A DNA stretch of 64,000 nt from Paenibacillus sp. BIC5C1 (lineage in GTDB: Bacteria; Bacillota; Bacilli; Paenibacillales; Paenibacillaceae). Under the pieces are notes generated by a model. It worked only from the letters and a program-made list of their open reading frames with translations, did no database searches and was not told the origin of the DNA. The stretch covers positions 2,542,001 through 2,606,000 of the forward strand of contig NZ_CP135922.1 in assembly GCF_032399705.1 (NCBI RefSeq), read 5' to 3'. The position numbers and the translations under genes are program-made. Below, piece by piece: positions 1 to 64,000 of this stretch (position 1 is the stretch's first letter; each line of letters begins with the position of its first letter).

Positions 1-49
1 CTCAGGTAAAAACAATCGGGCAGCATATATTCTGTATGTGATGATTTTG

Positions 50-90
50 GAAGCAACCAGAAGGCGTGACTTCGGTTGCTTCTTGCCTTT
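50..90 (+). terminator. Terminator of the gene upstream of the window
   Basis: Arms GAAGCAACC(A)GAAG and CTTCGGTTGCTTC form a 13-bp stem with one bulge around a 6-nt loop, followed by TTGCCTTTT. It separates whatever lies left of the window from the ymfF-like gene. No coding region could be assigned to bases 1-49. Confidence 0.7.
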
Positions 91-167
91 TGAATGGGTT
101 AAAATGGTTGTTACGTTTAAGCTTCACTTATTGCACGATAAATGACGCCGTAAAGGGGTTTTGACAT

Positions 168-1448
168 TTGAATACATCAGGATTTGAACGAGGAAACCGG
201 AAAGAATTCCGTATACATGTTCTTCCTACGAAACGTTTTAAGACATTTGCGATCTCGCTATACGCAGGGGTTCCCCTGCAGGAAGATACGGTTACCAAAG
301 TAGCCTTAACACCTTTCGTACTTCGGCGCGGTACCGAATCCTATCCGGAAACAACGCAATTTCGTGAACAATTGGAACATTTGTATGGAGCGGGTTTTGG
401 CTTTGATGTCTATAAACGTGGCGATTACCAGATCGTACAGTTCCGTATGGACACTATTAATGATTCTTTTGTTGGCGGAGACGAGCAGCTGTTGGATCGT
501 TCATTTGCTTTTCTGGGTGAAGTGCTCACACGCCCTGCACAGGAGGATGGACATTTCCGAACCTCTTATGTACAAGCTGAGCGGGAGACTGTTCGCAAAA
601 TGCTTGAGTCCATCGTGAATGACAAAATGCGTTATGCTGCGGAACGTAGTATTGAGGAAATGTGTAAAAATGAACCTTATCGTCTGCACCCGCTTGGTGA
701 GCGCAAGGATTTGCCAGGCATTGATCCAGATACATTGACAGCTTCGTATCAGGAATGGTTACAGCAGGCAAGCATGGACTTGTATGTGGTGGGCGACACC
801 ACGCTGGAAGAGGTAGAGAATCTGGTTCAGCGTTATTTCAATGTAGAACGAGCGACTTCTTCCGACTATCATACACAGGAAGCTATTCGTGGAGATAAAG
901 AAGTGGAAACCGTTGTAGAACGGCTTAATGTTAATCAGGGTAAGCTCAATATGGGGCTTCGCACGTCTATCACTTATAGTGACCCTCAGTATGCAGCTGC
1001 TTTGATGTATAACGGCATTCTCGGAGGATATCCTCATTCCAAGCTGTTTGTTAATGTTCGCGAAAAAGAAAGTCTGGCGTACTATGCCTCTTCGCGTTAT
1101 GACGGACATAAGGGGATTGCAACGATTCAATCCGGGATTGAAATCCCCAATTACGAAAAAGCCGTCATGATTATCAAGCAGCAGCTGGATGAAATGAAGA
1201 ACGGGAATATCACTGACCTGGAGATGTCTCAGACCAAGGCGATGATCCGTAATTTGCTCAAGGAAATGCAGGATTCTGCATTTGAGCTGATTGCTTATGA
1301 TTTCAATCGACAGTTATCCGGCAAAGAGCGGACCGCCGAGGAACTGCTGGCCCAGGTAGAACAAATCAGCAAAGAAAATGTTCGTGAGGCGGCAGAGAAA
1401 TTCCGTCTGGATACGATTTATTTCTTGCGTGATGAGAAGGGGGAATAG
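168..1448 (+). CDS. ymfF: M16 family peptidase-like protein, YmfF type (EF-P modification associated)
   Basis: A 426-aa M16 (pitrilysin-like) family protein, the usual length for the Bacillus YmfF family. It lacks the HxxEH zinc motif present in the next gene, so by sequence it is the non-catalytic partner, as is typical of paired M16B subunits. The TTG start at 168 is preceded by AAAGGGG at 153-159. It is followed after 3 nt by a second M16 gene and then a reductase, the same ymfF-ymfH-ymfI order as in Bacillus. In that genus the cluster is linked to 5-aminopentanol modification of translation factor EF-P. The M16 pair's exact role there is not clear to me. Family assignment is firm and the process is inferred from synteny. 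Confidence 0.88.
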   Translation: MNTSGFERGNRKEFRIHVLPTKRFKTFAISLYAGVPLQEDTVTKVALTPFVLRRGTESYPETTQFREQLEHLYGAGFGFDVYKRGDYQIVQFRMDTINDSFVGGDEQLLDRSFAFLGEVLTRPAQEDGHFRTSYVQAERETVRKMLESIVNDKMRYAAERSIEEMCKNEPYRLHPLGERKDLPGIDPDTLTASYQEWLQQASMDLYVVGDTTLEEVENLVQRYFNVERATSSDYHTQEAIRGDKEVETVVERLNVNQGKLNMGLRTSITYSDPQYAAALMYNGILGGYPHSKLFVNVREKESLAYYASSRYDGHKGIATIQSGIEIPNYEKAVMIIKQQLDEMKNGNITDLEMSQTKAMIRNLLKEMQDSAFELIAYDFNRQLSGKERTAEELLAQVEQISKENVREAAEKFRLDTIYFLRDEKGE

Positions 1449-1451
1449 TCG

Positions 1452-2732
1452 GTGGAAAGCATAACATACGATCGTTTGCAGGAAACGCTGTATTACGAAG
1501 TGATGGATAACGGGCTGCATGTTTATATTTTGCCTAAACCGGGTTTCCAGAAAACATATGCCACATTTGCAACCAAATACGGTTCGGTGGACAATCATTT
1601 TAAGGTCGAAGGAGAAGAGGAAGTGAAGGTCCCGGACGGAATTGCTCACTTTCTGGAACACAAAATGTTTGAAGAACCAACAGGGGATATTTTTGCTACA
1701 TTTGCTTCTCATGGAGCTTCTGCCAATGCTTTTACCAGTTTCGATCAGACGGTTTATTTGTTTTCGGCAACGGAATATGTCAATGAAAATATACAAACAT
1801 TAGTTGATTTTGTGCAAAATCCTTACTTCACCGATCAGAATGTGGAAAAGGAAAAAGGGATCATCGCACAGGAAATTAATATGTATGCCGATAATCCGGA
1901 TTGGCGCGTTTATTTTGGCCTGATCGAGGCAATGTATCAGAAACATCCTGTGCATATTGATATCGCCGGAACCGTTGAATCCATTGGTACCATAACCAAA
2001 GAAACGTTGTACACATGTTACAACTCTTTTTATCATCCAAGCAATATGCTTCTGTTTGTCGTGGGTGGAGTAGACCCGCAGGAAGTGATCGATATGGTTC
2101 GTTCGAACCAGGCGAAGAAAAATTACAAACCTCAAGGTAAAATCGAGCGGATTTTTGAACCGGAACCTAAGCAAGTGGGTGAAGCCAGACGTGAATCCAA
2201 ATTGGCCGTTTCCCTGCCTAAATGTTTGTTTGGTTTTAAGGAAACCGAAGTGGGACTTACTGGAGAAGAGCTGCTCCGCCGGGATATGACAACTAAACTA
2301 ATGATGGATCTGTTATTTGGTTCCAGTACCCCGCTATTTCAAAAGTTATATGATGAAGACCTGATTTCGGACAGCTTTGGGCATGAATATAACAGTTCGC
2401 CGCAATATGCTTTTTCTGCTATTGGCGGGGATACCAAAGACCCGGATCAACTGCTTGCGCGTATCCGTGAAGAAGTCGATGCTATTGTGGAAAAGGGATT
2501 TGATGCAACCGACTTTGAGCGCGCACGCAAAAAGAAAATAGGTGGATATTTGCGTATGCTCAATTCACCAGAAAACATTGCAAATGAATTCACGCGTCAG
2601 CAATTCCGTGGTGGTGATTTTTTCAACATGCTCCCGTTGTATGAATCGCTTACACTGGAAGAGGTAAACCGCAGATTGAAAGAGCATATTCGTTGGGATC
2701 AACTGGCGATATCGCTTGTCGTGAGTCCTTAA
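1452..2732 (+). CDS. ymfH: M16 family zinc peptidase, YmfH type
   Basis: A 426-aa M16 metallopeptidase with the inverted zinc motif HFLEH at about residues 65-69 (in AHFLEHKMF), followed by the ANAFTS and QTVYLF segments usual for the family. It starts at GTG 1452, 3 nt after the ymfF-like stop, so the two are translationally coupled and probably form a heterodimer in which this subunit carries the active site. It is syntenic with Bacillus ymfH, annotated as associated with EF-P 5-aminopentanol modification. Its substrate is unknown. Confidence 0.9.
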   Translation: MESITYDRLQETLYYEVMDNGLHVYILPKPGFQKTYATFATKYGSVDNHFKVEGEEEVKVPDGIAHFLEHKMFEEPTGDIFATFASHGASANAFTSFDQTVYLFSATEYVNENIQTLVDFVQNPYFTDQNVEKEKGIIAQEINMYADNPDWRVYFGLIEAMYQKHPVHIDIAGTVESIGTITKETLYTCYNSFYHPSNMLLFVVGGVDPQEVIDMVRSNQAKKNYKPQGKIERIFEPEPKQVGEARRESKLAVSLPKCLFGFKETEVGLTGEELLRRDMTTKLMMDLLFGSSTPLFQKLYDEDLISDSFGHEYNSSPQYAFSAIGGDTKDPDQLLARIREEVDAIVEKGFDATDFERARKKKIGGYLRMLNSPENIANEFTRQQFRGGDFFNMLPLYESLTLEEVNRRLKEHIRWDQLAISLVVSP

Positions 2733-2754
2733 TATGGAGAGGGGAACAGGACAA

Positions 2755-3504
2755 TTGAAGCCAATTGGAGAAATGACGGTACTTGTAACAGGCGCGAGCG
2801 GAGGCATTGGAGCAGCTATCGCAGAGCGTTTTGCCAAGGTGGGTATGAATGTAGTGATTCACTATATGAAATCGCATGAAGCAGCTAATGAAGCGGCGAG
2901 AAGGTGCATGGAACAAGGCAGTGGTAAAGTCATGACGGTGTCTGCTGATCTACGCAGTCGGGAGCAAATTGAACGTATGCGTGAGAAGCTGGAATCCCAT
3001 GGGCTGATGCCGGATATTCTGGTGAATAATGCAGGGATATCTCATTATGGAATGCTGTCCGATGTTACGGAAGAAATCTGGGATGAAGTGATGGCGATCA
3101 ATCTGAAAGGCACGTTCTTATGTACACAGGAAATGATGCCTCACATGATCTCCCAAAGATATGGTCGAATTATTAACGTGTCGTCTATTTGGGGACTGTC
3201 GGGTGCCTCTTGTGAGGTGTTGTATTCTACAACCAAAGGCGGTGTAAATGCATTCACCAAAGCTCTTGCCAAAGAGTTGGCTCCATCTGGCGTAACGGTG
3301 AATGCTGTAGCTCCCGGTGCAGTTCAAACATCCATGTTGAACCATCTGGACCAGGATGAACTAAAAATGCTGGAAGAGGAAATTCCGGCAGGAAGACTTG
3401 CCCAGCCAGATGAAATCTCATCACTGGTCTACTTCCTTGCGCTTCCCGAGTCTGGATACATTAATGGGCAGATTATAAGTCCAAATGGTGGCTGGCTCAC
3501 GTAA
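2755..3504 (+). CDS. ymfI: SDR family EF-P 5-aminopentanone reductase, YmfI type
   Basis: Short-chain dehydrogenase/reductase of about 250 aa. It shows the TGASGGIG nucleotide-binding motif at its start, NNAG, the catalytic Ser in INVSSIWG and the YSTTK active-site pair. In Bacillus subtilis YmfI reduces 5-aminopentanone on the EF-P lysine to 5-aminopentanol, and this gene directly follows the M16 pair as there. An ATG at 2734 also opens the frame, but the TTG at 2755 sits 9 nt after GGAGAGGGGA and looks like the better start. FabG-like paralogues are hard to tell apart by sequence, so the function rests mainly on gene order. Confidence 0.85.
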   Translation: MKPIGEMTVLVTGASGGIGAAIAERFAKVGMNVVIHYMKSHEAANEAARRCMEQGSGKVMTVSADLRSREQIERMREKLESHGLMPDILVNNAGISHYGMLSDVTEEIWDEVMAINLKGTFLCTQEMMPHMISQRYGRIINVSSIWGLSGASCEVLYSTTKGGVNAFTKALAKELAPSGVTVNAVAPGAVQTSMLNHLDQDELKMLEEEIPAGRLAQPDEISSLVYFLALPESGYINGQIISPNGGWLT

Positions 3505-3678
3505 TATATGGGGCGTGTATTCAATTTTGTTTTAAATTCGGGGTAGTTTCTTGATGGGAATTAATGGTTCATTGATGATCTTCGATTAATTCAAAAATGC
3601 TCGTATATAAAATGTCCGGGAAGCACATATTACAACTGTTGATTTTAAATCTCATGCGTCAGCTAAGGAGGATTTATC

Positions 3679-3942
3679 ATGTCAACAGAAAAAACAGTGC
3701 TCTCAAGTTTTGACACATGGAAGAAGTTTTTGGGTGACCGCGTGCTGCAAGCAGAGAAGATGGGGATGAGTGAAGATACCATCAACAAACTTGCATACGA
3801 AATCGGTGACTTCCTGGATGAGAAAGTCGATCCGGCGAACCATTCCAACCGGGCATTGAAAGAATTATGGGATGTCGGCGATGCAGATGAGCGTCGTACG
3901 ATCGCGTGCCTGATGGTCAAATTGGCCAAACAAAACGCATAA
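3679..3942 (+). CDS. ymfJ: DUF3243 family protein, YmfJ type
   Basis: An 87-aa protein with no membrane segment that matches the DUF3243 family represented by YmfJ in Bacillus. It starts at ATG 3679 with AAGGAGG 11 nt upstream. About 170 nt separate it from ymfI and a hairpin follows at 3955, so it may be its own transcription unit. The molecular function of the family is not known. The assignment rests on sequence pattern plus exact synteny (ymfI-ymfJ-ymfK). Confidence 0.85.
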   Translation: MSTEKTVLSSFDTWKKFLGDRVLQAEKMGMSEDTINKLAYEIGDFLDEKVDPANHSNRALKELWDVGDADERRTIACLMVKLAKQNA

Positions 3943-3954
3943 GATTACAGATGG

Positions 3955-3980
3955 AAAGCTCCCGCAAGGGGGCTTTTCTC
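3955..3980 (+). terminator. Terminator after ymfJ
   Basis: AAAGCTCCC and GGGGGCTTT flank a GCAA loop and are followed by TTCTC. The stem is about 9 bp with one mismatch. Confidence 0.6.
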
Positions 3981-4139
3981 TAATGATTACACATTGATTA
4001 CAGACCTGTTCTTGTAATTCATTTTCATTTTATATATCATTAACGTGACCCATTTTTAGAAGATATCTCAGATTGTCGTCCAATGGACGCGTTCTGTTAC
4101 TGTCGAATAATGTGGAATAATGCTTTACGGGGTGTTTAA

Positions 4140-4907
4140 ATGGAATCTAAACAATGGTATATGGAGTATAAAATACATAAGAACAGACCCGGTCTGTTAG
4201 GGGATATTGCCTCTATGCTGGGGATGCTTGAAGTAAATATATTGACCATCAACGGTGTTGAAGGCAAAACCCGGGGGATGCTGCTGGAATCGGACGATGA
4301 TGAGAAGATTCGTCTGCTGGGTGAAATGCTTGGCAAAGTAAACAGCATAACGGTGTCTGCTTTGCGTCAACCGAAACTGGTCGATATTCTGGCTGTGCGT
4401 CATGGTCGTTATATTGATCGTGATTCGGACGATCGCAAAACATTTCGTTTTACGCGGGACGAACTTGGGTTACTTGTGGACTTTTTGGGTGAAGTATTTA
4501 AGAGGGAAGGCAATCAAGTCATTGGTTTGCGTGGAATGCCGCGTGTAGGTAAAACGGAATCCATTATTGCAGGTAGCGTATGTGCGATGAAGCGCTGGAC
4601 GTTTGTTTCCTCCACACTTCTTCGTCAGACCATAAGAAGCCAGATGTCCGAGGACGAATTGAATCCAAACAATGTGTTTATCATTGACGGAATTGTCAGT
4701 ACGATTCGTTCAAGCGAACGGCATTATAATTTGTTACAGGACATCATGACGATGCCAAGCACCAAGGTTATTGAACATCCGGATATTTTTGTGCAGGAGT
4801 CTGAATATGATTTTAATGATTTTGACATTATTATTGAACTGCGCAACAATCCGAATGAAGAAATTATTTATGATACGTTTACGGCCAGCTACACCGACGA
4901 ACTGTAA
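4140..4907 (+). CDS. ymfK: DUF3388 family protein, YmfK type
   Basis: A 255-aa protein. Residues about 5-75 resemble an ACT-like small-ligand domain (HKNRPGLLGDIASMLGML at its start). A glycine-rich segment GMPRVGKTES at about residue 135 looks like a P-loop and is followed by an acidic IIDGIV strand. DUF3388/YmfK is a conserved Bacillales family of unknown function, and both neighbours agree with that order. The P-loop reading is from the sequence only and nucleotide binding has not been shown here. The start at 4140 has only a modest ribosome site (ACGGGGTG). Confidence 0.82.
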   Translation: MESKQWYMEYKIHKNRPGLLGDIASMLGMLEVNILTINGVEGKTRGMLLESDDDEKIRLLGEMLGKVNSITVSALRQPKLVDILAVRHGRYIDRDSDDRKTFRFTRDELGLLVDFLGEVFKREGNQVIGLRGMPRVGKTESIIAGSVCAMKRWTFVSSTLLRQTIRSQMSEDELNPNNVFIIDGIVSTIRSSERHYNLLQDIMTMPSTKVIEHPDIFVQESEYDFNDFDIIIELRNNPNEEIIYDTFTASYTDEL

Positions 4908-4973
4908 CGCTCCGTACGGGATCATGAAATAGATAAGCAACAACCATAGAGATAAACATAAGGAGGAGATGGC

Positions 4974-6011
4974 ATGTCTGAACTGGGTCAGCAGTTAAGA
5001 GAGGCCCGGCTGCAAAAAGGGATGAGTCTCGACGATGTACAGGAAATGACTAAAATTCGCAAGAGGTATTTGGAGGCGATAGAGGCAGGAGACTACAAAG
5101 TGCTGCCTGGTAGCTTCTATGTGCGTGCATTTATCAAAACCTATGCGGAAACGGTGGGACTAAATCCTGATGAGCTGCTGGAGGGACATAAGAAAGATGT
5201 ACCTGCAGAAGAAACGGAAGCAACCATGGAGCCAGTGATTCAAAAACGTTCAAGCCGCCCGGTTGAGCGCAGTAACCGCTGGATGTCTGTTGCGCTGATG
5301 TGGACTTTTCCGGTATTAATTCTTGTGCTGTTGTATGTGTATGTAGTGATGAACAAGGATGATTCGGATACACAAGGGCTGGATCAAACGAAGATCACAG
5401 ATAGCCAGCAGCAACCTCAAGATAAACCGGATGAGCCTACAGAAAATGGCCAAGCTTCTAATCCTCCAGCTAATGAATCAGGTAGCGGAGAAACGAATGA
5501 AGGCGAAGCAGGCGGTAACGGTGGCGGAACAGCAGAAGGGCAGACTGACGGACAAACTGACGGACAGACGGATGGGCAAACGACGGGTGAAAATGAAGAG
5601 AACCCAACGGATAATCCGCCAGCTTCTGTAACTGTTGCTGAAGACGGAAAATCAGGCAATATTACGAACTTCAAAGTGAACGGCAGTGCAGGGCAGCCTG
5701 TGACGGTTACAATTAAAGCAACGGGGCATAGTTGGCTGGAAGTATACAAGGGCGAGAACTCCAGTGGCGAGAAGTTGGAATACGGCAACACCGCTGAGGG
5801 AGACAGTTATACTTTTGAATTGGACAGTGCAGGAATGTACATTAAGTCGGGTTACGCTGCAGCGACCACAATTGAAGTTGCAGGGCAGGTTGTGACAGAC
5901 GGGAAAGCGACAAACCGCATTCGGTTAAGACTTGGTGAGGATACGTCCTCCACTGGTACTGAAGGCACGACGACAAATGAAACAGGAAGCACCGGCACTA
6001 GCGCCGAATAA
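4974..6011 (+). CDS. rodZ: RodZ-like membrane-anchored HTH protein, YmfM type
   Basis: A 345-aa single-pass protein. An N-terminal helix-turn-helix of the RodZ type covers residues about 4-65 (LGQQLREARLQKGMSLDDVQ), a transmembrane helix lies at about 103-125, a low-complexity Gln/Asp/Gly/Glu/Asn-rich linker at about 130-220, and a C-terminal beta-rich DUF4115-like domain at about 222-320. RodZ links MreB filaments to the cell-wall elongation machinery. The linker carries a 12-bp in-frame repeat at 5538-5585. It starts at ATG 4974 after AAGGAGGAG and lies just upstream of the pgsA block, as in Bacillus. Confidence 0.87.
   Translation: MSELGQQLREARLQKGMSLDDVQEMTKIRKRYLEAIEAGDYKVLPGSFYVRAFIKTYAETVGLNPDELLEGHKKDVPAEETEATMEPVIQKRSSRPVERSNRWMSVALMWTFPVLILVLLYVYVVMNKDDSDTQGLDQTKITDSQQQPQDKPDEPTENGQASNPPANESGSGETNEGEAGGNGGGTAEGQTDGQTDGQTDGQTTGENEENPTDNPPASVTVAEDGKSGNITNFKVNGSAGQPVTVTIKATGHSWLEVYKGENSSGEKLEYGNTAEGDSYTFELDSAGMYIKSGYAAATTIEVAGQVVTDGKATNRIRLRLGEDTSSTGTEGTTTNETGSTGTSAE
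5538..5585 (+). repeat. In-frame 12-bp tandem repeat in the RodZ linker
   Basis: Four consecutive 12-bp units (GGRCARACTGAC-like, the last two diverged) encode Gly-Gln-Thr-Asp repeats in the extracytoplasmic linker. Unit changes would lengthen or shorten the linker without shifting the frame. Confidence 0.8.
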
Positions 6012-6085
6012 CCAAAGTTTCTGCGGGAGACACTAACCTTGTCTTTAACTTGCAGTCAACTTTTGGTGAAGTGAGGTGGATGGCT

Positions 6086-6250
6086 GTGACAGTCAGCTGG
6101 ATCGTAACAGGTTTGGGGATCATTGTCAGCCTCCTGGGTTATTACTTGACCCCAACTGCCTGGGGTTACGGAATTTTGGGTTTTGGACTTGCACATGTGC
6201 TTCTGGGTGTGCTTGACATGTTCAGACAGCCTAATCGCAGCCGTTATTAG
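6086..6250 (+). CDS. Small hydrophobic membrane protein, unknown function
   Basis: About 54 aa with two hydrophobic helices separated by a short PTAWGYG turn and an Arg-rich C-terminus (NRSRY), so a small two-pass membrane protein. GTG 6086 is chosen because GAGGTGG ends at 6079. An in-frame ATG lies at 6080 and a TTG at 6050. It sits between rodZ and a strong terminator, so it probably ends the rodZ transcription unit. I do not recognise the family. Confidence 0.6.
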   Translation: MTVSWIVTGLGIIVSLLGYYLTPTAWGYGILGFGLAHVLLGVLDMFRQPNRSRY

Positions 6251-6266
6251 AAGGGCAACCGCACGA

Positions 6267-6316
6267 AAAGCATTTTTGGCAACCATCTTAAGTGGTAGCC
6301 AAAGATGCTTTTTTAT
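6267..6316 (+). terminator. Terminator of the rodZ unit
   Basis: A long stem pairs AAAAGCAT-TTTGGC-ACCA with TGGT-GCCAAA-ATGCTTTT around a 7-nt loop, followed by TTTTATTTTG. Confidence 0.9.
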
Positions 6317-6336
6317 TTTGAAAAACCTCATAAAAT

Positions 6337-6366
6337 TAGACTTTTGCTTGGCGTATCCTCTATAAT
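6337..6366 (+). promoter_or_regulatory. Candidate promoter of yajQ
   Basis: A perfect -10 TATAAT at 6361-6366 with a weak -35 TAGACT at 6337-6342 (18-nt spacer), just after the rodZ-unit terminator and 38 nt before the start codon. Confidence 0.5.
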
Positions 6367-6403
6367 GTTACAGAACATATGATTAACTGAAAGGGTGACT
6401 GGT

Positions 6404-6895
6404 TTGAGTTCAGAAAATTCATTTGATATCGTGTCCAAAATGGACTTGCAGGAATTGACAAATGCCGTTACACAAACAGAAAAGGAAATTGGCACGCGTT
6501 ATGACTTCAAGGGCAGCAAGAGCAGTCTGAAACTGGATAAGGATGCGTTAACGATCGTATCTGATGATGAGACCAAACTCAAGGCTGTTATCGATGTACT
6601 GCAATCCAAGATGGCTAAGCGGGGTTTACCTTTAAAAAACATTGATTATGCAAAAGTAGAACCAGCTTCTTCAGGTACAGTCCGCCAGCGTTTGAATTTC
6701 AAACAGGGGATTGATCAGGATATCGCTAAAAAAATTAATATTCTGATTCGTGACTCCAAGATGAAGGTGAAGAGTCAGATTCAGGGAGATCAGCTCCGGG
6801 TAACAGGTAAAAGTAAGAATGATTTGCAGGCAGTTATGCAGTTGTTGAACGGTGCCAATCTACCTTTGGATCTGCAATATACAAACTTTAAGTAA
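6404..6895 (+). CDS. yajQ: YajQ family nucleotide-binding protein (DUF520)
   Basis: A 163-aa YajQ/DUF520 protein, the normal family length. It shows the SSENSFDIVSKMD start, the RYDFKGS segment and a C-terminal QLRVTGKSKNDLQAVMQ block, which make two small alpha-beta domains. Family members bind cyclic di-GMP in some Gram-negative bacteria. The ligand in Firmicutes is uncertain. TTG 6404 is preferred because GAAAGGG ends at 6395 and it gives the standard length. GTG 6395 is too close to that site. Confidence 0.88.
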   Translation: MSSENSFDIVSKMDLQELTNAVTQTEKEIGTRYDFKGSKSSLKLDKDALTIVSDDETKLKAVIDVLQSKMAKRGLPLKNIDYAKVEPASSGTVRQRLNFKQGIDQDIAKKINILIRDSKMKVKSQIQGDQLRVTGKSKNDLQAVMQLLNGANLPLDLQYTNFK

Positions 6896-6924
6896 TATCT
6901 CCTCATTGCAGCTAGGTATGTTTT

Positions 6925-6953
6925 TTGACACTGCAATTGGCGTATATTATACT
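6925..6953 (+). promoter_or_regulatory. Strong promoter 260 nt upstream of pgsA
   Basis: TTGACA at 6925-6930 and TATACT at 6948-6953 with a 17-nt spacer form a near-consensus sigma-A promoter in the 320-nt gap between yajQ and pgsA. It implies an untranslated leader of about 255 nt. The leader contains two short hairpins, AGCAC-TTTA-GTGCT and ACAGT-GAA-ACTGT, at about 7108-7138. Confidence 0.75.
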
Positions 6954-7217
6954 AAGTGTGCATTGCTGGCAGATAAGCATCAAAGCCCAGTCATCATCGT
7001 TTGCTGACTTTGTGAAAAGCAGTACATCTTCTGAAAGTCACCGGAACGTTTAAAACGGTTTTGCGTTTGAACGGTTGACTTTATTTTTTGCGTTTTTACA
7101 TAGTGAGAGCACTTTAGTGCTGATTGACAGTGAAACTGTACATTTCATGTTCCGGATGATGAATACGGGATTAAGATGAATGTTTGGAGTAATGGAGGAT
7201 AAGAGGGAGGGCGTCTT

Positions 7218-7805
7218 GTGAATTTACCCAACCGGATTACGCTTGCACGAATTTGCTTAATCCCTTTTTTAATGGTGTTCCTGCTCGTAGATTTTCCGTT
7301 TTATCCAGAGCCGTTGCAATTGGGAAGCTTATCACTTCCGTATAATCAGTTGATTGCTGCTGTCATTTTTATCATTGCAGCAAGCACGGATGGAATTGAT
7401 GGCTATCTGGCGCGGAAAAATAATATGGTCACCAACCTAGGGAAATTGCTTGATCCGCTGGCTGACAAGTTGTTGGTTACTGCGGTGCTGATTTCACTTG
7501 TGGAAATGGGTAAGTTGGATTCCTGGATTGCTGTGGTCATTATTAGTCGTGAGTTTGCGGTTACCGGCTTGCGTCAGATTGCATTATTGGATGGTTCGGT
7601 TGTTGCGGCAAGTGCCTGGGGCAAACTGAAAACCGTCGTGCAAATTGTGGCGATTGTGCTGCTGTTGTTGAATAATTTCCCGTTCTCATTTACGGGTATT
7701 CACATGGACGTTATTGCCGTTTGGGCTGCAGCGATCATTACGATTTGGTCAGGTATTGATTACTTTATCAAAAACAAAAATTTGCTTCATTTATCGAAAG
7801 CGTAA
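7218..7805 (+). CDS. pgsA: CDP-diacylglycerol-glycerol-3-phosphate 3-phosphatidyltransferase
   Basis: A 195-aa integral membrane enzyme that makes phosphatidylglycerol phosphate from CDP-diacylglycerol and glycerol-3-phosphate. The CDP-alcohol phosphotransferase motif is intact from about residue 60: DGIDGYLAR, then G, D and D in LGKLLDPLADKLL. Four to six hydrophobic helices surround it. It starts at GTG 7218 after GAGGGAGGG. It is followed by cinA and recA as in Bacillus. Confidence 0.95.
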   Translation: MNLPNRITLARICLIPFLMVFLLVDFPFYPEPLQLGSLSLPYNQLIAAVIFIIAASTDGIDGYLARKNNMVTNLGKLLDPLADKLLVTAVLISLVEMGKLDSWIAVVIISREFAVTGLRQIALLDGSVVAASAWGKLKTVVQIVAIVLLLLNNFPFSFTGIHMDVIAVWAAAIITIWSGIDYFIKNKNLLHLSKA

Positions 7806-7849
7806 CGTTTAGGTTAAATGGGTAAGCATGAAGAAATCATTTGTACGGA

Positions 7850-7880
7850 GGGCAATAGGAAATTATCCTATTGCCCTTTG
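7850..7880 (+). terminator. Hairpin terminator or attenuator between pgsA and cinA
   Basis: A perfect 11-bp stem GGGCAATAGGA/TCCTATTGCCC with a 5-nt loop is followed by only TTTG. The weak T-run suggests partial termination between pgsA and cinA. Confidence 0.65.
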
Positions 7881-7911
7881 ATCACTCACCACATGTACAG
7901 GAGGATGCTGA

Positions 7912-9168
7912 ATGAAGGCAGAAATCATTGCAGTTGGCACAGAATTGTTGCTTGGACAAATTGTGAATACCAATGCCCGATATCTATCCCGTGAATTGGC
8001 TGCGATCGGGATTGATGTATATTTCCAAACGGTGGTTGGTGATAATCTTAATCGACTTAGTGACGCTATTCGCATCGCTCAGGGTCGTGCAGACGTCATT
8101 TTATTTTCCGGGGGCATCGGTCCTACACAGGATGATCTCACCAAGGATGCGATCGCGGCGGTCTTGAACCGCAAGCTGCATATAGATCGAATGGCTATGG
8201 ACAAAATCGAGAGCTTCTTCCGAGATCGTAATGTGGACATGACTGAAAATAATCGCCGTCAGGCGATCGTTATAGAAGGCGGGACACCGCTGGCGAACGA
8301 AACAGGCCTTGCCGCAGGAAATGCGATTTCCGACAATGGCAAACATTATGTAGTGATGCCTGGACCACCGAAAGAGCTGATTCCTATGTTTGAACAGGAA
8401 GTTAAGCCTTGGTTATTCCAGCATGTACTGACAGAAGAAATGCCGATCTACTCGAAAATGCTGAAGTTTGCAGGAATTGGAGAATCGGCATTGGAAGACC
8501 GACTCCTGGATTTGATTGATACGCAGACAGATCCAACGATTGCTCCTTATGCCAGTGAGGGAGAAGTTACGGTACGTGTATCTACAAAGGCTCCAAGTGA
8601 GAGTGAGGCGAAGCTGAAGCTTGATGCAATGGAAGTTCAGATCCGGGAACGATTGCCAGAGCATCTCTACGCGAACGAGGATGTGCCTATAGAGTATACA
8701 ATCGTAACAATGATGTCTGATATGGGTCTGACCCTTAGCGCGGCTGAGAGCTGCACAGGAGGGCTCGTCATGCAAAGTCTGACGTCAGTCCCTGGCAGTG
8801 CTTCGATGCTTAAGGGCGGAATAGTATGTTACTCCAATGAAATTAAGGAGAAGCTGCTCCATGTGCCACATGCCTACCTGGAAGGTGAAGATGCACCGGG
8901 CGCAGTGAGTCCGGAAGTCGCCAAAGTGCTGGCAGAACAGATTCGCATGATTGGGGATGCCGACTTCGGTCTGTCGGTTACAGGTGTAGCGGGGCCTGGT
9001 TATTCTGAACGCAAACCCCCAGGACTTGTTTTCATCGCTTTGGCAGAGCGTGGCAAAGAGACAGAAATTCATGAACTGCGCATTAATGGCAATCGGGAGA
9101 CGGTTCGGATCCGTTCCGCGAAGGCGATTCTTTATCGTTTGTGGCGCAAGCTTGTGGAGATGGACTAG
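7912..9168 (+). CDS. cinA: CinA competence/damage-inducible protein with NMN amidohydrolase domain
   Basis: A 418-aa two-domain protein. Residues about 4-170 form a MoaB/MogA-like domain (FSGGIGPTQDDLTKDA). The C-terminal third is the CinA/PncC domain, with the AAESCTGGLV serine motif and VTGVAGPG. In other bacteria the C-terminal domain deamidates nicotinamide mononucleotide to nicotinate mononucleotide. It lies directly upstream of recA, as in Bacillus and Streptococcus, where it is co-expressed in competence. ATG 7912 follows AGGAGGATG. Confidence 0.93.
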   Translation: MKAEIIAVGTELLLGQIVNTNARYLSRELAAIGIDVYFQTVVGDNLNRLSDAIRIAQGRADVILFSGGIGPTQDDLTKDAIAAVLNRKLHIDRMAMDKIESFFRDRNVDMTENNRRQAIVIEGGTPLANETGLAAGNAISDNGKHYVVMPGPPKELIPMFEQEVKPWLFQHVLTEEMPIYSKMLKFAGIGESALEDRLLDLIDTQTDPTIAPYASEGEVTVRVSTKAPSESEAKLKLDAMEVQIRERLPEHLYANEDVPIEYTIVTMMSDMGLTLSAAESCTGGLVMQSLTSVPGSASMLKGGIVCYSNEIKEKLLHVPHAYLEGEDAPGAVSPEVAKVLAEQIRMIGDADFGLSVTGVAGPGYSERKPPGLVFIALAERGKETEIHELRINGNRETVRIRSAKAILYRLWRKLVEMD

Positions 9169-9222
9169 TTCACGGCTCAGATTGCATTTGCCTAAGCAAG
9201 CAAGTATAATAAAGGAAGACGG

Positions 9223-9269
9223 AAGAACCGTAGAATTAGGCTTTAAAGCCTTGTTTACGGTTCTTTTTT
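9223..9269 (+). terminator. Terminator between cinA and recA
   Basis: Outer arms AAGAACCGTA and TACGGTTCTT enclose an inner AGGCTT/AAGCCT hairpin and run into TTTTTT. recA therefore relies mainly on its own promoter. Confidence 0.88.
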
Positions 9270-9324
9270 CTGTTTAATGGAAAGTTTGCTTGAGGAAGAG
9301 GCGCCTCGGCCTTCACAAAAAAAA

Positions 9325-9338
9325 CGAATGTATGTTCG
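9325..9338 (+). promoter_or_regulatory. LexA (SOS) operator of recA
   Basis: CGAATGTATGTTCG differs at one position from the Bacillus LexA box CGAACRNRYGTTYG. It lies 9 nt upstream of the recA -35, as expected for an SOS-repressed promoter. Confidence 0.85.
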
Positions 9339-9347
9339 AAAAAAAGC

Positions 9348-9376
9348 TTGGCAAACGTGTTAAAACAAGGTATCAT
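9348..9376 (+). promoter_or_regulatory. recA promoter
   Basis: TTGGCA at 9348-9353 and TATCAT at 9371-9376 with a 17-nt spacer, 32 nt before the recA start. Confidence 0.75.
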
Positions 9377-9407
9377 TATCTTATAAACAGTAAAGGGTGT
9401 GAGCTTA

Positions 9408-10472
9408 TTGTCAGACCGTCGTGCCGCGCTTGATATGGCGCTCCGTCAAATAGAGAAGCAATTTGGTAAAGGATCCATCATGAAACTGGGTGAGTCGACT
9501 CACATGCAAGTGGAAATCATACCCAGCGGTTCCTTGGCTCTGGATATTGCATTAGGAACAGGCGGCTTGCCTAAAGGCCGTATTGTTGAAATATATGGAC
9601 CAGAATCTTCCGGTAAAACAACTGTAGCATTGCATGCGATTGCTGAAGTACAACGGGTGGGTGGACAAGCTGCATTTATCGATGCAGAGCATGCTCTTGA
9701 CCCGCAATACGCAAGCAAACTGGGTGTTAACATTGATGAGTTGCTTCTGTCTCAGCCAGATACGGGTGAGCAAGGGCTTGAAATTGCAGAAGCACTTGTA
9801 CGTAGTGGCGCTGTGGATATTGTCGTTATTGACTCCGTTGCTGCATTGGTACCAAAAGCGGAAATCGAAGGCGAAATGGGTGATTCCCATGTCGGTTTGC
9901 AAGCGCGTCTGATGTCTCAGGCGTTGCGTAAACTGTCTGGTGCAATCAGCAAATCCAAAACCATCGCAATCTTCATCAACCAGCTTCGTGAAAAAGTCGG
10001 TGTTATGTTTGGTAACCCGGAGACAACACCTGGTGGTCGTGCCCTGAAATTTTACTCTACAGTGCGTCTGGATGTACGTCGTATTGAGAGTATTAAATCA
10101 GGCAATGACATCATCGGTAACCGTACTCGTATCAAAGTTGTAAAAAACAAAGTGGCACCACCGTTTAAACAAGCGGAAGTGGACATTATGTACGGAGAAG
10201 GTATTTCGAGAGAAGGCAGTATCATTGATATTGGTACAGAGCTGGACATCGTTAACAAAAGTGGTGCGTGGTACTCTTACGAAGGCGAGCGTTTAGGTCA
10301 AGGACGTGAGAACGCGAAGCAGTTCATGAAAGAGCATGCACAGATTGCTCAAGTGATTGAACAAAAAATTCGCGAAGCCAGCAATCTGACTACTGCAGTT
10401 CCTGCCCCTACAACTGAAGATCAACAAAAAGAAGCGGCAGAAGAACAAGAATTGTTTGAAATTAACGAGTAA
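9408..10472 (+). CDS. recA: RecA recombinase
   Basis: A 354-aa RecA, the ATP-dependent strand-exchange protein and LexA co-protease. The [20 protein letters not shown] start, Walker [10 protein letters not shown] at about residue 64, Walker [10 protein letters not shown] and the FINQLREK loop are all present. The TTG at 9408 sits 8 nt after AAAGGGTG and gives the standard N-terminus. An in-frame GTG at 9399 overlaps that site. The acidic C-terminal tail is intact. It is controlled by the LexA box upstream. Confidence 0.97.
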
Positions 10473-10554
10473 TGCTCTGAATCCCCGTAACTTGTCTGAT
10501 TGAGCTTGGCTCGATCTAGATCTAGTAATGGAGTAAGGTGTGCGCTCGTGCTGT

Positions 10555-10590
10555 CCAACAGCCTCTGTCCGAATGGGCAGGGGCTGTTGG
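10555..10590 (+). terminator. Long hairpin downstream of recA
   Basis: CCAACAGCC-CTG-CC pairs with GG-CAG-GGCTGTTGG around a GAAT loop, giving about 15 bp. It is followed by TACGTTTTCT, so it is a weak terminator or an mRNA-stabilising stem. It lies in the 329-nt recA-recX gap. Confidence 0.65.
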
Positions 10591-10610
10591 TACGTTTTCT
10601 GTTAGGGAGA

Positions 10611-10635
10611 GGCCGGACATTGTTTCCGGCCTTTT
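10611..10635 (+). terminator. Second terminator downstream of recA
   Basis: GGCCGGA and TCCGGCC are followed by TTTT. Together with the previous hairpin it separates recA from recX. I see nothing else clear in bases 10636-10801. Confidence 0.75.
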
Positions 10636-10801
10636 GTATTAGCATCTGGTGTCTTTGTGAAGTTACGCTCTAAACGTATGCAGTTTAGCTGCGTTATCTC
10701 CGTCGGAGATCAGCTAATCGAGAAAGTCTTTTGTTTTGTTGAGTGCTTTCAGTTAGACAGCATGTGACACAGGTACCAAATGAGTGGAAGGGGAGACCGA
10801 A

Positions 10802-11539
10802 ATGGATCAACATGAAGATGATTTATATGAAGAAACCGAGCTGGAGGGAATCTCCCAATTCCCGGATAATGAAGAACTTATCATTACACGAGTTGAACGA
10901 ACGAAGAGCAGGGAAGCTCGTTACCGAATTACCTTTGGTTTATATTCAATTACGGTTCTTGAAGATGTAATGATTAAATATCGGATGACCCGGGGAAATA
11001 CGTTTCTGAAAAAAGACTTGGAAGATATCATCGTAGCTGACGAGCGACAGCGAACGTATGTGCAATCTTTGCGATATCTGGAGCATAAACCCCGCACACG
11101 CCACGAATTAAGTCAGAAGCTTCGTCAGAAAGAGTTTGCAGCACCGTTGATTGAAGAGGCCCTGGATCGGCTTGAGCGGGAGAATTTGGTCGATGACGAA
11201 CTGTTTGCGAAGGAATGGACTCGTCAGCGTATGGAGGGCCAGCGGAAGGGAAAACTGTGGATAAGGCAAGAGCTTCGTCAGAAGGGCATTGCCAATGAGC
11301 TAATTGCTGAAGCGCTGGAAGGTGTAAGTACAGATGCGGAATATGAGACGGCTCTAATTGCCGGACGCAAAAAATGGAATCAGGTTAAAGGAGACATCCA
11401 GGAGAAGAAACGTAAAACGCTTCCCTTCTTGATGCGACGAGGTTTTTCCATGGATATGGTGCGTCGGGTCGTGAATTGTTTAATTGAAGAAGACGGGGCT
11501 AAAGACTCCGAAGAAGACGAAGCGTTGTTATGGGATTAG
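10802..11539 (+). CDS. recX: Regulatory protein RecX
   Basis: A 245-aa RecX-family protein that binds and limits RecA filaments. Three-helix repeats are recognisable (SLRYLEHKPRTRHELSQKLRQKEF, then LVDDELFAKEWTRQRM and GKLWIRQELRQKGI). An acidic N-terminal extension of about 20 residues precedes the conserved part. ATG 10802 lies 6 nt after AAGGGGAG, while an in-frame GTG at 10784 overlaps that site. Its place after recA supports the call. Confidence 0.9.
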   Translation: MDQHEDDLYEETELEGISQFPDNEELIITRVERTKSREARYRITFGLYSITVLEDVMIKYRMTRGNTFLKKDLEDIIVADERQRTYVQSLRYLEHKPRTRHELSQKLRQKEFAAPLIEEALDRLERENLVDDELFAKEWTRQRMEGQRKGKLWIRQELRQKGIANELIAEALEGVSTDAEYETALIAGRKKWNQVKGDIQEKKRKTLPFLMRRGFSMDMVRRVVNCLIEEDGAKDSEEDEALLWD

Positions 11540-11567
11540 CAGACTGGACTCACTATACTGCATTCTC

Positions 11568-11597
11568 TTGACAATTTCTTTCGTCAAATACTAAAAT
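11568..11597 (+). promoter_or_regulatory. Promoter upstream of rny
   Basis: TTGACA at 11568-11573 and TAAAAT at 11592-11597 with an 18-nt spacer, about 250 nt before the rny start. The rest of the 310-nt recX-rny gap shows no gene. Confidence 0.65.
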
Positions 11598-11849
11598 GGA
11601 CATGAGTCTGTAAGAAATGGACAACCCTTTTTCCTTCCAAAAAAGCGGTTTCTGTTTTTTTAGATTTATACCATTCATGATTATGGGTTCGCCAGAAACG
11701 GTGAATAGTACGTGGCAACATGTACACTTGAAATGAAAATCGGCGGGGGATCGCCGTGAGTATTCGTTATTCCCAAAAATATGTTAGGTTTGAAAACTGC
11801 AAATTGACCCAAGGAATGCCTTGGAGGAACCAACGAGGAGGTGAACAGT

Positions 11850-13391
11850 ATGAATCCTGCAATCACGATCGCTCTCGTTGCAGCCGCGCTATTCATTGGG
11901 TTCGGAGTAGGATATTTTATTCGCAAATCTCTTGCAGAAGCTAAGATCTCCAGTGCGGAAGAAGCTGCCGTACAAATCGTGGAGAACGCGAAGAAAGAGG
12001 CAGAAGCACTGAAGAAAGAAACGGTGCTGGAAGCGAAAGATGAAATTCATCGCATTCGCGCCGAAGCTGAAAAAGACACTCGTGAACGTCGGAACGAAAT
12101 TCAACGACAAGAAAGACGATTGTTGCAAAAAGAAGAGTCGCTGGATAAAAAATTGGAATCACTCGAACGTAAAGAAGAGCAAGTGGCTAACAAAGAGAAA
12201 CGAATTGATGAGACACAGCAGCAGATCGAGATGATCTACAAAAACCAGGTGACGGAGCTGGAGCGCATATCCAACCTCACCATGGAAGACGCACGCAGTA
12301 TCATACTGTCCAACGTAGAACAGGAAGTTCGTCATGAGACGGCTCAAATGATCAAGGACATTGAACAGCAAGCGAAGGAAGAAGCGGACAAAAAGTCCCG
12401 CGAGATTATTACACTCGCCATCCAACGCTGTGCGGCTGATCACGTGGCGGAAACAACGGTATCCGTTGTTACTTTGCCAAATGAAGAAATGAAAGGCCGG
12501 ATTATCGGTCGTGAAGGACGTAACATCCGTGCGCTTGAAACCCTTACAGGGATTGACCTCATTATCGATGATACGCCAGAAGCTGTTATTCTGTCGGGCT
12601 TTGACCCGATTCGCCGTGAAATCGCCCGTACTGCCCTCGAAAAACTGGTGGCTGATGGACGTATTCACCCGGCACGGATTGAAGAGATGGTGGAGAAATC
12701 CCGCAAAGAAGTGGATGAGCGTATCCGTGAATACGGTGAGCAAGCTACCTTTGAAGTGGGCGTGCATGGTCTGCATCCGGACTTGATTAAAATTCTGGGC
12801 CGGTTGAAGTTCCGTACAAGCTACGGTCAAAACGTCTTGAAACATTCGATGGAAGTCGCTTATCTGGCTGGGTTGATGGCTGGCGAACTCGGAGAAGACG
12901 TAACCCTAGCAAGACGTGCAGGTCTATTGCATGACATTGGTAAAGCGCTGGATCACGAAGTGGAAGGATCACACGTCGAAATCGGCGTGGAACTAGCGAA
13001 GAAATACAAAGAACATCCGGTTGTAATCAACAGTATCGCGTCCCATCACGGGGATTGCGAAGCGACTTCGGTTATTGCCATGTTGGTTGGTGCAGCAGAT
13101 GCGCTCTCCGCAGCAAGACCAGGCGCACGCCGCGAAACGCTGGAAACGTATATCAAACGACTGGAGAAGCTGGAAGAGATTTCGGAATCGTTCGAAGGTG
13201 TCGAGAAATCGTATGCCATCCAGGCCGGACGCGAAGTTCGCGTTATGGTACAGCCTGAGAAAATCGACGATGCTGAAGCCTTCCGCCTCGCGCGTGACAT
13301 CACGAAGATGATCGAGAACGAACTCGATTATCCGGGTCACATCAAGGTCACCGTTATCCGGGAAACCCGTGCGGTTGAATACGCAAAATAG
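11850..13391 (+). CDS. rny: Ribonuclease Y
   Basis: A 513-aa membrane-anchored endoribonuclease that starts bulk mRNA decay in Firmicutes. It has an N-terminal transmembrane helix at about residues 4-24, a long charged coiled coil at about 30-190, a KH domain ([15 protein letters not shown]) near residue 215, and an HD domain with HSMEVA and [12 protein letters not shown] near 325-360. ATG 11850 follows GAGGAGG, while a GTG at 11841 overlaps that site. ymdB follows, as in Bacillus. The specificity factor ricA lies 5 kb downstream. Confidence 0.96.
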
Positions 13392-13400
13392 AGCATTACG

Positions 13401-13433
13401 GAAAAGTGGCCGCAGTAGTGGGCCACTTTTCCT
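13401..13433 (+). terminator. Terminator after rny
   Basis: GAAAAGTGGCC and GGCCACTTTTC flank an 8-9-nt loop. A second small stem, GCCT/AGGC followed by ATTTTTTT, lies at 13441-13461. Confidence 0.85.
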
Positions 13434-13553
13434 GTTGATAGCCTGTTAAAAGGCATTTTTTTAATAAAAATAATGAGCAAGAGATAGAGGTCCTGCGAAG
13501 TTTCGGATGCTTTGAAGAAGGCTGCGCTTGGTAGGGATTAAGGAGGCAGTAAA

Positions 13554-14348
13554 ATGAAAGTTTTGTTTATTGGTGATATTGTGGGCAATGTGGGGCGTAA
13601 GGCACTGAAGGAAAACCTCCCCTACCTCAAAACGAAGTATAAGCCACATGTGGTCATTGTAAATGGGGAAAATGCAGCGGCAGGCCGGGGAATCACCGGG
13701 GCAATTGCGAATGAATTTTTTAACTGGGGTGTGCATGGCATCACCCTTGGTAACCATACCTGGGACAATAAGGATATATTTGATTTTATAGATGATGAAC
13801 CACGTATGATTCGTCCTGCGAACTTTCCTCCAGGAACACCAGGGCGCGGGTACACGGTAGTCAAAGGAGAAGGTAAGGAGCTGGCGATTGTCAACCTGCA
13901 AGGGCGGACGTTCCTGCCTGCTCTGGATTGCCCATTCCGGGTTGCCGATGAGATTGTGGATGAACTGCGTCAAGACCATAAATGCATTCTGGTCGATATG
14001 CATGCTGAAGCAACGTCTGAGAAGATTGCCATGGGCTGGCATTTGGATGGACGTGCGTCGCTGGTCGTAGGTACACATACACATGTGCAGAGCAACGATG
14101 ATCGAATTTTGCCTGGAGGAACAGCTTATTTAACCGATGCGGGTATGGTAGGGCCGCGTGACGGCATTTTGGGCATGGAGCGTGAAGCGGTGCTTCGCAA
14201 ATTCTACACTCAGCTTCCGGTACGGTTTGTTGTTGATGATGGCAAATGGCATTTCCACGGTGTATTTGTGGAGATTGATGAAGCCACAGGCGCTGCAACA
14301 CGTATTGAGAAAATTCGTCTGATGGAGGACGAGTGGCGCATGGAATAG
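13554..14348 (+). CDS. ymdB: TIGR00282-family metallophosphoesterase, YmdB
   Basis: A 264-aa metallophosphoesterase. Metal-binding motifs are GDIVG at residue 7, NGENAA near residue 38, GNHTWD near 66, DMHAEATSEK near 150 and GTHTHVQ near 178. In B. subtilis YmdB hydrolyses 2',3'-cyclic nucleotides and affects biofilm and motility choice. It lies between rny and spoVS as in that species. ATG 13554 follows AAGGAGG. Confidence 0.93.
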   Translation: MKVLFIGDIVGNVGRKALKENLPYLKTKYKPHVVIVNGENAAAGRGITGAIANEFFNWGVHGITLGNHTWDNKDIFDFIDDEPRMIRPANFPPGTPGRGYTVVKGEGKELAIVNLQGRTFLPALDCPFRVADEIVDELRQDHKCILVDMHAEATSEKIAMGWHLDGRASLVVGTHTHVQSNDDRILPGGTAYLTDAGMVGPRDGILGMEREAVLRKFYTQLPVRFVVDDGKWHFHGVFVEIDEATGAATRIEKIRLMEDEWRME

Positions 14349-14386
14349 GGGTATTGTCCCATTTTGCAGGGAAACCCGTCTAAAAA

Positions 14387-14415
14387 GAAGGAATTTTTTT
14401 GCCTCCCGCGAATAA
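14387..14415 (+). promoter_or_regulatory. Candidate sigma-H promoter of spoVS
   Basis: GAAGGAATT at 14387-14395 matches the sigma-H -35 pattern RnAGGAwWW exactly. After an 11-nt spacer, CGCGAATAA at 14407-14415 matches RnnGAATww except at the first base. spoVS is a known sigma-H gene in B. subtilis. Confidence 0.7.
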
Positions 14416-14465
14416 CATCTAGTAAGTGGAAACAAACATTCAACATTCCCAGGGAGGTACTTACC

Positions 14466-14726
14466 ATGGAAGTATTAAAAGTTTCAGCAAAGTCCAATCC
14501 CAATTCCGTAGCCGGCGCTCTTGCAGGTGTTCTTCGTGAACGTGGAAATGCTGAACTGCAGGCAATTGGAGCGGGAGCACTGAACCAAGCCATTAAAGCG
14601 GTAGCGATAGCCCGGGGATTTGTAGCACCAAGCGGAGTTGACTTGATTTGTATTCCAGCTTTTACAGACATTGTGATTGACGGCGAGGACCGAACGGCCA
14701 TTAAGCTGATTGTGGAGCCCAGATAA
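14466..14726 (+). CDS. spoVS: Stage V sporulation protein S
   Basis: An 86-aa SpoVS, an Alba-fold protein almost invariant across endospore formers and required for normal progress of stage V. The EVLKVSAKSNPNSVAGALAG start and the GVDLICIPAFTDI core are present at full length. ATG 14466 follows GGGAGGT. It is flanked by a sigma-H-like promoter and a terminator, so it is a single-gene unit, which marks the organism as a spore former. Confidence 0.97.
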   Translation: MEVLKVSAKSNPNSVAGALAGVLRERGNAELQAIGAGALNQAIKAVAIARGFVAPSGVDLICIPAFTDIVIDGEDRTAIKLIVEPR

Positions 14727-14745
14727 TACATGCGTTTATGCATTG

Positions 14746-14775
14746 AACCTGTTTACGAAGTAGACAGGTTTTTTT
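14746..14775 (+). terminator. Terminator after spoVS
   Basis: AACCTGT-TAC and GTA-ACAGGTT flank a GAA loop and run into TTTTTTT. Confidence 0.9.
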
Positions 14776-14818
14776 GCGTTTTATTCCATACCATAACCGT
14801 GTAGAAGGAGAGATTGTC

Positions 14819-15805
14819 ATGCACAACTGGCGAGTAGCCGATTTTCATTGTGATGCATTAAGTAAAATGCTGATGAACCCTACCCATTCATTTGAAAATG
14901 CTTCACAGCTGGATGTGAATCTGGAACGTATGAGAGAAGGCAACATTGGTTTACAAGCCTTTGCAATCTATTTGCCCGAAGTGCTTGGCAGAGGCAAGTT
15001 TGAACATGTGATGGGCCAATTGGACATTTACCGCAAGCGAGTGGAGATAACCAAAGAACGATCTGAAGGCACACATACATTATTATGGCGAGAACAACTT
15101 ACGCAGATCGGGCAGACGGACAAACCATGGGGACTGCTTACACTTGAGGGTGTCGATGGAATGGAGGGCAATCTCTTTTATCTGGAGTTATGTTATCAAA
15201 TGGGTGTGCGGATCGTTGGGCTTACCTGGAACTATGCCAATTGGGCAGCTGATGGTGTATTGGAGAAACGTGGGGCTGGACTAACGGAGAAGGGCAGGGA
15301 GCTGGTTCAACTGTGTAACCAAATCGGCATGTTGCTGGATGTTTCGCATCTCACTGAGAAAGGCTTCTGGGAACTTGCTGACCTTAGTGAACGTCCTTTT
15401 ATAGCTTCGCATTCCAACAGTTATGCCATCTGCCCGCATGTGCGTAATTTGAAGGATGATCAGATTCGGGCCATTATTGCTCGAGAAGGACGTATCGGAC
15501 TGACGTTTGTGCCGTGGTTTGTGAAGCAGGAAGGCGAAGTATGTATTGAAGATCTTTTGCCTCATATTGAGCGGATATGTTCTCTGGGTGGGGAGCATCA
15601 CCTGATGATGGGGTCTGATTTTGACGGAATTGCTACGTATATTCATGACCTTGAACATACCGGGCATTATCCGAAGCTGATAAATACGTTGCTCAAGCAC
15701 TACGATGAATCACTTGTACGCGGTTGGATGTGGGGCAATGCGATGAGTTATTTAGAAGTTAACATGCCGTCGAAAAAATTGAAGATGGAACATGAGAAAT
15801 TATGA
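14819..15805 (+). CDS. M19 membrane dipeptidase (renal dipeptidase family)
   Basis: A 328-aa zinc dipeptidase of family M19. Metal ligands are recognisable: the HCDALSKM motif (HxD) at about residue 10, the bridging Glu in LTLEGVDG near residue 110, and DVSH and SHSN near 180-205. The SDFDGI segment lies near residue 270. It hydrolyses dipeptides, and some members act on D-amino-acid-containing peptides. ATG 14819 follows AGAAGGAGAG. It is not part of the Bacillus gene order, so it is a lineage-specific insertion between spoVS and miaB. Confidence 0.9.
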   Translation: MHNWRVADFHCDALSKMLMNPTHSFENASQLDVNLERMREGNIGLQAFAIYLPEVLGRGKFEHVMGQLDIYRKRVEITKERSEGTHTLLWREQLTQIGQTDKPWGLLTLEGVDGMEGNLFYLELCYQMGVRIVGLTWNYANWAADGVLEKRGAGLTEKGRELVQLCNQIGMLLDVSHLTEKGFWELADLSERPFIASHSNSYAICPHVRNLKDDQIRAIIAREGRIGLTFVPWFVKQEGEVCIEDLLPHIERICSLGGEHHLMMGSDFDGIATYIHDLEHTGHYPKLINTLLKHYDESLVRGWMWGNAMSYLEVNMPSKKLKMEHEKL

Positions 15806-15929
15806 TACTGTTGGCCACCTGAATAAAACGAACTGAAAGCAAAAGTCGTACATGTTCAGACGAATTTACCAAATGTAGGGGATTAATGATTGCAAAATAA
15901 GTGTATTTCATGAATTTTCAGCAGTTCGT

Positions 15930-15958
15930 TTTCATTTCACTTCAAAAAGGGGTATAAT
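15930..15958 (+). promoter_or_regulatory. Candidate promoter of pduL
   Basis: A perfect TATAAT at 15953-15958 with a TTTCAT-like -35 at 15930-15935 (17-nt spacer), 61 nt before the pduL start. Confidence 0.5.
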
Positions 15959-16018
15959 ACCATAGGATTGTTAAGAGCCTGGTTACAGGCCATAGATAAA
16001 CAAGGAGTGAAATTCACA

Positions 16019-16591
16019 ATGAGCAAAACAGTACCTGTGGGCGTATCTGCCCGTCACATTCATGTATCTCAAGAGCACGTTGAAATTTTGTTTGGTAAAG
16101 GTTACGAATTGACTGAGTTTAAACCTCTGTCCCAACCAGGACAATATGCTGCTAACGAAACAGTAGCGGTTATTGGTTCAAAAGGACAGTTTGATAAAGT
16201 GCGTATCCTTGGACCTGTTCGTCCGGAAACGCAACTGGAAATCTCGATGACAGACTCTTTTGCTATTGGTGTTAAGGCACCTGTACGCGAATCCGGAAGC
16301 ATTGAAGGTACTCCTGGTATCACGATTAAAGGACCTGCTGGCGAAGTTACAATCGATAAAGGTGTTATTGTTGCTGCTCGTCACATCCACTTCCATACTT
16401 CTGATGCCGCTAAATGGGGTATTGAGGACAAACAATTGCTGAAAGTTCGTTTGGGTGGAGATCGTGGTCTGGTGCTGGAAAATGTACTGGCTCGTGTATC
16501 GGATTCCTTTGCACTGGACATGCATATTGATACGGATGAAGCTAATGCAGCGGGCGCTCGTAACGGCGATACTGCTGAAATCATCGACTAA
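16019..16591 (+). CDS. pduL: Phosphate propanoyltransferase PduL
   Basis: A 190-aa PduL-type phosphotransacylase that interconverts acyl-CoA and acyl phosphate. Both beta-barrel halves are present with their zinc histidines: SARHIHVSQEH near residue 11 and AARHIHFHTSDA near residue 120. No microcompartment shell genes or N-terminal encapsulation helix are visible, so it probably serves cytosolic acetate/propionate metabolism. ATG 16019 lies 9 nt after AAGGAGTG. Single-gene unit. Confidence 0.92.
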   Translation: MSKTVPVGVSARHIHVSQEHVEILFGKGYELTEFKPLSQPGQYAANETVAVIGSKGQFDKVRILGPVRPETQLEISMTDSFAIGVKAPVRESGSIEGTPGITIKGPAGEVTIDKGVIVAARHIHFHTSDAAKWGIEDKQLLKVRLGGDRGLVLENVLARVSDSFALDMHIDTDEANAAGARNGDTAEIID

Positions 16592-16675
16592 TCACATGAA
16601 ACAAATCTTCAGCCGTGTTCTAGCGGTTTGAATGAACGTATAAACCTGAGCATAACCGCAGCGTCGCTACATTCG

Positions 16676-16698
16676 ACCTGAGGATAGCTCAGGTTTTT
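16676..16698 (+). terminator. Terminator after pduL
   Basis: ACCTGAG and CTCAGGT flank GATAG and run into TTTT. Confidence 0.8.
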
Positions 16699-16768
16699 GT
16701 GTGTTTTCGGGCTCTTCAGCAGACCTGCACAGATTTTGGGATAGGCGAAAGGGCAGCGGCTTTGGATG

Positions 16769-16797
16769 TGGAACTACAGCCCAATTCATGTTATAAT
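16769..16797 (+). promoter_or_regulatory. Candidate promoter of miaB
   Basis: A perfect TATAAT at 16792-16797, with a poor -35 (TGGAAC) 17 nt upstream. It lies in the 308-nt pduL-miaB gap, which otherwise shows only the pduL terminator. Confidence 0.4.
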
Positions 16798-16899
16798 TTG
16801 CTGTAATGCTCTTTTGATGTATAAAACGTGCAAATCACGTGAAACAAGATGAAATAACGATTTTTTATTAATAGAGGCTGTAAGGAGTGACCGAAGGAA

Positions 16900-18456
16900 A
16901 TGGCTAAAGACTCAAAAAAGGATTACTCCCAATATTTTGATTTCTCCGATGCCAAAGTAATTTCGCAAGATGAATTCAGCAAAAAGATAAGAATCCGGGG
17001 CCGGGAGATTAACATCAAGTCGGAACCTAATCATCGTCAGGAGAAACAACGGGGCAAGGAAGACGTCCAGGTGCTTTACGAAACGGCCGTACCCGATGAA
17101 CTGAAAAACGTGGGGAAAGGCAAACACTATATCGTATATACGTATGGATGCCAGATGAACGAGCATGATTCGGAGACCATCAAAGGGTTGCTTGAATCAA
17201 TGGGGTATCAGGCTACCGAGGATCGTAAAGAGGCAGATATCATTCTGTTAAATACATGTGCGATTCGGGAAAATGCGGAAGATAAAGTGTTTGGTGAGCT
17301 GGGCCATCTGAAAACCCTGAAAACCGAACGTCCTGGCTTATTGCTGGGTGTGTGTGGTTGTATGTCGCAGGAAGAAGGCGTCGTGAACCGAATCATGCAA
17401 AAGCATGGCTTTGTGGATATGATTTTTGGTACACACAATGTGCATCGGCTGCCACATCTGATTCAAGAAGCGCTGTTCAGTAAAGAAATGGTTGTTGAGG
17501 TATGGTCCAAGGAAGGCGACATTATTGAGAACCTACCGAAAAAACGTGAGGGCATGCGCGGCTGGGTTAACATTATGTATGGTTGCGACAAGTTCTGTAC
17601 ATATTGCATCGTCCCGTTTACGCGGGGAAAAGAGCGCAGCCGACGTCCGGAAGATGTCATTGCCGAAGTTCGCGAACTGGCAAGACAAGGTTTTAAGGAA
17701 ATCACGCTGCTCGGCCAGAACGTCAATGCTTATGGCAAGGACTTTACGGATCTGAAGTACAGCTTCGGTGACCTGATGGATGATATCCGCAAAATCGATA
17801 TTCCACGGGTTCGGTTTACAACCAGTCATCCACGTGACTTCGATGATCATCTGATTGAGGTGCTTGCGAAGGGCGGAAACCTGGTGGAACATATCCATCT
17901 GCCTGTGCAGTCTGGCAGCACGGAAGTCCTGAAACGTATGAGCCGCAAGTACAGTCGGGAACACTACCTGAAGCTTGCTGACAAAATTAAAACTGCAATT
18001 CCAGATGTCGTGTTAACCACTGATATTATCGTTGGTTTCCCGGGGGAGACGGAAGAGCAGTTTGAAGATACGCTGTCACTAGTCAAGGAAGTTGGCTACG
18101 ACTTTGCTTACACATTCATCTACTCTCCGCGCGAAGGTACACCTGCTGCGGTGATGGAGGATAACGTGCCGATGGACGTGAAGAAGGAACGTTTGAAACG
18201 CTTGAACGAGACGATCAACGCATACAGCCATAGCAGCAATGAGAAGCAGCGCGGCAAGGTTGTTGAGGTGTTGGTCGAAGGTGAGAGCAAACGGAATTCC
18301 AATGTTCTGGCAGGACGCACACGCAGCAACAAGTTGGTGCATTTTGAAGGACCTAAAGAATTGATCGGTACTTTTGTACATGTGGAAATCACCGATCCAA
18401 TGACTTTCTATATTCGGGGCAATCTACTCTCAGAGCCAGTAGCCGCCAATCAGTAA
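16900..18456 (+). CDS. miaB: tRNA-i6A37 methylthiotransferase MiaB
   Basis: A 518-aa radical-SAM enzyme that adds a methylthio group to i6A37 in tRNA. It has an N-terminal UPF0004 domain with three cysteines ([27 protein letters not shown]), the radical-SAM motif CDKFCTYC near residue 228, and a C-terminal TRAM domain. A roughly 60-residue charged N-terminal extension is typical of Bacillales MiaB. ATG 16900 follows AAGGAGTGACCGAAGGAA. ricA follows as in Bacillus. Confidence 0.96.
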
Positions 18457-18568
18457 TACACAACCCTAATAAGATGGAATCGGATTTTTAGATATTAGAA
18501 TTTTGGAATTACAGCGAAAGTGGCGAAGGAAACGGAATCGATTCTGTAGAAGCGTAGCGTTCGCCTTT

Positions 18569-18618
18569 GTCCCCAAATTTTAACCTTTAATCATTTTATT
18601 AGGAAAAAATTTGGGGAC
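18569..18618. repeat. 13-bp inverted repeat (possible dispersed palindromic element)
   Basis: GTCCCCAAATTTT at 18569-18581 and its exact complement at 18606-18618 flank a 24-nt A/T-rich loop. Similarity continues imperfectly for several bases outward (GGCGA/GCGA). There is no T-run for a terminator. It occupies the 264-nt gap between miaB and ricA. Whether it recurs in the genome cannot be seen here. Confidence 0.7.
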
Positions 18619-18720
18619 AACAGCGATCGAAAGAACGATCCGTAGCCGTAGCGGCCGTGCAGCAGTCATTCTTCCATCTCTAATATTAATTTTCCGTTTC
18701 ATCTTATATCATCTCATAGA

Positions 18721-19185
18721 ATGGAGCGATTTCGAGTGGCGCAGGAAGAAGTGCAGTACAACCATTATGGAATGCCTACCTACGATACGCGCAATCTGGT
18801 CATACGCGACGACATTATGGGAAAAGCCAAAGAATTGGCTGATATGCTTGGAACGAGCGAAGAAGTTAAACAGTTCCAACAGGCTGAGTCCAAAATTCGT
18901 GATCATGAACGCATCCAGCAATTGATTGCAACGATTAAGAAGAAACAAAAGGAAATCGTTGCTTTTGAAAGCTTCAAAAATGCAGACATGGTCAGCAAAA
19001 TTGAACAGGAAATTGAGGATCTGCAGGCAGAGTTGGACGGCATTCCACTCGTTACGGAATTCCAGCAAAGTCAAAGCGATATCAATTATTTGCTTCAGCT
19101 TGTTATTTCAGTAATCCGGGATACTGTCTCCGAGAAAGTGAACGTGGAGGCAGGTACGGATTCACCTCCGACCAGCTGCGGTTAA
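18721..19185 (+). CDS. ricA: YlbF/YmcA family protein, RicA type
   Basis: About 150 aa, a helical YlbF/YmcA-family protein matching RicA. The core AKELADMLGTSEEVKQFQQAE is followed by helical IRDHERIQQLIATIKKKQKE. With RicF and RicT, RicA forms the Y-complex that directs RNase Y to polycistronic mRNAs and carries Fe-S clusters. A C-terminal Cys (TSCG) is visible here. It directly follows miaB as in Bacillus. The start is unsure: ATG 18721 has no good ribosome site, while GTG 18736 has GGAG at 18723-18726. Confidence 0.82.
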   Translation: MERFRVAQEEVQYNHYGMPTYDTRNLVIRDDIMGKAKELADMLGTSEEVKQFQQAESKIRDHERIQQLIATIKKKQKEIVAFESFKNADMVSKIEQEIEDLQAELDGIPLVTEFQQSQSDINYLLQLVISVIRDTVSEKVNVEAGTDSPPTSCG

Positions 19186-19193
19186 GTGAAACG

Positions 19194-19224
19194 GAAGGGT
19201 GCGGACGCAGTCCGCGCCTTTTTT
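19194..19224 (+). terminator. Terminator after ricA
   Basis: AAGG-TGCGGAC pairs with GTCCGCG-CCTT around GCA, followed by TTTT. Confidence 0.85.
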
Positions 19225-19434
19225 GATCATCTCAGACTCCACGTGGTGGGGTTATTTTGTGTGGTGGCTTGATCAAGACAACTTCACTGGATAAGACCTG
19301 TTCCGTAAGAGCAGGCTTAATATAATAACGAAGCACTTTAGATCAACTACGAAAAGAACCAATGCTGGTAAAATCATCAACAACAACATACATCATGGGC
19401 TTTATACTTAAAGTGCACTAAAGGGGAAATCAAT

Positions 19435-19854
19435 ATGGGTATTTTGGACAAAATGGTTGCAGAAGGAAACGGAAGGTTTTGGGGTTTTCTCGGTTGTCGG
19501 TTTATTAAAGGTGACGGAGAAAAAGTACAGATCGCGCTGACAGCGGGCGAACACCACACTAACTCCATGGGGATTATTCATGGTGGTGTGCTGACGTCCC
19601 TGATGGATCAGGCGATGGGCATGGTAGCTACAGCCGCAATGGCAGTAGACAGTTGTGTGACAACCAATCTGAATGTTCATTTCTTGGCACCCATGAAACA
19701 AGGGGAATTAATCGTGACATCAACGATCCTGCATCAAGCGGGGCGTAGTGTGACGGCACAATCTGAGGTCCGGGATGCATCTGGCACGTTGGGGTGTATG
19801 GCAACAGCTACATTTCGTATAGCGCGAGTAAAATCGCAAGACACGGAATCGTAA
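19435..19854 (+). CDS. PaaI-type hotdog thioesterase
   Basis: A 139-aa single hotdog domain with the PaaI/YbgC-like signature NSMGIIHGGVLTSLMDQAMG near residues 42-60, which carries the HGG loop and catalytic acid. A VTTNLNVHFLAP strand follows. Such proteins hydrolyse aryl- or acyl-CoA thioesters and the substrate cannot be read from sequence. ATG 19435 follows AAAGGGGAAA. The next gene has its own promoter in the short gap, so co-transcription is uncertain. Confidence 0.85.
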   Translation: MGILDKMVAEGNGRFWGFLGCRFIKGDGEKVQIALTAGEHHTNSMGIIHGGVLTSLMDQAMGMVATAAMAVDSCVTTNLNVHFLAPMKQGELIVTSTILHQAGRSVTAQSEVRDASGTLGCMATATFRIARVKSQDTES

Positions 19855-19856
19855 GG

Positions 19857-19884
19857 TTGACAAAAGATATTATTATGTCATAAT
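19857..19884 (+). promoter_or_regulatory. Promoter of the NAD-salvage cluster with overlapping palindromic operator
   Basis: TTGACA at 19857-19862 and CATAAT at 19879-19884 with a 16-nt spacer. The palindrome ATTATG-T-CATAAT at 19872-19884 covers the -10 and spacer, with outer GATATT/AATATC arms nearly symmetrical around it. A repressor bound here would block RNA polymerase. The first gene of the cluster is a plausible candidate for that repressor. Confidence 0.65.
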
Positions 19885-19918
19885 GAAAATATCAAAATGA
19901 GAATAGTCGGTGGTGCCC

Positions 19919-20722
19919 ATGAGCGAAAACTACGAACAATTCAATACTGAAAGCGATGAACAGGCAGCACGTGCCTATAGTTCCAAGAAATATCGTACAC
20001 CTGATGGCGTTCCCGCGGATATCGTCATGTTCACCTTGACCAAGCGGGAGCGTAAGACGGTAACCAAGACACTCCCCATCCGGGAGTTGAAGGTCATGCT
20101 GATCAAACGCAAAGGATGGCCTTTTGCGGGAAGATGGGCGTTGCCAGGTGGATTTTGTCAGGAAAATGAATCCATCTATGGTGCTGCAAAGCGCGAGTTG
20201 ATGGAAGAGACAGGTGTGGACGGCGGACATCTGGAGTATTTGAATGTATATAGTCAGCCTGGGCGTGACCCCAGAGGATGGATTATCTCACATGCGTTTT
20301 TTGCACTGGTAGAGGAATGGATGCTGGAACACCGTCAGGCGGCAGATGATGCTCAGGATGTTGGATTATTTACGATTCAGGAAGCATTGCAAGAGCTTGA
20401 GCTTGCCTTTGATCATCGGACGATTATAGAAGATGCATACCGGCGTATTCAACAGCAAATGCTGGAAACGACGATTGCACGACAGTTCCTGCCTCGTGAT
20501 TTTACACTAAGCGAGTTATACCAAGTGATTCAGAGTGTTGTACCTGACTTTGAAGAACCGAATTTCATTCGGAAGATCACTTCAACTCGCAGCCGCAAAG
20601 GCATTGTGGAAGAGGTTCGGGATGAAGAGGGCAACCTGCTAAGCTCCAATCAATATTCACAGCGTCCAGCGCAGCTATACCGTTTTACCGAGCTTGTACC
20701 TCGTCTTTCCATCTATACTTAA
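19919..20722 (+). CDS. NUDIX protein with C-terminal NrtR-like domain (NAD-related)
   Basis: A 267-aa protein. The Nudix box is intact at about residues 78-101 (G-x5-E-x7-RE-x2-EE-x-G), with GGFCQENESIYGAAKREL visible. Residues about 180-260 form an extra domain (FTLSELYQVIQSVVPD, then NFIRKITSTRSRKGIVE) resembling the winged-helix part of NrtR regulators and some ADP-ribose pyrophosphatases. It lies upstream of a nicotinamidase-like gene and pncB, so an NAD or ADP-ribose role is likely. It could be an enzyme, a regulator or both. ATG 19919 lies just after CGGTGG. Confidence 0.8.
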   Translation: MSENYEQFNTESDEQAARAYSSKKYRTPDGVPADIVMFTLTKRERKTVTKTLPIRELKVMLIKRKGWPFAGRWALPGGFCQENESIYGAAKRELMEETGVDGGHLEYLNVYSQPGRDPRGWIISHAFFALVEEWMLEHRQAADDAQDVGLFTIQEALQELELAFDHRTIIEDAYRRIQQQMLETTIARQFLPRDFTLSELYQVIQSVVPDFEEPNFIRKITSTRSRKGIVEEVRDEEGNLLSSNQYSQRPAQLYRFTELVPRLSIYT

Positions 20723-20786
20723 TTCGCAAGCGAATCATGATGGATTGAATCAGGATCAACCTATTCTCAAAAAGGGAGTGTGGACG

Positions 20787-21356
20787 ATGAAAGCACTGAT
20801 TGTAATCGATTATACATGTGATTTTGTGACGGGTTCATTGCCTGTAGGCAAGCCTGCTCTAGAGATTGAGGAGACGATTGCAGCGATAACGGAGGCTTAT
20901 TGCAATAACAAGCATGAGGTTGTTATGGCTGTCGATTTGCATGAAGAGAATGATCCTTACCATCCGGAAACGGCTCTTTTTCCGCCCCATAACATCAGGG
21001 GTACGGAGGGAAGACAACTTTACGGAAGTCTGGCTCAGGTAATGGAAGAACGGGAATCCCAGATTCGCTGGATGGATAAAACAAGATACAGCGCATTCTG
21101 CGGTACAGATCTGGAGCTGCGGCTGCGTGAACGTGGAATAACAGACATTGCACTGATCGGTGTATGTACAGATATTTGCGTACTGCACACCGCAGTGGAT
21201 GCTTATAATAAAGGTTTTCACATAACGATATTTGAAGATGCCGTAGCGAGCTTCAATCAAGCAGGACATGATTGGGCGCTTGGACATTTTCGTGCAAGCC
21301 TTGGGGCACAGGTGGTCAAAGCGAGCGATACCGTTCTTGCAGGCTTGAACCTATAA
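20787..21356 (+). CDS. pncA: Isochorismatase-family cysteine hydrolase, probable nicotinamidase
   Basis: A 189-aa cysteine hydrolase with the nicotinamidase-type layout: the catalytic Asp in ALIVIDYTCDF near residue 8, metal-binding DLHEENDPYHPE near residues 52-60, Lys in WMDKTRYSAF near 98, and the nucleophilic Cys in GVCTDICVLHT near 133. It would convert nicotinamide to nicotinate. Its position between the NUDIX protein and pncB supports this over other isochorismatase-like roles. ATG 20787 follows AAAGGGAGTG. Confidence 0.83.
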   Translation: MKALIVIDYTCDFVTGSLPVGKPALEIEETIAAITEAYCNNKHEVVMAVDLHEENDPYHPETALFPPHNIRGTEGRQLYGSLAQVMEERESQIRWMDKTRYSAFCGTDLELRLRERGITDIALIGVCTDICVLHTAVDAYNKGFHITIFEDAVASFNQAGHDWALGHFRASLGAQVVKASDTVLAGLNL

Positions 21357-21435
21357 ACGAACCTGTGATTATATCCATTATACCCTGTTGAACAAGTGTT
21401 ACGATGCAGGGGAATATGGTGAATAGGAATAAATC

Positions 21436-21491
21436 GGAGACTTATGCAATGGTACGTAACCATAATCATGAATCATGCGCAATAAGTCTCC
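21436..21491. repeat. 10-bp inverted repeat upstream of pncB
   Basis: GGAGACTTAT at 21436-21445 and ATAAGTCTCC at 21482-21491 are perfect arms 36 nt apart. A smaller GGT-ACGTA-ACC hairpin and an ATCATG duplication lie between them. There is no T-run. It lies 67 nt before pncB, so a structured leader or protein site is possible. Confidence 0.55.
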
Positions 21492-21557
21492 ACATGTTGA
21501 CCCGTGTAAGCAGGCAGAGCCTGCCGGCACAAGCGGAAGTCAGAGAGGATGAGACAA

Positions 21558-23012
21558 ATGCAGACGACTAGCCTGGCTTTACATACGGATAAATATCAAA
21601 TCAATATGATGTACGCCCACTGGGTGAATGGAACTCACAAACGGAAAGCGGTGTTTGAAGCCTATTTCCGCAAGCTTCCTTTTGGCAACGGATATGCTGT
21701 TTTTGCCGGCTTGGAACGCATTGTGAATTATATCAGCCAGCTTCGGTTTACGATGGAGGACATCAAATATTTATCCAAACAAGAGGAAAATTACGATCCG
21801 GTCTTTCTGGAAGAATTGCTCCAGTTTTCATTTCAGGGGACAATTCATTCCATGAAGGAAGGCGCGCTCGTTTTCCCTGATGAACCGCTCATTCGGGTAG
21901 AAGGCTCCATTATGGAGACACAACTGGTGGAGACGGCGATACTTAACTTCATGAATTATCAGACGTTAATTGCAACCAAGGCTTCCCGGATCAAACAGGT
22001 GGCAAGTCAGGACACTCTGCTCGAATTCGGAACACGGCGTGCACAGGAAGCCGATGCGGCCATTTGGGGGGCGCGTGCCTCGTATGTGGCAGGATTCCAT
22101 GCAACTTCCAATATGCTGGCTGGCGAGCGCTTCGGAATTCCGACAGCAGGGACACATGCCCATTCATGGGTGCAGAGTTTTATGAGTGAGCAGGAGGCGT
22201 TTGACGTCTATGCCAAAGTGTTGCCAGATCAAGTGACACTTCTGGTGGATACGTTTGATACATTGAACAGTGGTGTTCCTCATGCAATCAAGACCGCCAA
22301 GAAGCTAGAGAGCCAAGGCAAAAAGATGAACGCCATTCGTTTGGACAGCGGGGACCTTGCGTATCTATCCATTCAAGCTCGGCAGATGCTGGACGACGCC
22401 GGACTGGATTACGTGAAGATTGTAGCTTCCAACGACCTGGATGAAAATACGATTTTCAACCTTAAGGCGCAAGGAGCTCGCATCGATACATGGGGAGTAG
22501 GTACACAGCTGATTACCGCTTCAGACCAACCTTCTTTGGGTGGCGTGTACAAATTGGTGGAGCGCGAAGTGGATGGTGCCATGCTGCCTACGATCAAAAT
22601 TTCAGCCAATCCCGAAAAAGTCTCCACGCCAGGTAAAAAAGAAGTTTTCCGGATCATTGATCCCAAACATGGCAAGGCGATTGCAGATTATATCTGCTAT
22701 CCAGGAGAAGAGCAACCGCTACAGGGCGGGCCGCTCAAGCTGTTCAACCCGCTACACCCCTATTTGAAAAAGACGGTAACCCGCTACGAAGCAGTGAACA
22801 TGCTGGAACCGATCTTTGTGAATGGGCGCAAAGTGTATGAACTGCCTACCCTGGATGAGATTCGCAGTTATCACCGCGAGCAGATGGATCTCTTCTGGCC
22901 AGAATATCTGCGTAAACTCAACCCTGAGATTTACCGCGTAAATATCAGCCCTGCGGCCTGGAATATGAAGCAGAAGCTCATTGCTGAACACGTGCAATCC
23001 ACTGAAGAATAA
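21558..23012 (+). CDS. pncB: Nicotinate phosphoribosyltransferase
   Basis: A 484-aa enzyme that makes nicotinate mononucleotide from nicotinate and PRPP. Family segments are LHTDKYQINMMYAHW at the N-terminus, LLEFGTRRAQ near residue 155, AGTHAHSWVQ with the active-site His near 197, and IRLDSGDLAYLS near 258. Length is normal. ATG 21558 lies 8 nt after AGAGAGGA, while an in-frame ATG at 21549 overlaps that site. With the preceding gene it completes nicotinamide-to-NaMN salvage. Confidence 0.95.
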   Translation: MQTTSLALHTDKYQINMMYAHWVNGTHKRKAVFEAYFRKLPFGNGYAVFAGLERIVNYISQLRFTMEDIKYLSKQEENYDPVFLEELLQFSFQGTIHSMKEGALVFPDEPLIRVEGSIMETQLVETAILNFMNYQTLIATKASRIKQVASQDTLLEFGTRRAQEADAAIWGARASYVAGFHATSNMLAGERFGIPTAGTHAHSWVQSFMSEQEAFDVYAKVLPDQVTLLVDTFDTLNSGVPHAIKTAKKLESQGKKMNAIRLDSGDLAYLSIQARQMLDDAGLDYVKIVASNDLDENTIFNLKAQGARIDTWGVGTQLITASDQPSLGGVYKLVEREVDGAMLPTIKISANPEKVSTPGKKEVFRIIDPKHGKAIADYICYPGEEQPLQGGPLKLFNPLHPYLKKTVTRYEAVNMLEPIFVNGRKVYELPTLDEIRSYHREQMDLFWPEYLRKLNPEIYRVNISPAAWNMKQKLIAEHVQSTEE

Positions 23013-23020
23013 ATCAAATA

Positions 23021-23065
23021 AAGGGGCATAACCGGAAGCAAGTAGGCCGGGTTATGCCTTTTTGG
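23021..23065 (+). terminator. Terminator after pncB
   Basis: AAGGGGCATAACC-GG and CC-GGTTATGCCTT flank a loop of about 11 nt, followed by TTT. Confidence 0.9.
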
Positions 23066-23117
23066 TTTCCATTTTGCTGCTAATTATCCCGCATGACGAA
23101 AGACTGTGTGTGAAACA

Positions 23118-23151
23118 TCATGGACGGACAGTCCATGAACTGCGGTATACT
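23118..23151 (+). promoter_or_regulatory. Candidate promoter with palindromic site
   Basis: TCATGGAC (23118-23125) and GTCCATGA (23131-23138) form a perfect 8-bp inverted repeat with a 5-nt centre. It ends 7 nt upstream of a TATACT -10 at 23146-23151, where a -35 would lie. No good -35 hexamer is seen, which would fit an activator- or repressor-controlled promoter for the membrane protein at 23322. Confidence 0.45.
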
Positions 23152-23223
23152 GTACCTTCAAAGGAAGCAGGTTCACAAGGAAAATGAAGCAATTATTTCT
23201 CGGGAAAGCGCAGGAGACGTCAA

Positions 23224-23301
23224 ATGCTGCATCTTTCCGAGCTTCCCTTTCGACATGATCCATTTCTGTGGCTGTTTCAACTGAGCATTAGCCGGGGATG
23301 A
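23224..23301 (+). CDS. Possible 25-aa upstream ORF
   Basis: An ATG at 23224 with AGGAG 7 nt upstream opens a 25-codon frame that ends 21 nt before the start of the membrane protein gene. It contains a hydrophobic stretch (DPFLWLFQLSI). It may be a leader peptide or chance. No relative is recognised. Confidence 0.3.
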   Translation: MLHLSELPFRHDPFLWLFQLSISRG

Positions 23302-23321
23302 ATGAAAGAGGAGGTGCAACC

Positions 23322-23969
23322 ATGAGATGGATTTTGTCACTGACCTGGCTGGCCTTCATTGCGTATGCCTGTGTTTGGGCACCTGGGCAGCCTCTTGAGA
23401 GTGACCCTGTGTTTAAAGAACTGGTTACACTGCAAAGCAAGGAACCCTGGCTACTAACCGTATTTTCGTGGCTTGGGATTTACCCGGCCATCTTTGCTTG
23501 CCTACTGTTAAGGAAATCAGTGGAAAAGAGAGGAATTCGTGTACCAGCTTGGCCTTTTGTGTTGCTGTCTTTTGGATTGGGAGCCTTTGCGCTGTTGCCT
23601 TATTTTGCGTGGTCCTCACAAACACACAGAGGTTCGGGGTACGAACAACTCTCTTTTGGCAATCAGCGTGAATCGGGTATAGGACGTGTAGCAGCGCATA
23701 AGCTGACCCATGTAATTCTTTTGCTGCTTACATTGGGCACAGGCTTCTATGCAGTGACTCAAGGCAATTCTGATGTATACATGGAAGCGTTCAGGGCTTC
23801 TTCCTTTGTACATATTATGACAATTGATTTTGTCATCCTGACGTTGCTTTCCGTGATCGCATTGTTCAGAGATGCTTCTGACAATCGTCGTTCTCACATA
23901 TGGGCCATTGCAGGGGCAATCCCATTGATAGGTCCGCTCGTTTATTTAATGACAAGCCGGAGAGATTGA
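23322..23969 (+). CDS. Multi-pass membrane protein, unknown function
   Basis: About 215 aa with roughly six hydrophobic helices (the N-terminal helix near 2-19, then near 45-62, 72-92, 128-148, 160-185 and 190-207), so an integral membrane protein with both ends polar. A cytoplasmic-looking Arg/Lys-Arg segment lies between helices 2 and 3. ATG 23322 lies just after GAGGAGGTG and is preferred over ATG 23298. I do not recognise a family with a known role. Confidence 0.75.
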   Translation: MRWILSLTWLAFIAYACVWAPGQPLESDPVFKELVTLQSKEPWLLTVFSWLGIYPAIFACLLLRKSVEKRGIRVPAWPFVLLSFGLGAFALLPYFAWSSQTHRGSGYEQLSFGNQRESGIGRVAAHKLTHVILLLLTLGTGFYAVTQGNSDVYMEAFRASSFVHIMTIDFVILTLLSVIALFRDASDNRRSHIWAIAGAIPLIGPLVYLMTSRRD

Positions 23970-24070
23970 GTTCGCCGGATGCTACCCTTATACTTGTTTA
24001 ATCCAAAAGCGAATAATTTATGATGTGAATAGAAAAATATGTAAATTTATTATCGAGGAGAGGATAACGA

Positions 24071-25090
24071 ATGAAAAATACTTTTCCTGCTTATGTCGTA
24101 CGTAAAGAAGAACAGGGCGGCGTGAAGGCTGCTATGGAGCAGCTGACGAAAGAGGACTTGCCTAATGGTGATGTAACCTTACAGGTTCAATACTCAAGCG
24201 TCAATTTTAAAGATGGACTCGCCACAACAGAAAAGGGTGGTGTGGTTCGCGAATATCCGATCGTACCTGGTATAGATCTTGCAGGCATTGTAGAGGAATC
24301 CGTGAGCGGCCGGTTTGCACCGGGGGATCGGGTGATCAGCACAGGTTTCGAGCCAGGCGTGTCTCATTTTGGAGGATATAGTCAATATGCGCGTTTGCGC
24401 AGCGAATGGCTTGTTCCCCTGCCGCATGGACTCAGTGAGAAGGAAGCGATGGCGATTGGAACGGCAGGGTTCACTGCTGCACTTTCGGTGGATGCTTTGT
24501 TGCGAACTGGAGTGACCCCGGAAATGGGTAATATTCTGGTGACAGGAGCTACCGGAGGAGTAGGCAGTATGGCGGTGGCTATTCTGGCGAAGCTGGGATT
24601 TGAAGTGACAGCAAGTACAGGCAAAAAAGATGAACAGGAACAGCTGCTTCGGAATCTGGGTGCCGCACATGTCATTTCACGCGAAGAAGCGGATGCGCCA
24701 GCCAAAGGGGCAATGGGCAAACAGCTCTGGGCAGGTGTTATTGATCCGGCAGCAGGTCCGGCACTAGCCGAGCGTCTGAAACAAATTCAATACGGAGGCG
24801 CTGTCGCCGTATCAGGCTTAACCGGAGGAGCTGCGTTCGAGTCTACCGTATTTCCGTTTATTTTGAGGGGGATTCAATTGATTGGGATTGATTCAGTCTA
24901 TTGCCCGATGGAACGGCGGGAACGGATATGGAAGCTGCTTGGCGGAGAATGGAAGCCGGATCGGGCACTGGAGCTGGGGATTCAGGAAATCTCATGGGCA
25001 CAACTGCCTCAGACACTGGAAACGATTCTCAAGGGCGGTGCTGTAGGTCGTACTGTAGTTAATACGATGTCGGATACACCTGCCGAATAA
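24071..25090 (+). CDS. YhdH/AcuI-type zinc-free quinone oxidoreductase (acrylyl-CoA reductase family)
   Basis: A 339-aa medium-chain dehydrogenase/reductase. Family marks are SSVNFKDGLATT near residue 40, GIDLAG near 67, and the NADPH-binding TGATGGVGSMAV near 157. The zinc-binding residues of alcohol dehydrogenases are absent, as in the YhdH/YhfP/AcuI group. Members reduce acrylyl-CoA or other activated double bonds with NADPH. ATG 24071 follows GAGGAGAGG. Confidence 0.9.
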   Translation: MKNTFPAYVVRKEEQGGVKAAMEQLTKEDLPNGDVTLQVQYSSVNFKDGLATTEKGGVVREYPIVPGIDLAGIVEESVSGRFAPGDRVISTGFEPGVSHFGGYSQYARLRSEWLVPLPHGLSEKEAMAIGTAGFTAALSVDALLRTGVTPEMGNILVTGATGGVGSMAVAILAKLGFEVTASTGKKDEQEQLLRNLGAAHVISREEADAPAKGAMGKQLWAGVIDPAAGPALAERLKQIQYGGAVAVSGLTGGAAFESTVFPFILRGIQLIGIDSVYCPMERRERIWKLLGGEWKPDRALELGIQEISWAQLPQTLETILKGGAVGRTVVNTMSDTPAE

Positions 25091-25164
25091 GATTCTTTTC
25101 TCCTAGACATGCTAACTCTACCTGAGAGCGTCACCGTGCATGTGGCGGGAAAGGAAGGATGAGT

Positions 25165-25719
25165 ATGCGTGTTAACGGAAAAGGATTGCAACATAGATCT
25201 GGACGTGTGAGGTCTGTCTTGGTCAGTATTGTCGTGGTGCTGTGTACAATATCAGTAGTAGCGTGTTCAGCATCGAATGTTGAGCAGGAACGGAAAATAT
25301 ATACCCGACAAGCGACGGATGAAGGAAATGTTAGAGCAAAGAGTCAAGGTCACGGGTTAAATGGTCCATTAATTCAGGAGCTGGATGAAGCTTTTGTTGC
25401 AAAAGGCATAAAGTTGATGAATAATATGTCTGCGGATGATGGTGAGGACGGAATCTCTTATATGTACCTGCTGAATGGAAGTGGCAGACATATTATAAAG
25501 GTCCACATTTTCAGCGATGCTCTTACAAGAGTAGCCCGGATGAACGAAATGTACGGTAATGGCGGCGATGAGGCTGTGATGGAAAATGCGCTTGGCAAAA
25601 CAACAATTCGCAGCAAAGACTACGTTTCACTGGTCTATACGGCTTCAGGTGGAGAGAAGGACGATTATGAAGAAGACGTCATGCAGATATTCCAGCATGT
25701 GCTTGAGCAACTGAAGTAA
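25165..25719 (+). CDS. Putative lipoprotein, unknown function
   Basis: A 184-aa protein with a basic N-terminus (HRSGRVRS), a hydrophobic stretch and a lipobox-like ISVVAC ending at about residue 35, so a likely lipid-anchored exported protein. The mature part is polar with no recognised domain. ATG 25165 lies 6 nt after AAGGAAGG. It converges on moaB and shares a two-way terminator with it. Confidence 0.72.
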   Translation: MRVNGKGLQHRSGRVRSVLVSIVVVLCTISVVACSASNVEQERKIYTRQATDEGNVRAKSQGHGLNGPLIQELDEAFVAKGIKLMNNMSADDGEDGISYMYLLNGSGRHIIKVHIFSDALTRVARMNEMYGNGGDEAVMENALGKTTIRSKDYVSLVYTASGGEKDDYEEDVMQIFQHVLEQLK

Positions 25720-25743
25720 TCGACTCCACTAAAATAAATCGGA

Positions 25744-25771
25744 AAACCCGTCTGATTATTCAGACGGGTTT
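25744..25771. terminator. Bidirectional terminator between the lipoprotein gene and moaB
   Basis: AAACCCGTCTGA and TCAGACGGGTTT are perfect 12-bp arms around TTAT, with A- and T-rich flanks serving both converging genes. Confidence 0.88.
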
Positions 25772-26278
25772 ATATATTTCACGCATGACATGCCTCAGTT
25801 CAGGCAAAATGAGTTTTTCCATTGCCAGCTTGACAGCTCCCTTTGAGCCTGGCATGGAGAACACGGCTGTACGCCCAATCGTTCCGGCTACTGCCCGGCT
25901 AAGAATGGCGGCAGAACCAATATCCTCGGTATAACTGAGGAAGCGGAAGATTTCTCCAAACCCTGGCAGCTCCTTATCGAGTAGCGAAGACACTGCCTCG
26001 TATGTTGTATCTCGGGGGGCAATTCCGGTCCCACCGCTGAGCAGCACGACTTCGATATCGTCACGAACGGCGGCATCCTGCAGGATGCTTCGAATGGTTT
26101 CAGTTTCATCCGGTGTAATGATATATTCAATGATCTGGTAGCCCGAATCAGTCAGCAGTTTATGCATAAGTTGTCCGCTTGCATCGGTGTCCTTGGTGCG
26201 GGTATCTGATACGGTTACAATCATACAGGATACTGTGTCAGGGGCTTCCTGACGATGTTCTTCCACTGAATTGGTCAT
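25760..26278 (-). CDS. moaB: Molybdenum cofactor biosynthesis protein MoaB/Mog family
   Basis: A 172-aa MoaB/MogA-fold protein. The signature LLSGGTGIAPRDTTYEA lies near residues 80-96 and the MPGSKGAVKLAMEKLILPELRHV block near the end, both typical of molybdopterin adenylyltransferases. The start is ATG 26278 with GGAGGAGGA upstream. The frame remains open further upstream, but that stretch runs into the divergent cobW promoter region. It is isolated here from other moa genes. Confidence 0.9.
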   Translation of the reverse strand: MTNSVEEHRQEAPDTVSCMIVTVSDTRTKDTDASGQLMHKLLTDSGYQIIEYIITPDETETIRSILQDAAVRDDIEVVLLSGGTGIAPRDTTYEAVSSLLDKELPGFGEIFRFLSYTEDIGSAAILSRAVAGTIGRTAVFSMPGSKGAVKLAMEKLILPELRHVMREIYKPV

Positions 26279-26447
26279 AATACATCCTCCTCCAATCAAC
26301 ATGTTCTCATAGCATAGACCATTCAGTAGAATGAGGCAATGGACATGCCAATAGAAGGCCAGGATTGCGCAAAGATTGCAGGATAGTGTACACTCGCTAG
26401 GATAGAGATAGATTAGTTCAATTGGACAAATAGAGAGGTGAACAACG

Positions 26448-27578
26448 ATGAGTGAATTAAAAACAAATGAATCATCCATACCTGTATATATATTGTCAGG
26501 CTTCTTGGGCAGTGGCAAAACGACGCTTCTTGTTCAACTGATTGAACATTGGCAGCAGCAAGGTCTCCGGCCCGCCGTTGTGATGAATGAATTGGGTGAA
26601 GTGAATCTGGATGGTCAAATTGTTGATGCTTCCGTGCCCATGACGGAAATGTTGGGAGGATGCATCTGCTGTACTGTACGCGGTGACTTAGGGCTGCAAC
26701 TTGCGGATCTTGTGCAGGAGGAGTCACCTGATGTCATTATCATTGAAGCAACGGGAGCAGCAAACCCGATGGAGATTCTGGATGCAGTAACGGAAACATC
26801 CCTCTATATGCGACTGGAACTGAAAAGCCTGATTACTGTAGTAGATGCCGCGCATCTGTCAGGGCTGTACCAGGAGCAGAAGGGACAAACCTTCAAGCTG
26901 ATGCAGGAGCAGATTCGCTGTGCGTCTGTACTTCTCCTGAACAAAACGGACCGGGTAAACGAGCAGCAGTTGGCAGATCTGCGGGACCTGTTGGCACGCT
27001 GGAACGGTTTCGCTCCGGTACTGCCTACGGTGAAGTGTGAAGTCGATATGGATGTGTTGCTTCGTAGCGGAGAGAATGTGCATGCCTATCAATCTATTGA
27101 GGAAACGAGTAAAAACGTGGAGAAGGAACATCACGTGCATTCCGAGGCTTGCGCAGTGCATGGATGCAGCCACAATCATGAACAAGTGGATCATGATCAC
27201 GAAGTACATCAAAATTCTCAGGGGAATGGGCATGAACATCCTCATGACCACAACCATAGTCATAATCATGCCAACCCCCATGCTTCGCATGAACATGTCA
27301 TGGTATATACGCACTATTTCACCCAGCCGGTGAACAGTGAGGCTTTTGAGCGTTTGATAGCTGAGTTACCACGCGATGTGTACCGGGCAAAAGGGATTTT
27401 ATCCTTTAGCGATACGTCCAGCCGGTTCTGGTTCCAATATGCTTATCGGGAATCTGATTATATGAAGATTACGCCTCAGGGAGATGTGCCTAACGTCGCT
27501 GTGTTTATAGGTGAGCATTTCGATCAGTCGATTATTCGCAACCAATTGCTGGAATTAGAGGCGGCAAATCAGGTTTAA
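26448..27578 (+). CDS. CobW/COG0523 family GTP-binding metallochaperone
   Basis: A 376-aa G3E GTPase. Walker A is GFLGSGKTT near residue 19, the metal-binding GGCICC motif lies near 70, IIEATGAANP near 102, and the NKTD guanine motif near 166. Residues about 222-285 are extremely rich in His with two Cys, a metal-storage loop. A CobW C-terminal domain follows. This subgroup delivers zinc to target proteins. The next gene is a Cys-rich metal-binding protein. No Zur box was recognised upstream. ATG 26448 follows AGAGAGGTG. Confidence 0.9.
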   Translation: MSELKTNESSIPVYILSGFLGSGKTTLLVQLIEHWQQQGLRPAVVMNELGEVNLDGQIVDASVPMTEMLGGCICCTVRGDLGLQLADLVQEESPDVIIIEATGAANPMEILDAVTETSLYMRLELKSLITVVDAAHLSGLYQEQKGQTFKLMQEQIRCASVLLLNKTDRVNEQQLADLRDLLARWNGFAPVLPTVKCEVDMDVLLRSGENVHAYQSIEETSKNVEKEHHVHSEACAVHGCSHNHEQVDHDHEVHQNSQGNGHEHPHDHNHSHNHANPHASHEHVMVYTHYFTQPVNSEAFERLIAELPRDVYRAKGILSFSDTSSRFWFQYAYRESDYMKITPQGDVPNVAVFIGEHFDQSIIRNQLLELEAANQV

Positions 27579-27644
27579 TGATTCAAGGTTCCTCCAGACG
27601 GGGTATTAAGTAGCATAGCAAACTTAGTCTGGGAGGTAACTTTA

Positions 27645-27980
27645 ATGACACAACAACAATATCAACAATGTATCGATGCTTGCCTGGAGTGTATGAATGC
27701 TTGCAACGTATGTTACATATCGAGTCTGAAAGAATATGATCTGGCGATGCTGCGTGATTGCATTCGTTTGGATCGTGAATGTGCAGAAATCTGCAGTTTT
27801 GCTGCTCAAGCCATGACACGCGGAAGTGATTTCATCGCCGAAATTTGCGAACTGTGTGTGAAAGCATGTGAAGCTTGTGCTGCTGAGTGTGGCAAACATC
27901 AACATGATCACTGCCAGGCTTGCGCAGAAGCTTGCCGTAAATGTGCAGAGGCTTGCCGCCTGATGGCCGCAGTAGCGTAA
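27645..27980 (+). CDS. Cys-rich four-helix-bundle copper-binding protein (DUF326/Csp-like)
   Basis: A 111-aa protein with about 17 cysteines in CxxxC and CxxC spacings (CIDACLECMNACNVCY at its start) and few other features. This matches the DUF326 four-helix bundles, related to the cytosolic copper storage proteins that line the bundle core with Cu(I)-binding thiols. There is no signal peptide, so it is cytosolic. ATG 27645 follows GGGAGGTAAC. It lies 66 nt after the CobW gene, so a joint role in metal handling is likely. Confidence 0.88.
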   Translation: MTQQQYQQCIDACLECMNACNVCYISSLKEYDLAMLRDCIRLDRECAEICSFAAQAMTRGSDFIAEICELCVKACEACAAECGKHQHDHCQACAEACRKCAEACRLMAAVA

Positions 27981-28045
27981 ATATAACTCCATTGAACTGA
28001 ATTGAAAATAAAAAGCCCTGGCAATATTCACGATGCCAGGCTAAT

Positions 28046-28118
28046 CCCCTCACAGAAGACAATGATAAGACATCCGATAAGATGGATTACAACGTTGTCT
28101 ACTGGAGGGGATTTTTTA
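28046..28118 (+). terminator. Long-stem terminator after the DUF326 gene
   Basis: Arms of about 18 bp (28046-28064 and 28093-28110; CCCCTC-CAG-AGACAA against TTGTCT-CTG-GAGGGG) are followed by ATTTTTTATG. A second stem at 28014-28041, CCTGGCA/TGCCAGG, has its T-run on the minus strand. Confidence 0.6.
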
Positions 28119-28212
28119 TGGATTCAACATAGTAACGTTCCTGTTCCTCACCATCCGAAGGTGAAAATTTCTATCCACAGCTGGTACTACATTGGGAAAT
28201 GCATGTAACAGG

Positions 28213-28241
28213 TTGCCAAAGCAGAGCTTGATCTGTATAAT
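28213..28241 (+). promoter_or_regulatory. Promoter of the T-box-argS transcript
   Basis: TTGCCA at 28213-28218 and a perfect TATAAT at 28236-28241 with a 17-nt spacer, immediately upstream of the T-box leader. Confidence 0.8.
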
Positions 28242-28247
28242 GATGGC

Positions 28248-28570
28248 AATGAATTGAAACGATGAATATCCGTGATCGGGAGAGTAGCCAGAATCCATGC
28301 ATGACAGCGAGCCGGGGCAGGTGGAAGCCGGTATGACATGACCAGAGTGAAGCGCACCCGTGAGATGGTTGTCCGAAGTAATGTTTACATCCGTGAGAGG
28401 GTGTAAAGCATGGGCTAGAGGGCAATCCGGCAGGCGGCCGTTAATCGCACCGAGCGGAGCAGGCTGTGAATGTACTATGATGTGCATTTACAACCTGCTC
28501 ACCAAGAGTGGTACCGCGGGAACTGTGAAGATCAGCTCTCGTCTCTGATATAGAGACGAGGGCTTTTTTG
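28248..28570 (+). ncRNA. T-box riboswitch leader of argS
   Basis: A roughly 320-nt untranslated leader. The T-box sequence AAGAGTGGTACCGCGGG is at 28504-28520. It is followed by the terminator stem AGCTCTCGTCTCT/AGAGACGAGGGCT at 28534-28564 and TTTTTT. A structured Stem I-like region with GGGAGAGTAG lies near its 5' end. CGC at 28353-28355, in GAAGCGCACC, could be the arginine specifier. Uncharged tRNA binding would favour the antiterminator and argS expression. Confidence 0.92.
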
Positions 28571-28616
28571 TTTTCTATTGCATGGCTAAATACGATAATG
28601 ACTAGGAGTGTTCAAC

Positions 28617-30356
28617 ATGTTGATGAATCAGGCAGCAGCACATATTGCTCCCTTAACGGGAATGAAGCAAGACGAGGTGTTGAGATTACTGGAGGTTCCA
28701 CCACAGCCGGAGATGGGAGATGCCGCGTTTCCTTGCTTTATTCTGGCCAAGTCGTTGAAAAAAGCACCCGCTGTTATTGCTACGGATATCGCAGCTCAAT
28801 TACAGACAGTTGGGCTGGATGCTTCTCCAGCAGGACCCTATGTAAACATACGTTTCAATCGGGAAGATCTGGCGCCGAAGCTGCTGCAAGAACTGGGACA
28901 TAAAACATTTGGCAAGCTGCAACAGGGGGCAGGTGCACGCGTTGTGATCGACATGTCGTCGCCTAACATTGCCAAGCCATTTGGAATCGGTCATCTGCGC
29001 TCCACCGTGATTGGGGCAGCGTTGTATCGGTTATATAACGAGGCAGGCTATACTTCGGTCAGTGTGAATCACCTGGGGGATTGGGGAACGCAGTTCGGCA
29101 AACAGATTGCAGCCTACAAACGTTGGGGCAATGATGAAGCCTTACAAGCTGAGCCGATTCGTACATCATTGGAGCTGTATGTGAGGTTTCACGATGAGGC
29201 GGAGAATGATCCCTCACTGGAGATCGAGGCACGAGATTGGTTCCGCAAGCTGGAGCAAGGGGATGAAGAAGCACAGCGGTTATGGACCTTTTTCGTAGAA
29301 GTGAGCATGAAAGAATTCAACCGGATGTATGAGCGTCTGAATGTACAGTTTGACCATACGCTGGGTGAGAGCTTTTACAATGACAAGATGGGTGCGGTTG
29401 TTGAAGAACTGAAATCCAAAGGATTGCTTGAAGAGAGCGAAGGCGCATTGGTGGTACGTTTGGAGGATGAGAATATGCCACCTTGCCTGATTATCAAAAC
29501 CGATGGAACAACCATCTATCCAACGCGGGATTTGGCAACAGCCGTTTATCGTCATGATGTGATGAAGGCGGATAAAATGCTGTATGTAGTCGGGGGTGAG
29601 CAGAAGCTTCATTTCCGTCAGGTATTTGCGGTATTATCACGGATGGGGTATGCATGGTCTGAGATTTGCGAACATATTCCGTTTGGTTTGATGCGTTTCG
29701 AAGGACGGAAGATGTCTACCCGCCGGGGAAAAGTTGTCTTTTTACAGGAGGTACTCGACGAGGCAGTTGCTCGGGCATTACAGATTATTCAGGAGAAAAA
29801 TCCAAATCTGCCGAATCCGCAGGAGGTTGCGGAAGCGGTTGGTGTAGGTGCGATTGTATTCGGTGATCTGCGCAATAATCGGTTGAACGATGTCGATTTC
29901 TCGCTCGAAGATGCGGTGAGCTTTGAAGGGGAGACAGGACCTTATGTGCAATACACACATGCCCGGATTAACAGTGTGCTTGCGAAGGCAACAGAGGCGG
30001 GGCGTGTGGAAAATAAAAATCAATTAGAGGATGTTCGTAGCAGTAGTAGCAACAATGCTGCGGCAAACTCAGAGAACAAGTCGGTCATGGTCGGTGACAC
30101 TTCATGGGCATTGCTGAAACTGCTGGCGGATTATCCGCAGTATCTGGAAAAAGCAATTCATCGCAACGAGCCCTCGGTCATTGCCAAGTATGCGATAGAT
30201 GTTGCCCAAGCGTTCAACCGCTTCTACCATGCGGAACGGATTGCGGATGCGCCGGCTGATATCAAACCATTCCGGGTGGCGTTAACAGAGCGTACGGCGG
30301 AGCGTCTTGCCTACAGCCTATATTTACTTGGCGTCCAAGCTCCTGAACGGATGTGA
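28617..30356 (+). CDS. argS: Arginyl-tRNA synthetase
   Basis: A 579-aa class I synthetase with an N-terminal Add-1-like domain. The HIGH motif appears as FGIGHLRST near residue 125 and a KMSKS equivalent as GRKMSTRRG near 365. The C-terminal anticodon-binding helices end in the usual LLGVQAPERM. ATG 28617 lies 7 nt after TAGGAGTG, while an in-frame GTG at 28608 overlaps that site. Expression is set by the T-box leader. Confidence 0.96.
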   Translation: MLMNQAAAHIAPLTGMKQDEVLRLLEVPPQPEMGDAAFPCFILAKSLKKAPAVIATDIAAQLQTVGLDASPAGPYVNIRFNREDLAPKLLQELGHKTFGKLQQGAGARVVIDMSSPNIAKPFGIGHLRSTVIGAALYRLYNEAGYTSVSVNHLGDWGTQFGKQIAAYKRWGNDEALQAEPIRTSLELYVRFHDEAENDPSLEIEARDWFRKLEQGDEEAQRLWTFFVEVSMKEFNRMYERLNVQFDHTLGESFYNDKMGAVVEELKSKGLLEESEGALVVRLEDENMPPCLIIKTDGTTIYPTRDLATAVYRHDVMKADKMLYVVGGEQKLHFRQVFAVLSRMGYAWSEICEHIPFGLMRFEGRKMSTRRGKVVFLQEVLDEAVARALQIIQEKNPNLPNPQEVAEAVGVGAIVFGDLRNNRLNDVDFSLEDAVSFEGETGPYVQYTHARINSVLAKATEAGRVENKNQLEDVRSSSSNNAAANSENKSVMVGDTSWALLKLLADYPQYLEKAIHRNEPSVIAKYAIDVAQAFNRFYHAERIADAPADIKPFRVALTERTAERLAYSLYLLGVQAPERM

Positions 30357-30360
30357 TTCT

Positions 30361-31404
30361 ATGGGATGGAGGACAAGTAGATTATTCGATAAAGCAGTAA
30401 AAGCAGCAGCAGGCTCAAACGGACGAATCATATCGCTACAACAGGTGAGCAAACGACTTGGGGATGTTCAGGTATTGAATGATATCAATCTGGAAGTAGG
30501 CCAGGGGGAGTGCATCGTCCTGGTGGGCAGGAATGGCTCAGGCAAAAGCACGTTGCTGCGTGTGCTGGCGAGCATGTTACTGCCTGACTCAGGCTCCCTG
30601 CACAAGCCAAGCCATGGGCGGATTATGTATGCACTGGATGGATTGGCACGCCTGCCCTTCACCTCAAGAGAGTACTTGTGGGAAATGGGACGTATTCGTG
30701 GCATGCGCCCTGAAATATTGCGTCAACGGATAGGCGAATTAAGTGAACTTTTATTCGTGGGCACGGCGCTGGATCAGAATCTGCCACAGTTGTCCAAAGG
30801 TACTTTGCAGAAAGTGAACTTGATTCAGGCTATGCTACCTGGCCCTGATGGGTTATTGCTGCTTGATGAACCATTGTCCGGTCTGGACGTTCCGGCGCAG
30901 GAAGCAATTGTAACTCTGCTCAGACAGTGGAAACAGGAAGGAAGCCAGATCGTAACAGCTTGCCATGAGCTATTGCTGATTGATCGTCTCGCAGATCAGG
31001 TCATCGTGTTACAGAAGGGAACGGTGCTGCGTCGCTGGAGCCGGGAAGATTTGCAGCAAGCTGGTGAGCCCGCTGTGAGTATTCAAAGTGTGATGGAAGG
31101 GCAGAAACAATCCGTTATCGATGCGCTGCTGGTTGAACAACCGGAAATCATTACATGTCATCGCAGCATGGCTCGTCAGGATTATGGTCGAGAAGTATGG
31201 GATTGGAAAGTGTCACGCAGTTCGGCAGATCGGATTATAGGAATGATACTGGCTACTGGTGGTTCCATCGTGTCTGTGCAGCCGGAAGAGAGCCGATTAA
31301 ATATGGAAGGATTGATGGAGGGGCGGCACCCAAATGAGGTTATGGGCAGGGAAGCAGCGGAAAACCTTTCCTCCATATCTAGGGCAGGAGGCGACCTCCA
31401 ATGA
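30361..31404 (+). CDS. ABC transporter ATP-binding protein
   Basis: A 347-aa ATPase. Walker A VGRNGSGKST lies near residue 56, a degenerate signature LSKGTLQKV near 148, and Walker B LLLLDEPLSGLD near 168, followed by a His-containing switch (TACHELLLID). The N-terminal 20 residues and about 120 C-terminal residues extend beyond a standard domain. It overlaps the next membrane gene by 4 nt (ATGA), so the pair probably forms an ABC-2-type exporter. The substrate is unknown. The ribosome site is weak and the gene starts 5 nt after argS ends. Confidence 0.85.
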   Translation: MGWRTSRLFDKAVKAAAGSNGRIISLQQVSKRLGDVQVLNDINLEVGQGECIVLVGRNGSGKSTLLRVLASMLLPDSGSLHKPSHGRIMYALDGLARLPFTSREYLWEMGRIRGMRPEILRQRIGELSELLFVGTALDQNLPQLSKGTLQKVNLIQAMLPGPDGLLLLDEPLSGLDVPAQEAIVTLLRQWKQEGSQIVTACHELLLIDRLADQVIVLQKGTVLRRWSREDLQQAGEPAVSIQSVMEGQKQSVIDALLVEQPEIITCHRSMARQDYGREVWDWKVSRSSADRIIGMILATGGSIVSVQPEESRLNMEGLMEGRHPNEVMGREAAENLSSISRAGGDLQ

Positions 31405-32111
31405 TCTACTTGACTCGTTATTTGTTAAAACATTACATACGTTCACAGAAATATGTTGCGCCGGTGATCTTTTATATCATTACGATGCTGCTTATCTATT
31501 CCTACAAACCTAATCCGGTTGCGGACAGTTACAGTGTTACGGCCATGCTGCTCTTTTTTGGTGCCGCTTGGCTGGGCTTGACGGTAATGAATACGGAACC
31601 TGCGGGGCAGTATCAATTACTTGTGCTGCATGCAGGAAGCAAACGCAAGGTTGTCCTTGCACAAATAATCTGTGCGTTGATCATGCAGTTTGGCCTGACT
31701 GCTATTACCGTGTTATATCCGGTTGTTACGGGCATGTTTGGAAGGCTACCAAGTGCTGGGGAGTGGATCATGGCTTGGTCCGGACATTTGGCGTTGTCGC
31801 TCCTGGGTCTGGGGCTCAGTGTTTTCTTCCAAAAATCGTACATTCCCATGTTAAGCCGCAGCATGCCGCCTTTCATAGTGGTGATATTGTTATCGTTTGT
31901 CCAAGGTTCGTTAAGCGGACGTTTGCCTGAATCCATACAGGGGGTTGTCAAGATCCTGCCTCCGGCATTTTATCTGGTTCGTGAGATGATGTTATTTGAA
32001 GATTTGAAATTGGGGGCTGTTGTGCTGATGACAGTGTGGGCTATACTTTATGCCATAGTTCTACTCATCATCCATATATGGTTATCGGGAAGAAGGGATT
32101 TACGGAGTTAG
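31401..32111 (+). CDS. ABC-2-type membrane permease, putative
   Basis: A 236-aa protein with about six hydrophobic helices and few charged residues outside short loops. It starts within the stop codon of the ATPase gene, which strongly suggests that it is the membrane partner. No conserved motif identifies the substrate. Confidence 0.75.
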   Translation: MIYLTRYLLKHYIRSQKYVAPVIFYIITMLLIYSYKPNPVADSYSVTAMLLFFGAAWLGLTVMNTEPAGQYQLLVLHAGSKRKVVLAQIICALIMQFGLTAITVLYPVVTGMFGRLPSAGEWIMAWSGHLALSLLGLGLSVFFQKSYIPMLSRSMPPFIVVILLSFVQGSLSGRLPESIQGVVKILPPAFYLVREMMLFEDLKLGAVVLMTVWAILYAIVLLIIHIWLSGRRDLRS

Positions 32112-32210
32112 ATGCTATTATTCCGCTTAACTTGAATGTTGGTCTATGTTTCGTTACCATAGAGGGACGTTGGATGGAAAGTATTGTACGGAGATAAAGG
32201 AGGCTCGCTT

Positions 32211-32762
32211 ATGCAAAAGACAGACATGCAGCATGGTGACATGCTGGACAGCGAACACTCCAGAGAATTGTTTGCATATTACGGATTGGCTGTATATTAT
32301 GGACAGGCGCTTGAACAGCAACTGGTCAATCTGATTTTATTAATGAAAATGTCTCAGGGAAAAGTTGTTTCCGAAGAAGATCTGGAAGATCTGTACGAGC
32401 GGAAGATGAGCAGTTCACTCGGACAACTCATTCATGAGGTACGTCATCATTTTACTTTTTCAGAGGAAGAGACTCGTCAGTTGAATGAACTATGGAAGCA
32501 GCGTAATAGCATTGTACATCACTATTTTAAGGAACGTATTCATGAGACATTCAGTCCTGAAGGACGATCACGCATGATCAAGGAGCTGGAAGATTTCAAA
32601 GACCGTGCACAGGAACTGGAGATTAGTCTTCAGCAGTACACAGGTGCCTGGATTGCAGAGCTGGGGTTGGATGCTGAATCCGCGGCGGCGTTGCAGACAC
32701 TCGAACGTATGCATGCAGAGAGCATGCACGCCCGGGCACTGGAAGAGGATGAATCATTGTGA
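32211..32762 (+). CDS. Helical protein with HEPN-like R-x4-H motif, unknown function
   Basis: A 183-aa, mostly helical, acidic protein. At residues 98-103 it has RNSIVH inside LWKQRNSIVHHYF. That is an Arg followed by a polar residue and a His five positions on, as in HEPN-superfamily RNases and related inactive helical proteins. The preceding YYGQALEQQLVNLILLMKM helix also fits that fold. It lies directly upstream of the DUF218 gene. ATG 32211 follows AAAGGAGG. The HEPN reading is from a motif only. Confidence 0.6.
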   Translation: MQKTDMQHGDMLDSEHSRELFAYYGLAVYYGQALEQQLVNLILLMKMSQGKVVSEEDLEDLYERKMSSSLGQLIHEVRHHFTFSEEETRQLNELWKQRNSIVHHYFKERIHETFSPEGRSRMIKELEDFKDRAQELEISLQQYTGAWIAELGLDAESAAALQTLERMHAESMHARALEEDESL

Positions 32763-33391
32763 TGGAAGGCAAGTCCCGGATACGTAAAATAAAAAGCAGA
32801 CGCTGGCTTGTAATATCCATTACATTGCTCGTGTTGCTTGGGGGTATATGGACGTTAACTACCGCCTCGCTCATCTGGACCTACACCGATGAGGAATCAT
32901 CCAGACAAAGTGATGTGGCTATAATCCTCGGTGCAGCCGTAGAAGGGGATAACCCTTCACCCGTATTTCGCGAACGTATTGAGCATGCCATTTTATTATA
33001 TCGCCAGGGGACGATCAGCCATCTGCTCTTTACTGGTGGTTCTGGCAGTGCAGGAGAACGAGCCGAAGCCGAAGTAGGACGAGATTATGCTGTTGCACAT
33101 GGTGTAGATACTGCAGATATTCAAATGGAAACAGAGTCAAGAATTACGGAGGAGAATCTGGTGAACTCGCTTAGCGTTGGGAAACAGGCGGGGTTTCACA
33201 CCTACACCATTGTAAGTGACCCGCTGCACATGAAACGGGCGATGAAGCTCGCTAGTGGACTCGGCATGGATGCTGTTCCGTCCCCAACACGAACGACGGC
33301 TTACCAGACCTGGCGAAGCCAATTTCCTTTTCTGGCAAGAGAAACGATATTATATATGGGATATACGGTCAAAGAATGGATAGATGGATAG
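32759..33391 (+). CDS. DUF218/YdcF-SanA family membrane-anchored protein
   Basis: About 210 aa with a basic N-terminus and one transmembrane helix at about 17-39, then an extracytoplasmic DUF218 domain. Markers are AIILGAAVEGDNPSPVFRER near residue 54, LLFTGGSG near 90 and ESRITEENLVNS near 123. Members are linked to envelope maintenance in E. coli (SanA), but the biochemical role is unclear. It overlaps the previous stop codon (GTGATG), so it is translated together with it. The stop codon lies in an 8-bp tandem repeat. Confidence 0.85.
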   Translation: MMEGKSRIRKIKSRRWLVISITLLVLLGGIWTLTTASLIWTYTDEESSRQSDVAIILGAAVEGDNPSPVFRERIEHAILLYRQGTISHLLFTGGSGSAGERAEAEVGRDYAVAHGVDTADIQMETESRITEENLVNSLSVGKQAGFHTYTIVSDPLHMKRAMKLASGLGMDAVPSPTRTTAYQTWRSQFPFLARETILYMGYTVKEWIDG

Positions 33392-33399
33392 ATGGATAG
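33376..33399 (+). repeat. 8-bp tandem repeat across the stop codon
   Basis: ATGGATAG occurs three times in a row. The TAG stop of the DUF218 gene is inside the second unit, so gain or loss of units could change the C-terminus. Confidence 0.8.
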
Positions 33400-33449
33400 A
33401 CAATCCGCAGCAGCACGGAAAGTGACTGGTCTGCGCGATTGTCTTTTTT
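33399..33449 (+). terminator. Terminator after the DUF218 gene
   Basis: GACAATC-GC and GC-GATTGTC arms run into TTTTTT. Confidence 0.75.
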
Positions 33450-33470
33450 GCACATGGTGATGAGGCGTTT

Positions 33471-33644
33471 CTAAGTTCCGGGATAATTAATCGCTGCACT
33501 AACCAGTGCGGCTACCCCAAAACCGATGAACCACCAAGGCCAGCGCCGATGATTGCTTTTGCGTATACCGATGAACAAACTGATGATCCCCGCAAGTAAT
33601 ACCACGGTAGCCAAGCTGCTGCCAACGATCCAGCCAATGCTCAT
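33471..33644 (-). CDS. 57-aa membrane protein
   Basis: A small frame missed by length cut-offs. It starts at ATG 33644 with GAGGAGG 7 nt upstream. It encodes two hydrophobic helices (IVGSSLATVVLLAGIISLFI, then WWFIGFGVAALVSAA) joined by a basic RKSNHRR loop, so a small two-pass membrane protein. It follows the DUF4097-like gene by 25 nt on the same strand, making it the third gene of the tetR unit. No family recognised. Confidence 0.7.
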   Translation of the reverse strand: MSIGWIVGSSLATVVLLAGIISLFIGIRKSNHRRWPWWFIGFGVAALVSAAINYPGT

Positions 33645-33669
33645 ATGTTTACCTCCTCTATATGGAATG

Positions 33670-34452
33670 TTAAGAAAAGCTCCCTATGGAGAGCTTCCCA
33701 CCTCTGACCTCTGCTTGAAATGGATAAGTACCGTTACGATACGTATGTTGATTATGATTGGATTGAAGCGGGAAATCACTGTTGAATCGGCCTCCGGCCT
33801 GTTTGAAGTCTAACTTAAATCCATCGTTATCTGCTGGGATTCGCACTTCAACGTTACAACCTGTGGAGCGACTATCCAGAGATTGAAGCATCGTTGAGGA
33901 GTGAATGGTGAGTGGGCTGCCTGTCACTTTGGATTGAATATGGGTGAACTGACCGGATAACTGAACAGGTGAAGAAGTGGCTTGCAGTTGCATATGTTCT
34001 GCATGGAGGTCTGTTGCTGTAACCCGACTGCCCACTGATCGTAGACGGATATGCTGGGCATGGCCAGTTAAGGTGAGCTTGCCGGATGTACAGTCACAAT
34101 CCCATTGTTCCGAAGAAACGTTATCTACAAGAAAGTGGGAACCAACTCCGTTGATCGACAGCCTTTTCAAGACCGCAGGCGGCAGTATAATGTGGAGCGA
34201 TGTGCGATGGAAGTTAATGCCCAGCGGAAAAGCTTGTTTTCGTCCATCGATCAGACGTAATAAACCTTGGCTGACGTTAGCTTCAAAACATCTAGTTGTT
34301 GGAAAACGAGCGGAGCCCCATTGAATAACACGGATAACCGCTTCTGTGCCCTGGCTAATATGCACTTCGCCTTGCATCCATTCCAGAGAAAGGGCGAGAA
34401 GGGGTTCTTCGGACAACCATTCTTTGCAAATCATATGTCCATTAGGCTTCAA
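33670..34452 (-). CDS. DUF4097-like beta-repeat protein
   Basis: A 260-aa protein rich in short beta strands of the DUF4097 repeat type (NVEVRIP, GGRFNSDFPL and GGKLSIGSF). There is no signal peptide or transmembrane helix. The TTG at 34452 has GAGGGA upstream, inside the end of the tetR frame, so it is translationally coupled to the regulator. DUF4097 proteins commonly sit with membrane-stress regulators. The function is unknown. Confidence 0.7.
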   Translation of the reverse strand: MKPNGHMICKEWLSEEPLLALSLEWMQGEVHISQGTEAVIRVIQWGSARFPTTRCFEANVSQGLLRLIDGRKQAFPLGINFHRTSLHIILPPAVLKRLSINGVGSHFLVDNVSSEQWDCDCTSGKLTLTGHAQHIRLRSVGSRVTATDLHAEHMQLQATSSPVQLSGQFTHIQSKVTGSPLTIHSSTMLQSLDSRSTGCNVEVRIPADNDGFKLDFKQAGGRFNSDFPLQSNHNQHTYRNGTYPFQAEVRGGKLSIGSFS

Positions 34453-34457
34453 AATGG

Positions 34458-35141
34458 TTATCCCTCATTTCTGTCATCGTCTTCATCCAGAATAGGATAA
34501 GCATCCATCGCAGCATGTTGGTCTAGAATACGTTCAATTAGTGATTCACTCACAATATTGGCACCAAGCATGTTCATCAACCGCTGTAAAAAATAAAGAC
34601 GTTGCTTTGTTTGGCTCGAATTGCGGCCGAATAGTGTTGGATTAATCCATATATTGACCAGCATCATGAATACTTCTGCACAAGCTTCGGGATCTTCGGT
34701 ATGAATAGATCCATCTGTAATGCCTTCACGCAAAATCGCTGCAATCACCGGGGCATCAATCCGCACAGCCTGTTGAATCCCTCGTACAATGAACACTGGA
34801 TTTTTGATCTGGGTTCGAAGTACGTGATCCAGGGAATGGGCCTGTTGATCAGAAACGACATACTCCAAAATCTGAACTAATTTCTCTCGTGCTGGTGTGG
34901 TCCTTGTATTTGTAACTAATTGATCCAGCATCTGAGTGGAATAGTTGAACTGTTGTTCCATGACTGCGTCCAGTATTTCCTCTTTGGATCTAAAGTGATG
35001 ATACACAGCTCCCTTGGACATGCCGAGGGCAACAATGATGTCCTGGATACTTGTTTTTTCAAATCCTTTTTCTGTGAACAACTGCGCAGCGACGTTCAGA
35101 ATCTGCTGTAACGTCTGTTCAGGATGCTTATTTCTAGGCAT
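34458..35141 (-). CDS. TetR/AcrR family transcriptional regulator
   Basis: A 227-aa TetR-type repressor. The N-terminal helix-turn-helix is clear at residues about 10-60 (ILNVAAQLFTEKGFEKTSIQDI, then GMSKGAVYHHFRSKEEIL, each typical). The C-terminal ligand domain is variable. ATG 35141 follows AAGGAGG. A palindromic operator lies between its promoter and start, so it is probably self-regulated and controls the DUF4097 and 57-aa membrane genes downstream. Confidence 0.92.
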   Translation of the reverse strand: MPRNKHPEQTLQQILNVAAQLFTEKGFEKTSIQDIIVALGMSKGAVYHHFRSKEEILDAVMEQQFNYSTQMLDQLVTNTRTTPAREKLVQILEYVVSDQQAHSLDHVLRTQIKNPVFIVRGIQQAVRIDAPVIAAILREGITDGSIHTEDPEACAEVFMMLVNIWINPTLFGRNSSQTKQRLYFLQRLMNMLGANIVSESLIERILDQHAAMDAYPILDEDDDRNEG

Positions 35142-35161
35142 AATAACCTCCTTATATTTAA

Positions 35162-35209
35162 ATACCGACCGTCGGTATGTATAATACAGGAAGATGTTTC
35201 CATTGTCAA
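35162..35209 (-). promoter_or_regulatory. tetR promoter with TetR operator
   Basis: On the minus strand, TTGACA (35209-35204) and TATTAT (35186-35181) are 17 nt apart. Just downstream lies ATACCGAC-n-GTCGGTAT (35162-35178), a perfect 8-bp inverted repeat with a 1-nt centre, placed to block transcription start. Confidence 0.82.
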
Positions 35210-35305
35210 TAAGAGAGGATCAAAAGGAGTGAATACACGAAAGAAGTCTAAAAATAAAAAACCGATATGTGGTCTTACCCCTGTCAAGTAGACAGATAAA
35301 AAAAG

Positions 35306-36133
35306 CTATGCTGCCAGTGCGCATCGATATTCAATCGGTGCGCGCTGTTTGAGTTTGGCTTGAAAGCGTCGGTAGTTGTAATTGTACATATAATCTTCCA
35401 CGGCTTGTCGAATCTCTACTTCTGAATTACACTGGTTAAGGTACAGCTTCTCTGTCTTGAGATGCGAAAAGAAGGATTCGATGCATGCGTTATCTAGGCA
35501 GGTTGCTTTGCGAGAGTGGCTGCCCTTCACGCCGAATGCTTCTAATCGTGTGTTGTACGCCTGAGACGTGTATTGGAAGCCCTGATCCGAATGGAGCACG
35601 GCTTCTGAAACGTCTCTTTTTTGTGTCCATTGTTCCACCGTATCCAATACGAGCTGAACATCGTTCCGTTTAGACAACTGCCAAGCTACAATCTCATTGT
35701 TGAACAGGTCTTGAATCACGGACAGGTAAACAAATGTACTTCCATTCGGAATATAGGTAATATCCGTCACCATTTTTTGCTGGGGTGCTGTCGCATGAAA
35801 CTGGCGCTTCAGGCGATTCGGATAAATCACAGATGGCGTATAGCTGGACTTCTTCCGCTTCTTACGAATTACCGATTGGATCGATAGTTCCCGCATGATT
35901 CGCCATACTTTCTTGTGATTAACGTTCAGACCAGCCTCCCACAACGCCGTTGTCATGCGAGGATAACCAAACTCTCGGTTTGCAAAATGAATAGCCATCA
36001 TGTGTTCTTTGATCTCACGCTCACGGTCTTGTCTTGCGTCTCGCTGCGGCTGTGTTGCTCGCCATTTGTAGTAACTGGAACGGGGTATTCCTGTAATCGA
36101 TAATAGGCGTGTAATGCCATGCGAGCAGCGCAA
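35306..36133 (-). CDS. IS3-family transposase OrfB (DDE integrase core)
   Basis: A 275-aa integrase-core transposase. An HTH_21-like N-terminus is followed by the DDE triad: D in MVTDITYIP, D in LHSDQGFQYTS and E in ACIESFFSHLKTE, with the usual spacing. It is likely made mainly as an OrfAB fusion of about 390 aa by -1 frameshifting at 36199. The frame stays open upstream through the overlap with orfA. The TTG at 36133 is only a nominal start. Confidence 0.93.
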   Translation of the reverse strand: MRCSHGITRLLSITGIPRSSYYKWRATQPQRDARQDREREIKEHMMAIHFANREFGYPRMTTALWEAGLNVNHKKVWRIMRELSIQSVIRKKRKKSSYTPSVIYPNRLKRQFHATAPQQKMVTDITYIPNGSTFVYLSVIQDLFNNEIVAWQLSKRNDVQLVLDTVEQWTQKRDVSEAVLHSDQGFQYTSQAYNTRLEAFGVKGSHSRKATCLDNACIESFFSHLKTEKLYLNQCNSEVEIRQAVEDYMYNYNYRRFQAKLKQRAPIEYRCALAA

Positions 36134-36165
36134 TTCGTCTATGATATCGTAGTTCTCCCGTTGGC

Positions 36166-36486
36166 TCAGCGCTTCTCCTTTACTAGATTTGGATACCGCT
36201 TTTTTAAATAATCCACCTGTGCTTGAAGGTAATCCCGTTCTTCTTCTACACTGCTAAAGGCAGTACGAGGACGTCCTTTCATTGGATTCGGAACATTGTT
36301 TTTTCGCTCATCAAACACTTCCCCGTTTTTCCATTTTTTTACCCACACCTTCAGTTGTGAACAGTTTCGAATTCCTTCGCGATCAGCGACCACTTTGTAA
36401 CTTGAAGAACCTTCGACATAGGATCTAACTGCATTCAATTTAAACTCTTCGGTATACGTCTGAAATGTTTGTCCTTTTTTGGCCAT
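36166..36486 (-). CDS. IS3-family transposase OrfA
   Basis: A 106-aa DNA-binding OrfA with the helix-turn-helix YTEEFKLNAVRSYVEG, then GIRNCSQLKVWVKKW, and a C-terminal coiled segment (EEERDYLQAQVDYLKK). ATG 36486 has GGAGGGGAT upstream, and an earlier in-frame ATG at 36522 lacks a site. Its lysine pair near the end is encoded by the AAAAAAG slippery sequence. Confidence 0.9.
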   Translation of the reverse strand: MAKKGQTFQTYTEEFKLNAVRSYVEGSSSYKVVADREGIRNCSQLKVWVKKWKNGEVFDERKNNVPNPMKGRPRTAFSSVEEERDYLQAQVDYLKKRYPNLVKEKR

Positions 36487-36574
36487 AAAAATATCCCCTC
36501 CAAGTGTCACTTGAACCCTCATGATAACATGAAGGTTTTTTTAAGTGTCTACTTAAAGGGGATAATACCATATG

Positions 36575-36608
36575 CCTACAGACTAAGAGGTCAGCGGGCA
36601 TATCGGTT
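36575..36608 (-). terminator. Right part of the ABC operon terminator, split by the IS
   Basis: GGCATATCGGTT at 36597-36608 is the exact complement of AACCGATATG (35260-35269, left of the IS) joined to CC (36575-36576). Without the IS and one TATG copy, the minus strand would have a 12-bp stem with a 20-nt loop followed by TTTTTATTTTT. That is a rho-independent terminator for the exporter genes. Confidence 0.85.
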
Positions 36609-36645
36609 GGTTGTTGAAGTATATTTGCATTTATTCCCGGTTTAC

Positions 36646-38736
36646 TTACACGCCGCCTCCAGCAAAGGAGGAAGTGGTTCGAATCGCCTCGCCCAGTGGG
36701 TTGTTTCCATTCGTATCCGGTGCTGTTTGAGCACCTTGCTGTAGCTGATACATCTGATAATAGCGACCTTTAAGTTCCATCAATTCATCATGTGCACCTT
36801 GTTCAACGATCCGTCCGCGATGCAGGACCAGAATCTGGTCGGCTGAACGAATGGTGGACAGACGGTGGGCGATGATGAAAGTGGTCCGTCCTTTTTTGAG
36901 GACTTCGAGCGCATTTTGAATTAATGCTTCCGTTTCGGTATCAATATTCGCCGTAGCTTCATCGAGAATCAGAATGGCTGGATCGAATGCCAGTGCACGA
37001 GCAAAGGAGATCAATTGCCGTTGTCCGGCAGATAATGTGCTTCCTTTTTCGATAACCGGCTCGTCGAATCCTTGCGGTAGATGCGCGAGAATTCGCTCAG
37101 CACCTACATCGCGCAGCGCCTGTTCAATCTGTGCACGAGTAATCTGCTCATCCCCGAGACTCACATTGGAAGCAACGGTACCCGTGAATAGGTACGGATC
37201 TTGCAGTACAATGCCCATATGTTCGCGAATCCACTGTTTAGGCAGATCCTTCACGTTCTGACCGTCAATCGTGATCTTGCCTTTCTGTGGATCATAGAAC
37301 CGGAACAGCAGGTTGATGATCGAGCTTTTACCGGAACCGGTATGGCCCACCAAGGCAACCGTTTGACCTTGCGAGGCTTTGAACGAGATGTTGTTTAGCA
37401 CATAATCTTTTTTATAGGCAAAAGATACATCGTCAAACACAACATTTCCTTTGTACCTCGGCATCGAGCCATCGGTTACCGATTCACCTTTCTCATCCAT
37501 CAGTTCAAAGACACGTCCCGCAGATACCATAGAGGAGTCCAGGTTCGCGAGTTGGTTCACCATACCTGTAATTGGCTGGAACAAACGTCCGAGAACGTCA
37601 ACGAATGCATACAGTACACCCAGCGAGATGATACTCGTGCCGTCCAGCACACTAGAGCCGAAGTACCACAGTACGACCGCAAAAGCCATATTCCGCAGGA
37701 CGTTAACCAGATTGTGTGAGGTGAAAGCGTTCAGATTGAGCATTTTGTTCTGGTGTTTCATATAATCATCATTCAGATCTTCGAATTCCTGCTTGGTCTG
37801 CTTCTGATGACGGAATACCCGGATAATGGACATCCCCTGAATGGACTCGTTAATTATCGCATTAATCTCGCTCAGGCGTGAACGTATAATTGTATTGTAA
37901 CGAGTAGCGATTTTACGATAAAGCACAATCCACAGAACCAGCATCGGCACAACGAACAGCGAGATCAATCCGAGGCGGAAATCCAGCAGGAAGAGCGCAA
38001 CGTACACTCCCGTGATCGTAATGATGCCTGAGAAAAAGTTCGACAGAACCGCAACGAACAGATCCTTGACGGCTTCGGTATCGTTGGTGACCCGAGAGAC
38101 CACTTTCCCGGCGGGCAGGTTGTCGAAAAAGTGTACGGGCAATCGCTGGATGTGTGCATACACATCGTTACGAAGTTTTTGGATGACTTTGTTGGCAGAT
38201 GATTGCAGCCAGTATGTTTTGCCAAACTCCATAATGACTGAGATGACAAGGAAGATCATGTAATACACAATCAGTTGATAGATGCTTGGCATTTCCGGTT
38301 TGTAGAAGGCAAAGAGTTCACCAGCGGATAAAGGCACCGCCGCATATTGACCCGTTACTTCACCAGCGCGTGTAACCGTCAGTGTTCCGTCCGCATAGGT
38401 TCGATCCCCATCGGGGGCACTAACAGGTTCATTCACAAAATAAAAACTTTTCCCGGCTTGCAGTATGCGTACCTCGGTACCTTTCGTTTCATCCGGTTCA
38501 AACCGGCCGTCACGTTTGTAGTTCTTTCCATTATAGACCGCCGCTTCGCTAGAAGCAGTAGTCTCATAGAAAGGCTGCTCAATGGCGAGCAAATGATTGT
38601 CAATCATGGACTTAGCGATGAAAGGGCCGGCAAGCTCGGCCGCAACTCCAATCGTAAGCATAATTAAAGCGGCAATAAACGTACCTTTGGCTTTTAGGGC
38701 GTATTGAAGCAGCCGTTTGCCTGTATTAGACTTCAA
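36646..38736 (-). CDS. Heterodimeric ABC exporter subunit, YheH/BmrD-like
   Basis: A 696-aa half-transporter fused to its ATPase. Six transmembrane helices include an unusually long extracytoplasmic insertion between helices 1 and 2 (residues about 55-140), as in BmrD-type subunits. Walker A is LVGHTGSGKSS, the signature LSAGQRQL, and Walker B LILDEATANID with the catalytic Glu, so this half has the canonical active site. TTG 38736 follows AGGAGGTC, 12 nt after the partner gene. It probably exports drugs together with the next subunit. Confidence 0.9.
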   Translation of the reverse strand: MKSNTGKRLLQYALKAKGTFIAALIMLTIGVAAELAGPFIAKSMIDNHLLAIEQPFYETTASSEAAVYNGKNYKRDGRFEPDETKGTEVRILQAGKSFYFVNEPVSAPDGDRTYADGTLTVTRAGEVTGQYAAVPLSAGELFAFYKPEMPSIYQLIVYYMIFLVISVIMEFGKTYWLQSSANKVIQKLRNDVYAHIQRLPVHFFDNLPAGKVVSRVTNDTEAVKDLFVAVLSNFFSGIITITGVYVALFLLDFRLGLISLFVVPMLVLWIVLYRKIATRYNTIIRSRLSEINAIINESIQGMSIIRVFRHQKQTKQEFEDLNDDYMKHQNKMLNLNAFTSHNLVNVLRNMAFAVVLWYFGSSVLDGTSIISLGVLYAFVDVLGRLFQPITGMVNQLANLDSSMVSAGRVFELMDEKGESVTDGSMPRYKGNVVFDDVSFAYKKDYVLNNISFKASQGQTVALVGHTGSGKSSIINLLFRFYDPQKGKITIDGQNVKDLPKQWIREHMGIVLQDPYLFTGTVASNVSLGDEQITRAQIEQALRDVGAERILAHLPQGFDEPVIEKGSTLSAGQRQLISFARALAFDPAILILDEATANIDTETEALIQNALEVLKKGRTTFIIAHRLSTIRSADQILVLHRGRIVEQGAHDELMELKGRYYQMYQLQQGAQTAPDTNGNNPLGEAIRTTSSFAGGGV

Positions 38737-38748
38737 AGCGTTGACCTC

Positions 38749-40494
38749 CTACGTGGACAAATTAGACTCCACCTGCTGCCGTTCATACTGTTCACGGTAC
38801 CAGCCGTTCATAGCAAGCAGTTCCTGATGGGTTCCTTCTTCCGTTATTTTCCCGTGCTCCAGTACGATGATTCGGTCAGCGTGTTCAATAGCGGACAGAC
38901 GGTGAGTCGAGATCAGCGTTGTTTTCCCTGAGCGCTTGTTGCGTATATTTTCGATAATTTTGGCTTCGGTTCTTGCATCGACGGCGGATAAAGCATCATC
39001 CAAAATCAAAATGTCCGGATCGGCGATAAAGGCACGCGCCAGCGATACACGCTGTTTCTGTCCACCGGACAGCGCAATTCCTTTTTCACCAACGAGTGTG
39101 TCCAGACCATCGGATAAAGTGCCCAGATCTCCGTCAAAGGCTGCGGTGCGAATCGCTTCCATAATTACATTATCATCAGCCCCCGGCTTACCGAATTGAA
39201 TGTTCTGACGGACTGATTTGGAGAACAGCACCTGTTCCTGTGGAACATATCCAATCCAGCTGTGCAGGTCATCTTTGGCGATATCCTGAATCGGATGACC
39301 CGAGATGCTTAACTTACCCGATCCGGCCGGGTATTCATGAAGCAATTGTTTGAGCAGGGTGGACTTGCCGCTACCTGTGCGTCCCACGATACCCAGTGTC
39401 TGCCCGCGTCGAAGTGAAAAGCTGACATGACTGAGATTGTCTATAGTAGAACTAGGATAACGGAAGGTAACATCCTGCATGGCGATTTCTTCCGGATTAG
39501 AAATATGAGCAGGCTGTTCAACATCTTTTACGGCAGGTTCTACAGATAGCGTCTCGTTAACACGATCGAGTGAGGCACTACCACGCTGCATCAGGTTAAT
39601 TAATTCACCAATCGCGAACATTGGCCAGATCATCATCCCCAGGTACATATTGAACGATACGAGATCACCTAGGGTAATTTCATTATGAAAAACAAGATAA
39701 ATGCCGTAGGCAAGTGCAATCACATAACTGAGTCCGACACATAACCGGATGGTAGGTTCGAACAGTGCATCCATCTTGGCAACGGCCAGATTTTTGCGGT
39801 ACACATCTTCGGTGACATCCGCGAACCTTTTCTCGTCCAGACGTTCCTGAACATAGGCACGCACGACTCGAATGCCGGCAATAGACTCAAGCACCTGATC
39901 GTTCATATCCCCGAATGCATCCTGTGCCAATGTGTATCGTTGATGGACAGCTTTACCATAGATCATCATGGCGATGGCGATAAAAGGCAGTGGCAGAATT
40001 GCGGCCAGGGTCAGTTTCCAGCTAACCAGAAAACCCATGGCGAATAATACGGTTGCCAGAAAAGCAGTGGAGTCGGTTAACGTCAGCATGCCGAAGCCTG
40101 CTGTGGTGGCAATGGAACGAAGATCATTCGTGGCTCGTGCCATCAGATCGCCGGTTCTGTTTTTCTCAAAAAAGGGCGGGGTCATCCGCAGCAAATGGTC
40201 CATAAAGCGTGACCGCAGCAAGCGTTCAACCAGATTGGCACCGCCAAACAGTTTGTGCATCCATATGTACGTTGTCAGGTAGATAATGATGACCGATCCT
40301 AGAATAAGTAAAATGTAACGTGTAAGTGAGGCGCCGGTGATGGAACCGCGTACAATCTCGTCAATGGCATTGCCCAGAAGACGAGGTGGCAGCAGTTCAA
40401 TGATGCCCACCATAATAAGCAAGGTGACACCAATGAGGTATCGTTTGCGTTCCAGCCGGAAAAACCAGGCCAGATTTTTAAGTACAGAGAACAA
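38749..40494 (-). CDS. Heterodimeric ABC exporter subunit, YheI/BmrC-like
   Basis: A 581-aa half-transporter with six transmembrane helices and an ATPase domain. Walker A is IVGRTGSGKST, the signature LSGGQKQRV, and Walker B LILDDALSAVD, with Asp in place of the catalytic Glu. This is the degenerate-site pattern expected for the BmrC side of BmrCD-type heterodimers. TTG 40494 follows AAAGGAAGGG. Upstream lie a short leader ORF and an attenuator hairpin, matching the bmrB leader arrangement of B. subtilis. Confidence 0.9.
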   Translation of the reverse strand: MFSVLKNLAWFFRLERKRYLIGVTLLIMVGIIELLPPRLLGNAIDEIVRGSITGASLTRYILLILGSVIIIYLTTYIWMHKLFGGANLVERLLRSRFMDHLLRMTPPFFEKNRTGDLMARATNDLRSIATTAGFGMLTLTDSTAFLATVLFAMGFLVSWKLTLAAILPLPFIAIAMMIYGKAVHQRYTLAQDAFGDMNDQVLESIAGIRVVRAYVQERLDEKRFADVTEDVYRKNLAVAKMDALFEPTIRLCVGLSYVIALAYGIYLVFHNEITLGDLVSFNMYLGMMIWPMFAIGELINLMQRGSASLDRVNETLSVEPAVKDVEQPAHISNPEEIAMQDVTFRYPSSTIDNLSHVSFSLRRGQTLGIVGRTGSGKSTLLKQLLHEYPAGSGKLSISGHPIQDIAKDDLHSWIGYVPQEQVLFSKSVRQNIQFGKPGADDNVIMEAIRTAAFDGDLGTLSDGLDTLVGEKGIALSGGQKQRVSLARAFIADPDILILDDALSAVDARTEAKIIENIRNKRSGKTTLISTHRLSAIEHADRIIVLEHGKITEEGTHQELLAMNGWYREQYERQQVESNLST

Positions 40495-40559
40495 GTGGTA
40501 TCCCTTCCTTTCAAGTTCGTGAAATACATGTTCCGTTCATGTTTTGCCATTTGAGCCCA

Positions 40560-40594
40560 CAAAAAAAGACATACCGCACGCAGGCGGTATGTCT
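40560..40594 (-). terminator. Attenuator hairpin in the exporter leader
   Basis: On the minus strand, AGACATACCGC and GCGGTATGTCT flank a 5-nt loop and run into TTTTTTT, 66 nt before the exporter start codon. A competing upstream hairpin (GGCTC/GAGCC core, near 40612-40640) lies between it and the leader ORF. Confidence 0.85.
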
Positions 40595-40708
40595 TGGGTA
40601 TCATTCATACGGCAGCATGGCTCCGAGAGCAGAGCCACCACCGTAGATAAAGTTCAATTGTGAGAGTACAAAACAGCAAACCTGTTTAGAGGCTTCTGTG
40701 ATGCGGTC

Positions 40709-40789
40709 TTATGAACGGAATAACGATTTCATGGGTGCTCCGGTATTTAGTTGTATGCTAAATTGATGTAGATCGTCATTGTTAAACAC
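40709..40789 (-). CDS. Leader peptide of the ABC exporter operon (BmrB-like role)
   Basis: A 26-codon frame from GTG 40789 with AAAGGGTGG (40803-40795) 5 nt upstream, starting FNNDDLHQF. The frame also extends to ATG 40846, but that lies in the -10 of the promoter. The position between promoter and attenuator fits ribosome-mediated attenuation, in which a stalled ribosome would prevent the terminator. Sequence similarity to B. subtilis BmrB was not checked. Confidence 0.6.
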   Translation of the reverse strand: MFNNDDLHQFSIQLNTGAPMKSLFRS

Positions 40790-40844
40790 CGTAACCACCC
40801 TTTCTTTTTTGGTAATAAATTGCATGTGGATCTCGTATGTTTGC

Positions 40845-40874
40845 ATCTTAACACCGACTTTTATAATCTGTCAA
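40845..40874 (-). promoter_or_regulatory. Promoter of the leader and ABC exporter operon
   Basis: On the minus strand, TTGACA (40874-40869) and TAAGAT (40850-40845) are 18 nt apart. The transcript would begin near 40838 and carry a roughly 340-nt leader. Confidence 0.75.
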
Positions 40875-41025
40875 ACGTTTTTCCAAAACAGAAGATGCAG
40901 CGCAGTGTGATGGAATTATGACAAGAGAATGAACTTTTTTTGCGCATTTGGGGTGGTTGAGGTTTGTAATCAGGCCATTGTAGCGATATGATGGAACATA
41001 TATATAGAGAAGGAGCTGACACCAA

Positions 41026-41322
41026 ATGAGTACCATACATGTATCTGACCGCGCTGCTCGCTGGTATAAGGAAGAACTGAATTTGAACGAAGGAGACAGC
41101 ATTCGATTCTTCGCCCTTTATAGCTCCGGCGGAGGTCTTCATCCTGGCTTCTCCCTCGGAATCGCCGTGGAGGAACCGAGACATCCTGCTGATCAAACGA
41201 AGGTATCGGGTATTCAATTTTTTATGGAAGATCATGATTACTGGTATCTGAAAGGTCATCAACTTCATGTAGATGTTGTTGAAGAAGGACAGGATATCGA
41301 ATATCGCTACACCGAGATTTAA
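41026..41322 (+). CDS. HesB/YneR family protein
   Basis: A 98-aa single-domain protein of the HesB-like YneR group. Characteristic segments are SDRAARWYKEEL, IRFFALYSSGGGLHPGFSLGIA and FFMEDHDYWYL. It lacks the three cysteines of A-type Fe-S carriers, as is usual for YneR, so an Fe-S role is not supported. ATG 41026 lies 11 nt after AAGGAGC. It is divergent from the exporter operon. Confidence 0.87.
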   Translation: MSTIHVSDRAARWYKEELNLNEGDSIRFFALYSSGGGLHPGFSLGIAVEEPRHPADQTKVSGIQFFMEDHDYWYLKGHQLHVDVVEEGQDIEYRYTEI

Positions 41323-41393
41323 CGTAATATCTCTGCGCATATAGAATGGCTCATCACCGGTCGCACCGATTTTCGAACAGGAGGAGATACGAC

Positions 41394-41843
41394 ATGAATC
41401 CGCCAGCCCGAGATTTGGCCCAGTATATCGCGAATCGCTCTCATATTGTTGTTAAGGCGGCGGTTCGGGCCGAGAATGAACAAGGTGAATTATTGCTGAT
41501 CCAGCATGCTGAACACGGACATTGGCGTATTCCTGCGGGACAGATGCGCCCGGGAGAAGCCATTGAGGACACCGCGCACAGGGAACTGTGGGAAGAGACG
41601 GGGTGGACCACCAATCATATGATACTTGAAGGTTTGCATTCCGGTCCGAATCTGAGACATTTGCATGCCAGTGGGGATGAAGAATATTTTGTCATTGCCA
41701 TGTTCAGGACACAAATTGTTCAGGATACGCTCGTAGAATCACGAGTAAATAGCGAAGCCGGGCTGAAGTTTTTTGATCTCAAATCATTGCCCAGGCTCAA
41801 TGATTTGAGCCGCTTGCTGTTGAGGTCTTCCGAAATAGAATAA
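41394..41843 (+). CDS. NUDIX hydrolase
   Basis: A 149-aa Nudix protein with an intact box near residues 58-80: PAGQMRPGEAIEDTAHRELW followed by EETGW. The fold starts with VVKAAVRAENEQGELLLIQ. Substrate not predictable. ATG 41394 follows GGAGGAG. It shares orientation with the HesB-like gene 71 nt upstream and ends at a strong terminator. Confidence 0.88.
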   Translation: MNPPARDLAQYIANRSHIVVKAAVRAENEQGELLLIQHAEHGHWRIPAGQMRPGEAIEDTAHRELWEETGWTTNHMILEGLHSGPNLRHLHASGDEEYFVIAMFRTQIVQDTLVESRVNSEAGLKFFDLKSLPRLNDLSRLLLRSSEIE

Positions 41844-41850
41844 ACGGAAC

Positions 41851-41890
41851 AAAGAAGAAGCCTTTCCCGCTGGGAAGGCTTCTTCTTTGT
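41851..41890. terminator. Bidirectional terminator after the NUDIX gene
   Basis: CAAAGAAGAAGCCTT-CCC and GGG-AAGGCTTCTTCTTTG are nearly perfect 18-bp arms around GCT. It can serve the converging gene at 41969 too. Confidence 0.88.
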
Positions 41891-41968
41891 TGTGGCAATC
41901 CGTAATCTATGGACTAATATCCATGAGTACGATGATCATTCTTGTGTATCAGCTGGCTCCCGACATAC

Positions 41969-42484
41969 CTAGACTTGATCAAGCGGTTCTTCATCATCCA
42001 TCGCAAAATCAAAATCGTCAATATCGAAGACCTGCACAGGTGATGCCGATTCAATAATGCGAGCGATCAATTCGACCTGATCGGTAAGTATGGGGGTATC
42101 CAGTCGCTGTGAAGTTAGAAGCAGTTCGGTCTCAATGGGATCAAAATATTCACCATATTGTGCGGTATCAACTGCATTAATAATGGCGATGGAGACCTGG
42201 TCACCAAACAAAATGGATGGACTTTTGGCCCAGGGAACAGCCAGGGCGCGCTCTATTTTTTTCTTATTCAACGGTTCTTCAAAATAAGAAATCATTTCAT
42301 TAATCTTGGATTTCACATGCTGGTCATCCGCCGGATTATCCATCAAAGGGTCAGGGCTGGTCTGAAATTCATATAATTCCAGGATGGTGGTGTAAGGAAC
42401 AATATATTCAACAGGCGCCGGCGGCGCGAGTAATTGACCGTAAATTGCCACCATCACGGCTTCTGTAACAAACTGACGTGACAT
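41969..42484 (-). CDS. Hypothetical protein, acidic
   Basis: A 171-aa acidic protein without membrane segments or a signal. It is mostly helical at the start (MSRQFVTEAVMVAIYGQLL) and ends in an Asp/Glu-rich tail (FDIDDFDFAMDDEEPLDQV). ATG 42484 has AGGAGG upstream, and the frame extends to 42532 without a better site. I do not recognise the family. Confidence 0.7.
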   Translation of the reverse strand: MSRQFVTEAVMVAIYGQLLAPPAPVEYIVPYTTILELYEFQTSPDPLMDNPADDQHVKSKINEMISYFEEPLNKKKIERALAVPWAKSPSILFGDQVSIAIINAVDTAQYGEYFDPIETELLLTSQRLDTPILTDQVELIARIIESASPVQVFDIDDFDFAMDDEEPLDQV

Positions 42485-42669
42485 GGGTTCCTGAATCCTC
42501 CTGCGGCCATTAATAGTTGCGAGTTGAATCAATTTTCTTTTGTATGATGGATCATCAAATTGATTTCTCTGCTATGGACTTGGGTGCTTGAGTTGCATGA
42601 ATAGAAGTATATCATACAACGGTGGGAAAAACAGCCAGTCCGCTGAAGGATGTCAAGTCCCAACTTTGA

Positions 42670-43113
42670 TCATGATTTTCCAAGCAGTAAGGATAAAATT
42701 CCTGCTGCAATCAGGGGACCAACCGGTACACCCTTGAACAAGGCAACCCCAAGCACAGTTCCAATAAGCAGCCCGGCAACGACGGTAGGCTGTGTACTCA
42801 TCAGCGTAGCTCCTCGGCCTCCCAGGTGGGCGACAAGTAATCCCACACCAATGGCGAGCAGCGATTTCCAGTGCAGAAAAGACTCTCCAATCGTCTGCAA
42901 ACTGATCTTGCCGCTGGCGAGAGGTGCCATAACACCAATGGTAAGGACGATGATACCGATCGTAAGTCCGTACTTTTCCAGCCACGGAAAAGCCTGATTA
43001 AGGTTCAGCACCCGCAGCAACAACAGAAATACCATGGCTACGGTTACGGGTGTATTACTGCTGATAATACCTAGCGCGGCAAACACGAGCAACAGCAGTG
43101 AGGTCATATCCAT
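42670..43113 (-). CDS. DUF441 family membrane protein, YtwI-like
   Basis: A 147-aa, very hydrophobic protein with four or five helices matching DUF441 ([20 protein letters not shown] at the start and [18 protein letters not shown] at the end). ATG 43113 lies 9 nt after AAGGGG, while ATG 43122 is too close to that site. It overlaps or abuts the end of ypdA, so the two are co-translated. Function unknown. Confidence 0.85.
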
Positions 43114-43118
43114 CGATT

Positions 43119-44117
43119 TCATTCCCCTTCGGTCTGCCCGCTATGCCGACCAACGATATGTTCTGCAATATATCTTCCATGCCAGCGCCCGGATTCAATA
43201 AACACTTCATTGGCATTGCGGCCTGAAGCGATTACTCCACCAACGTATATGCCTGGTACGCTGCTCTCCATTGTCTGTGGGTCATATACCGGTTTATCCA
43301 TATCCTCAGACATCTCCACACCTACGGAAGAAAGCAGTTTGCGGTCAGGACGGAAACCAGTCAAGGCCAGCACAAAGTCATTGTCGAGTTCACTTGTGGA
43401 TCCATCAGAATGCAGCAAACGAATGGAATCGTCCAAAATTTCATTTACACATGAGCCAAGGTGAAGTGAAATTTTGCCTTTTTGTACCATGCTTTCGAAC
43501 AATGGCCGAACCCATGGTTTAATATGTTCCGAAACACCACTCCCACGATAAACCATGTCAATATGAGCACCGACACGAACCAGTTCCATCGCAGCATCGA
43601 CAGCTGAATTACTGCCTCCAATAATGGCCACACGTGTGCGTGTGTAAGGATGAGCTTCACGGAAATAATGAGTGACTTTATCTTTGTCTTCTCCGGGAAT
43701 GCCAAGATAGTTAGGGTGGTCAAAATAACCTGTAGCAACAACGACATTTCGTCCTTCATGAACGATTTCCTGCCCACGCCGATTGACCGTATGTACCTCG
43801 AACGTGCCATCGTCTTTGCGTTTGATTTCTTGGGCTTCCTCATAGTTATGAACACGCAGGCCGAAATGTTCGGCTACCTTGCGATAATAGGCGAGTGCCT
43901 CGTAACGAAAAGGTTTGTCGTTCGGAGTGCTGAACGGAACATTCCCAATTTCAAGTAATTCCGCTGTACTAAAAAACTGCATATGGGTTGGATACAGATA
44001 AATAGATTGGACGATATTGTACTTCTCAACAATTACAGCGGACAGTCCCAGCCGCTCACATTCAATGGCAGCAGATAGACCGCATGGGCCTCCGCCGATA
44101 ATAATGACATCTTCCAT
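43119..44117 (-). CDS. ypdA: YpdA family bacillithiol disulfide reductase
   Basis: A 332-aa FAD/NAD(P)H oxidoreductase of the YpdA group. The FAD-binding [13 protein letters not shown] is at residues 5-17 with the conserved Cys12 next to the glycine loop, and a second Rossmann motif [14 protein letters not shown] lies near 165. YpdA uses NADPH to reduce bacillithiol disulfide, keeping the cytosolic thiol pool reduced. ATG 44117 follows AAGGAGG. An ArsR-type regulator is divergently placed. Confidence 0.92.
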
Positions 44118-44223
44118 GTTCTTAATCCTCCTTATTTCAAACACTATAATCCTACCGTAAATATGGGTTTAATGCCAGTTCAGGAAGGAGAAGAACGTAA
44201 AGAAATGATCCTGAACTGGGGAA

Positions 44224-44272
44224 TTGACTTAGAAGAGGGAAAAGACTAATATCAAATTAGATGATTATCTAA
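44224..44272 (+). promoter_or_regulatory. Promoter and operator of the ArsR-DUF2087 gene
   Basis: TTGACT at 44224-44229 and TAATAT at 44247-44252 (17-nt spacer). The inverted repeat TTAGAT-GATT-ATCTAA at 44257-44272 lies over the expected start of transcription, suiting self-repression. Upstream, CCAGTTCAGGA (44175-44185) and TCCTGAACTGG (44209-44219) form a second, longer inverted repeat. Confidence 0.7.
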
Positions 44273-44292
44273 ACGAAAGTGAGTTGAGCGAA

Positions 44293-44886
44293 ATGCAACT
44301 GGAGAAGATCGTGGCTTACCATAAAGCCCTGGCTGATCCAACCCGGCTTCGGATGCTGTTGCTGTTATCTCAGGGAGAACTTCATGGTCAAGCGCTTGCC
44401 GAGAAACTTAACTTGTCTCAGCCAACCGTTACACATCATGCATCCAAACTAAGAGAAGCGGCGCTAATCAAGGAACGCAGAGAGAAAAATACAGTGTTTT
44501 TCTCGCTCAATCCCTATTTTATCAGGGAGCACGCGCAAGCTTCAGTTGATTTTATTTTTAGACAAGAGGAGGTTGCCGATATGAGTGATGTGAATGAAAC
44601 GCTGAAGGCATCCGTAATGCGGAATTTCTTCTCAAAGGATGGACGATTGCGTCAGATCCCGGCTCAATATAAGAAAAAGCTGATTGTACTGGGTTATTTG
44701 GTAGAGCAGCTTGAATTTGGACGGAAATATACGGAGAAAGAGATCAATACATTTATTCAAAACTATCATGAGGATTTTGCCACCATTCGTCGGGAGTTTA
44801 TTATGCACCAGTTCATGTACCGGGAAGATGGGATCTATGAACTGAATCCGAAGGAGATGTGGACACGCTGGGATCAAGTAAAGTAA
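44293..44886 (+). CDS. ArsR-family regulator with C-terminal DUF2087 domain
   Basis: About 197 aa. An ArsR/SmtB winged helix covers residues about 1-85 (KALADPTRLRMLLLLSQGEL, then LSQPTVTHHASKLREAALI). DUF2087 follows at about 115-185 (FFSKDGRLRQIPAQYKKKLI). No metal-binding CxC is present, so it probably senses something other than thiophilic metals. ATG 44293 has AAAGTGAG 9 nt upstream, and TTG 44284 is also in frame. Confidence 0.87.
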   Translation: MQLEKIVAYHKALADPTRLRMLLLLSQGELHGQALAEKLNLSQPTVTHHASKLREAALIKERREKNTVFFSLNPYFIREHAQASVDFIFRQEEVADMSDVNETLKASVMRNFFSKDGRLRQIPAQYKKKLIVLGYLVEQLEFGRKYTEKEINTFIQNYHEDFATIRREFIMHQFMYREDGIYELNPKEMWTRWDQVK

Positions 44887-44904
44887 GTGAAAAAATAATT
44901 AGAC

Positions 44905-44934
44905 TTGACAAAAGCGGTTGAAGCTGTGTAACAT
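44905..44934 (+). promoter_or_regulatory. Promoter of the 23-aa peptide unit
   Basis: TTGACA at 44905-44910 and TAACAT at 44929-44934 with an 18-nt spacer, 33 nt before the small ORF. Confidence 0.65.
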
Positions 44935-44966
44935 GATGGATAATTCTACAAGGGAGGCGATGTTAA

Positions 44967-45038
44967 ATGACAAATCTAATGGCAGTATACGTTAATTTGA
45001 ATATGAACAGCGTCTCCGGAACGGATCAAGGCATGTAA
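44967..45038 (+). CDS. 23-aa peptide
   Basis: ATG 44967 with a strong AAGGGAGG 8 nt upstream opens a 23-codon frame (MTNLMAVYVNLNMNSVSGTD at its start). It has a promoter ahead and a terminator behind, so it is a complete small transcription unit. The peptide is neutral with no clear membrane helix. A secreted peptide, leader or dual-function RNA are all possible. Confidence 0.55.
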   Translation: MTNLMAVYVNLNMNSVSGTDQGM

Positions 45039-45044
45039 TTTTAC

Positions 45045-45146
45045 GGCAGTTGGGCAGTATTGTTCGCAATATTGTCCATATGTACGTAACATCGAATAAC
45101 ATGCACAGATGAAGCCACGGGTGACGTACCCGTGGCTTTTTGTATG
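45045..45146 (+). terminator. Structured 3' region and terminator of the 23-aa peptide unit
   Basis: A hairpin GG-CAGTATTG / CAATATTG-CC with a TTCG loop lies near 45049-45078. It is followed by AAGCCACGGG/CCCGTGGCTT around TGACGTA and TTTTTG at 45112-45142. I see no gene in 45147-45369. Confidence 0.75.
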
Positions 45147-45369
45147 TCGAAAATGGGTTGTTTCTGGATAACGAGTATCGGATTGTCGTAATGATGCGTC
45201 TGATATGAATGCCATAAAAACAATTGTCCATTCGGCTAACTTCTTATTGCCGCGGGTGCAGTGCTGCTCGTGGTTTATTTGGTTTTGATGCCGGACCGGA
45301 GCGTTCGTTGTTGATTGTTGTCAATGTCAATGAAGGATAACAAACCATTTATCGGGAGGAATTTTTATT

Positions 45370-46461
45370 TTGAATAACACGATGGAGAAGTACGGCTGGT
45401 CTGCAAAATGGCAGGAGTTGTGGCAGCAGACGGGTATGGAAGAACAATTAAGAAAACCAGCAAGAATTATTGCAGATCACGGGCAATTGCTTCGCCTGAT
45501 TACGGCTGAGGGAGAATGCTGGGGGCGGGTATCCGGACGGATGCGTCATGATAATGAGGAGACGGGCATTGTACCAGCCGTTGGGGATTGGGTGGCCGTT
45601 ACTGGGCAAGCTGGAGAAGAAGCCATCATTCACAGCATTGTGCCACGTCAGAGCAGGGTATCCAGACAAGCCGCTGGTCCAGTGACCAAAGAGCAATTGA
45701 TTGCAGCGAATGTGGATACATTGCTGATTGTTGCCGCTCTTAATCATGATTTTAATCTGAGACGGCTTGAAAGATACATTATGATGGCCTGGAATGGTGG
45801 AGTCAGACCTGTCATCATTCTAAGCAAAAGTGATCTGAGCGAGAATGTGGAAGAACAAATTTCGCTGGTGGAAGGCATCGCCCCTGGGATTGAAGTGTTG
45901 GCAATTTCGGCTGTTCAGGATCAGGGCAAATCTTTACTTGAAAAATTTCTGTCTCCAGGCACAACGGTTGCCTTGACGGGTTCTTCTGGTAGTGGCAAGT
46001 CTACCCTCGTCAACTGGATGATGGGCGAGAGTGTACAGCTCACGCAGGCCGTTCGGGAGGACGACAGCCGTGGACGACATACGACCACTCATCGGGAAAT
46101 ATTTGTACTGCCGCAGGGAGCGGTATTAATTGACACGCCCGGAATGCGTGAACTCAATCTGTGGGATGAAGGTCAGGATGGTTTGTCACATGCCTTTGGT
46201 GAAATTGAGCAGCTTGCAATGGAATGCAGGTTTCAGGATTGCACGCATACCCGGGAAGCCGGTTGCGCCGTGAAGGAGGCTATTCAGGAAGGTTCGTTGG
46301 ATGAAAAAAGGCTGGGCAACTACTTGAAAATGCAAAAGGAACTGAAATTTCAGCAGCGCAAGGAAGAGACCGCATCCAAACGACGGACCGCTTCAAGCAA
46401 ACCCGTCAGTTCCCGCAAACCGAAACATGTCCGCAGTACAAAAGACTGGGAAGAAGCCTGA
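45370..46461 (+). CDS. rsgA: RsgA-like ribosome small-subunit-dependent GTPase
   Basis: A 363-aa circularly permuted GTPase. An OB-fold N-terminus is followed by G4 (ILSKSD) near residue 153, G1 GSSGSGKST near 201, G3 DTPGMREL near 254, and a zinc site with CRFQDC then HTREAGC near 288-300. The permuted order and zinc finger are specific to RsgA/YjeQ, which checks 30S maturation. It is outside the usual prpC-prkC-rsgA locus, so it may be a second paralogue. The TTG start follows GGGAGG. Confidence 0.9.
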   Translation: MNNTMEKYGWSAKWQELWQQTGMEEQLRKPARIIADHGQLLRLITAEGECWGRVSGRMRHDNEETGIVPAVGDWVAVTGQAGEEAIIHSIVPRQSRVSRQAAGPVTKEQLIAANVDTLLIVAALNHDFNLRRLERYIMMAWNGGVRPVIILSKSDLSENVEEQISLVEGIAPGIEVLAISAVQDQGKSLLEKFLSPGTTVALTGSSGSGKSTLVNWMMGESVQLTQAVREDDSRGRHTTTHREIFVLPQGAVLIDTPGMRELNLWDEGQDGLSHAFGEIEQLAMECRFQDCTHTREAGCAVKEAIQEGSLDEKRLGNYLKMQKELKFQQRKEETASKRRTASSKPVSSRKPKHVRSTKDWEEA

Positions 46462-46517
46462 GACCAGGTGGGCATCCCTCTATATCATGCATAGGATAGG
46501 TCAGGAGGGATGTCATC

Positions 46518-46856
46518 ATGCCAGATTACAGCATCATCGTAGACCTGTCCGATCATATGTTATATCTTTTGGATGGCTCACAAGTGGTTAAAGGCTATCC
46601 TGTCGCTATAGGCAAGATGCTCACGCAGACGCCTAACGGCGTGTTTACGATTATTAACAAACAAGAGAATCCTGGAGGGCCATTTGGTGTTCTTTGGATG
46701 GGGTTGTCGGCGCCGCATTATGGGATCCATGGAACCAATGATCCTTCATCCATTGGCAAGTCCGTTTCTCATGGATGCATACGCATGTATAACTCGGATG
46801 TGCTGGACCTGTCATCCAAAGTGTCAGTGGGCACACAAGTAACGATCCGGCCCTAG
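46518..46856 (+). CDS. L,D-transpeptidase (YkuD domain)
   Basis: A 112-aa protein that is almost only the YkuD catalytic domain: [20 protein letters not shown] near residues 74-93 holds the His and the catalytic Cys. It has no signal peptide or LysM module, unlike most family members, so how it reaches the wall is unclear. It could work in the mother cell or forespore. ATG 46518 follows AGGAGGGA. Confidence 0.9.
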
Positions 46857-46868
46857 GGCCGGATTTAT
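46844..46868 (+). terminator. Palindromic hairpin at the end of the L,D-transpeptidase gene
   Basis: ATCCGGCCC and GGGCCGGAT around TA, overlapping the stop codon and followed by TTATC. Weak T-run. Confidence 0.5.
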
Positions 46869-46922
46869 CTGAAGAAGGCGATTGTAAAGTCACGGCGTGG
46901 CCGAGAGAAAGGGAGTAATAAC

Positions 46923-47462
46923 ATGCAAATCAGACCAGCGCGTGAAGGGGATGCGGAAGCCGTAGCTCATGTACATACAGAGAGTTGGAAGACAACATAT
47001 CGAGGGATCGTGCCGGATGATTTTTTGGACAATCTGACTACGGAATCAAGATTGTCCCAATGGGAACGAAATATCCGTTCTGGCGAAAAGGATCAGATTC
47101 TGGTGGTGGCTGAGCAGGAAGATGGGGAAATTGTCGGATTTGCCTGCGGTGGAAAGGAACGTGAAGGCAAGTTGCCTTACGATGCTGAGTTGTATGCTAT
47201 TTATTTACTGAAAGAAGTGCAACAAACGGGTATTGGCCAGCAGCTGGTGAAACACGTCGTTCGTTATCTCCAATCCCTGGACATGAGGAACTTGTTGATC
47301 TGGGCACTGGAGCAAAATTCAGCCTGTCGTTTCTATGAAAAAATGGGCGGGATCCCTGTCCAAACACAGTATATCCGTATAGGCGGTCAAGATCTATTAG
47401 AGGTTGCTTATGGTTGGGAGGACTTGACTCTTTTTGGAGAAAAGACAGTTCCCGATAGTTGA
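46923..47462 (+). CDS. GNAT family N-acetyltransferase
   Basis: A 179-aa GNAT domain. Motif A-like LYAIYLLKEVQQTGIGQQLV near residues 89-108 carries the acetyl-CoA loop QxxGIG. The N-terminal IRPAREGDAEAVAHVHTESW is typical. The substrate is unknown. ATG 46923 follows AAGGGAG. A stand-alone gene between the transpeptidase and an aldehyde dehydrogenase. Confidence 0.9.
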   Translation: MQIRPAREGDAEAVAHVHTESWKTTYRGIVPDDFLDNLTTESRLSQWERNIRSGEKDQILVVAEQEDGEIVGFACGGKEREGKLPYDAELYAIYLLKEVQQTGIGQQLVKHVVRYLQSLDMRNLLIWALEQNSACRFYEKMGGIPVQTQYIRIGGQDLLEVAYGWEDLTLFGEKTVPDS

Positions 47463-47629
47463 ATAAATGCAAATTTGGCTGAATGTGTTAGGCATCGAGG
47501 AGCATTTTCTCATCTGAGGATGAAAGGATTCAGCTGTTCTTCACGTTTGCGCAATCCTTAACAAGGTTAATGAACTACTACACTGTATTGAGGTGAGATA
47601 TTCAATCTTGTTTGGGAGGCGTTATTCAG

Positions 47630-49105
47630 ATGACTTTAATGGAGACAGAACTTACAACATGGACGAAACAATTTATTAATGGCGAATGGGTAGAAGGCTC
47701 CGGCGAGAAGATAGTCGAAAATAAAAATCCGTACACGGGAGAGGTCATCGCAACCTGGCGATCCTCGAACAAGGAAGATATAGATCGAGCATATGAGGCG
47801 GCTCAAAAGAGTTCAATGGAATGGAAACAATCCTTGCCAGGGGTAAAAGAAGGTGTACTCCGCAAAGTTTCGGTTCTAATGGTAGAGCGCAAAGAGGAAA
47901 TTGTAAAACTGCTGATTACAGAATCCGGGAGCACACGCATCAAGGCCGAGGCAGAGTTTGCTTCTGCGAAACGGATTGTGGATGAAGCTGCTTCGTTCCC
48001 TTATCGGATGAAGGGGGAGATTCTGCCTTCAAATACACAAGGGAAAGAAAATCGTGTTGTGCGGGAGCCCAAAGGAGTTATCGGCGTTATTGGCCCTTGG
48101 AATTTTCCGTTACACCTGTGTCTGCGTTCCGTAGCTCCGGCTATTGCTTTGGGTAATGGAGTCGTTATTAAGCCTGCTTCTGACACACCGATTACAGCAG
48201 GCTGGCTTATTGCGGATTTGTTCGAGCAGGCTGGATTGCCTGAAGGTGTACTGAATGTGGTAGCTGGGAGCGGGAGTGAGATTGGGGATTATTTTGTAGC
48301 GCATCCGGTTCCCAAAATCATTTCCTTTACAGGCTCCACAGAGGTGGGGCGGGGCATCGGCAAACTGGCGGGTGAGCATCTGAAAGAAACTGCGCTTGAA
48401 CTTGGTGGCAACAATGCGATGGTTGTCCTGGAAGATGCGGATATTGAACGTGCTGCAGAATCTGCGGTGTTCGGTAAATTTCTGCATCAGGGGCAGATCT
48501 GTATGGCACTTAATCGTATTATTGTGCATGCTGATATTTACGATAAGTTTGTGGAGTCCTTTGTCGCCAAAACGAAAAAAATTCAAGCTGGTGATCCTTC
48601 GGATTCCCAAACGCTGGTAGGTCCGCTCATTCGTGAGAAGGAAGTGGAGCGCCTGATGGACTTGATTAAGGGAGCCAAGGCGGAAGGAGCAAGATTGCTG
48701 CTGGGTGGAACGAGCAAAGGCAGTGTGCTGGAGCCCACCGTACTCGCAGACGTGAAACCGGAGCAGCATATTGTGCAACAGGAACTGTTTGGACCTGTCG
48801 CGATATTAATGAAAGCACAGGATGAGCAGGAGGCCGTGCGTTTGGCGAACGATACGCCTTATGGATTGAGCGGCTCCGTATTCACCGGAAATCTCGAGAG
48901 AGGGTATCAAGTTGCCCAACAGATTGAATCAGGCATGGTGCATGTAAATGATCAATCTGTGAACGATGAGGCGCATGTGATGTTTGGTGGTGAGAAATCA
49001 TCGGGAATTGGCCGTTTCGGCGGCGATTGGGCGATTGAGAAGTTCACACGGACTCGCTGGATCAGCATTCAGCATCAATATCGGGAATATCCTGGAGTTC
49101 AATAA
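47630..49105 (+). CDS. Aldehyde dehydrogenase (YfmT/vanillin-dehydrogenase-like)
   Basis: A 491-aa NAD(P)-dependent aldehyde dehydrogenase. It shows the GPWNFP and KPASDTP cofactor segments, FTGSTEVGR, the general-base ELGGNNAMVVLEDAD near residue 255, and the catalytic Cys in HQGQICMALNR near 290. The HQGQIC form of the active site resembles aromatic aldehyde dehydrogenases such as YfmT. ATG 47630 lies 9 nt after GGGAGGCG, and an in-frame TTG at 47612 is less likely. Confidence 0.92.
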   Translation: MTLMETELTTWTKQFINGEWVEGSGEKIVENKNPYTGEVIATWRSSNKEDIDRAYEAAQKSSMEWKQSLPGVKEGVLRKVSVLMVERKEEIVKLLITESGSTRIKAEAEFASAKRIVDEAASFPYRMKGEILPSNTQGKENRVVREPKGVIGVIGPWNFPLHLCLRSVAPAIALGNGVVIKPASDTPITAGWLIADLFEQAGLPEGVLNVVAGSGSEIGDYFVAHPVPKIISFTGSTEVGRGIGKLAGEHLKETALELGGNNAMVVLEDADIERAAESAVFGKFLHQGQICMALNRIIVHADIYDKFVESFVAKTKKIQAGDPSDSQTLVGPLIREKEVERLMDLIKGAKAEGARLLLGGTSKGSVLEPTVLADVKPEQHIVQQELFGPVAILMKAQDEQEAVRLANDTPYGLSGSVFTGNLERGYQVAQQIESGMVHVNDQSVNDEAHVMFGGEKSSGIGRFGGDWAIEKFTRTRWISIQHQYREYPGVQ

Positions 49106-49184
49106 TTCGACAGAGAACATGGATTGGATAATACTTTGTTTTATAATCAGCTAGGGTTCGAGAAAGAGTGACAAAAATTGCGCA

Positions 49185-49219
49185 GAGTCCGCCTCAAGCT
49201 TGATGTGGCGGTCTTTTGC
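49185..49219 (+). terminator. Terminator after the aldehyde dehydrogenase
   Basis: AG-CCGCC and GGCGG-CT around a 13-nt loop, followed by TTTTG. Short stem. Confidence 0.5.
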
Positions 49220-49353
49220 ATGTTTTTACACGTTTGAAAAACAGGCGAGGAAATAGTGTGAACAAGCTGTTTGGTATACCTGTAATCTGGTTATTTATGG
49301 ATACACGGGCAGAACAGATCCGTAAATCCAATAGGTAAAGGGGCCTGAACTTC

Positions 49354-49506
49354 ATGTCCATTGACCGTTTCATTCTGAGAAAGCTTAATACTTGTCAGGA
49401 AGAAAATACGCGTGATAATCTGGTTCGGTTGTTTGTCATTCGAATCCAAAAGGCCGAGATGGAAGAAGAACACGAAAATGCCTATGTCGTCAGCCGAGTG
49501 CATTAG
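49354..49506 (+). CDS. 50-aa hypothetical protein
   Basis: A small frame with AAAGGGG 10 nt upstream of ATG 49354. It encodes a soluble, charged, likely helical peptide (DRFILRKLNTCQEENTRDNL, then QKAEMEEEHENA). A strong two-way terminator follows. No family recognised. Confidence 0.5.
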   Translation: MSIDRFILRKLNTCQEENTRDNLVRLFVIRIQKAEMEEEHENAYVVSRVH

Positions 49507-49538
49507 AAATAGATATAAGAGATTTGGTACACAAAAAA

Positions 49539-49576
49539 AGGAAGCTTGTCCTTAGCGGCAAGCTTCCTTTTCCTTA
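49539..49576. terminator. Bidirectional terminator
   Basis: AGGAAGCTTG and CAAGCTTCCT flank a short loop, with AAAAAAA on the left and TTTTCCTT on the right. It separates the 50-aa gene from the minus-strand 79-aa gene. Confidence 0.85.
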
Positions 49577-49632
49577 TGTTCGCGAATGAATGAATTCGCA
49601 GTTTCCATGTTGAATTAAACAACTGACTCATC

Positions 49633-49872
49633 TTAATAAAGTGATAAGGCGAGGGAGTCATTTTCGCTACGGCTGTGAAGAATGGCTTCACCACCGACAA
49701 TCTCAATACTAATCAATGATTGCAGACATTTCTGTAAAGCACGTTTACCATTGCTAATCTTATGCTCAAGGGCACTGCTGAGCAATCGTAGTGTCTTTTG
49801 CACAGGTTGTTTGTTTTCTTGATTAAAATATACAGGGATTGATTTGTTTTGAAAAGTTATTAGTGTTCTCAC
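49633..49872 (-). CDS. 79-aa hypothetical protein
   Basis: The GTG at 49872 has GAGGTG 8 nt upstream. The product is a soluble protein with a basic N-terminal half (TFQNKSIPVYFNQENKQPVQ) and an ISIEIVGGEAIL strand near the end. It sits alone between the two-way terminator and the T7SS locus, divergent from the latter. Function unknown. Confidence 0.55.
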   Translation of the reverse strand: MRTLITFQNKSIPVYFNQENKQPVQKTLRLLSSALEHKISNGKRALQKCLQSLISIEIVGGEAILHSRSENDSLALSLY

Positions 49873-50295
49873 TAGAAATCACCTCACGAGAGTTATTTCT
49901 TACTGGTTATATTAAATTCCAATGCTTAAAATTACCTTAAAATCAGCTTATGAAAACATAAAGGTGGGCAATGTTTGAAAAGTGTTCACAATTCAATTGT
50001 GGGCGAAGCATTAAAAAGTCCCGAAAAATCAATTGCCAGCTACCATTTATATGGAAGAAAGATGTGTAGTTTCGCATCCTTGCAATAATTAACGTGACTA
50101 CTGCCTCGAAAGTTCTGAGTCGAATGGACGATATTTTAATATATACGTGGGTCATATGTAACGAAATTACAGGTTGCACATTGCAAACAGGGTGTTTATG
50201 TAAGAAAATAGGGATGGAATAGCGTTTCATCTGCATTATTTTGATTTAATTTGACACTAGGACAATTTACATATGAGACCATGGGAGGGATTATT
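49873..50295. other. 423-nt A/T-rich gap upstream of the T7SS locus
   Basis: No convincing gene on either strand. TTGACA at 50251-50256 lies 40 nt before the first T7SS gene, but the hexamers at -10 distance (TATGAG, TGAGAC) are poor, so an alternative or activated promoter is possible. Confidence 0.4.
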
Positions 50296-50616
50296 TTGAT
50301 TCTTACCGTGTATTCCGGCCGGGAGGAAGGCGAGTGGTTCGACATCGAGGTCCCGGATGAATGTACTATCGAACATCTGAAGACATTGCTGGGAGTCCGC
50401 ATTTTCGGGCAGGCACCGGGAGAAGGGATTCAGTACATCCTTGAAGCCAAATTTCCGGAAGGATTGTGGTTCTCGCCACAGAACACACAACAGTTAATGG
50501 AAACAGGGCTGCGTCAAGGAAGCTGTGTACGGGTCCAACGGGCGTTCTCCACTACTTCTGAAGAAGCGCCAGTGTATGGAAGACGTTCATTGTTTCAGCA
50601 GGACAGCAACGAATGA
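50296..50616 (+). CDS. EsaB/YukD-like ubiquitin-fold protein of T7SS
   Basis: A 106-aa protein with a ubiquitin-like start (ILTVYSGREEGEWFDIEVPD) and TIEHLKTLLGVRIFG helix, matching the YukD/EsaB family found in every T7SSb locus, and a C-terminal tail beyond the normal 80 residues. TTG 50296 lies 5 nt after GGGAGGG. It is the first gene of the locus, 56 nt before essC. Confidence 0.82.
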   Translation: MILTVYSGREEGEWFDIEVPDECTIEHLKTLLGVRIFGQAPGEGIQYILEAKFPEGLWFSPQNTQQLMETGLRQGSCVRVQRAFSTTSEEAPVYGRRSLFQQDSNE

Positions 50617-50672
50617 ACGATCTGGGCGTATATATTGATTACGGCAATGAAATATAAGGAGGTCTTCTCTTC

Positions 50673-53600
50673 GTGAATGTGTTATATCAACGTTCTCCAA
50701 GAATGACACCGGTTCTTAAGGAAGAAAGGCTGGAGATTCTGAGGCCTCCGGCAGAACCAAACAAACCTACATTTTCAATGATTTCTATTATAATACCGAT
50801 CATGATGACGATGGTCAGTATCGGATTCTACGTATATATCAACATGACGGGCAAAATGGGCAATCCCAATTATATGATGTTTCAGATGATGACGGTTATG
50901 ATGATGCTTACTTCATACACGATTCCTTTTTTTGTATATCTGAGCAACAAGAAGTCCTATCGTAAAAAGCTGGAAGAGCGTACTACCATGTATCGTGCAC
51001 AATTGGAGAAGCATCGTGAAGAGTTGAAGGCAGCTCAAGCGGAGCAAGTGAAGAGTCTGTATGAAATTCATGGGGATCCCAATGTATGTCTTCAGTTGGT
51101 GAAGAATCGCAACAGTTCGTTATGGGAACGGTCCCCGGAAGATGATGACTTCCTGCAGGTACGAATCGGCACAGGCGAAATTCCGTTCCGGATCAAACTC
51201 CAGGTTCCTCGTGTGGACGGTTATGAAAAGGATGAGTTAATTGAAGCGGCTCATGAATTGGCAGCTGAATTCGAGACAGTACCCGAAGCATCGATTACAC
51301 TGCCTTTATTTCAGTCGAAAGTTATGGGGTTGGTCGGCAATCGTGAGGAAGTACTCGCTTCATTGCGTGTAATTATTTCACAACTGACCGTCCGTCATTC
51401 ACCGGATGAATTAAAGATTGCTGCCTTTTATGAAGAAAAGGAATCAAAGGAATGGGATTGGCTGCGCTGGTTGCCCCACATTTGGGATGAAGATCAGGGA
51501 CAACGCTATATGGCCGACAGGCACAGCGGTGCGCATCAATTGGCGGACAGCTTGTTTTCCGTGTTGAACCGACGGCGCAATAATAAGGAAGATCGATATA
51601 AGAAAACCGTGCAAACGCCATGTTATGTGGTGGTTCTCTCGGATACTCAATTAATAGAAGAAGAGCCGCTGCTTCCCTTGCTGTTGGAATCGGCGCAGGA
51701 GATCGATGTATGTACCATCATTCTGGCAAACCGCAAGGAATCCCTACCTATGCATTGTCAGTTAATTATGGAGGCTTCCAAAGGAAAAGGGCTTTATATT
51801 AAAAAAACTGAGGATGCCGACGTGATCAGGCAAATGTACACGCCAGATGTGATCACCAGAGAGTCCGCAGATGCACTCTCGCGGTATATGTCACCGATTC
51901 GTCTGAAACGCTCATCCGCTTCAGATATACCCCAGGTGCTTCCGTTGTTCGACATGTTAAGTACATCTCGAGTGGAAGATCTGGATGTGGTCACACGCTG
52001 GAGCCAGACACGGTACCCGGACACACTTCCCGTGCCTATGGGCGTGCGAGCCGGCGGCAAGAAAATTGCAATTAACTTACATGATAAAATCGAACGTCAG
52101 GGTCATGGCCCGCATGGTCTTATCGCAGGGACAACGGGCTCAGGCAAGAGTGAGGTTATCCAGTCAATTGTGGCCTCTCTGGCTGCCGAGTTCCATCCAC
52201 ATGATCTGGCCTTTATGTTGATTGACTATAAGGGCGGCGGGATGTCGAATACATTTGTGGGCTTGCCTCACGTCGTCGGCACGATCACCAATCTGGATGG
52301 AAATTTGATTGAACGAGCCAATATCTCACTGCGGGCCGAACTGGTCAGAAGGCAGAAAATATTAAATGATGCAGGAAATCTCCAGCACATTGATGAGTAT
52401 TACAAAATTCTGCGTTCCAGACATGAACAACCGTTGCCGCATTTGGTTATCATCATTGATGAGTTCGCGCAATTAAAGCGGGATCAGCCGGAGTTCATGG
52501 ATGAATTAATCAGCATAGCGGCCATCGGCCGGACACTAGGTGTACATCTTATACTGGCAACTCAGAAGCCTGCAGGTGTGGTCGATGATAAAATCTGGAG
52601 CAATTCGCGTTTCCGTATCTGTCTTCGCGTTCAAAGTGAAGGGGATAGTCGGGATATGATCAAAATTCCGAATGCGGCCTGGATCACCAAGCCAGGCCGT
52701 GGATACTTCCAGGTAGGCAGTGATGAAGTGTTTGAGGAAATGCAATTCGCCTGGAGTGGTGCGCCGTATAATCAGCAGGAAGATACAACGACAGTATTGC
52801 CTGTTATGGAAGTTCGCTTGAATGGCAAACGGGAACCACTCTTGACTGGAGAGCGCAGAGCTGTGCTCAAAGGTGAGGATGTGCCCAAGCAACTTCAGGT
52901 ATTTATTGATTATGTGGCAGAAGCGGCAGCAGAGGCGGGGATCACCCGATTACCAGGGCCTTGGTTGCCACCCTTGCCTGAGACACTGGAATGGGAAAGC
53001 CTCAACGACTGGCGGGAAGAAGAGAATCGTGAAGTATTGCTTGACGGCGGAGCCGCTGGCCTGAAACCTGTAGTTGGCCTGCTGGATGATCTGCCTAATC
53101 AACGACAGCAGCCGCTCGCACTTCCGGTGGATCAGGGACATCTGGTTGTATACGGTATGCCTGGTCTGGGAAAAACGACGTTTGTGCAAACCTTGCTGAT
53201 GTCACTGGCCCGTTCTAAGCGGACTGAACCTTGGCATGGCTATATTATTGATATGGGCCGGATGATGAAGGATTTCGCAGGCTTGCCTCAGATCGGTGCG
53301 GTAATGATGTCTGAAGAGGAAGATCGGATCAAGCGCTTATTCCGATACATCCTGAAACTGTCGGCACAACGCAAGGACATGATCTCGGAAGCCGGGGTTA
53401 AGACAATATCAGCCTACCGTCGCGCAGCTCATGCAGCCGTGCCACAGATTGTAGTTGTTATCGATGGTTATCTTTCTTTCCGAAATGCTTATCCCGAGGA
53501 GAATGAACTTCTGGAAACGATCCTTCGTGAAGGTGGCAGTTTGGGAATCACATTTATCCTTACGGCCAACCGTGTTACGGATGTATTTGAGAAATTCAGA

Positions 53601-54677
53601 AGCAATATTCCCAATGCGGTTTCGTTTGAATTGTCTGATCCAAGCGACTATTATTACGCAGTGGGACGGCCGTCCAAGGCGCCTAGCCAGCTTCCACCTG
53701 GAAGAGGACTGGTCAAAGGACAGGTACCTCCATTGATGTTCCAGGCGGCTTTGCCATCATCCGGAGCAGATGAAGGCAAGCGTTCTTCCGCTCTGCGCAG
53801 CATGATTGCAGAGATCAGAGAAAACTGGAACGGAGAAGATGCGCCGCAGATTGCGCCGCTCCCGGAAGAGGTTAAGCTCAAAGATGTACTTATCCGTACA
53901 GGAACCTTCGGGCAAGTCTTAGACGGTTCTTCCTTAACAGTACCCGTAGGTCTGCTGACCGATGATTTGGAACCCTTCCTGCTGAATTTGCGTGAAGGAC
54001 CGCATTTCATGGTTACGAGTCCGATGGAAGGTGGCAAAACGACATTTTTGCTGACCTGGATGTTATCCCTTGCCTATCATGCGTCTCCTGAAGACGTGCA
54101 AATATACACGGTAGATATGCGGTATGGTTCCGGAGGACTGGGGGAAATCAATAGTTTGCCCCATGTCCGTGGACACGTATCCCGTGAAGAACAGCTTGCA
54201 CCTGTGATCCAACAGTTGTACGATGAAGTTCTAAAAAGAGGCGAGTTAACCGGTGGACCAGAGATCGTTCTCGTTATCGACGATGCGGATACGTTATCCA
54301 AGCAATTAAATGATTTTAATGTGAAGGATCAATTGGGAGCGATCGTTCGTCAAGGCAGGGACCGAGGAATACATGTGATTCTGTCAGGAGTTCCTGCAGA
54401 CTTTCCAACCTTTGGTTCTGACTGGGTGAACGATGTGAAGGCTTCCCAGAGCGGATTGTTGTTCGGGACTTTAGACCCTAATGATCTCTCGTTCTTCCGT
54501 ATACCTTATTCGGAGTCCGGAGGGAATTCAAATGGGCTGAAGGTACTGCCTCCGGGTCAGGGTTATTATGTAAAACGTAAATATTCCAGGGTTAAAGGTG
54601 CAATTCCATGTGATGGCACCTGGAAAATGACCGATTGGATATCTGAAATTCGTGACCGATGGCATGTTGTAGTTTGA
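50673..54677 (+). CDS. essC: Type VII secretion ATPase EssC/YukB
   Basis: A 1334-aa FtsK/SpoIIIE-type motor of T7SSb. Two transmembrane helices lie at about residues 37-58 and 70-92, followed by three ATPase domains: Walker A GTTGSGKSE near 485, GMPGLGKTT near 830 and PMEGGKTT near 1118, with Walker B IIIDEFAQL and IDDAD. The tandem FHA domains at the start of S. aureus EssC are missing, so it is shorter. The C-terminal domain would bind WXG100 substrates. GTG 50673 follows AAGGAGG. Confidence 0.95.
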   Translation: MNVLYQRSPRMTPVLKEERLEILRPPAEPNKPTFSMISIIIPIMMTMVSIGFYVYINMTGKMGNPNYMMFQMMTVMMMLTSYTIPFFVYLSNKKSYRKKLEERTTMYRAQLEKHREELKAAQAEQVKSLYEIHGDPNVCLQLVKNRNSSLWERSPEDDDFLQVRIGTGEIPFRIKLQVPRVDGYEKDELIEAAHELAAEFETVPEASITLPLFQSKVMGLVGNREEVLASLRVIISQLTVRHSPDELKIAAFYEEKESKEWDWLRWLPHIWDEDQGQRYMADRHSGAHQLADSLFSVLNRRRNNKEDRYKKTVQTPCYVVVLSDTQLIEEEPLLPLLLESAQEIDVCTIILANRKESLPMHCQLIMEASKGKGLYIKKTEDADVIRQMYTPDVITRESADALSRYMSPIRLKRSSASDIPQVLPLFDMLSTSRVEDLDVVTRWSQTRYPDTLPVPMGVRAGGKKIAINLHDKIERQGHGPHGLIAGTTGSGKSEVIQSIVASLAAEFHPHDLAFMLIDYKGGGMSNTFVGLPHVVGTITNLDGNLIERANISLRAELVRRQKILNDAGNLQHIDEYYKILRSRHEQPLPHLVIIIDEFAQLKRDQPEFMDELISIAAIGRTLGVHLILATQKPAGVVDDKIWSNSRFRICLRVQSEGDSRDMIKIPNAAWITKPGRGYFQVGSDEVFEEMQFAWSGAPYNQQEDTTTVLPVMEVRLNGKREPLLTGERRAVLKGEDVPKQLQVFIDYVAEAAAEAGITRLPGPWLPPLPETLEWESLNDWREEENREVLLDGGAAGLKPVVGLLDDLPNQRQQPLALPVDQGHLVVYGMPGLGKTTFVQTLLMSLARSKRTEPWHGYIIDMGRMMKDFAGLPQIGAVMMSEEEDRIKRLFRYILKLSAQRKDMISEAGVKTISAYRRAAHAAVPQIVVVIDGYLSFRNAYPEENELLETILREGGSLGITFILTANRVTDVFEKFRSNIPNAVSFELSDPSDYYYAVGRPSKAPSQLPPGRGLVKGQVPPLMFQAALPSSGADEGKRSSALRSMIAEIRENWNGEDAPQIAPLPEEVKLKDVLIRTGTFGQVLDGSSLTVPVGLLTDDLEPFLLNLREGPHFMVTSPMEGGKTTFLLTWMLSLAYHASPEDVQIYTVDMRYGSGGLGEINSLPHVRGHVSREEQLAPVIQQLYDEVLKRGELTGGPEIVLVIDDADTLSKQLNDFNVKDQLGAIVRQGRDRGIHVILSGVPADFPTFGSDWVNDVKASQSGLLFGTLDPNDLSFFRIPYSESGGNSNGLKVLPPGQGYYVKRKYSRVKGAIPCDGTWKMTDWISEIRDRWHVVV

Positions 54678-54693
54678 GGGGAGGTGGCTCATA

Positions 54694-55524
54694 ATGTTGA
54701 CGGTTCATGATTCCAAGCAAAAGGTAGTCACTTTGCAAATAAAAGAGCTTTTTTTCCTGGCCGGGATTCTCGGTTCAGACCGATTGCTTGGCGTGGAAGA
54801 TCCGTTCCGCGGGTATATGGCGGAAGACATTGCTTTGGAGTGGGAGCGTGTAAAAACATCCCTGCTCGACAAAGGATATCTGATTCAGGATCAGGACAGC
54901 AGTGAGCTGATCATGACACCGACCGTTTTCTCCAGGGTAGCCATTGCGGGACTGTCCGACAGGGCTTGCTGGATTCGCTACACGCACAGCGGCAAGTCGT
55001 ATGAAAGTTATGTGCACTGCACGGATGAACGTGTCGTTGAAGTATCCCGTGTTGCAGACGAACCGGATTCGTTCCGGCTGAGTGACCTGGGGAATGTTCG
55101 TGAAGCGATTGATTTTCTGATTCAAAGAATGAATTGGAGTGGTCATTCTCCGGCGGAAAAGCCGGCACTGATGTGCTCCAAGAAAAAATTCTATGATGTG
55201 ATGAATGATCTGAAGAACAAAGAATTACAGGCAGTGGCTGATGAGTTGGTACAAGAGACAAGCGATCCCGAGGGGTCACTTGCGCTTGCGCGCTGTCTGG
55301 TGAACAAGGAATCAGAAGGGGAACTGCGGTTGCTTGTATGGAACGGAGAAGGATGGAAATCACAGTCTGCGGCTTTCGCTGCAAGTACGGTATCCAACTG
55401 GCTGTTTCGCATGAGTACTGCGGCTTCGGATGATTGGCTTGTTGCAGCACTGACGACGAGAGAACAGTTTCACGAGATGCTGCTGGACTGGCTTAAACAG
55501 CCTGCAGGGGAAGAGGAAAGGTGA
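54694..55524 (+). CDS. T7SS-linked protein of unknown function, 276 aa
   Basis: A soluble alpha/beta protein, 276 aa, without signal or membrane helix. It begins TVHDSKQKVVTLQIKELFFL with a helical block, then strands (CWIRYTHSGKSYESYVH, VVEVSRV), and ends in DDWLVAALTTREQFHEMLLD. It lies 16 nt after essC and 6 nt before the WXG100-like gene, so it belongs to the operon. Position, size and layout are reminiscent of the EspG chaperones of mycobacterial ESX systems, but I see no defining motif. ATG 54694 follows GGGGAGGTGG. Confidence 0.7.
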   Translation: MLTVHDSKQKVVTLQIKELFFLAGILGSDRLLGVEDPFRGYMAEDIALEWERVKTSLLDKGYLIQDQDSSELIMTPTVFSRVAIAGLSDRACWIRYTHSGKSYESYVHCTDERVVEVSRVADEPDSFRLSDLGNVREAIDFLIQRMNWSGHSPAEKPALMCSKKKFYDVMNDLKNKELQAVADELVQETSDPEGSLALARCLVNKESEGELRLLVWNGEGWKSQSAAFAASTVSNWLFRMSTAASDDWLVAALTTREQFHEMLLDWLKQPAGEEER

Positions 55525-55530
55525 TGGTAA

Positions 55531-56079
55531 ATGCGCATTCGTGTGGAACCGGATGTGCTTCGGGCACTGAGCAGGCAGATTCAGTATGCGGCGGAGCAAA
55601 TACAACAAAAGATGACAGTATTGGATCAGGCCATTCATTCGTTGGAGTGGGATCTTGAAGCCCGCGCCGCGATCATGAATGAATGGAATCACAGCAAGCG
55701 ACTCTGCGAAGCAGCAGTACGTCGTTTTATGGACTTGAGCGTACAGCTGGGACGCAAGGCCTTGTTATTCCAGCAGGTGGACATGGAGTATCGTACAGTG
55801 TTGAGTCATGTGAACACAGCCTATGGCAATGCGGTCAATATGTTGAATGTTCTTCAGACGGAGCGTGCAGGAGAGATTATGCCTGCGCATTCGGCAACTG
55901 CTGCTGTTGTATCCGATCCATTTTCCGCGGTAGCGGCAGTGTACCGTGTACAGGATGCCGCACCGCCTGATGGCTCGCCGGCGACCCTGATTCAGGCCAT
56001 GCAGCCTGAACCTGTGGCGTGGAGATTCACAGATCCCTCCTTTCGTGGGAGAAGAGAAACCGAACCTGTGGTTTCCTGA
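55531..56079 (+). CDS. WXG100-like protein with C-terminal extension
   Basis: A 182-aa protein. Residues 1-90 form a helical hairpin of WXG100 size with EWDLE at 39-43 in place of the W-x-G turn, and MEYRTV near 85. A Pro/Ala-rich extension follows (PPDGSPATLIQAMQPEPVAW). It is probably a T7SS substrate or the heterodimer partner of the EsxA-like protein. ATG 55531 follows GGTGATGG, a modest site, 6 nt after the previous gene. Confidence 0.68.
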   Translation: MRIRVEPDVLRALSRQIQYAAEQIQQKMTVLDQAIHSLEWDLEARAAIMNEWNHSKRLCEAAVRRFMDLSVQLGRKALLFQQVDMEYRTVLSHVNTAYGNAVNMLNVLQTERAGEIMPAHSATAAVVSDPFSAVAAVYRVQDAAPPDGSPATLIQAMQPEPVAWRFTDPSFRGRRETEPVVS

Positions 56080-56273
56080 GCTCACGGAGGACAAGGCTGA
56101 ATAAGCAAGACAGCAGAAAGTGAATTTTTTTATAAATAGTCTGTTAGGTGAAGTTTCGAATGCCAAAAATGGGGTAAATAGGATTAGGTCCTTCGGCTTT
56201 TGTCCGATCGATCCTTGTATAGTACAATTTGAACAAGTGAACTTAATTGCACAAACCAAGGAGGAATTTACAA

Positions 56274-56549
56274 ATGGCAGGACGGATTTTAGTTACCCCA
56301 GAACAGCTTGATCAGGTTTCCAACCAATTTAAACAAAGCGGTGAGCAAAGTCAGCAAATCGTTTCTACATTGACTCAATCCATCACAAGCATGGAGGGGC
56401 AATGGGAAGGTATGACGAAACAACGCTTCTTCCAGGAATTCCAGGAAGCCAGCAAACAAATGCAATCTTTCGTTCAGACGCTGAATAGCATCAGCGCGGA
56501 ACTGACGGCTATTGCCAACAAATTCCGTACGGCTGACCAAGCTCGCTAA
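56274..56549 (+). CDS. esxA: WXG100 family T7SS protein, EsxA-like
   Basis: A 91-aa WXG100 protein of normal length. It has two helices joined by W44-E-G46 (MEGQWEGMTKQ). The C-terminal export signal YxxxD/E appears as FRTAD, with Phe for Tyr. It would be secreted as a dimer through EssC. ATG 56274 follows AAGGAGG. A 194-nt gap upstream and a terminator downstream suggest strong separate expression, as usual for esxA. Confidence 0.95.
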   Translation: MAGRILVTPEQLDQVSNQFKQSGEQSQQIVSTLTQSITSMEGQWEGMTKQRFFQEFQEASKQMQSFVQTLNSISAELTAIANKFRTADQAR

Positions 56550-56636
56550 TCTGCGATACATAGTTCGGGCAGTTTTCATTACCGAAGTTGCCCAGAATCA
56601 TATGCGGGAAGCAAGCTGAGGATGTATAACTACAGC

Positions 56637-56670
56637 AAAAACCGGGCGTTTTCACAACACCCGGTTTTTG
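56637..56670 (+). terminator. Terminator after esxA
   Basis: AAAACCGGG-GTT and AAC-CCCGGTTTT with TTTTTG tail, separating esxA from the kinase gene. Read-through or a second promoter must serve the triad genes. Confidence 0.85.
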
Positions 56671-56706
56671 CTGCACTATGACAGAATGACAGAGAGAGGG
56701 ATGAGT

Positions 56707-58800
56707 ATGTCTTTTCAACCAAATCCCGGGGATGAAGTGGTGATTAACGACATTGCCTATATCATTGGGCAGCATCCGGCTGCGCCCGGTCTGGCTTACG
56801 CCCAAGCTGGAAGGCAGGGTATCGTCTATCAGTTGTTACCCCGTAACGGTTCCATAAGTGGGGCCAAAGCACTAAAAGTATTTTTTCCTAAATTCCGTAT
56901 CCCGGCTATGGTGTATCAGTCTGAGCATATGGAGTCTTATAGTGAACTGCCAGGTTTGCAGGTATGCAAGCGTGATGTGCTCACTCCGGAAAGAAACGGA
57001 GCGCTCATTGGAGAACATCCTGATCTGTTGTATGCGGTATTGATGCCGTGGGTGCATGGTCTGACCTGGTTCGATGTAATCAGCGATCAAAAGCAGCTGA
57101 CAGCAGAGGAAAGTCTGAAGCTGGCGAGAGCTCTGGCTGGGACCGGTTCGGCTATGGAACAGCGTGGACTGGCTCATTGTGATTTGTCCGCACCCAATGT
57201 GATGATTCCGTTTTTTTCCGAAGTGGAGAACCTGAGTGGGATTTCAGCAGTTGAACTGGTAGACGTTGAGCAGATGTACGGTTCCAGAATGGATCGTCCA
57301 GATGCTTTGCTTGCCGGTTCACCGGGGTATGCGGCCCATCGGACAGTGCATAGCGGTTTGTGGAGTGCGTATGCCGATCGTTTTGCGGGAGCAGTTATCA
57401 TTGCGGAGATGTTAAGTTGGTCTGATGCAGCGATTGTGGAGAAAGCATGGGGAGAAAGTTATTTTGACCAGCACGAAATGCAGACGGTAAATGAACGTTA
57501 TTATGCCATGAGAGAATCGCTCCAGAAGCGCTGGGGCTCCAAGGTGTCCGATCTGTTTATTCGTGCCTGGGAGAGTCATGATCTCAGCAGCTGCCCTACG
57601 TTTGGCGAATGGTTTGTGGCACTGGCTGCTGTGGACATCCGTCTGGCAAGTGCAGCATCTGTTGAAGAAGAGTCTGAAGTCAAGACTTCAGACCAGTCAA
57701 ATGCAGTGGAGACTAAGCAGATAAAAGGGACAGAAGCAGCAAGCGGTATATCGGATAAGCTGGGAAATACGGGTCAGAATGTGCCCGCCGTGGAACCCTC
57801 TCCTGGTCAGGAAGCGGTAGTAAACCGTCTCTTCCTTCAGGCGAGAGCACTGGAGGATGAAGGCAAACCGGCTGCGGCGCTCGAAGTGTACCGTTCACTA
57901 CATCATTTCATTCCGGATAACAGTGCGATGCAGATGGAAGTTGAGGCTGCGATTCAAGAGCTGGACGCGAAGCTAAATCCCAAGCCTGATGATACAGCTC
58001 AGCCATTCAAGGTTCCTTTTTACCGATCCAAAAAGTTTATGATTTCTTCGGCGGTGTTGATTGTTCTGCTGGCTGGAAGCGTGCCGACGGTAAAAATACT
58101 GGCCGATCAGGCGGAGGTAAAACAGAAGGAGCAGGAGGCGGCTGCCCAACAGGCCGAACAAAAGGCTGCGGAAGAGGCCGAAGCTGCGAGGCTGACTGCT
58201 CTGAAGCAGCAGGAAGAAGAAAAGAAACAAAAAGAAGCAGATGCAGCGAAACTGGATGCAGAGGAAAAGAAAAAGCTGGCTGAAGCGGAGAAAAAGCAGG
58301 CAGAGGCCAAGAAGAAAGAAGAAGAGCGCAAAGCGCTCCAGGCTAAGTACGATAAGCAAGCGAAATATGAGGCGTATCTTGCCAAGCAGAAACAACAGAA
58401 GCTGGAAGCAGCCAAGAAGGCTGAACAGGAAAAGTACGACAAACAGGCGAAATATGAAGCTTACCTAGTCTGGAAAAAAGAAAATGACGCTAAGATTGCG
58501 AAGCAGGAAGCCGAACGTAAGGCAGCAGCTGAGGCTCAGCGCATACAGGAGGCAGCCCAGAAAGCTGCGCTCAAGAAAAAGCGTGCCCAGAATGTTGTCA
58601 CGCTGATAGCGCATTACAATAAAACGTATAATGCGCAAAAAGGCAGAAAAATTGAGAATGCCGAATCATACGCGCGTGATTTCAAAAATCTGTACAACAC
58701 TGATGCGACCTATTTCAAAGGTGTCGGTAAAGTGGCAGCACGAATGAGTGCGATCAATAAATTCCTGAGCAATACGGATTATACATTACCCAACTTGTAA
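56707..58800 (+). CDS. Membrane-anchored protein-kinase-like T7SS protein (EssB-like layout)
   Basis: A 697-aa protein. Residues about 20-320 form a kinase-like domain that keeps likely catalytic residues: Lys in AKALKVFF near 57, HCDLSAPNVM near 157-166 (HxD...N), and an Asp in LVDVEQMY near 186 where DFG would be. A linker follows, then a transmembrane helix at about 441-460, then a Lys/Glu/Ala-rich coiled coil at about 470-640 in which KYDKQAKYEAYL occurs twice. A kinase fold, one membrane helix and an outer helical part are also the layout of EssB/YukC. Start ATG 56707 (AGAGAGGG upstream) or 56701. Confidence 0.8.
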   Translation: MSFQPNPGDEVVINDIAYIIGQHPAAPGLAYAQAGRQGIVYQLLPRNGSISGAKALKVFFPKFRIPAMVYQSEHMESYSELPGLQVCKRDVLTPERNGALIGEHPDLLYAVLMPWVHGLTWFDVISDQKQLTAEESLKLARALAGTGSAMEQRGLAHCDLSAPNVMIPFFSEVENLSGISAVELVDVEQMYGSRMDRPDALLAGSPGYAAHRTVHSGLWSAYADRFAGAVIIAEMLSWSDAAIVEKAWGESYFDQHEMQTVNERYYAMRESLQKRWGSKVSDLFIRAWESHDLSSCPTFGEWFVALAAVDIRLASAASVEEESEVKTSDQSNAVETKQIKGTEAASGISDKLGNTGQNVPAVEPSPGQEAVVNRLFLQARALEDEGKPAAALEVYRSLHHFIPDNSAMQMEVEAAIQELDAKLNPKPDDTAQPFKVPFYRSKKFMISSAVLIVLLAGSVPTVKILADQAEVKQKEQEAAAQQAEQKAAEEAEAARLTALKQQEEEKKQKEADAAKLDAEEKKKLAEAEKKQAEAKKKEEERKALQAKYDKQAKYEAYLAKQKQQKLEAAKKAEQEKYDKQAKYEAYLVWKKENDAKIAKQEAERKAAAEAQRIQEAAQKAALKKKRAQNVVTLIAHYNKTYNAQKGRKIENAESYARDFKNLYNTDATYFKGVGKVAARMSAINKFLSNTDYTLPNL

Positions 58801-58833
58801 AATAACGTGAACGACGGAGGTGACACATCCCAG

Positions 58834-59586
58834 ATGAACTACACAATTCAAGCATCCCAGCGCACACCCGCACTGATTATCTATTTAATTGATATTAGCG
58901 CCTCTATGAATATGGTTCTGGACAACCGTCGGCGGATTGATGTCGTTTATGATGCCTTATCTCTGGCTATTCGCCAAATGGTGTTTCGTTCGACCAAGGG
59001 CAACCGACTGACACCCCGTTACAGGATCGCGATTCTGGCATACAGCGACGATGTGTACGACCTGTTGAACGGGATAAAAGGAATCGACGAAATCGCTGCT
59101 GTAGGTTCCTTACCCGACTTAACGCCGAAAAGATTCTCGGATTCAGCGAAAGCTTTCCTGCAGGCCGAGAAAATTCTGCAGGCTGAAATTCCAAATATGC
59201 AGGATTGCCCTGCACCGCTTGTATGTCATATGACCGATGGGGTAGCTACAGGCGAAGATCCGGAGCCCATTGCCAAAAGAATAATGGGTATGAGCGTGCC
59301 TGATGGCAATGTACTCGTCGAGAATATTTTTATATCCGATCATCTGCTGGAGGGCCCTATTCCAGAGCCGCGAAGATGGAAGGGAATATCCCAGGAGACG
59401 GTCCTTCAGGATGAACATGGGGAGAAGCTGCGCAATATGTCCTCGGTTCTGCCGGAAAGTTATCGTGAAATGCTGGTTGAGGCGGATTATTTGCTTTCAC
59501 CTGGTGCACTGATGATGCTTCCCGGTACTTGTGCAGAACTGGTATCCATCGGGTTTCAGATGTCCGCTGCTACGCCTGTGAGATAG
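58834..59586 (+). CDS. von Willebrand factor A domain protein (TerY-like)
   Basis: A 250-aa single VWA domain. The metal-binding MIDAS is intact: D20-I-S22-A-S24 in YLIDISASMN, and a later Asp in HMTDGVATGED near 130. There is no signal peptide, so it is cytosolic. It lies 33 nt after the kinase-like gene and 10 nt before the PP2C gene, giving the VWA-kinase-phosphatase trio known from TerY-type systems. ATG 58834 has ACGGAGG about 13 nt upstream. Confidence 0.87.
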   Translation: MNYTIQASQRTPALIIYLIDISASMNMVLDNRRRIDVVYDALSLAIRQMVFRSTKGNRLTPRYRIAILAYSDDVYDLLNGIKGIDEIAAVGSLPDLTPKRFSDSAKAFLQAEKILQAEIPNMQDCPAPLVCHMTDGVATGEDPEPIAKRIMGMSVPDGNVLVENIFISDHLLEGPIPEPRRWKGISQETVLQDEHGEKLRNMSSVLPESYREMLVEADYLLSPGALMMLPGTCAELVSIGFQMSAATPVR

Positions 59587-59596
59587 GAGGGGAATC

Positions 59597-60439
59597 ATGA
59601 GAGCGATGCGTTTGGCAACATTGTCTGCTGGAGATAAGGGGAGCCGTGCGGACCACTATCAGGGCAACTTTCGTTATGTGAGTGTCCAGACAGGGGAACA
59701 GCCGTTGACCCGTTATCAAGGTACATTCAAATGCAGGTATGGCTATGGAAGAGCGGCGGAGACCGTTAATCAGGGAGACACCGGACAGGATTTTGCTGCT
59801 GTTCGCATGAATGGTAATGTGTGTACTTTCGTATTATGTGATGGGGTAGGCATGAGTTACCTTGGGGATTTTGCCGCACGCTTTCTGGGGAACGCCTTGC
59901 TGGAGTGGCTGGAAACGACTCCGCATCCTTCTTTGGATGTTATGGAACGTCTGCTTCATGATTTGACCAGTTCGGCATCCGAACAGCTGGAGAAGTTGCA
60001 GCCTTTGGAAAACTCGCCTGTACTGCTGCGGGAAGTGCTGATGGAGAAGCGGAGCAAGGGAAGTCAGGCCATGTACGTATGTGGACGCATCGAGCTCTCG
60101 GCAGGCAATCGAAAAAGCAAAGTGTGGCTAGCCTGGCAAGGGGATTCCCGTATCCGTCTCTGGCGTAACGGTCAGGAGCAATCGGCAGCATTTCAGATGA
60201 ACTGCCGTACGAATGAACGTTGGTCTACATTGGAAGGTCCAGTGGGTGGCCAACCGCATATCTATGAGGCGAAAATGTCTGCGAATGAAGCAATTCGTCT
60301 GCAAATGTACACGGATGGCCTGAATGATCTGGATGCTATCCAGGCTTATATTCCGGATGAGCACATCCAGGTGCTGCTGGATGCCAGACATACGGGCGGG
60401 CTTGAAGATGATGCCGCTTTCATTGAGCTGGAATGGTGA
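59597..60439 (+). CDS. PP2C-like serine/threonine phosphatase
   Basis: A 280-aa PP2C-family protein. Metal and catalytic motifs are GQDFAAVR near residue 64, VLCDGVG near 80, WQGDSRIRLW near 180, YTDGLNDL near 240 and EDDAAFIELEW at the C-terminus. The first 50 residues are an extra N-terminal segment. It probably reverses phosphorylation by the kinase-like protein two genes upstream. ATG 59597 follows TAGGAGGGG. Confidence 0.85.
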   Translation: MRAMRLATLSAGDKGSRADHYQGNFRYVSVQTGEQPLTRYQGTFKCRYGYGRAAETVNQGDTGQDFAAVRMNGNVCTFVLCDGVGMSYLGDFAARFLGNALLEWLETTPHPSLDVMERLLHDLTSSASEQLEKLQPLENSPVLLREVLMEKRSKGSQAMYVCGRIELSAGNRKSKVWLAWQGDSRIRLWRNGQEQSAAFQMNCRTNERWSTLEGPVGGQPHIYEAKMSANEAIRLQMYTDGLNDLDAIQAYIPDEHIQVLLDARHTGGLEDDAAFIELEW

Positions 60440-60628
60440 GGTCAAGTGAGGATTCTATGACAACTCTGATCATGCTGCTAAAAGTGGTGAGCCTTAACTA
60501 CGAAAAAACTTGTCCATGTTGATTTAAAAGACACTCTTTTTGGGTAATCTTGTGAAGAATCTACTTACAGAAATTGCATGAACGTACATTCTTACATAAT
60601 TACTGAGCGAGAAGGAGTGGAATGGATT

Positions 60629-61435
60629 ATGACACAACATAACGGCAAGCCAAGGTTCGAAGGTAAAGTCGCCATCATTACAGGTGCTGGTTCGGGGATT
60701 GGCAAAGCGGCAGCACTCAAACTGGCGAGTGAGGGAGCACATGTTGCACTGCTCGATCTGGTTAATGATCGGATTTCGGAGACGGAAGCCGAAATTAATA
60801 AGCTGCGTGAAGGTGCGGCAAGAGCATTCGATGTAGATATTTCCGATCCTGCCCGGGTGGAAAAAGCAGTTCTGGAGACCATCGAATTATTCGGCGGTCT
60901 GGATATCGTTTTTGCCAATGCAGGTATTAATGGTGTATCGGCACCGATTGAAGAAATTCAGGTTGAGGATTGGCAGCAGATTATTACGACGAATCTGAAC
61001 GGGACTTTTTTTACGATCAAGTATGCACTGCCTCATATGAAGAAACGTGGTGGCGGCAGTATCATTATCACAAGCTCCATTAATGGTAATCAGCGCTTCT
61101 CTAGCTTCGGCATGTCGGCGTACAGTACATCTAAGGCGGGGCAGGTTGCTTTTGCCAAGATGGCTGCGCTGGAATTGGCGAAGTTCAAGATTCGTGTCAA
61201 TGTCATCTGTCCCGGAGCGATTGCAACGAATATTGACCAAAGTACGGTCAAAACGGATGAGTTGGATCAAATCGTCATCCCGATGGAATTCCCGGAAGGC
61301 CAGCAACCGCTTGCGGACGGACCGGGTCAGCCAGAGCATGTCGCTGATCTGGTAGCTTTCCTGGCTTCTGCGGAGTCCAGACACATTACAGGTGCGGAAA
61401 TTGTCATTGACGGTGCAGAGTCGCTGTTGAGCTAA
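60629..61435 (+). CDS. SDR family oxidoreductase
   Basis: A 268-aa classical short-chain dehydrogenase. Cofactor motif TGAGSGIGKA lies near residue 18, NAGI near 97, the catalytic Ser in ITSSINGN near 150, and YSTSK near 169. A FabG-like oxidoreductase of unknown substrate. ATG 60629 is in frame 11 nt after GAAGGAG. A stand-alone gene with a terminator, unrelated in pathway to the upstream T7SS genes as far as can be seen. Confidence 0.88.
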   Translation: MTQHNGKPRFEGKVAIITGAGSGIGKAAALKLASEGAHVALLDLVNDRISETEAEINKLREGAARAFDVDISDPARVEKAVLETIELFGGLDIVFANAGINGVSAPIEEIQVEDWQQIITTNLNGTFFTIKYALPHMKKRGGGSIIITSSINGNQRFSSFGMSAYSTSKAGQVAFAKMAALELAKFKIRVNVICPGAIATNIDQSTVKTDELDQIVIPMEFPEGQQPLADGPGQPEHVADLVAFLASAESRHITGAEIVIDGAESLLS

Positions 61436-61538
61436 ATGAGCATTTTGTATCCATATCCATCCATAGAGCGACTTTCAATCAGCGTCGTGAGCGAGTTAAA
61501 TGGAAGGATGTAAAATGTTGTAATGAATGTAACTATGA

Positions 61539-61567
61539 AGTCGTTCCTCTGGAACGGCTTTTTTTGT
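61539..61567 (+). terminator. Terminator after the SDR gene
   Basis: AGTCGTTCC and GGAACGGCT form a 9-bp stem with a TCT loop, followed by TTTTTTT. A TATAAT at 61568-61573, just after it, may be the -10 of hrpB. Confidence 0.82.
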
Positions 61568-61619
61568 TATAATGCTAACATTCGAATAGACACGTGGAAC
61601 ATCAATTAGGAGAGATGAA

Positions 61620-64000
61620 ATGAAGACGGATTTACCGATACAACAGATTATTCCTGAGCTGAGGCAGTTATTTCAGGAGAAGGATACAGGTGTGTTAATT
61701 GCCGAGCCGGGTGCGGGTAAAACGACCGTAGTACCGCTGGCACTGCTGGAGGAGCCATGGGTTGCTGGACGGAAAATCATGATGCTGGAGCCTCGCAGAC
61801 TCGCCGCTCGCTCAGCAGCTGCACGAATGGCGGCTTCACTTGGTGAAAAAGTGGGACAGACCGTAGGATATCGGGTGCGTATGGATACGCGTGTTAGTCA
61901 ATCCACTCGCATTGAAGTGGTGACGGAGGGTGTATTGACCCGGATGCTTCAACAGGACCAGGGGCTGGAAGATACGGCGATGATTATTTTTGATGAATTT
62001 CATGAGCGGCATTTGCATGGTGACCTTGGTTTAGCGCTTGCGCTTGAATCCAGGGCCATGCTGCGTCCGGATCTGAAACTGTTGGTGATGTCGGCCACGC
62101 TGGACCCTGTTCCTGTCTGTGCACTGCTTGGTGAGGGGACGAGATGGATTGACTGTCCTGGACGTACGTTTCCGGTGGAAACCCGATATGTATCCAAACC
62201 GGCATCCGAACAGATCGAGACTTTTACAGCTCAGGCCGTCGTTAAGGCGCTGGCAGAACAGGAAGGGGATGTTCTGGTTTTCCTACCGGGTGCAAAAGAA
62301 ATCCATCGCACAGAGCGAGAGCTGTCCAACCGTATGCTTCCTGCCCACGTTCAGGTACATACTTTATATGGCAGCATGTCTGTAGAACGGCAGGATGAAG
62401 CCGTGCGACCCGCAGATGAAGGTCAACGGAAGGTTGTGTTGTCCACGTCCATTGCCGAATCCAGTCTTACCTTGGCTGGAGTCAAAGTCGTGGTGGATGC
62501 GGGGCTGAGTCGTGCCTCCGTATTCTCGGCACGGACCGGCATGAGTCGGCTAGTCACCCTGCCGGTGTCCAAGGCGTCAGCCGATCAGCGGCGGGGTCGC
62601 GCGGGGCGGATTGCACCGGGCCTGTGTTACCGGCTATGGAGCGAAGAGGCCCATGGCGTGCTGCCTGAGGCAGCAAAGCCGGAGATTGCCTCCGCGGACC
62701 TTGCGCCGCTGGCGCTGGAGCTTGCCGCCTGGGGTGTCCAGTCCCCTGCAGAGCTGCAGTGGCTGGACACCCCGCCTGCCGCAGCCTACGGCCAGGCACA
62801 GGCGCTGCTGCGCCAGCTGGGCGGCCTGGATGACGCAGGCCGCATCACGCCCTTCGGGCGGCGGATGAACACGCTTGGCGTGCATCCGCGACTGGCCAGC
62901 ATGCTGCTCCGCGCGGCGGAGCTTGGGCTGGCCAGCTACGCCAGCATGCTGGCGGCACTGCTGCAGGAGCCTGCCGGCCTCCGCAGCAGTGGCAGTGCAG
63001 GCGCGGGCACCGATCTGCGCCCGCGCGTGGAAGCGCTGCTGACTGCGGACAGCAGCGGCATGCCGCAAGCGGCAGCGTCTGTCGCAGACGTCGCTGCCGT
63101 GCGGCGCATGCTCCAGGAGAGCCGCCAGCTGCGCTCGGCGCTCGGCCCGGCGGCCGATCCGGTACGGCCGGATGAGGACAGCTGCGGATGGCTGCTGTCC
63201 TTCGCTTATCCGGACCGGATCGGGCAGCGCCGGGAGGACGGCCGCTATCTGCTGAGCAGCGGCCGTGGGGTACGGCTCACAGCGACAGAATCGCTGAGCC
63301 GTTCAGCTTATCTGGTCGCAGCCGAAGCCGACGACCAGGGCGCGGATGCGCGCATCCTGCTGGCTGCACCATTGCAGGAGAAGAGACTGCTGGAGCTTGG
63401 TCCACATCTGCTGCATGAAGAAGTACAGGTGGCCTGGGACCGAAACACCCGCAGTGTGCGGGCGCATAAAAGGCTGCGAATTGGAGCCATTACGTTGAAA
63501 GAGAGCAGTATTGCGCAGCCACCCGAAGACCAGGTGCAGGAAGCTTTACTCTCGGGAATACGTATCGAGGGGCTGGATTGTCTGCCCTGGACAAAATCAT
63601 CGCGGCAGCTGGCGGACAGGATGCGCTTTTTGCATCATCATGTGCCGGAATGGCCTGATCTCATCGAAGATCATCTGACCGAAGAACTGGCAGAACATCT
63701 CAGCCCTTTTTTGACAGGCATGCGATCTGCTGCGGATCTCAAAAGATTGTCGATGCAGGATGTGCTGCTCGGCGGACTAAGCTGGGAACAGCGACAGCAA
63801 TTGGATCGTGAAGCGCCTACACATATTCAGGTGCCTAGTGGTTCGCGTATTCCTGTGGATTATAGCCGACCTGAAGATCCAACGCTCGCGGTGAGACTGC
63901 AGGAGATGTTTGGCCAGCAGGAGACCCCGCGTATTGGTGGTGGTCGAGTACCACTGACCATACATTTGCTTTCCCCGGCGCAGCGGCCTGTACAGGTCAC
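61620..64000 (+). CDS. hrpB: ATP-dependent helicase HrpB, partial (runs off the window)
   Basis: A DEAH-box-related helicase, 793 codons visible with no stop. Motif I is AEPGAGKTT near residue 28, Ia LEPRRLAARS, II as DEFHERHLHGD near 123, III MSATLD, and VI QRRGRAGR near 323. The C-terminal HrpB domain starts near 600. The biological role of HrpB in bacteria is poorly known. The segment at about 62540-63400 is far richer in G+C than the rest of the gene. ATG 61620 lies 5 nt after TAGGAGAG. Confidence 0.93.
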   Translation, partial: MKTDLPIQQIIPELRQLFQEKDTGVLIAEPGAGKTTVVPLALLEEPWVAGRKIMMLEPRRLAARSAAARMAASLGEKVGQTVGYRVRMDTRVSQSTRIEVVTEGVLTRMLQQDQGLEDTAMIIFDEFHERHLHGDLGLALALESRAMLRPDLKLLVMSATLDPVPVCALLGEGTRWIDCPGRTFPVETRYVSKPASEQIETFTAQAVVKALAEQEGDVLVFLPGAKEIHRTERELSNRMLPAHVQVHTLYGSMSVERQDEAVRPADEGQRKVVLSTSIAESSLTLAGVKVVVDAGLSRASVFSARTGMSRLVTLPVSKASADQRRGRAGRIAPGLCYRLWSEEAHGVLPEAAKPEIASADLAPLALELAAWGVQSPAELQWLDTPPAAAYGQAQALLRQLGGLDDAGRITPFGRRMNTLGVHPRLASMLLRAAELGLASYASMLAALLQEPAGLRSSGSAGAGTDLRPRVEALLTADSSGMPQAAASVADVAAVRRMLQESRQLRSALGPAADPVRPDEDSCGWLLSFAYPDRIGQRREDGRYLLSSGRGVRLTATESLSRSAYLVAAEADDQGADARILLAAPLQEKRLLELGPHLLHEEVQVAWDRNTRSVRAHKRLRIGAITLKESSIAQPPEDQVQEALLSGIRIEGLDCLPWTKSSRQLADRMRFLHHHVPEWPDLIEDHLTEELAEHLSPFLTGMRSAADLKRLSMQDVLLGGLSWEQRQQLDREAPTHIQVPSGSRIPVDYSRPEDPTLAVRLQEMFGQQETPRIGGGRVPLTIHLLSPAQRPVQV

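Follow-up and report, generated by a model that had tools for sequence, protein, structure and literature searches.

Does phosphorylation run this bacterial protein-export machine? The question is raised by a locus of Paenibacillus sp. BIC5C1 in which genes of a type VII secretion system (T7SS) are followed, on the same strand, by genes for a membrane kinase, a VWA protein and a PP2C-like phosphatase. The window analyzed (the whole stretch of DNA, 64,000 nucleotides) contains at 50281–60439 eight ORFs, all intact and co-directional on the + strand, which bears out the original prediction of eight same-strand genes running from an EsaB-like protein to a PP2C phosphatase. The features are as follows.

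50281..50616, +: tscB, predicted EsaB/YukD-like ubiquitin-fold protein, 111 aa from its ATG (AlphaFold and Foldseek)
50673..54677, +: tscC, EssC ATPase of 1334 aa without an N-terminal FHA domain (TIGR03928, FtsK/SpoIIIE)
54694..55524, +: tscG, predicted EspG-like chaperone, earlier the "unknown 276-aa protein" (AlphaFold and Foldseek)
55531..56079, +: WXG100-like protein with a C-terminal extension, 182 aa, the eighth conserved gene (TIGR03930)
56274..56549, +: tscA, EsxA (WXG100), 100-aa ORF with ATG start (PF06013)
56634..56672, +: terminator-like hairpin between tscA and tscD, -23.4 kcal/mol
56701..58800, +: tscD, membrane Ser/Thr kinase (motifs, transmembrane segment by hydropathy, profile)
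58834..59586, +: tscE, VWA protein (VWA_2; DxSxS and TDG metal-site motifs)
59597..60439, +: tscF, PPM/PP2C phosphatase, 280 aa (PF13672)

Identity of the locus

The locus is almost certainly T7SSc, a protein-export machine that brings along genes for a kinase, a phosphatase and a putative adaptor. This layout has already been published (Garrett, Higginson & Palmer 2024, PMC11217815), with T7SSc defined there by seven components, TscA–TscG, in Paenibacillus, Brevibacillus brevis and B. anthracis; the system is not new, the novelty first claimed for it falls away, and with the locus settled as the published T7SSc there is no need to rediscover it. All seven published components are present in the window, as judged by profile matches, motifs and structure models, together with the eighth, WXG100-like gene. 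Of 80 loci taken from public genome records, 72 hold all seven families, a recurrence that argues against a chance assembly, and the seven-gene set recurs in Paenibacillus, Brevibacillus and Ectobacillus; distant loci are under-represented, since these are the best 80 of 150 VWA-encoding loci in a contig scan. Gene labels in the relatives come from profiles built iteratively from these same loci, and the 80 loci overlap with the draw of 148 genomes from the organism's own family used below (some contigs carry two names, as L053/L132). The trees are quick ones, with SH-aLRT support only and a midpoint root; in that of EssC, which covers the sequences gathered in this analysis, Brevibacillus EssC lies on the same side as that of the window.

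The window shares with T7SSc, as presented in the main sections of PMC11217815, the seven components, an FHA-less EssC, a conserved kinase active site and an EspG-like TscG. However, one WXG100 gene per cluster is given there, whereas here a second, long WXG100-like gene (an ORF of at least 150 aa) recurs in 77 of 80 loci. The 182-aa protein of the window scores E 2.3e-6 against TIGR03930, below the cut-off, and is a candidate substrate or partner; TscA itself matches PF06013 with 71 bits.

Of the export core, TscC scores 1211 bits against TIGR03928 (cut-off 778) and has three FtsK/SpoIIIE stretches, its N-terminus aligning where FHA-bearing relatives continue past their FHA domain. TscB has no match in Pfam or NCBIfam and was assigned by fold only: its AlphaFold model (mean pLDDT 81) is ubiquitin-like, and its Foldseek matches include YukD (2bps), the EccD ubiquitin-like domain (7np7, 7npt) and the B. 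subtilis T7SSb core unit (9qks), along with many other ubiquitin folds, some ranked above these. As modeled, then, the EsaB-like protein is TscB, a ubiquitin-like relative of EsaB (the mechanical start of its ORF is 50251, and its ATG is at 50281). The 276-aa protein has, on its AlphaFold model (mean pLDDT 88), the EspG chaperone fold of TscG; the best 18 Foldseek matches are all mycobacterial EspG, with E from 1.6e-13 to 2e-10, and the next stands at 1.5e-3.

Between tscA and tscD a terminator-like hairpin is found in 63 of 74 assessable loci, whereas 20 control sets shuffled by single bases, not dinucleotides, averaged 0.15 such loci of 74 and never gave more than 1; T is kept on its 3' side at the first four outer positions. 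Because of this hairpin, the triad may be expressed at a level different from that of the rest of the locus. Neither the hairpin nor the phosphatase-less branch considered below is described for T7SSc in the main sections of PMC11217815.

Kinase, VWA protein and phosphatase

TscD has a cytoplasmic kinase domain, a transmembrane segment at about residues 455–480 of the 710-aa ORF (called by hydropathy on the near-identical L055) and an outside part of ~230 aa. The start that better fits its relatives is 56701 or 56707, the TTG at 56668 falling inside the hairpin. It is a divergent kinase: the 710-aa protein alone reaches E 0.012 against Pkinase, below the cut-off, and with the TscD family profile PDB kinases are matched at E about 4e-6. 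The motifs ALKV, HCDLSAPN and VDVE are present in the window, and among 98 kinase ORFs HxD[LM]SxxN is kept in 95, the ALK-type lysine in 92 and D[VLMI]E in 95, several of the misses being clipped ORFs. With its catalytic motifs kept, TscD looks catalytic. The same appearance is given by TscF, which scores 26.9 bits against PF13672 (PP2C_2; cut-off 24) and whose D65, D82/G83, G182/D183, D240/G241 and D271/D272 are invariant (10/10).

The 259-aa ORF of TscE scores 22.6 bits (E 1.7e-4) against VWA_2, below the cut-off of 27, and its metal site is intact as originally reported, DxSxS and TDG being invariant (11/11); its start was moved from the GTG at 58807 to 58834 because relatives lack the upstream residues. 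Mean column identity is 73% for the VWA protein, compared with 56% for the kinase domain and 43% for the phosphatase. TscE, the best conserved of the three, is also predicted to be cytoplasmic (PMC11217815, T7SSc section); both features suit an adaptor, a role that it has about an even chance of filling. The proposal that the signal is sensed through the VWA protein is not supported, given this predicted location: the part of the triad that faces outward is the C-terminal region of the kinase.

EssA, EssB and EsaA are absent from the locus, as was first noted, with the rider that the kinase has the topology of EssB, itself a protein of pseudokinase fold (PMC11217815, T7SSc section). Nor were they found elsewhere in the genome: profile searches gave no match to EssA or YukC/EssB, and six to EsaA, all below the cut-off; five of these six were checked, and each scores better as YhgE/Pip. 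EssB is likewise absent among the best 60 of 585 PDB matches to the kinase profile.

In one branch of T7SSc the phosphatase and the outside part of the kinase are absent together (8/8 loci). The kinase of this branch keeps the HxDxSxxN motif, and a pseudokinase was ruled out on these grounds. The five phosphatase-less loci placed on the tree fall in one EssC clade, so that the phosphatase was probably lost in one event and not in eight. In G007 the TscF profile matches nothing in the whole genome; a remote PP2C is possible there, since the divergent PP2C present in G083 likewise escapes the profile. No hidden PP2C was found beside phosphatase-less loci among nine flank proteins of L024 and L029.

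With the triad tied to EssC, EssA, EssB and EsaA missing, and both enzymes looking catalytic, reversible phosphorylation is the natural reading. Phosphorylation control has been raised for some T7SS subtypes (PMC11217815); the main sections of that paper report no phosphorylation or secretion result for TscD. Judged from sequence, the view that phosphorylation gates secretion in T7SSc is slightly favored, and a T7SSc with a built-in phospho-switch is, on balance, the probable explanation of the locus as a whole. TscC would be the motor, with TscB sitting on it as the EccD ubiquitin-like domain does in ESX-5, and TscG would hand over WXG100 proteins and WXG100-headed toxins. TscD would take the place of EssB as the single-pass membrane partner, but as a live kinase; its outside part would receive a signal from the cell envelope or from a neighbor, and it would phosphorylate itself or the export complex, TscE being the adaptor that joins the kinase to the motor. 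TscF would take the phosphate off, and phosphorylation would gate assembly or firing. In favor of a switch, besides the conserved motifs, are the joint absence of the phosphatase and of the kinase's outside part in the branch above, and the putative writer and reader that share a locus in the FHA-bearing lineage described below. Several observations count against it: EssC of the window has no FHA domain, the locus has no recognized phospho-reader, one branch lacks the phosphatase, none was detected in L156, an FHA-type locus in which the outside part of the kinase is kept, and the hairpin before tscD may set the expression of the triad apart from that of the other genes.

TscD could instead be mainly a structural replacement for EssB, with catalysis and TscF minor or concerned with turnover only. 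The shared topology and the pseudokinase fold of EssB (PMC11217815) fit this reading, as do a whole branch without TscF and the G007 genome without a match to its profile. However, a protein with no more than a structural role should have drifted, as happened with EssB, whereas the HxDxSxxN motif has been kept in all but three of the kinase ORFs, the TscF-less branch included; we consider the structural reading unlikely, though the strongest of the alternatives.

Linkage of the triad to EssC

The original prediction that triad and motor belong together stands up well. Among the 148 family genomes the VWA protein and the kinase occur in the same 35, with 39 copies each; for either gene all copies but one (38 of 39) have EssC nearby and share its strand, the VWA copies at most 9 kb from an essC. 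A VWA gene lies within 20 kb of 33/33 window-like EssC and 5/5 FHA-type EssC, the other 19 EssC rows having none (at most four candidates were scored per genome), and VWA was not found in those genomes of the draw with only other EssC kinds. A phylum-wide draw gave VWA in 5 of 398 genomes, all of the same family; the contig scan gave it in Brevibacillus and Ectobacillus also. For the 35–37% EssC group, 17 of 18 loci were fetched (all but G064), and the group was provisionally labeled "Tad" by its resemblance to T7SSg/h as described in PMC11217815.

The lone copy away from essC is in G083, where no essC was found and a kinase-VWA fusion adjoins PP2C, an FHA/DUF6382 protein and T2SSF/DUF5702 (Tad-like) genes. 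Such a neighborhood is what a general phospho-signaling cassette might show, one that regulates the envelope response more broadly and for which the T7SS is a single output among others, and the same triad does serve two distant EssC lineages; however, with every other copy beside essC and none in genomes of the draw that have only other EssC kinds, this interpretation is improbable.

The triad has the same three domain types, in neighboring genes, as E. coli YegL/PphC/YegI, which we take to be tied to TerY-type VWA/PP2C/kinase triads, but no significant sequence similarity was found for any of the three, and the description "TerY-type" is not supported. In a search of these three proteins, the profiles gave best full-sequence E of 0.082, 0.022 and 0.014 against YegI, PphC and YegL, and hhalign gave 19 VWA columns only (probability 53%) and, for the kinase, 0.8% over 187 columns; the yardstick is one E. 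coli set, with PphC compared by HMM search only, and leaves distant kinship possible. Given this lack of match and the conserved linkage to essC, a TerY-type stress triad of unrelated function that adjoins the T7SS by accident is very improbable. No link between VWA and T7SS appears in the relevant passages of PMC3482391 and PMC12419801.

A T7SSb decayed after loss of EssA, EssB and EsaA would account for EssC, EsxA and the EsaB-like protein in common with T7SSb, but can be practically dismissed, as the locus has an EspG-fold chaperone and a seven-gene set of its own that recurs in three genera. With the T7SSb of S. aureus and B. subtilis the window also shares a single-pass kinase-fold membrane protein; it differs in that this kinase has catalytic motifs where T7SSb has a pseudokinase, and in its additional VWA protein and phosphatase.

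An FHA-bearing EssC lineage with the same triad

The preferred reading, a T7SS with a built-in phospho-switch, can be compared with a distant lineage of FHA-bearing EssC (L053, L133, L160 and others) that carries the same triad. In 11 of 12 of its loci the VWA protein is fused to a second, canonical Ser/Thr kinase; the twelfth (G541) differs in that the second kinase is an ORF of its own, 220 aa long and immediately preceding the VWA gene, the fusion gene being either broken or split there. In the EssC FHA domain the motifs GR, SxxH and NG are retained in 7/7 rows (6 distinct loci), and a putative phospho-writer and reader are thus found in one locus. One apparently FHA-less locus with a fused VWA is probably L162, whose stretch ends within EssC; this EssC is whole in L177, where FHA is present. 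In the kinase tree the FHA-lineage kinases of L052 and L132 group with the T7SSc kinase of L025, on long branches, a possible sign that the cassette has been exchanged.

FHA-bearing EssC and a membrane kinase are common to this lineage and to T7SSe, T7SSd and T7SSj, and a PPM phosphatase to T7SSe and T7SSj (PMC11217815); however, no VWA protein is named for these three, "vWA" appearing twice in the main text of that paper, both times in the T7SSc section. A single-query phmmer scan of FHA-EssC loci (those other than L170–L177) gave no match to TseJ (DUF6382-FHA), the marker of T7SSe. In type VI secretion, threonine-phosphorylation control works through PpkA/PppA/Fha, with the phosphatase paired with the kinase. 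There, as here, a membrane kinase lies inside the secretion locus, but the machine is a different one and the window's locus has no FHA reader. For A. tumefaciens T6SS this control is noted in PMC11217815.

More tentatively, and as a possibility that we hold at somewhat below even, the kinase, VWA protein and phosphatase could be a phospho-switch cassette that can pass from one type VII motor to another and has come to serve two EssC lineages: the FHA-less T7SSc, and FHA-EssC with a VWA-kinase, whose writer, adaptor and phosphothreonine reader would make it a subtype undescribed in the main text of PMC11217815. VWA would be the common coupling piece, and the joint loss of the outside domain of the kinase and of the phosphatase would have left a constitutively signaling branch of T7SSc. 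Whether phosphorylation controls these T7SS is a question posed in PMC11217815, and the comparison offers direct handles on it: the FHA reader, the extra kinase, the phosphatase and the sensor part are each present in some natural variants and absent from others. In G000 a single EssC was found together with several WXG100-headed toxin candidates, which are possible export reporters.

Components and catalytic residues of the T7SSc locus

The window occupies positions 2542001-2606000 of a single-contig genome of 7.08 Mb, and the closest matches of its VWA protein among public records are from Paenibacillus taichungensis and P. pabuli. The original prediction, that a compact type VII secretion locus is joined here to a triad of kinase, VWA protein and PP2C phosphatase, was correct and well read as to what it observed: eight intact genes are present, of which EssC, EsxA and PP2C score above their cut-offs in family scans, and the kinase, the VWA protein and the 182-aa protein below.

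Features of the locus
50281-60439, + strand: eight intact genes, in the order EsaB-like, EssC, 276-aa protein, 182-aa WXG100-like, EsxA, 710-aa kinase-like membrane protein, VWA, PP2C
55531-56079: second, long WXG100-like gene
56634-56672: terminator-like hairpin (-23.4 kcal/mol), between esxA and the kinase gene

The system is T7SSc, already published and hence not new; it was defined as TscA-TscG, with Paenibacillus, B. brevis and B. anthracis as sources, by Garrett, Higginson and Palmer (2024; PMC11217815), the sole match of a literature search on T7SSc and the Tsc names. In that paper TscA is EsxA, TscB the EsaB-like protein, TscC an EssC without FHA domain, TscD a membrane kinase whose active site is conserved, TscE the VWA protein, TscF a PPM phosphatase and TscG an EspG-like protein. 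The 276-aa protein has an EspG-like fold (AlphaFold mean pLDDT 88), and its 18 best Foldseek matches are all EspG chaperones (E 1.6e-13 to 2e-10). The EsaB-like protein is ubiquitin-like; its Foldseek matches include YukD, EccD and the B. subtilis T7SSb core unit, with some other ubiquitin folds ranking above these. The window kinase carries ALKV, HCDLSAPN and VDVE, and among 98 kinase ORFs HxDxSxxN occurs in 95, the lysine motif in 92 and the D-x-E motif in 95. The metal-site residues of the phosphatase are invariant in an alignment of 10 sequences, and DxSxS and TDG are present in VWA in 11 of 11.

Classification of the triad as TerY-type did not hold: with the E. coli YegI/PphC/YegL set as yardstick, nothing significant was obtained for any of the three triad families, so that the term denotes a likeness of parts, kinship not being demonstrated. 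On distant EssA, EssB or EsaA genes the searches favor the original reading: neither EssA nor YukC/EssB was found in the genome, and the EsaA profile gave six matches, all below its cut-off. Five of these six were examined and proved to be YhgE/Pip proteins.

The hairpin occurs in 63 of 74 assessable loci, versus a mean of 0.15 in 20 base-shuffled controls. Its CCGGG core is readable in 59 loci (40 distinct); outside it, T is kept at the first four positions of the 3' side, A predominates on the 5' side with G making up the rest, joined by C or T at positions 3-4, and pairing at position 5 is down to 19 of 39. This is the pattern expected of a terminator for + strand transcription; expression of the triad may therefore be separate from that of EsxA, or weaker. 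The long WXG100-like gene is likewise widespread, an ORF of this kind of at least 150 aa occurring in 77 of 80 loci (best 80 of 150); in some species the protein has 350-400 aa and includes a stretch that, as read by eye, is rich in glycine and zipper-like.

Linkage of the triad to EssC

Comparison wider than the published T7SSc description lifts the interest of the locus above routine. Across 148 family genomes, EssC accounts for 57 rows in 50 genomes, and VWA and kinase were found in the same 35 genomes with 39 copies of each. VWA lies within 8.7 kb of an EssC in 38 of 39 copies and the kinase within 5.5 kb, also in 38 of 39, all on the same strand as EssC. A VWA is found at up to 20 kb from all 33 window-like EssC copies and all five FHA-type copies; the remaining 19 EssC rows (18 from the 35-37% EssC group, one fragment) have none within 20 kb. 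When contigs of public genomes were scanned, 180 VWA pattern matches were obtained and 150 of them confirmed; in the best 80 of these 150 the kinase is present in 80, EssC in 79 (the other being a short contig) and all seven families in 72. VWA occurs in 143 of 394 family genomes and in 5 of 398 genomes drawn phylum-wide.

Separation of the triad from essC, which would have counted against a single system, is thus confined to one copy. That exception is genome G083, in which no essC was found and a kinase-VWA fusion adjoins PP2C, an FHA/DUF6382 protein and T2SSF/DUF5702 genes. The G083 genes are covered by L154 (4-20 kb) and L155; the T2SSF/DUF5702 neighbours are Tad-like, and a TscD-like kinase lies on a separate contig. 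A protein resembling the L154 DUF6382-FHA protein (phmmer E 1.5e-34) is encoded upstream of a T7SSc essC at L023:2164-3948.

The FHA-EssC lineage

An FHA domain (PF00498) is present in EssC of loci L051, L052 and L053, the FHA-bearing EssC having 1534-1598 aa, and the motifs GR, SxxH and NG occur in 7 of 7 EssC rows compared (L053 and L132 being the same locus). An FHA-only profile built from six such loci recognizes FHA in 12 distinct loci, counting its six sources, and in no further EssC ORF longer than 1000 aa (129 compared); one of these 129 is L162, whose EssC is cut by the stretch edge and whose whole copy in L177 carries FHA.

FHA-EssC loci with the triad (two names, same locus)
L051; L052/L157; L053/L132; L133; L156; L158
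L160; L161/L173; L162/L177; L163/L170; L164; L165/L171

These EssC proteins form one clade apart from T7SSc EssC in a quick tree with six FHA rows. The loci carry close relatives of VWA (62% identity in L051, 68% in L053) and of the kinase, with the phosphatase in 11 of 12; neither TscB nor TscG was detected in L132 or L133. A canonical kinase is fused N-terminally to VWA (Pfam Pkinase E 1e-47, L053), this part lying inside the VWA ORF in 11 of 12 loci and in the twelfth (genome G541) as a separate 220-aa ORF directly 5' of VWA. Outside the lineage the fusion is found in G083 only; among 92 loci that combine a VWA with a long FHA-less EssC ORF (with some species represented twice), the VWA is fused in one, which we take to be the edge-cut L162. 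In the main text of PMC11217815 "vWA" appears in the T7SSc section only, so the lineage may represent either a subtype not yet described or a T7SSe variant that the paper does not list.

Part of the lineage, and G083, also encode a conserved protein of ~650 aa with no Pfam domain directly 3' of the kinase gene (L133:13376-15343; L156:8015-10021; L155:16423-18366).

Proposed phosphorylation control and candidate substrates

PMC11217815 remarks that TscD shares the topology of EssB, and raises phosphorylation control for some T7SS subtypes. The core of the proposal that phosphorylation controls this system is reasonable, but its novelty is lost, since T7SSc was published in 2024. Beyond the observed components, linkage and catalytic residues, phospho-gating is a prediction from sequence towards which we lean slightly. 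TscD would take the place of EssB at the motor, sense through its outside part and phosphorylate the complex or itself; TscE would couple kinase to motor, and TscF would act as reset. A sensing role for the VWA protein was not borne out.

No TscF-like gene was detected at eight T7SSc-like loci (L022, L024, L029-L031, L166, L168, L169), and their kinases stop at most 6 residues past the TM helix. Of the 94 kinase ORFs that extend further, that of L156 alone comes from a locus without detected phosphatase; two more short kinases were counted (L101, L119), both of them clipped ORFs in which no TM was detected. No match to the TscF profile was obtained in genome G007, nor in G083 and G046; since Pfam does detect a PP2C in G083, the profile misses divergent phosphatases. 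On the EssC tree the five phosphatase-less loci included fall into a single clade, and the loss is therefore likely one event. The paired loss fits a model with the outside part of the kinase as input and TscF as reset, one event being no proof. In L166, L168 and L169 a protein of 1592-1689 aa that has a WXG100-like match is also encoded.

The window's own genome yielded one EssC (from 4 scored of 9 candidates), eight WXG100 matches and no LXG protein. Because only one EssC was found, the WXG100-headed proteins among these matches that are encoded away from the window are candidate T7SSc substrates.

WXG100-headed proteins away from the window
G000:C1 1020859-1021845 (L149): 328 aa
G000:C1 1091650-1092942 (L150): 430 aa
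G000:C1 6975828-6976970 (L153): 380 aa

The C-terminal stretch of the 430-aa protein looks like a PD-(D/E)xK nuclease, though Pfam lends this no support, and the 380-aa protein matches EndoU weakly (E 0.015, below cut-off); with Pfam support thus weak or absent, both look like antibacterial nuclease toxins. Each of their genes is followed 3' by a small gene that may confer immunity.
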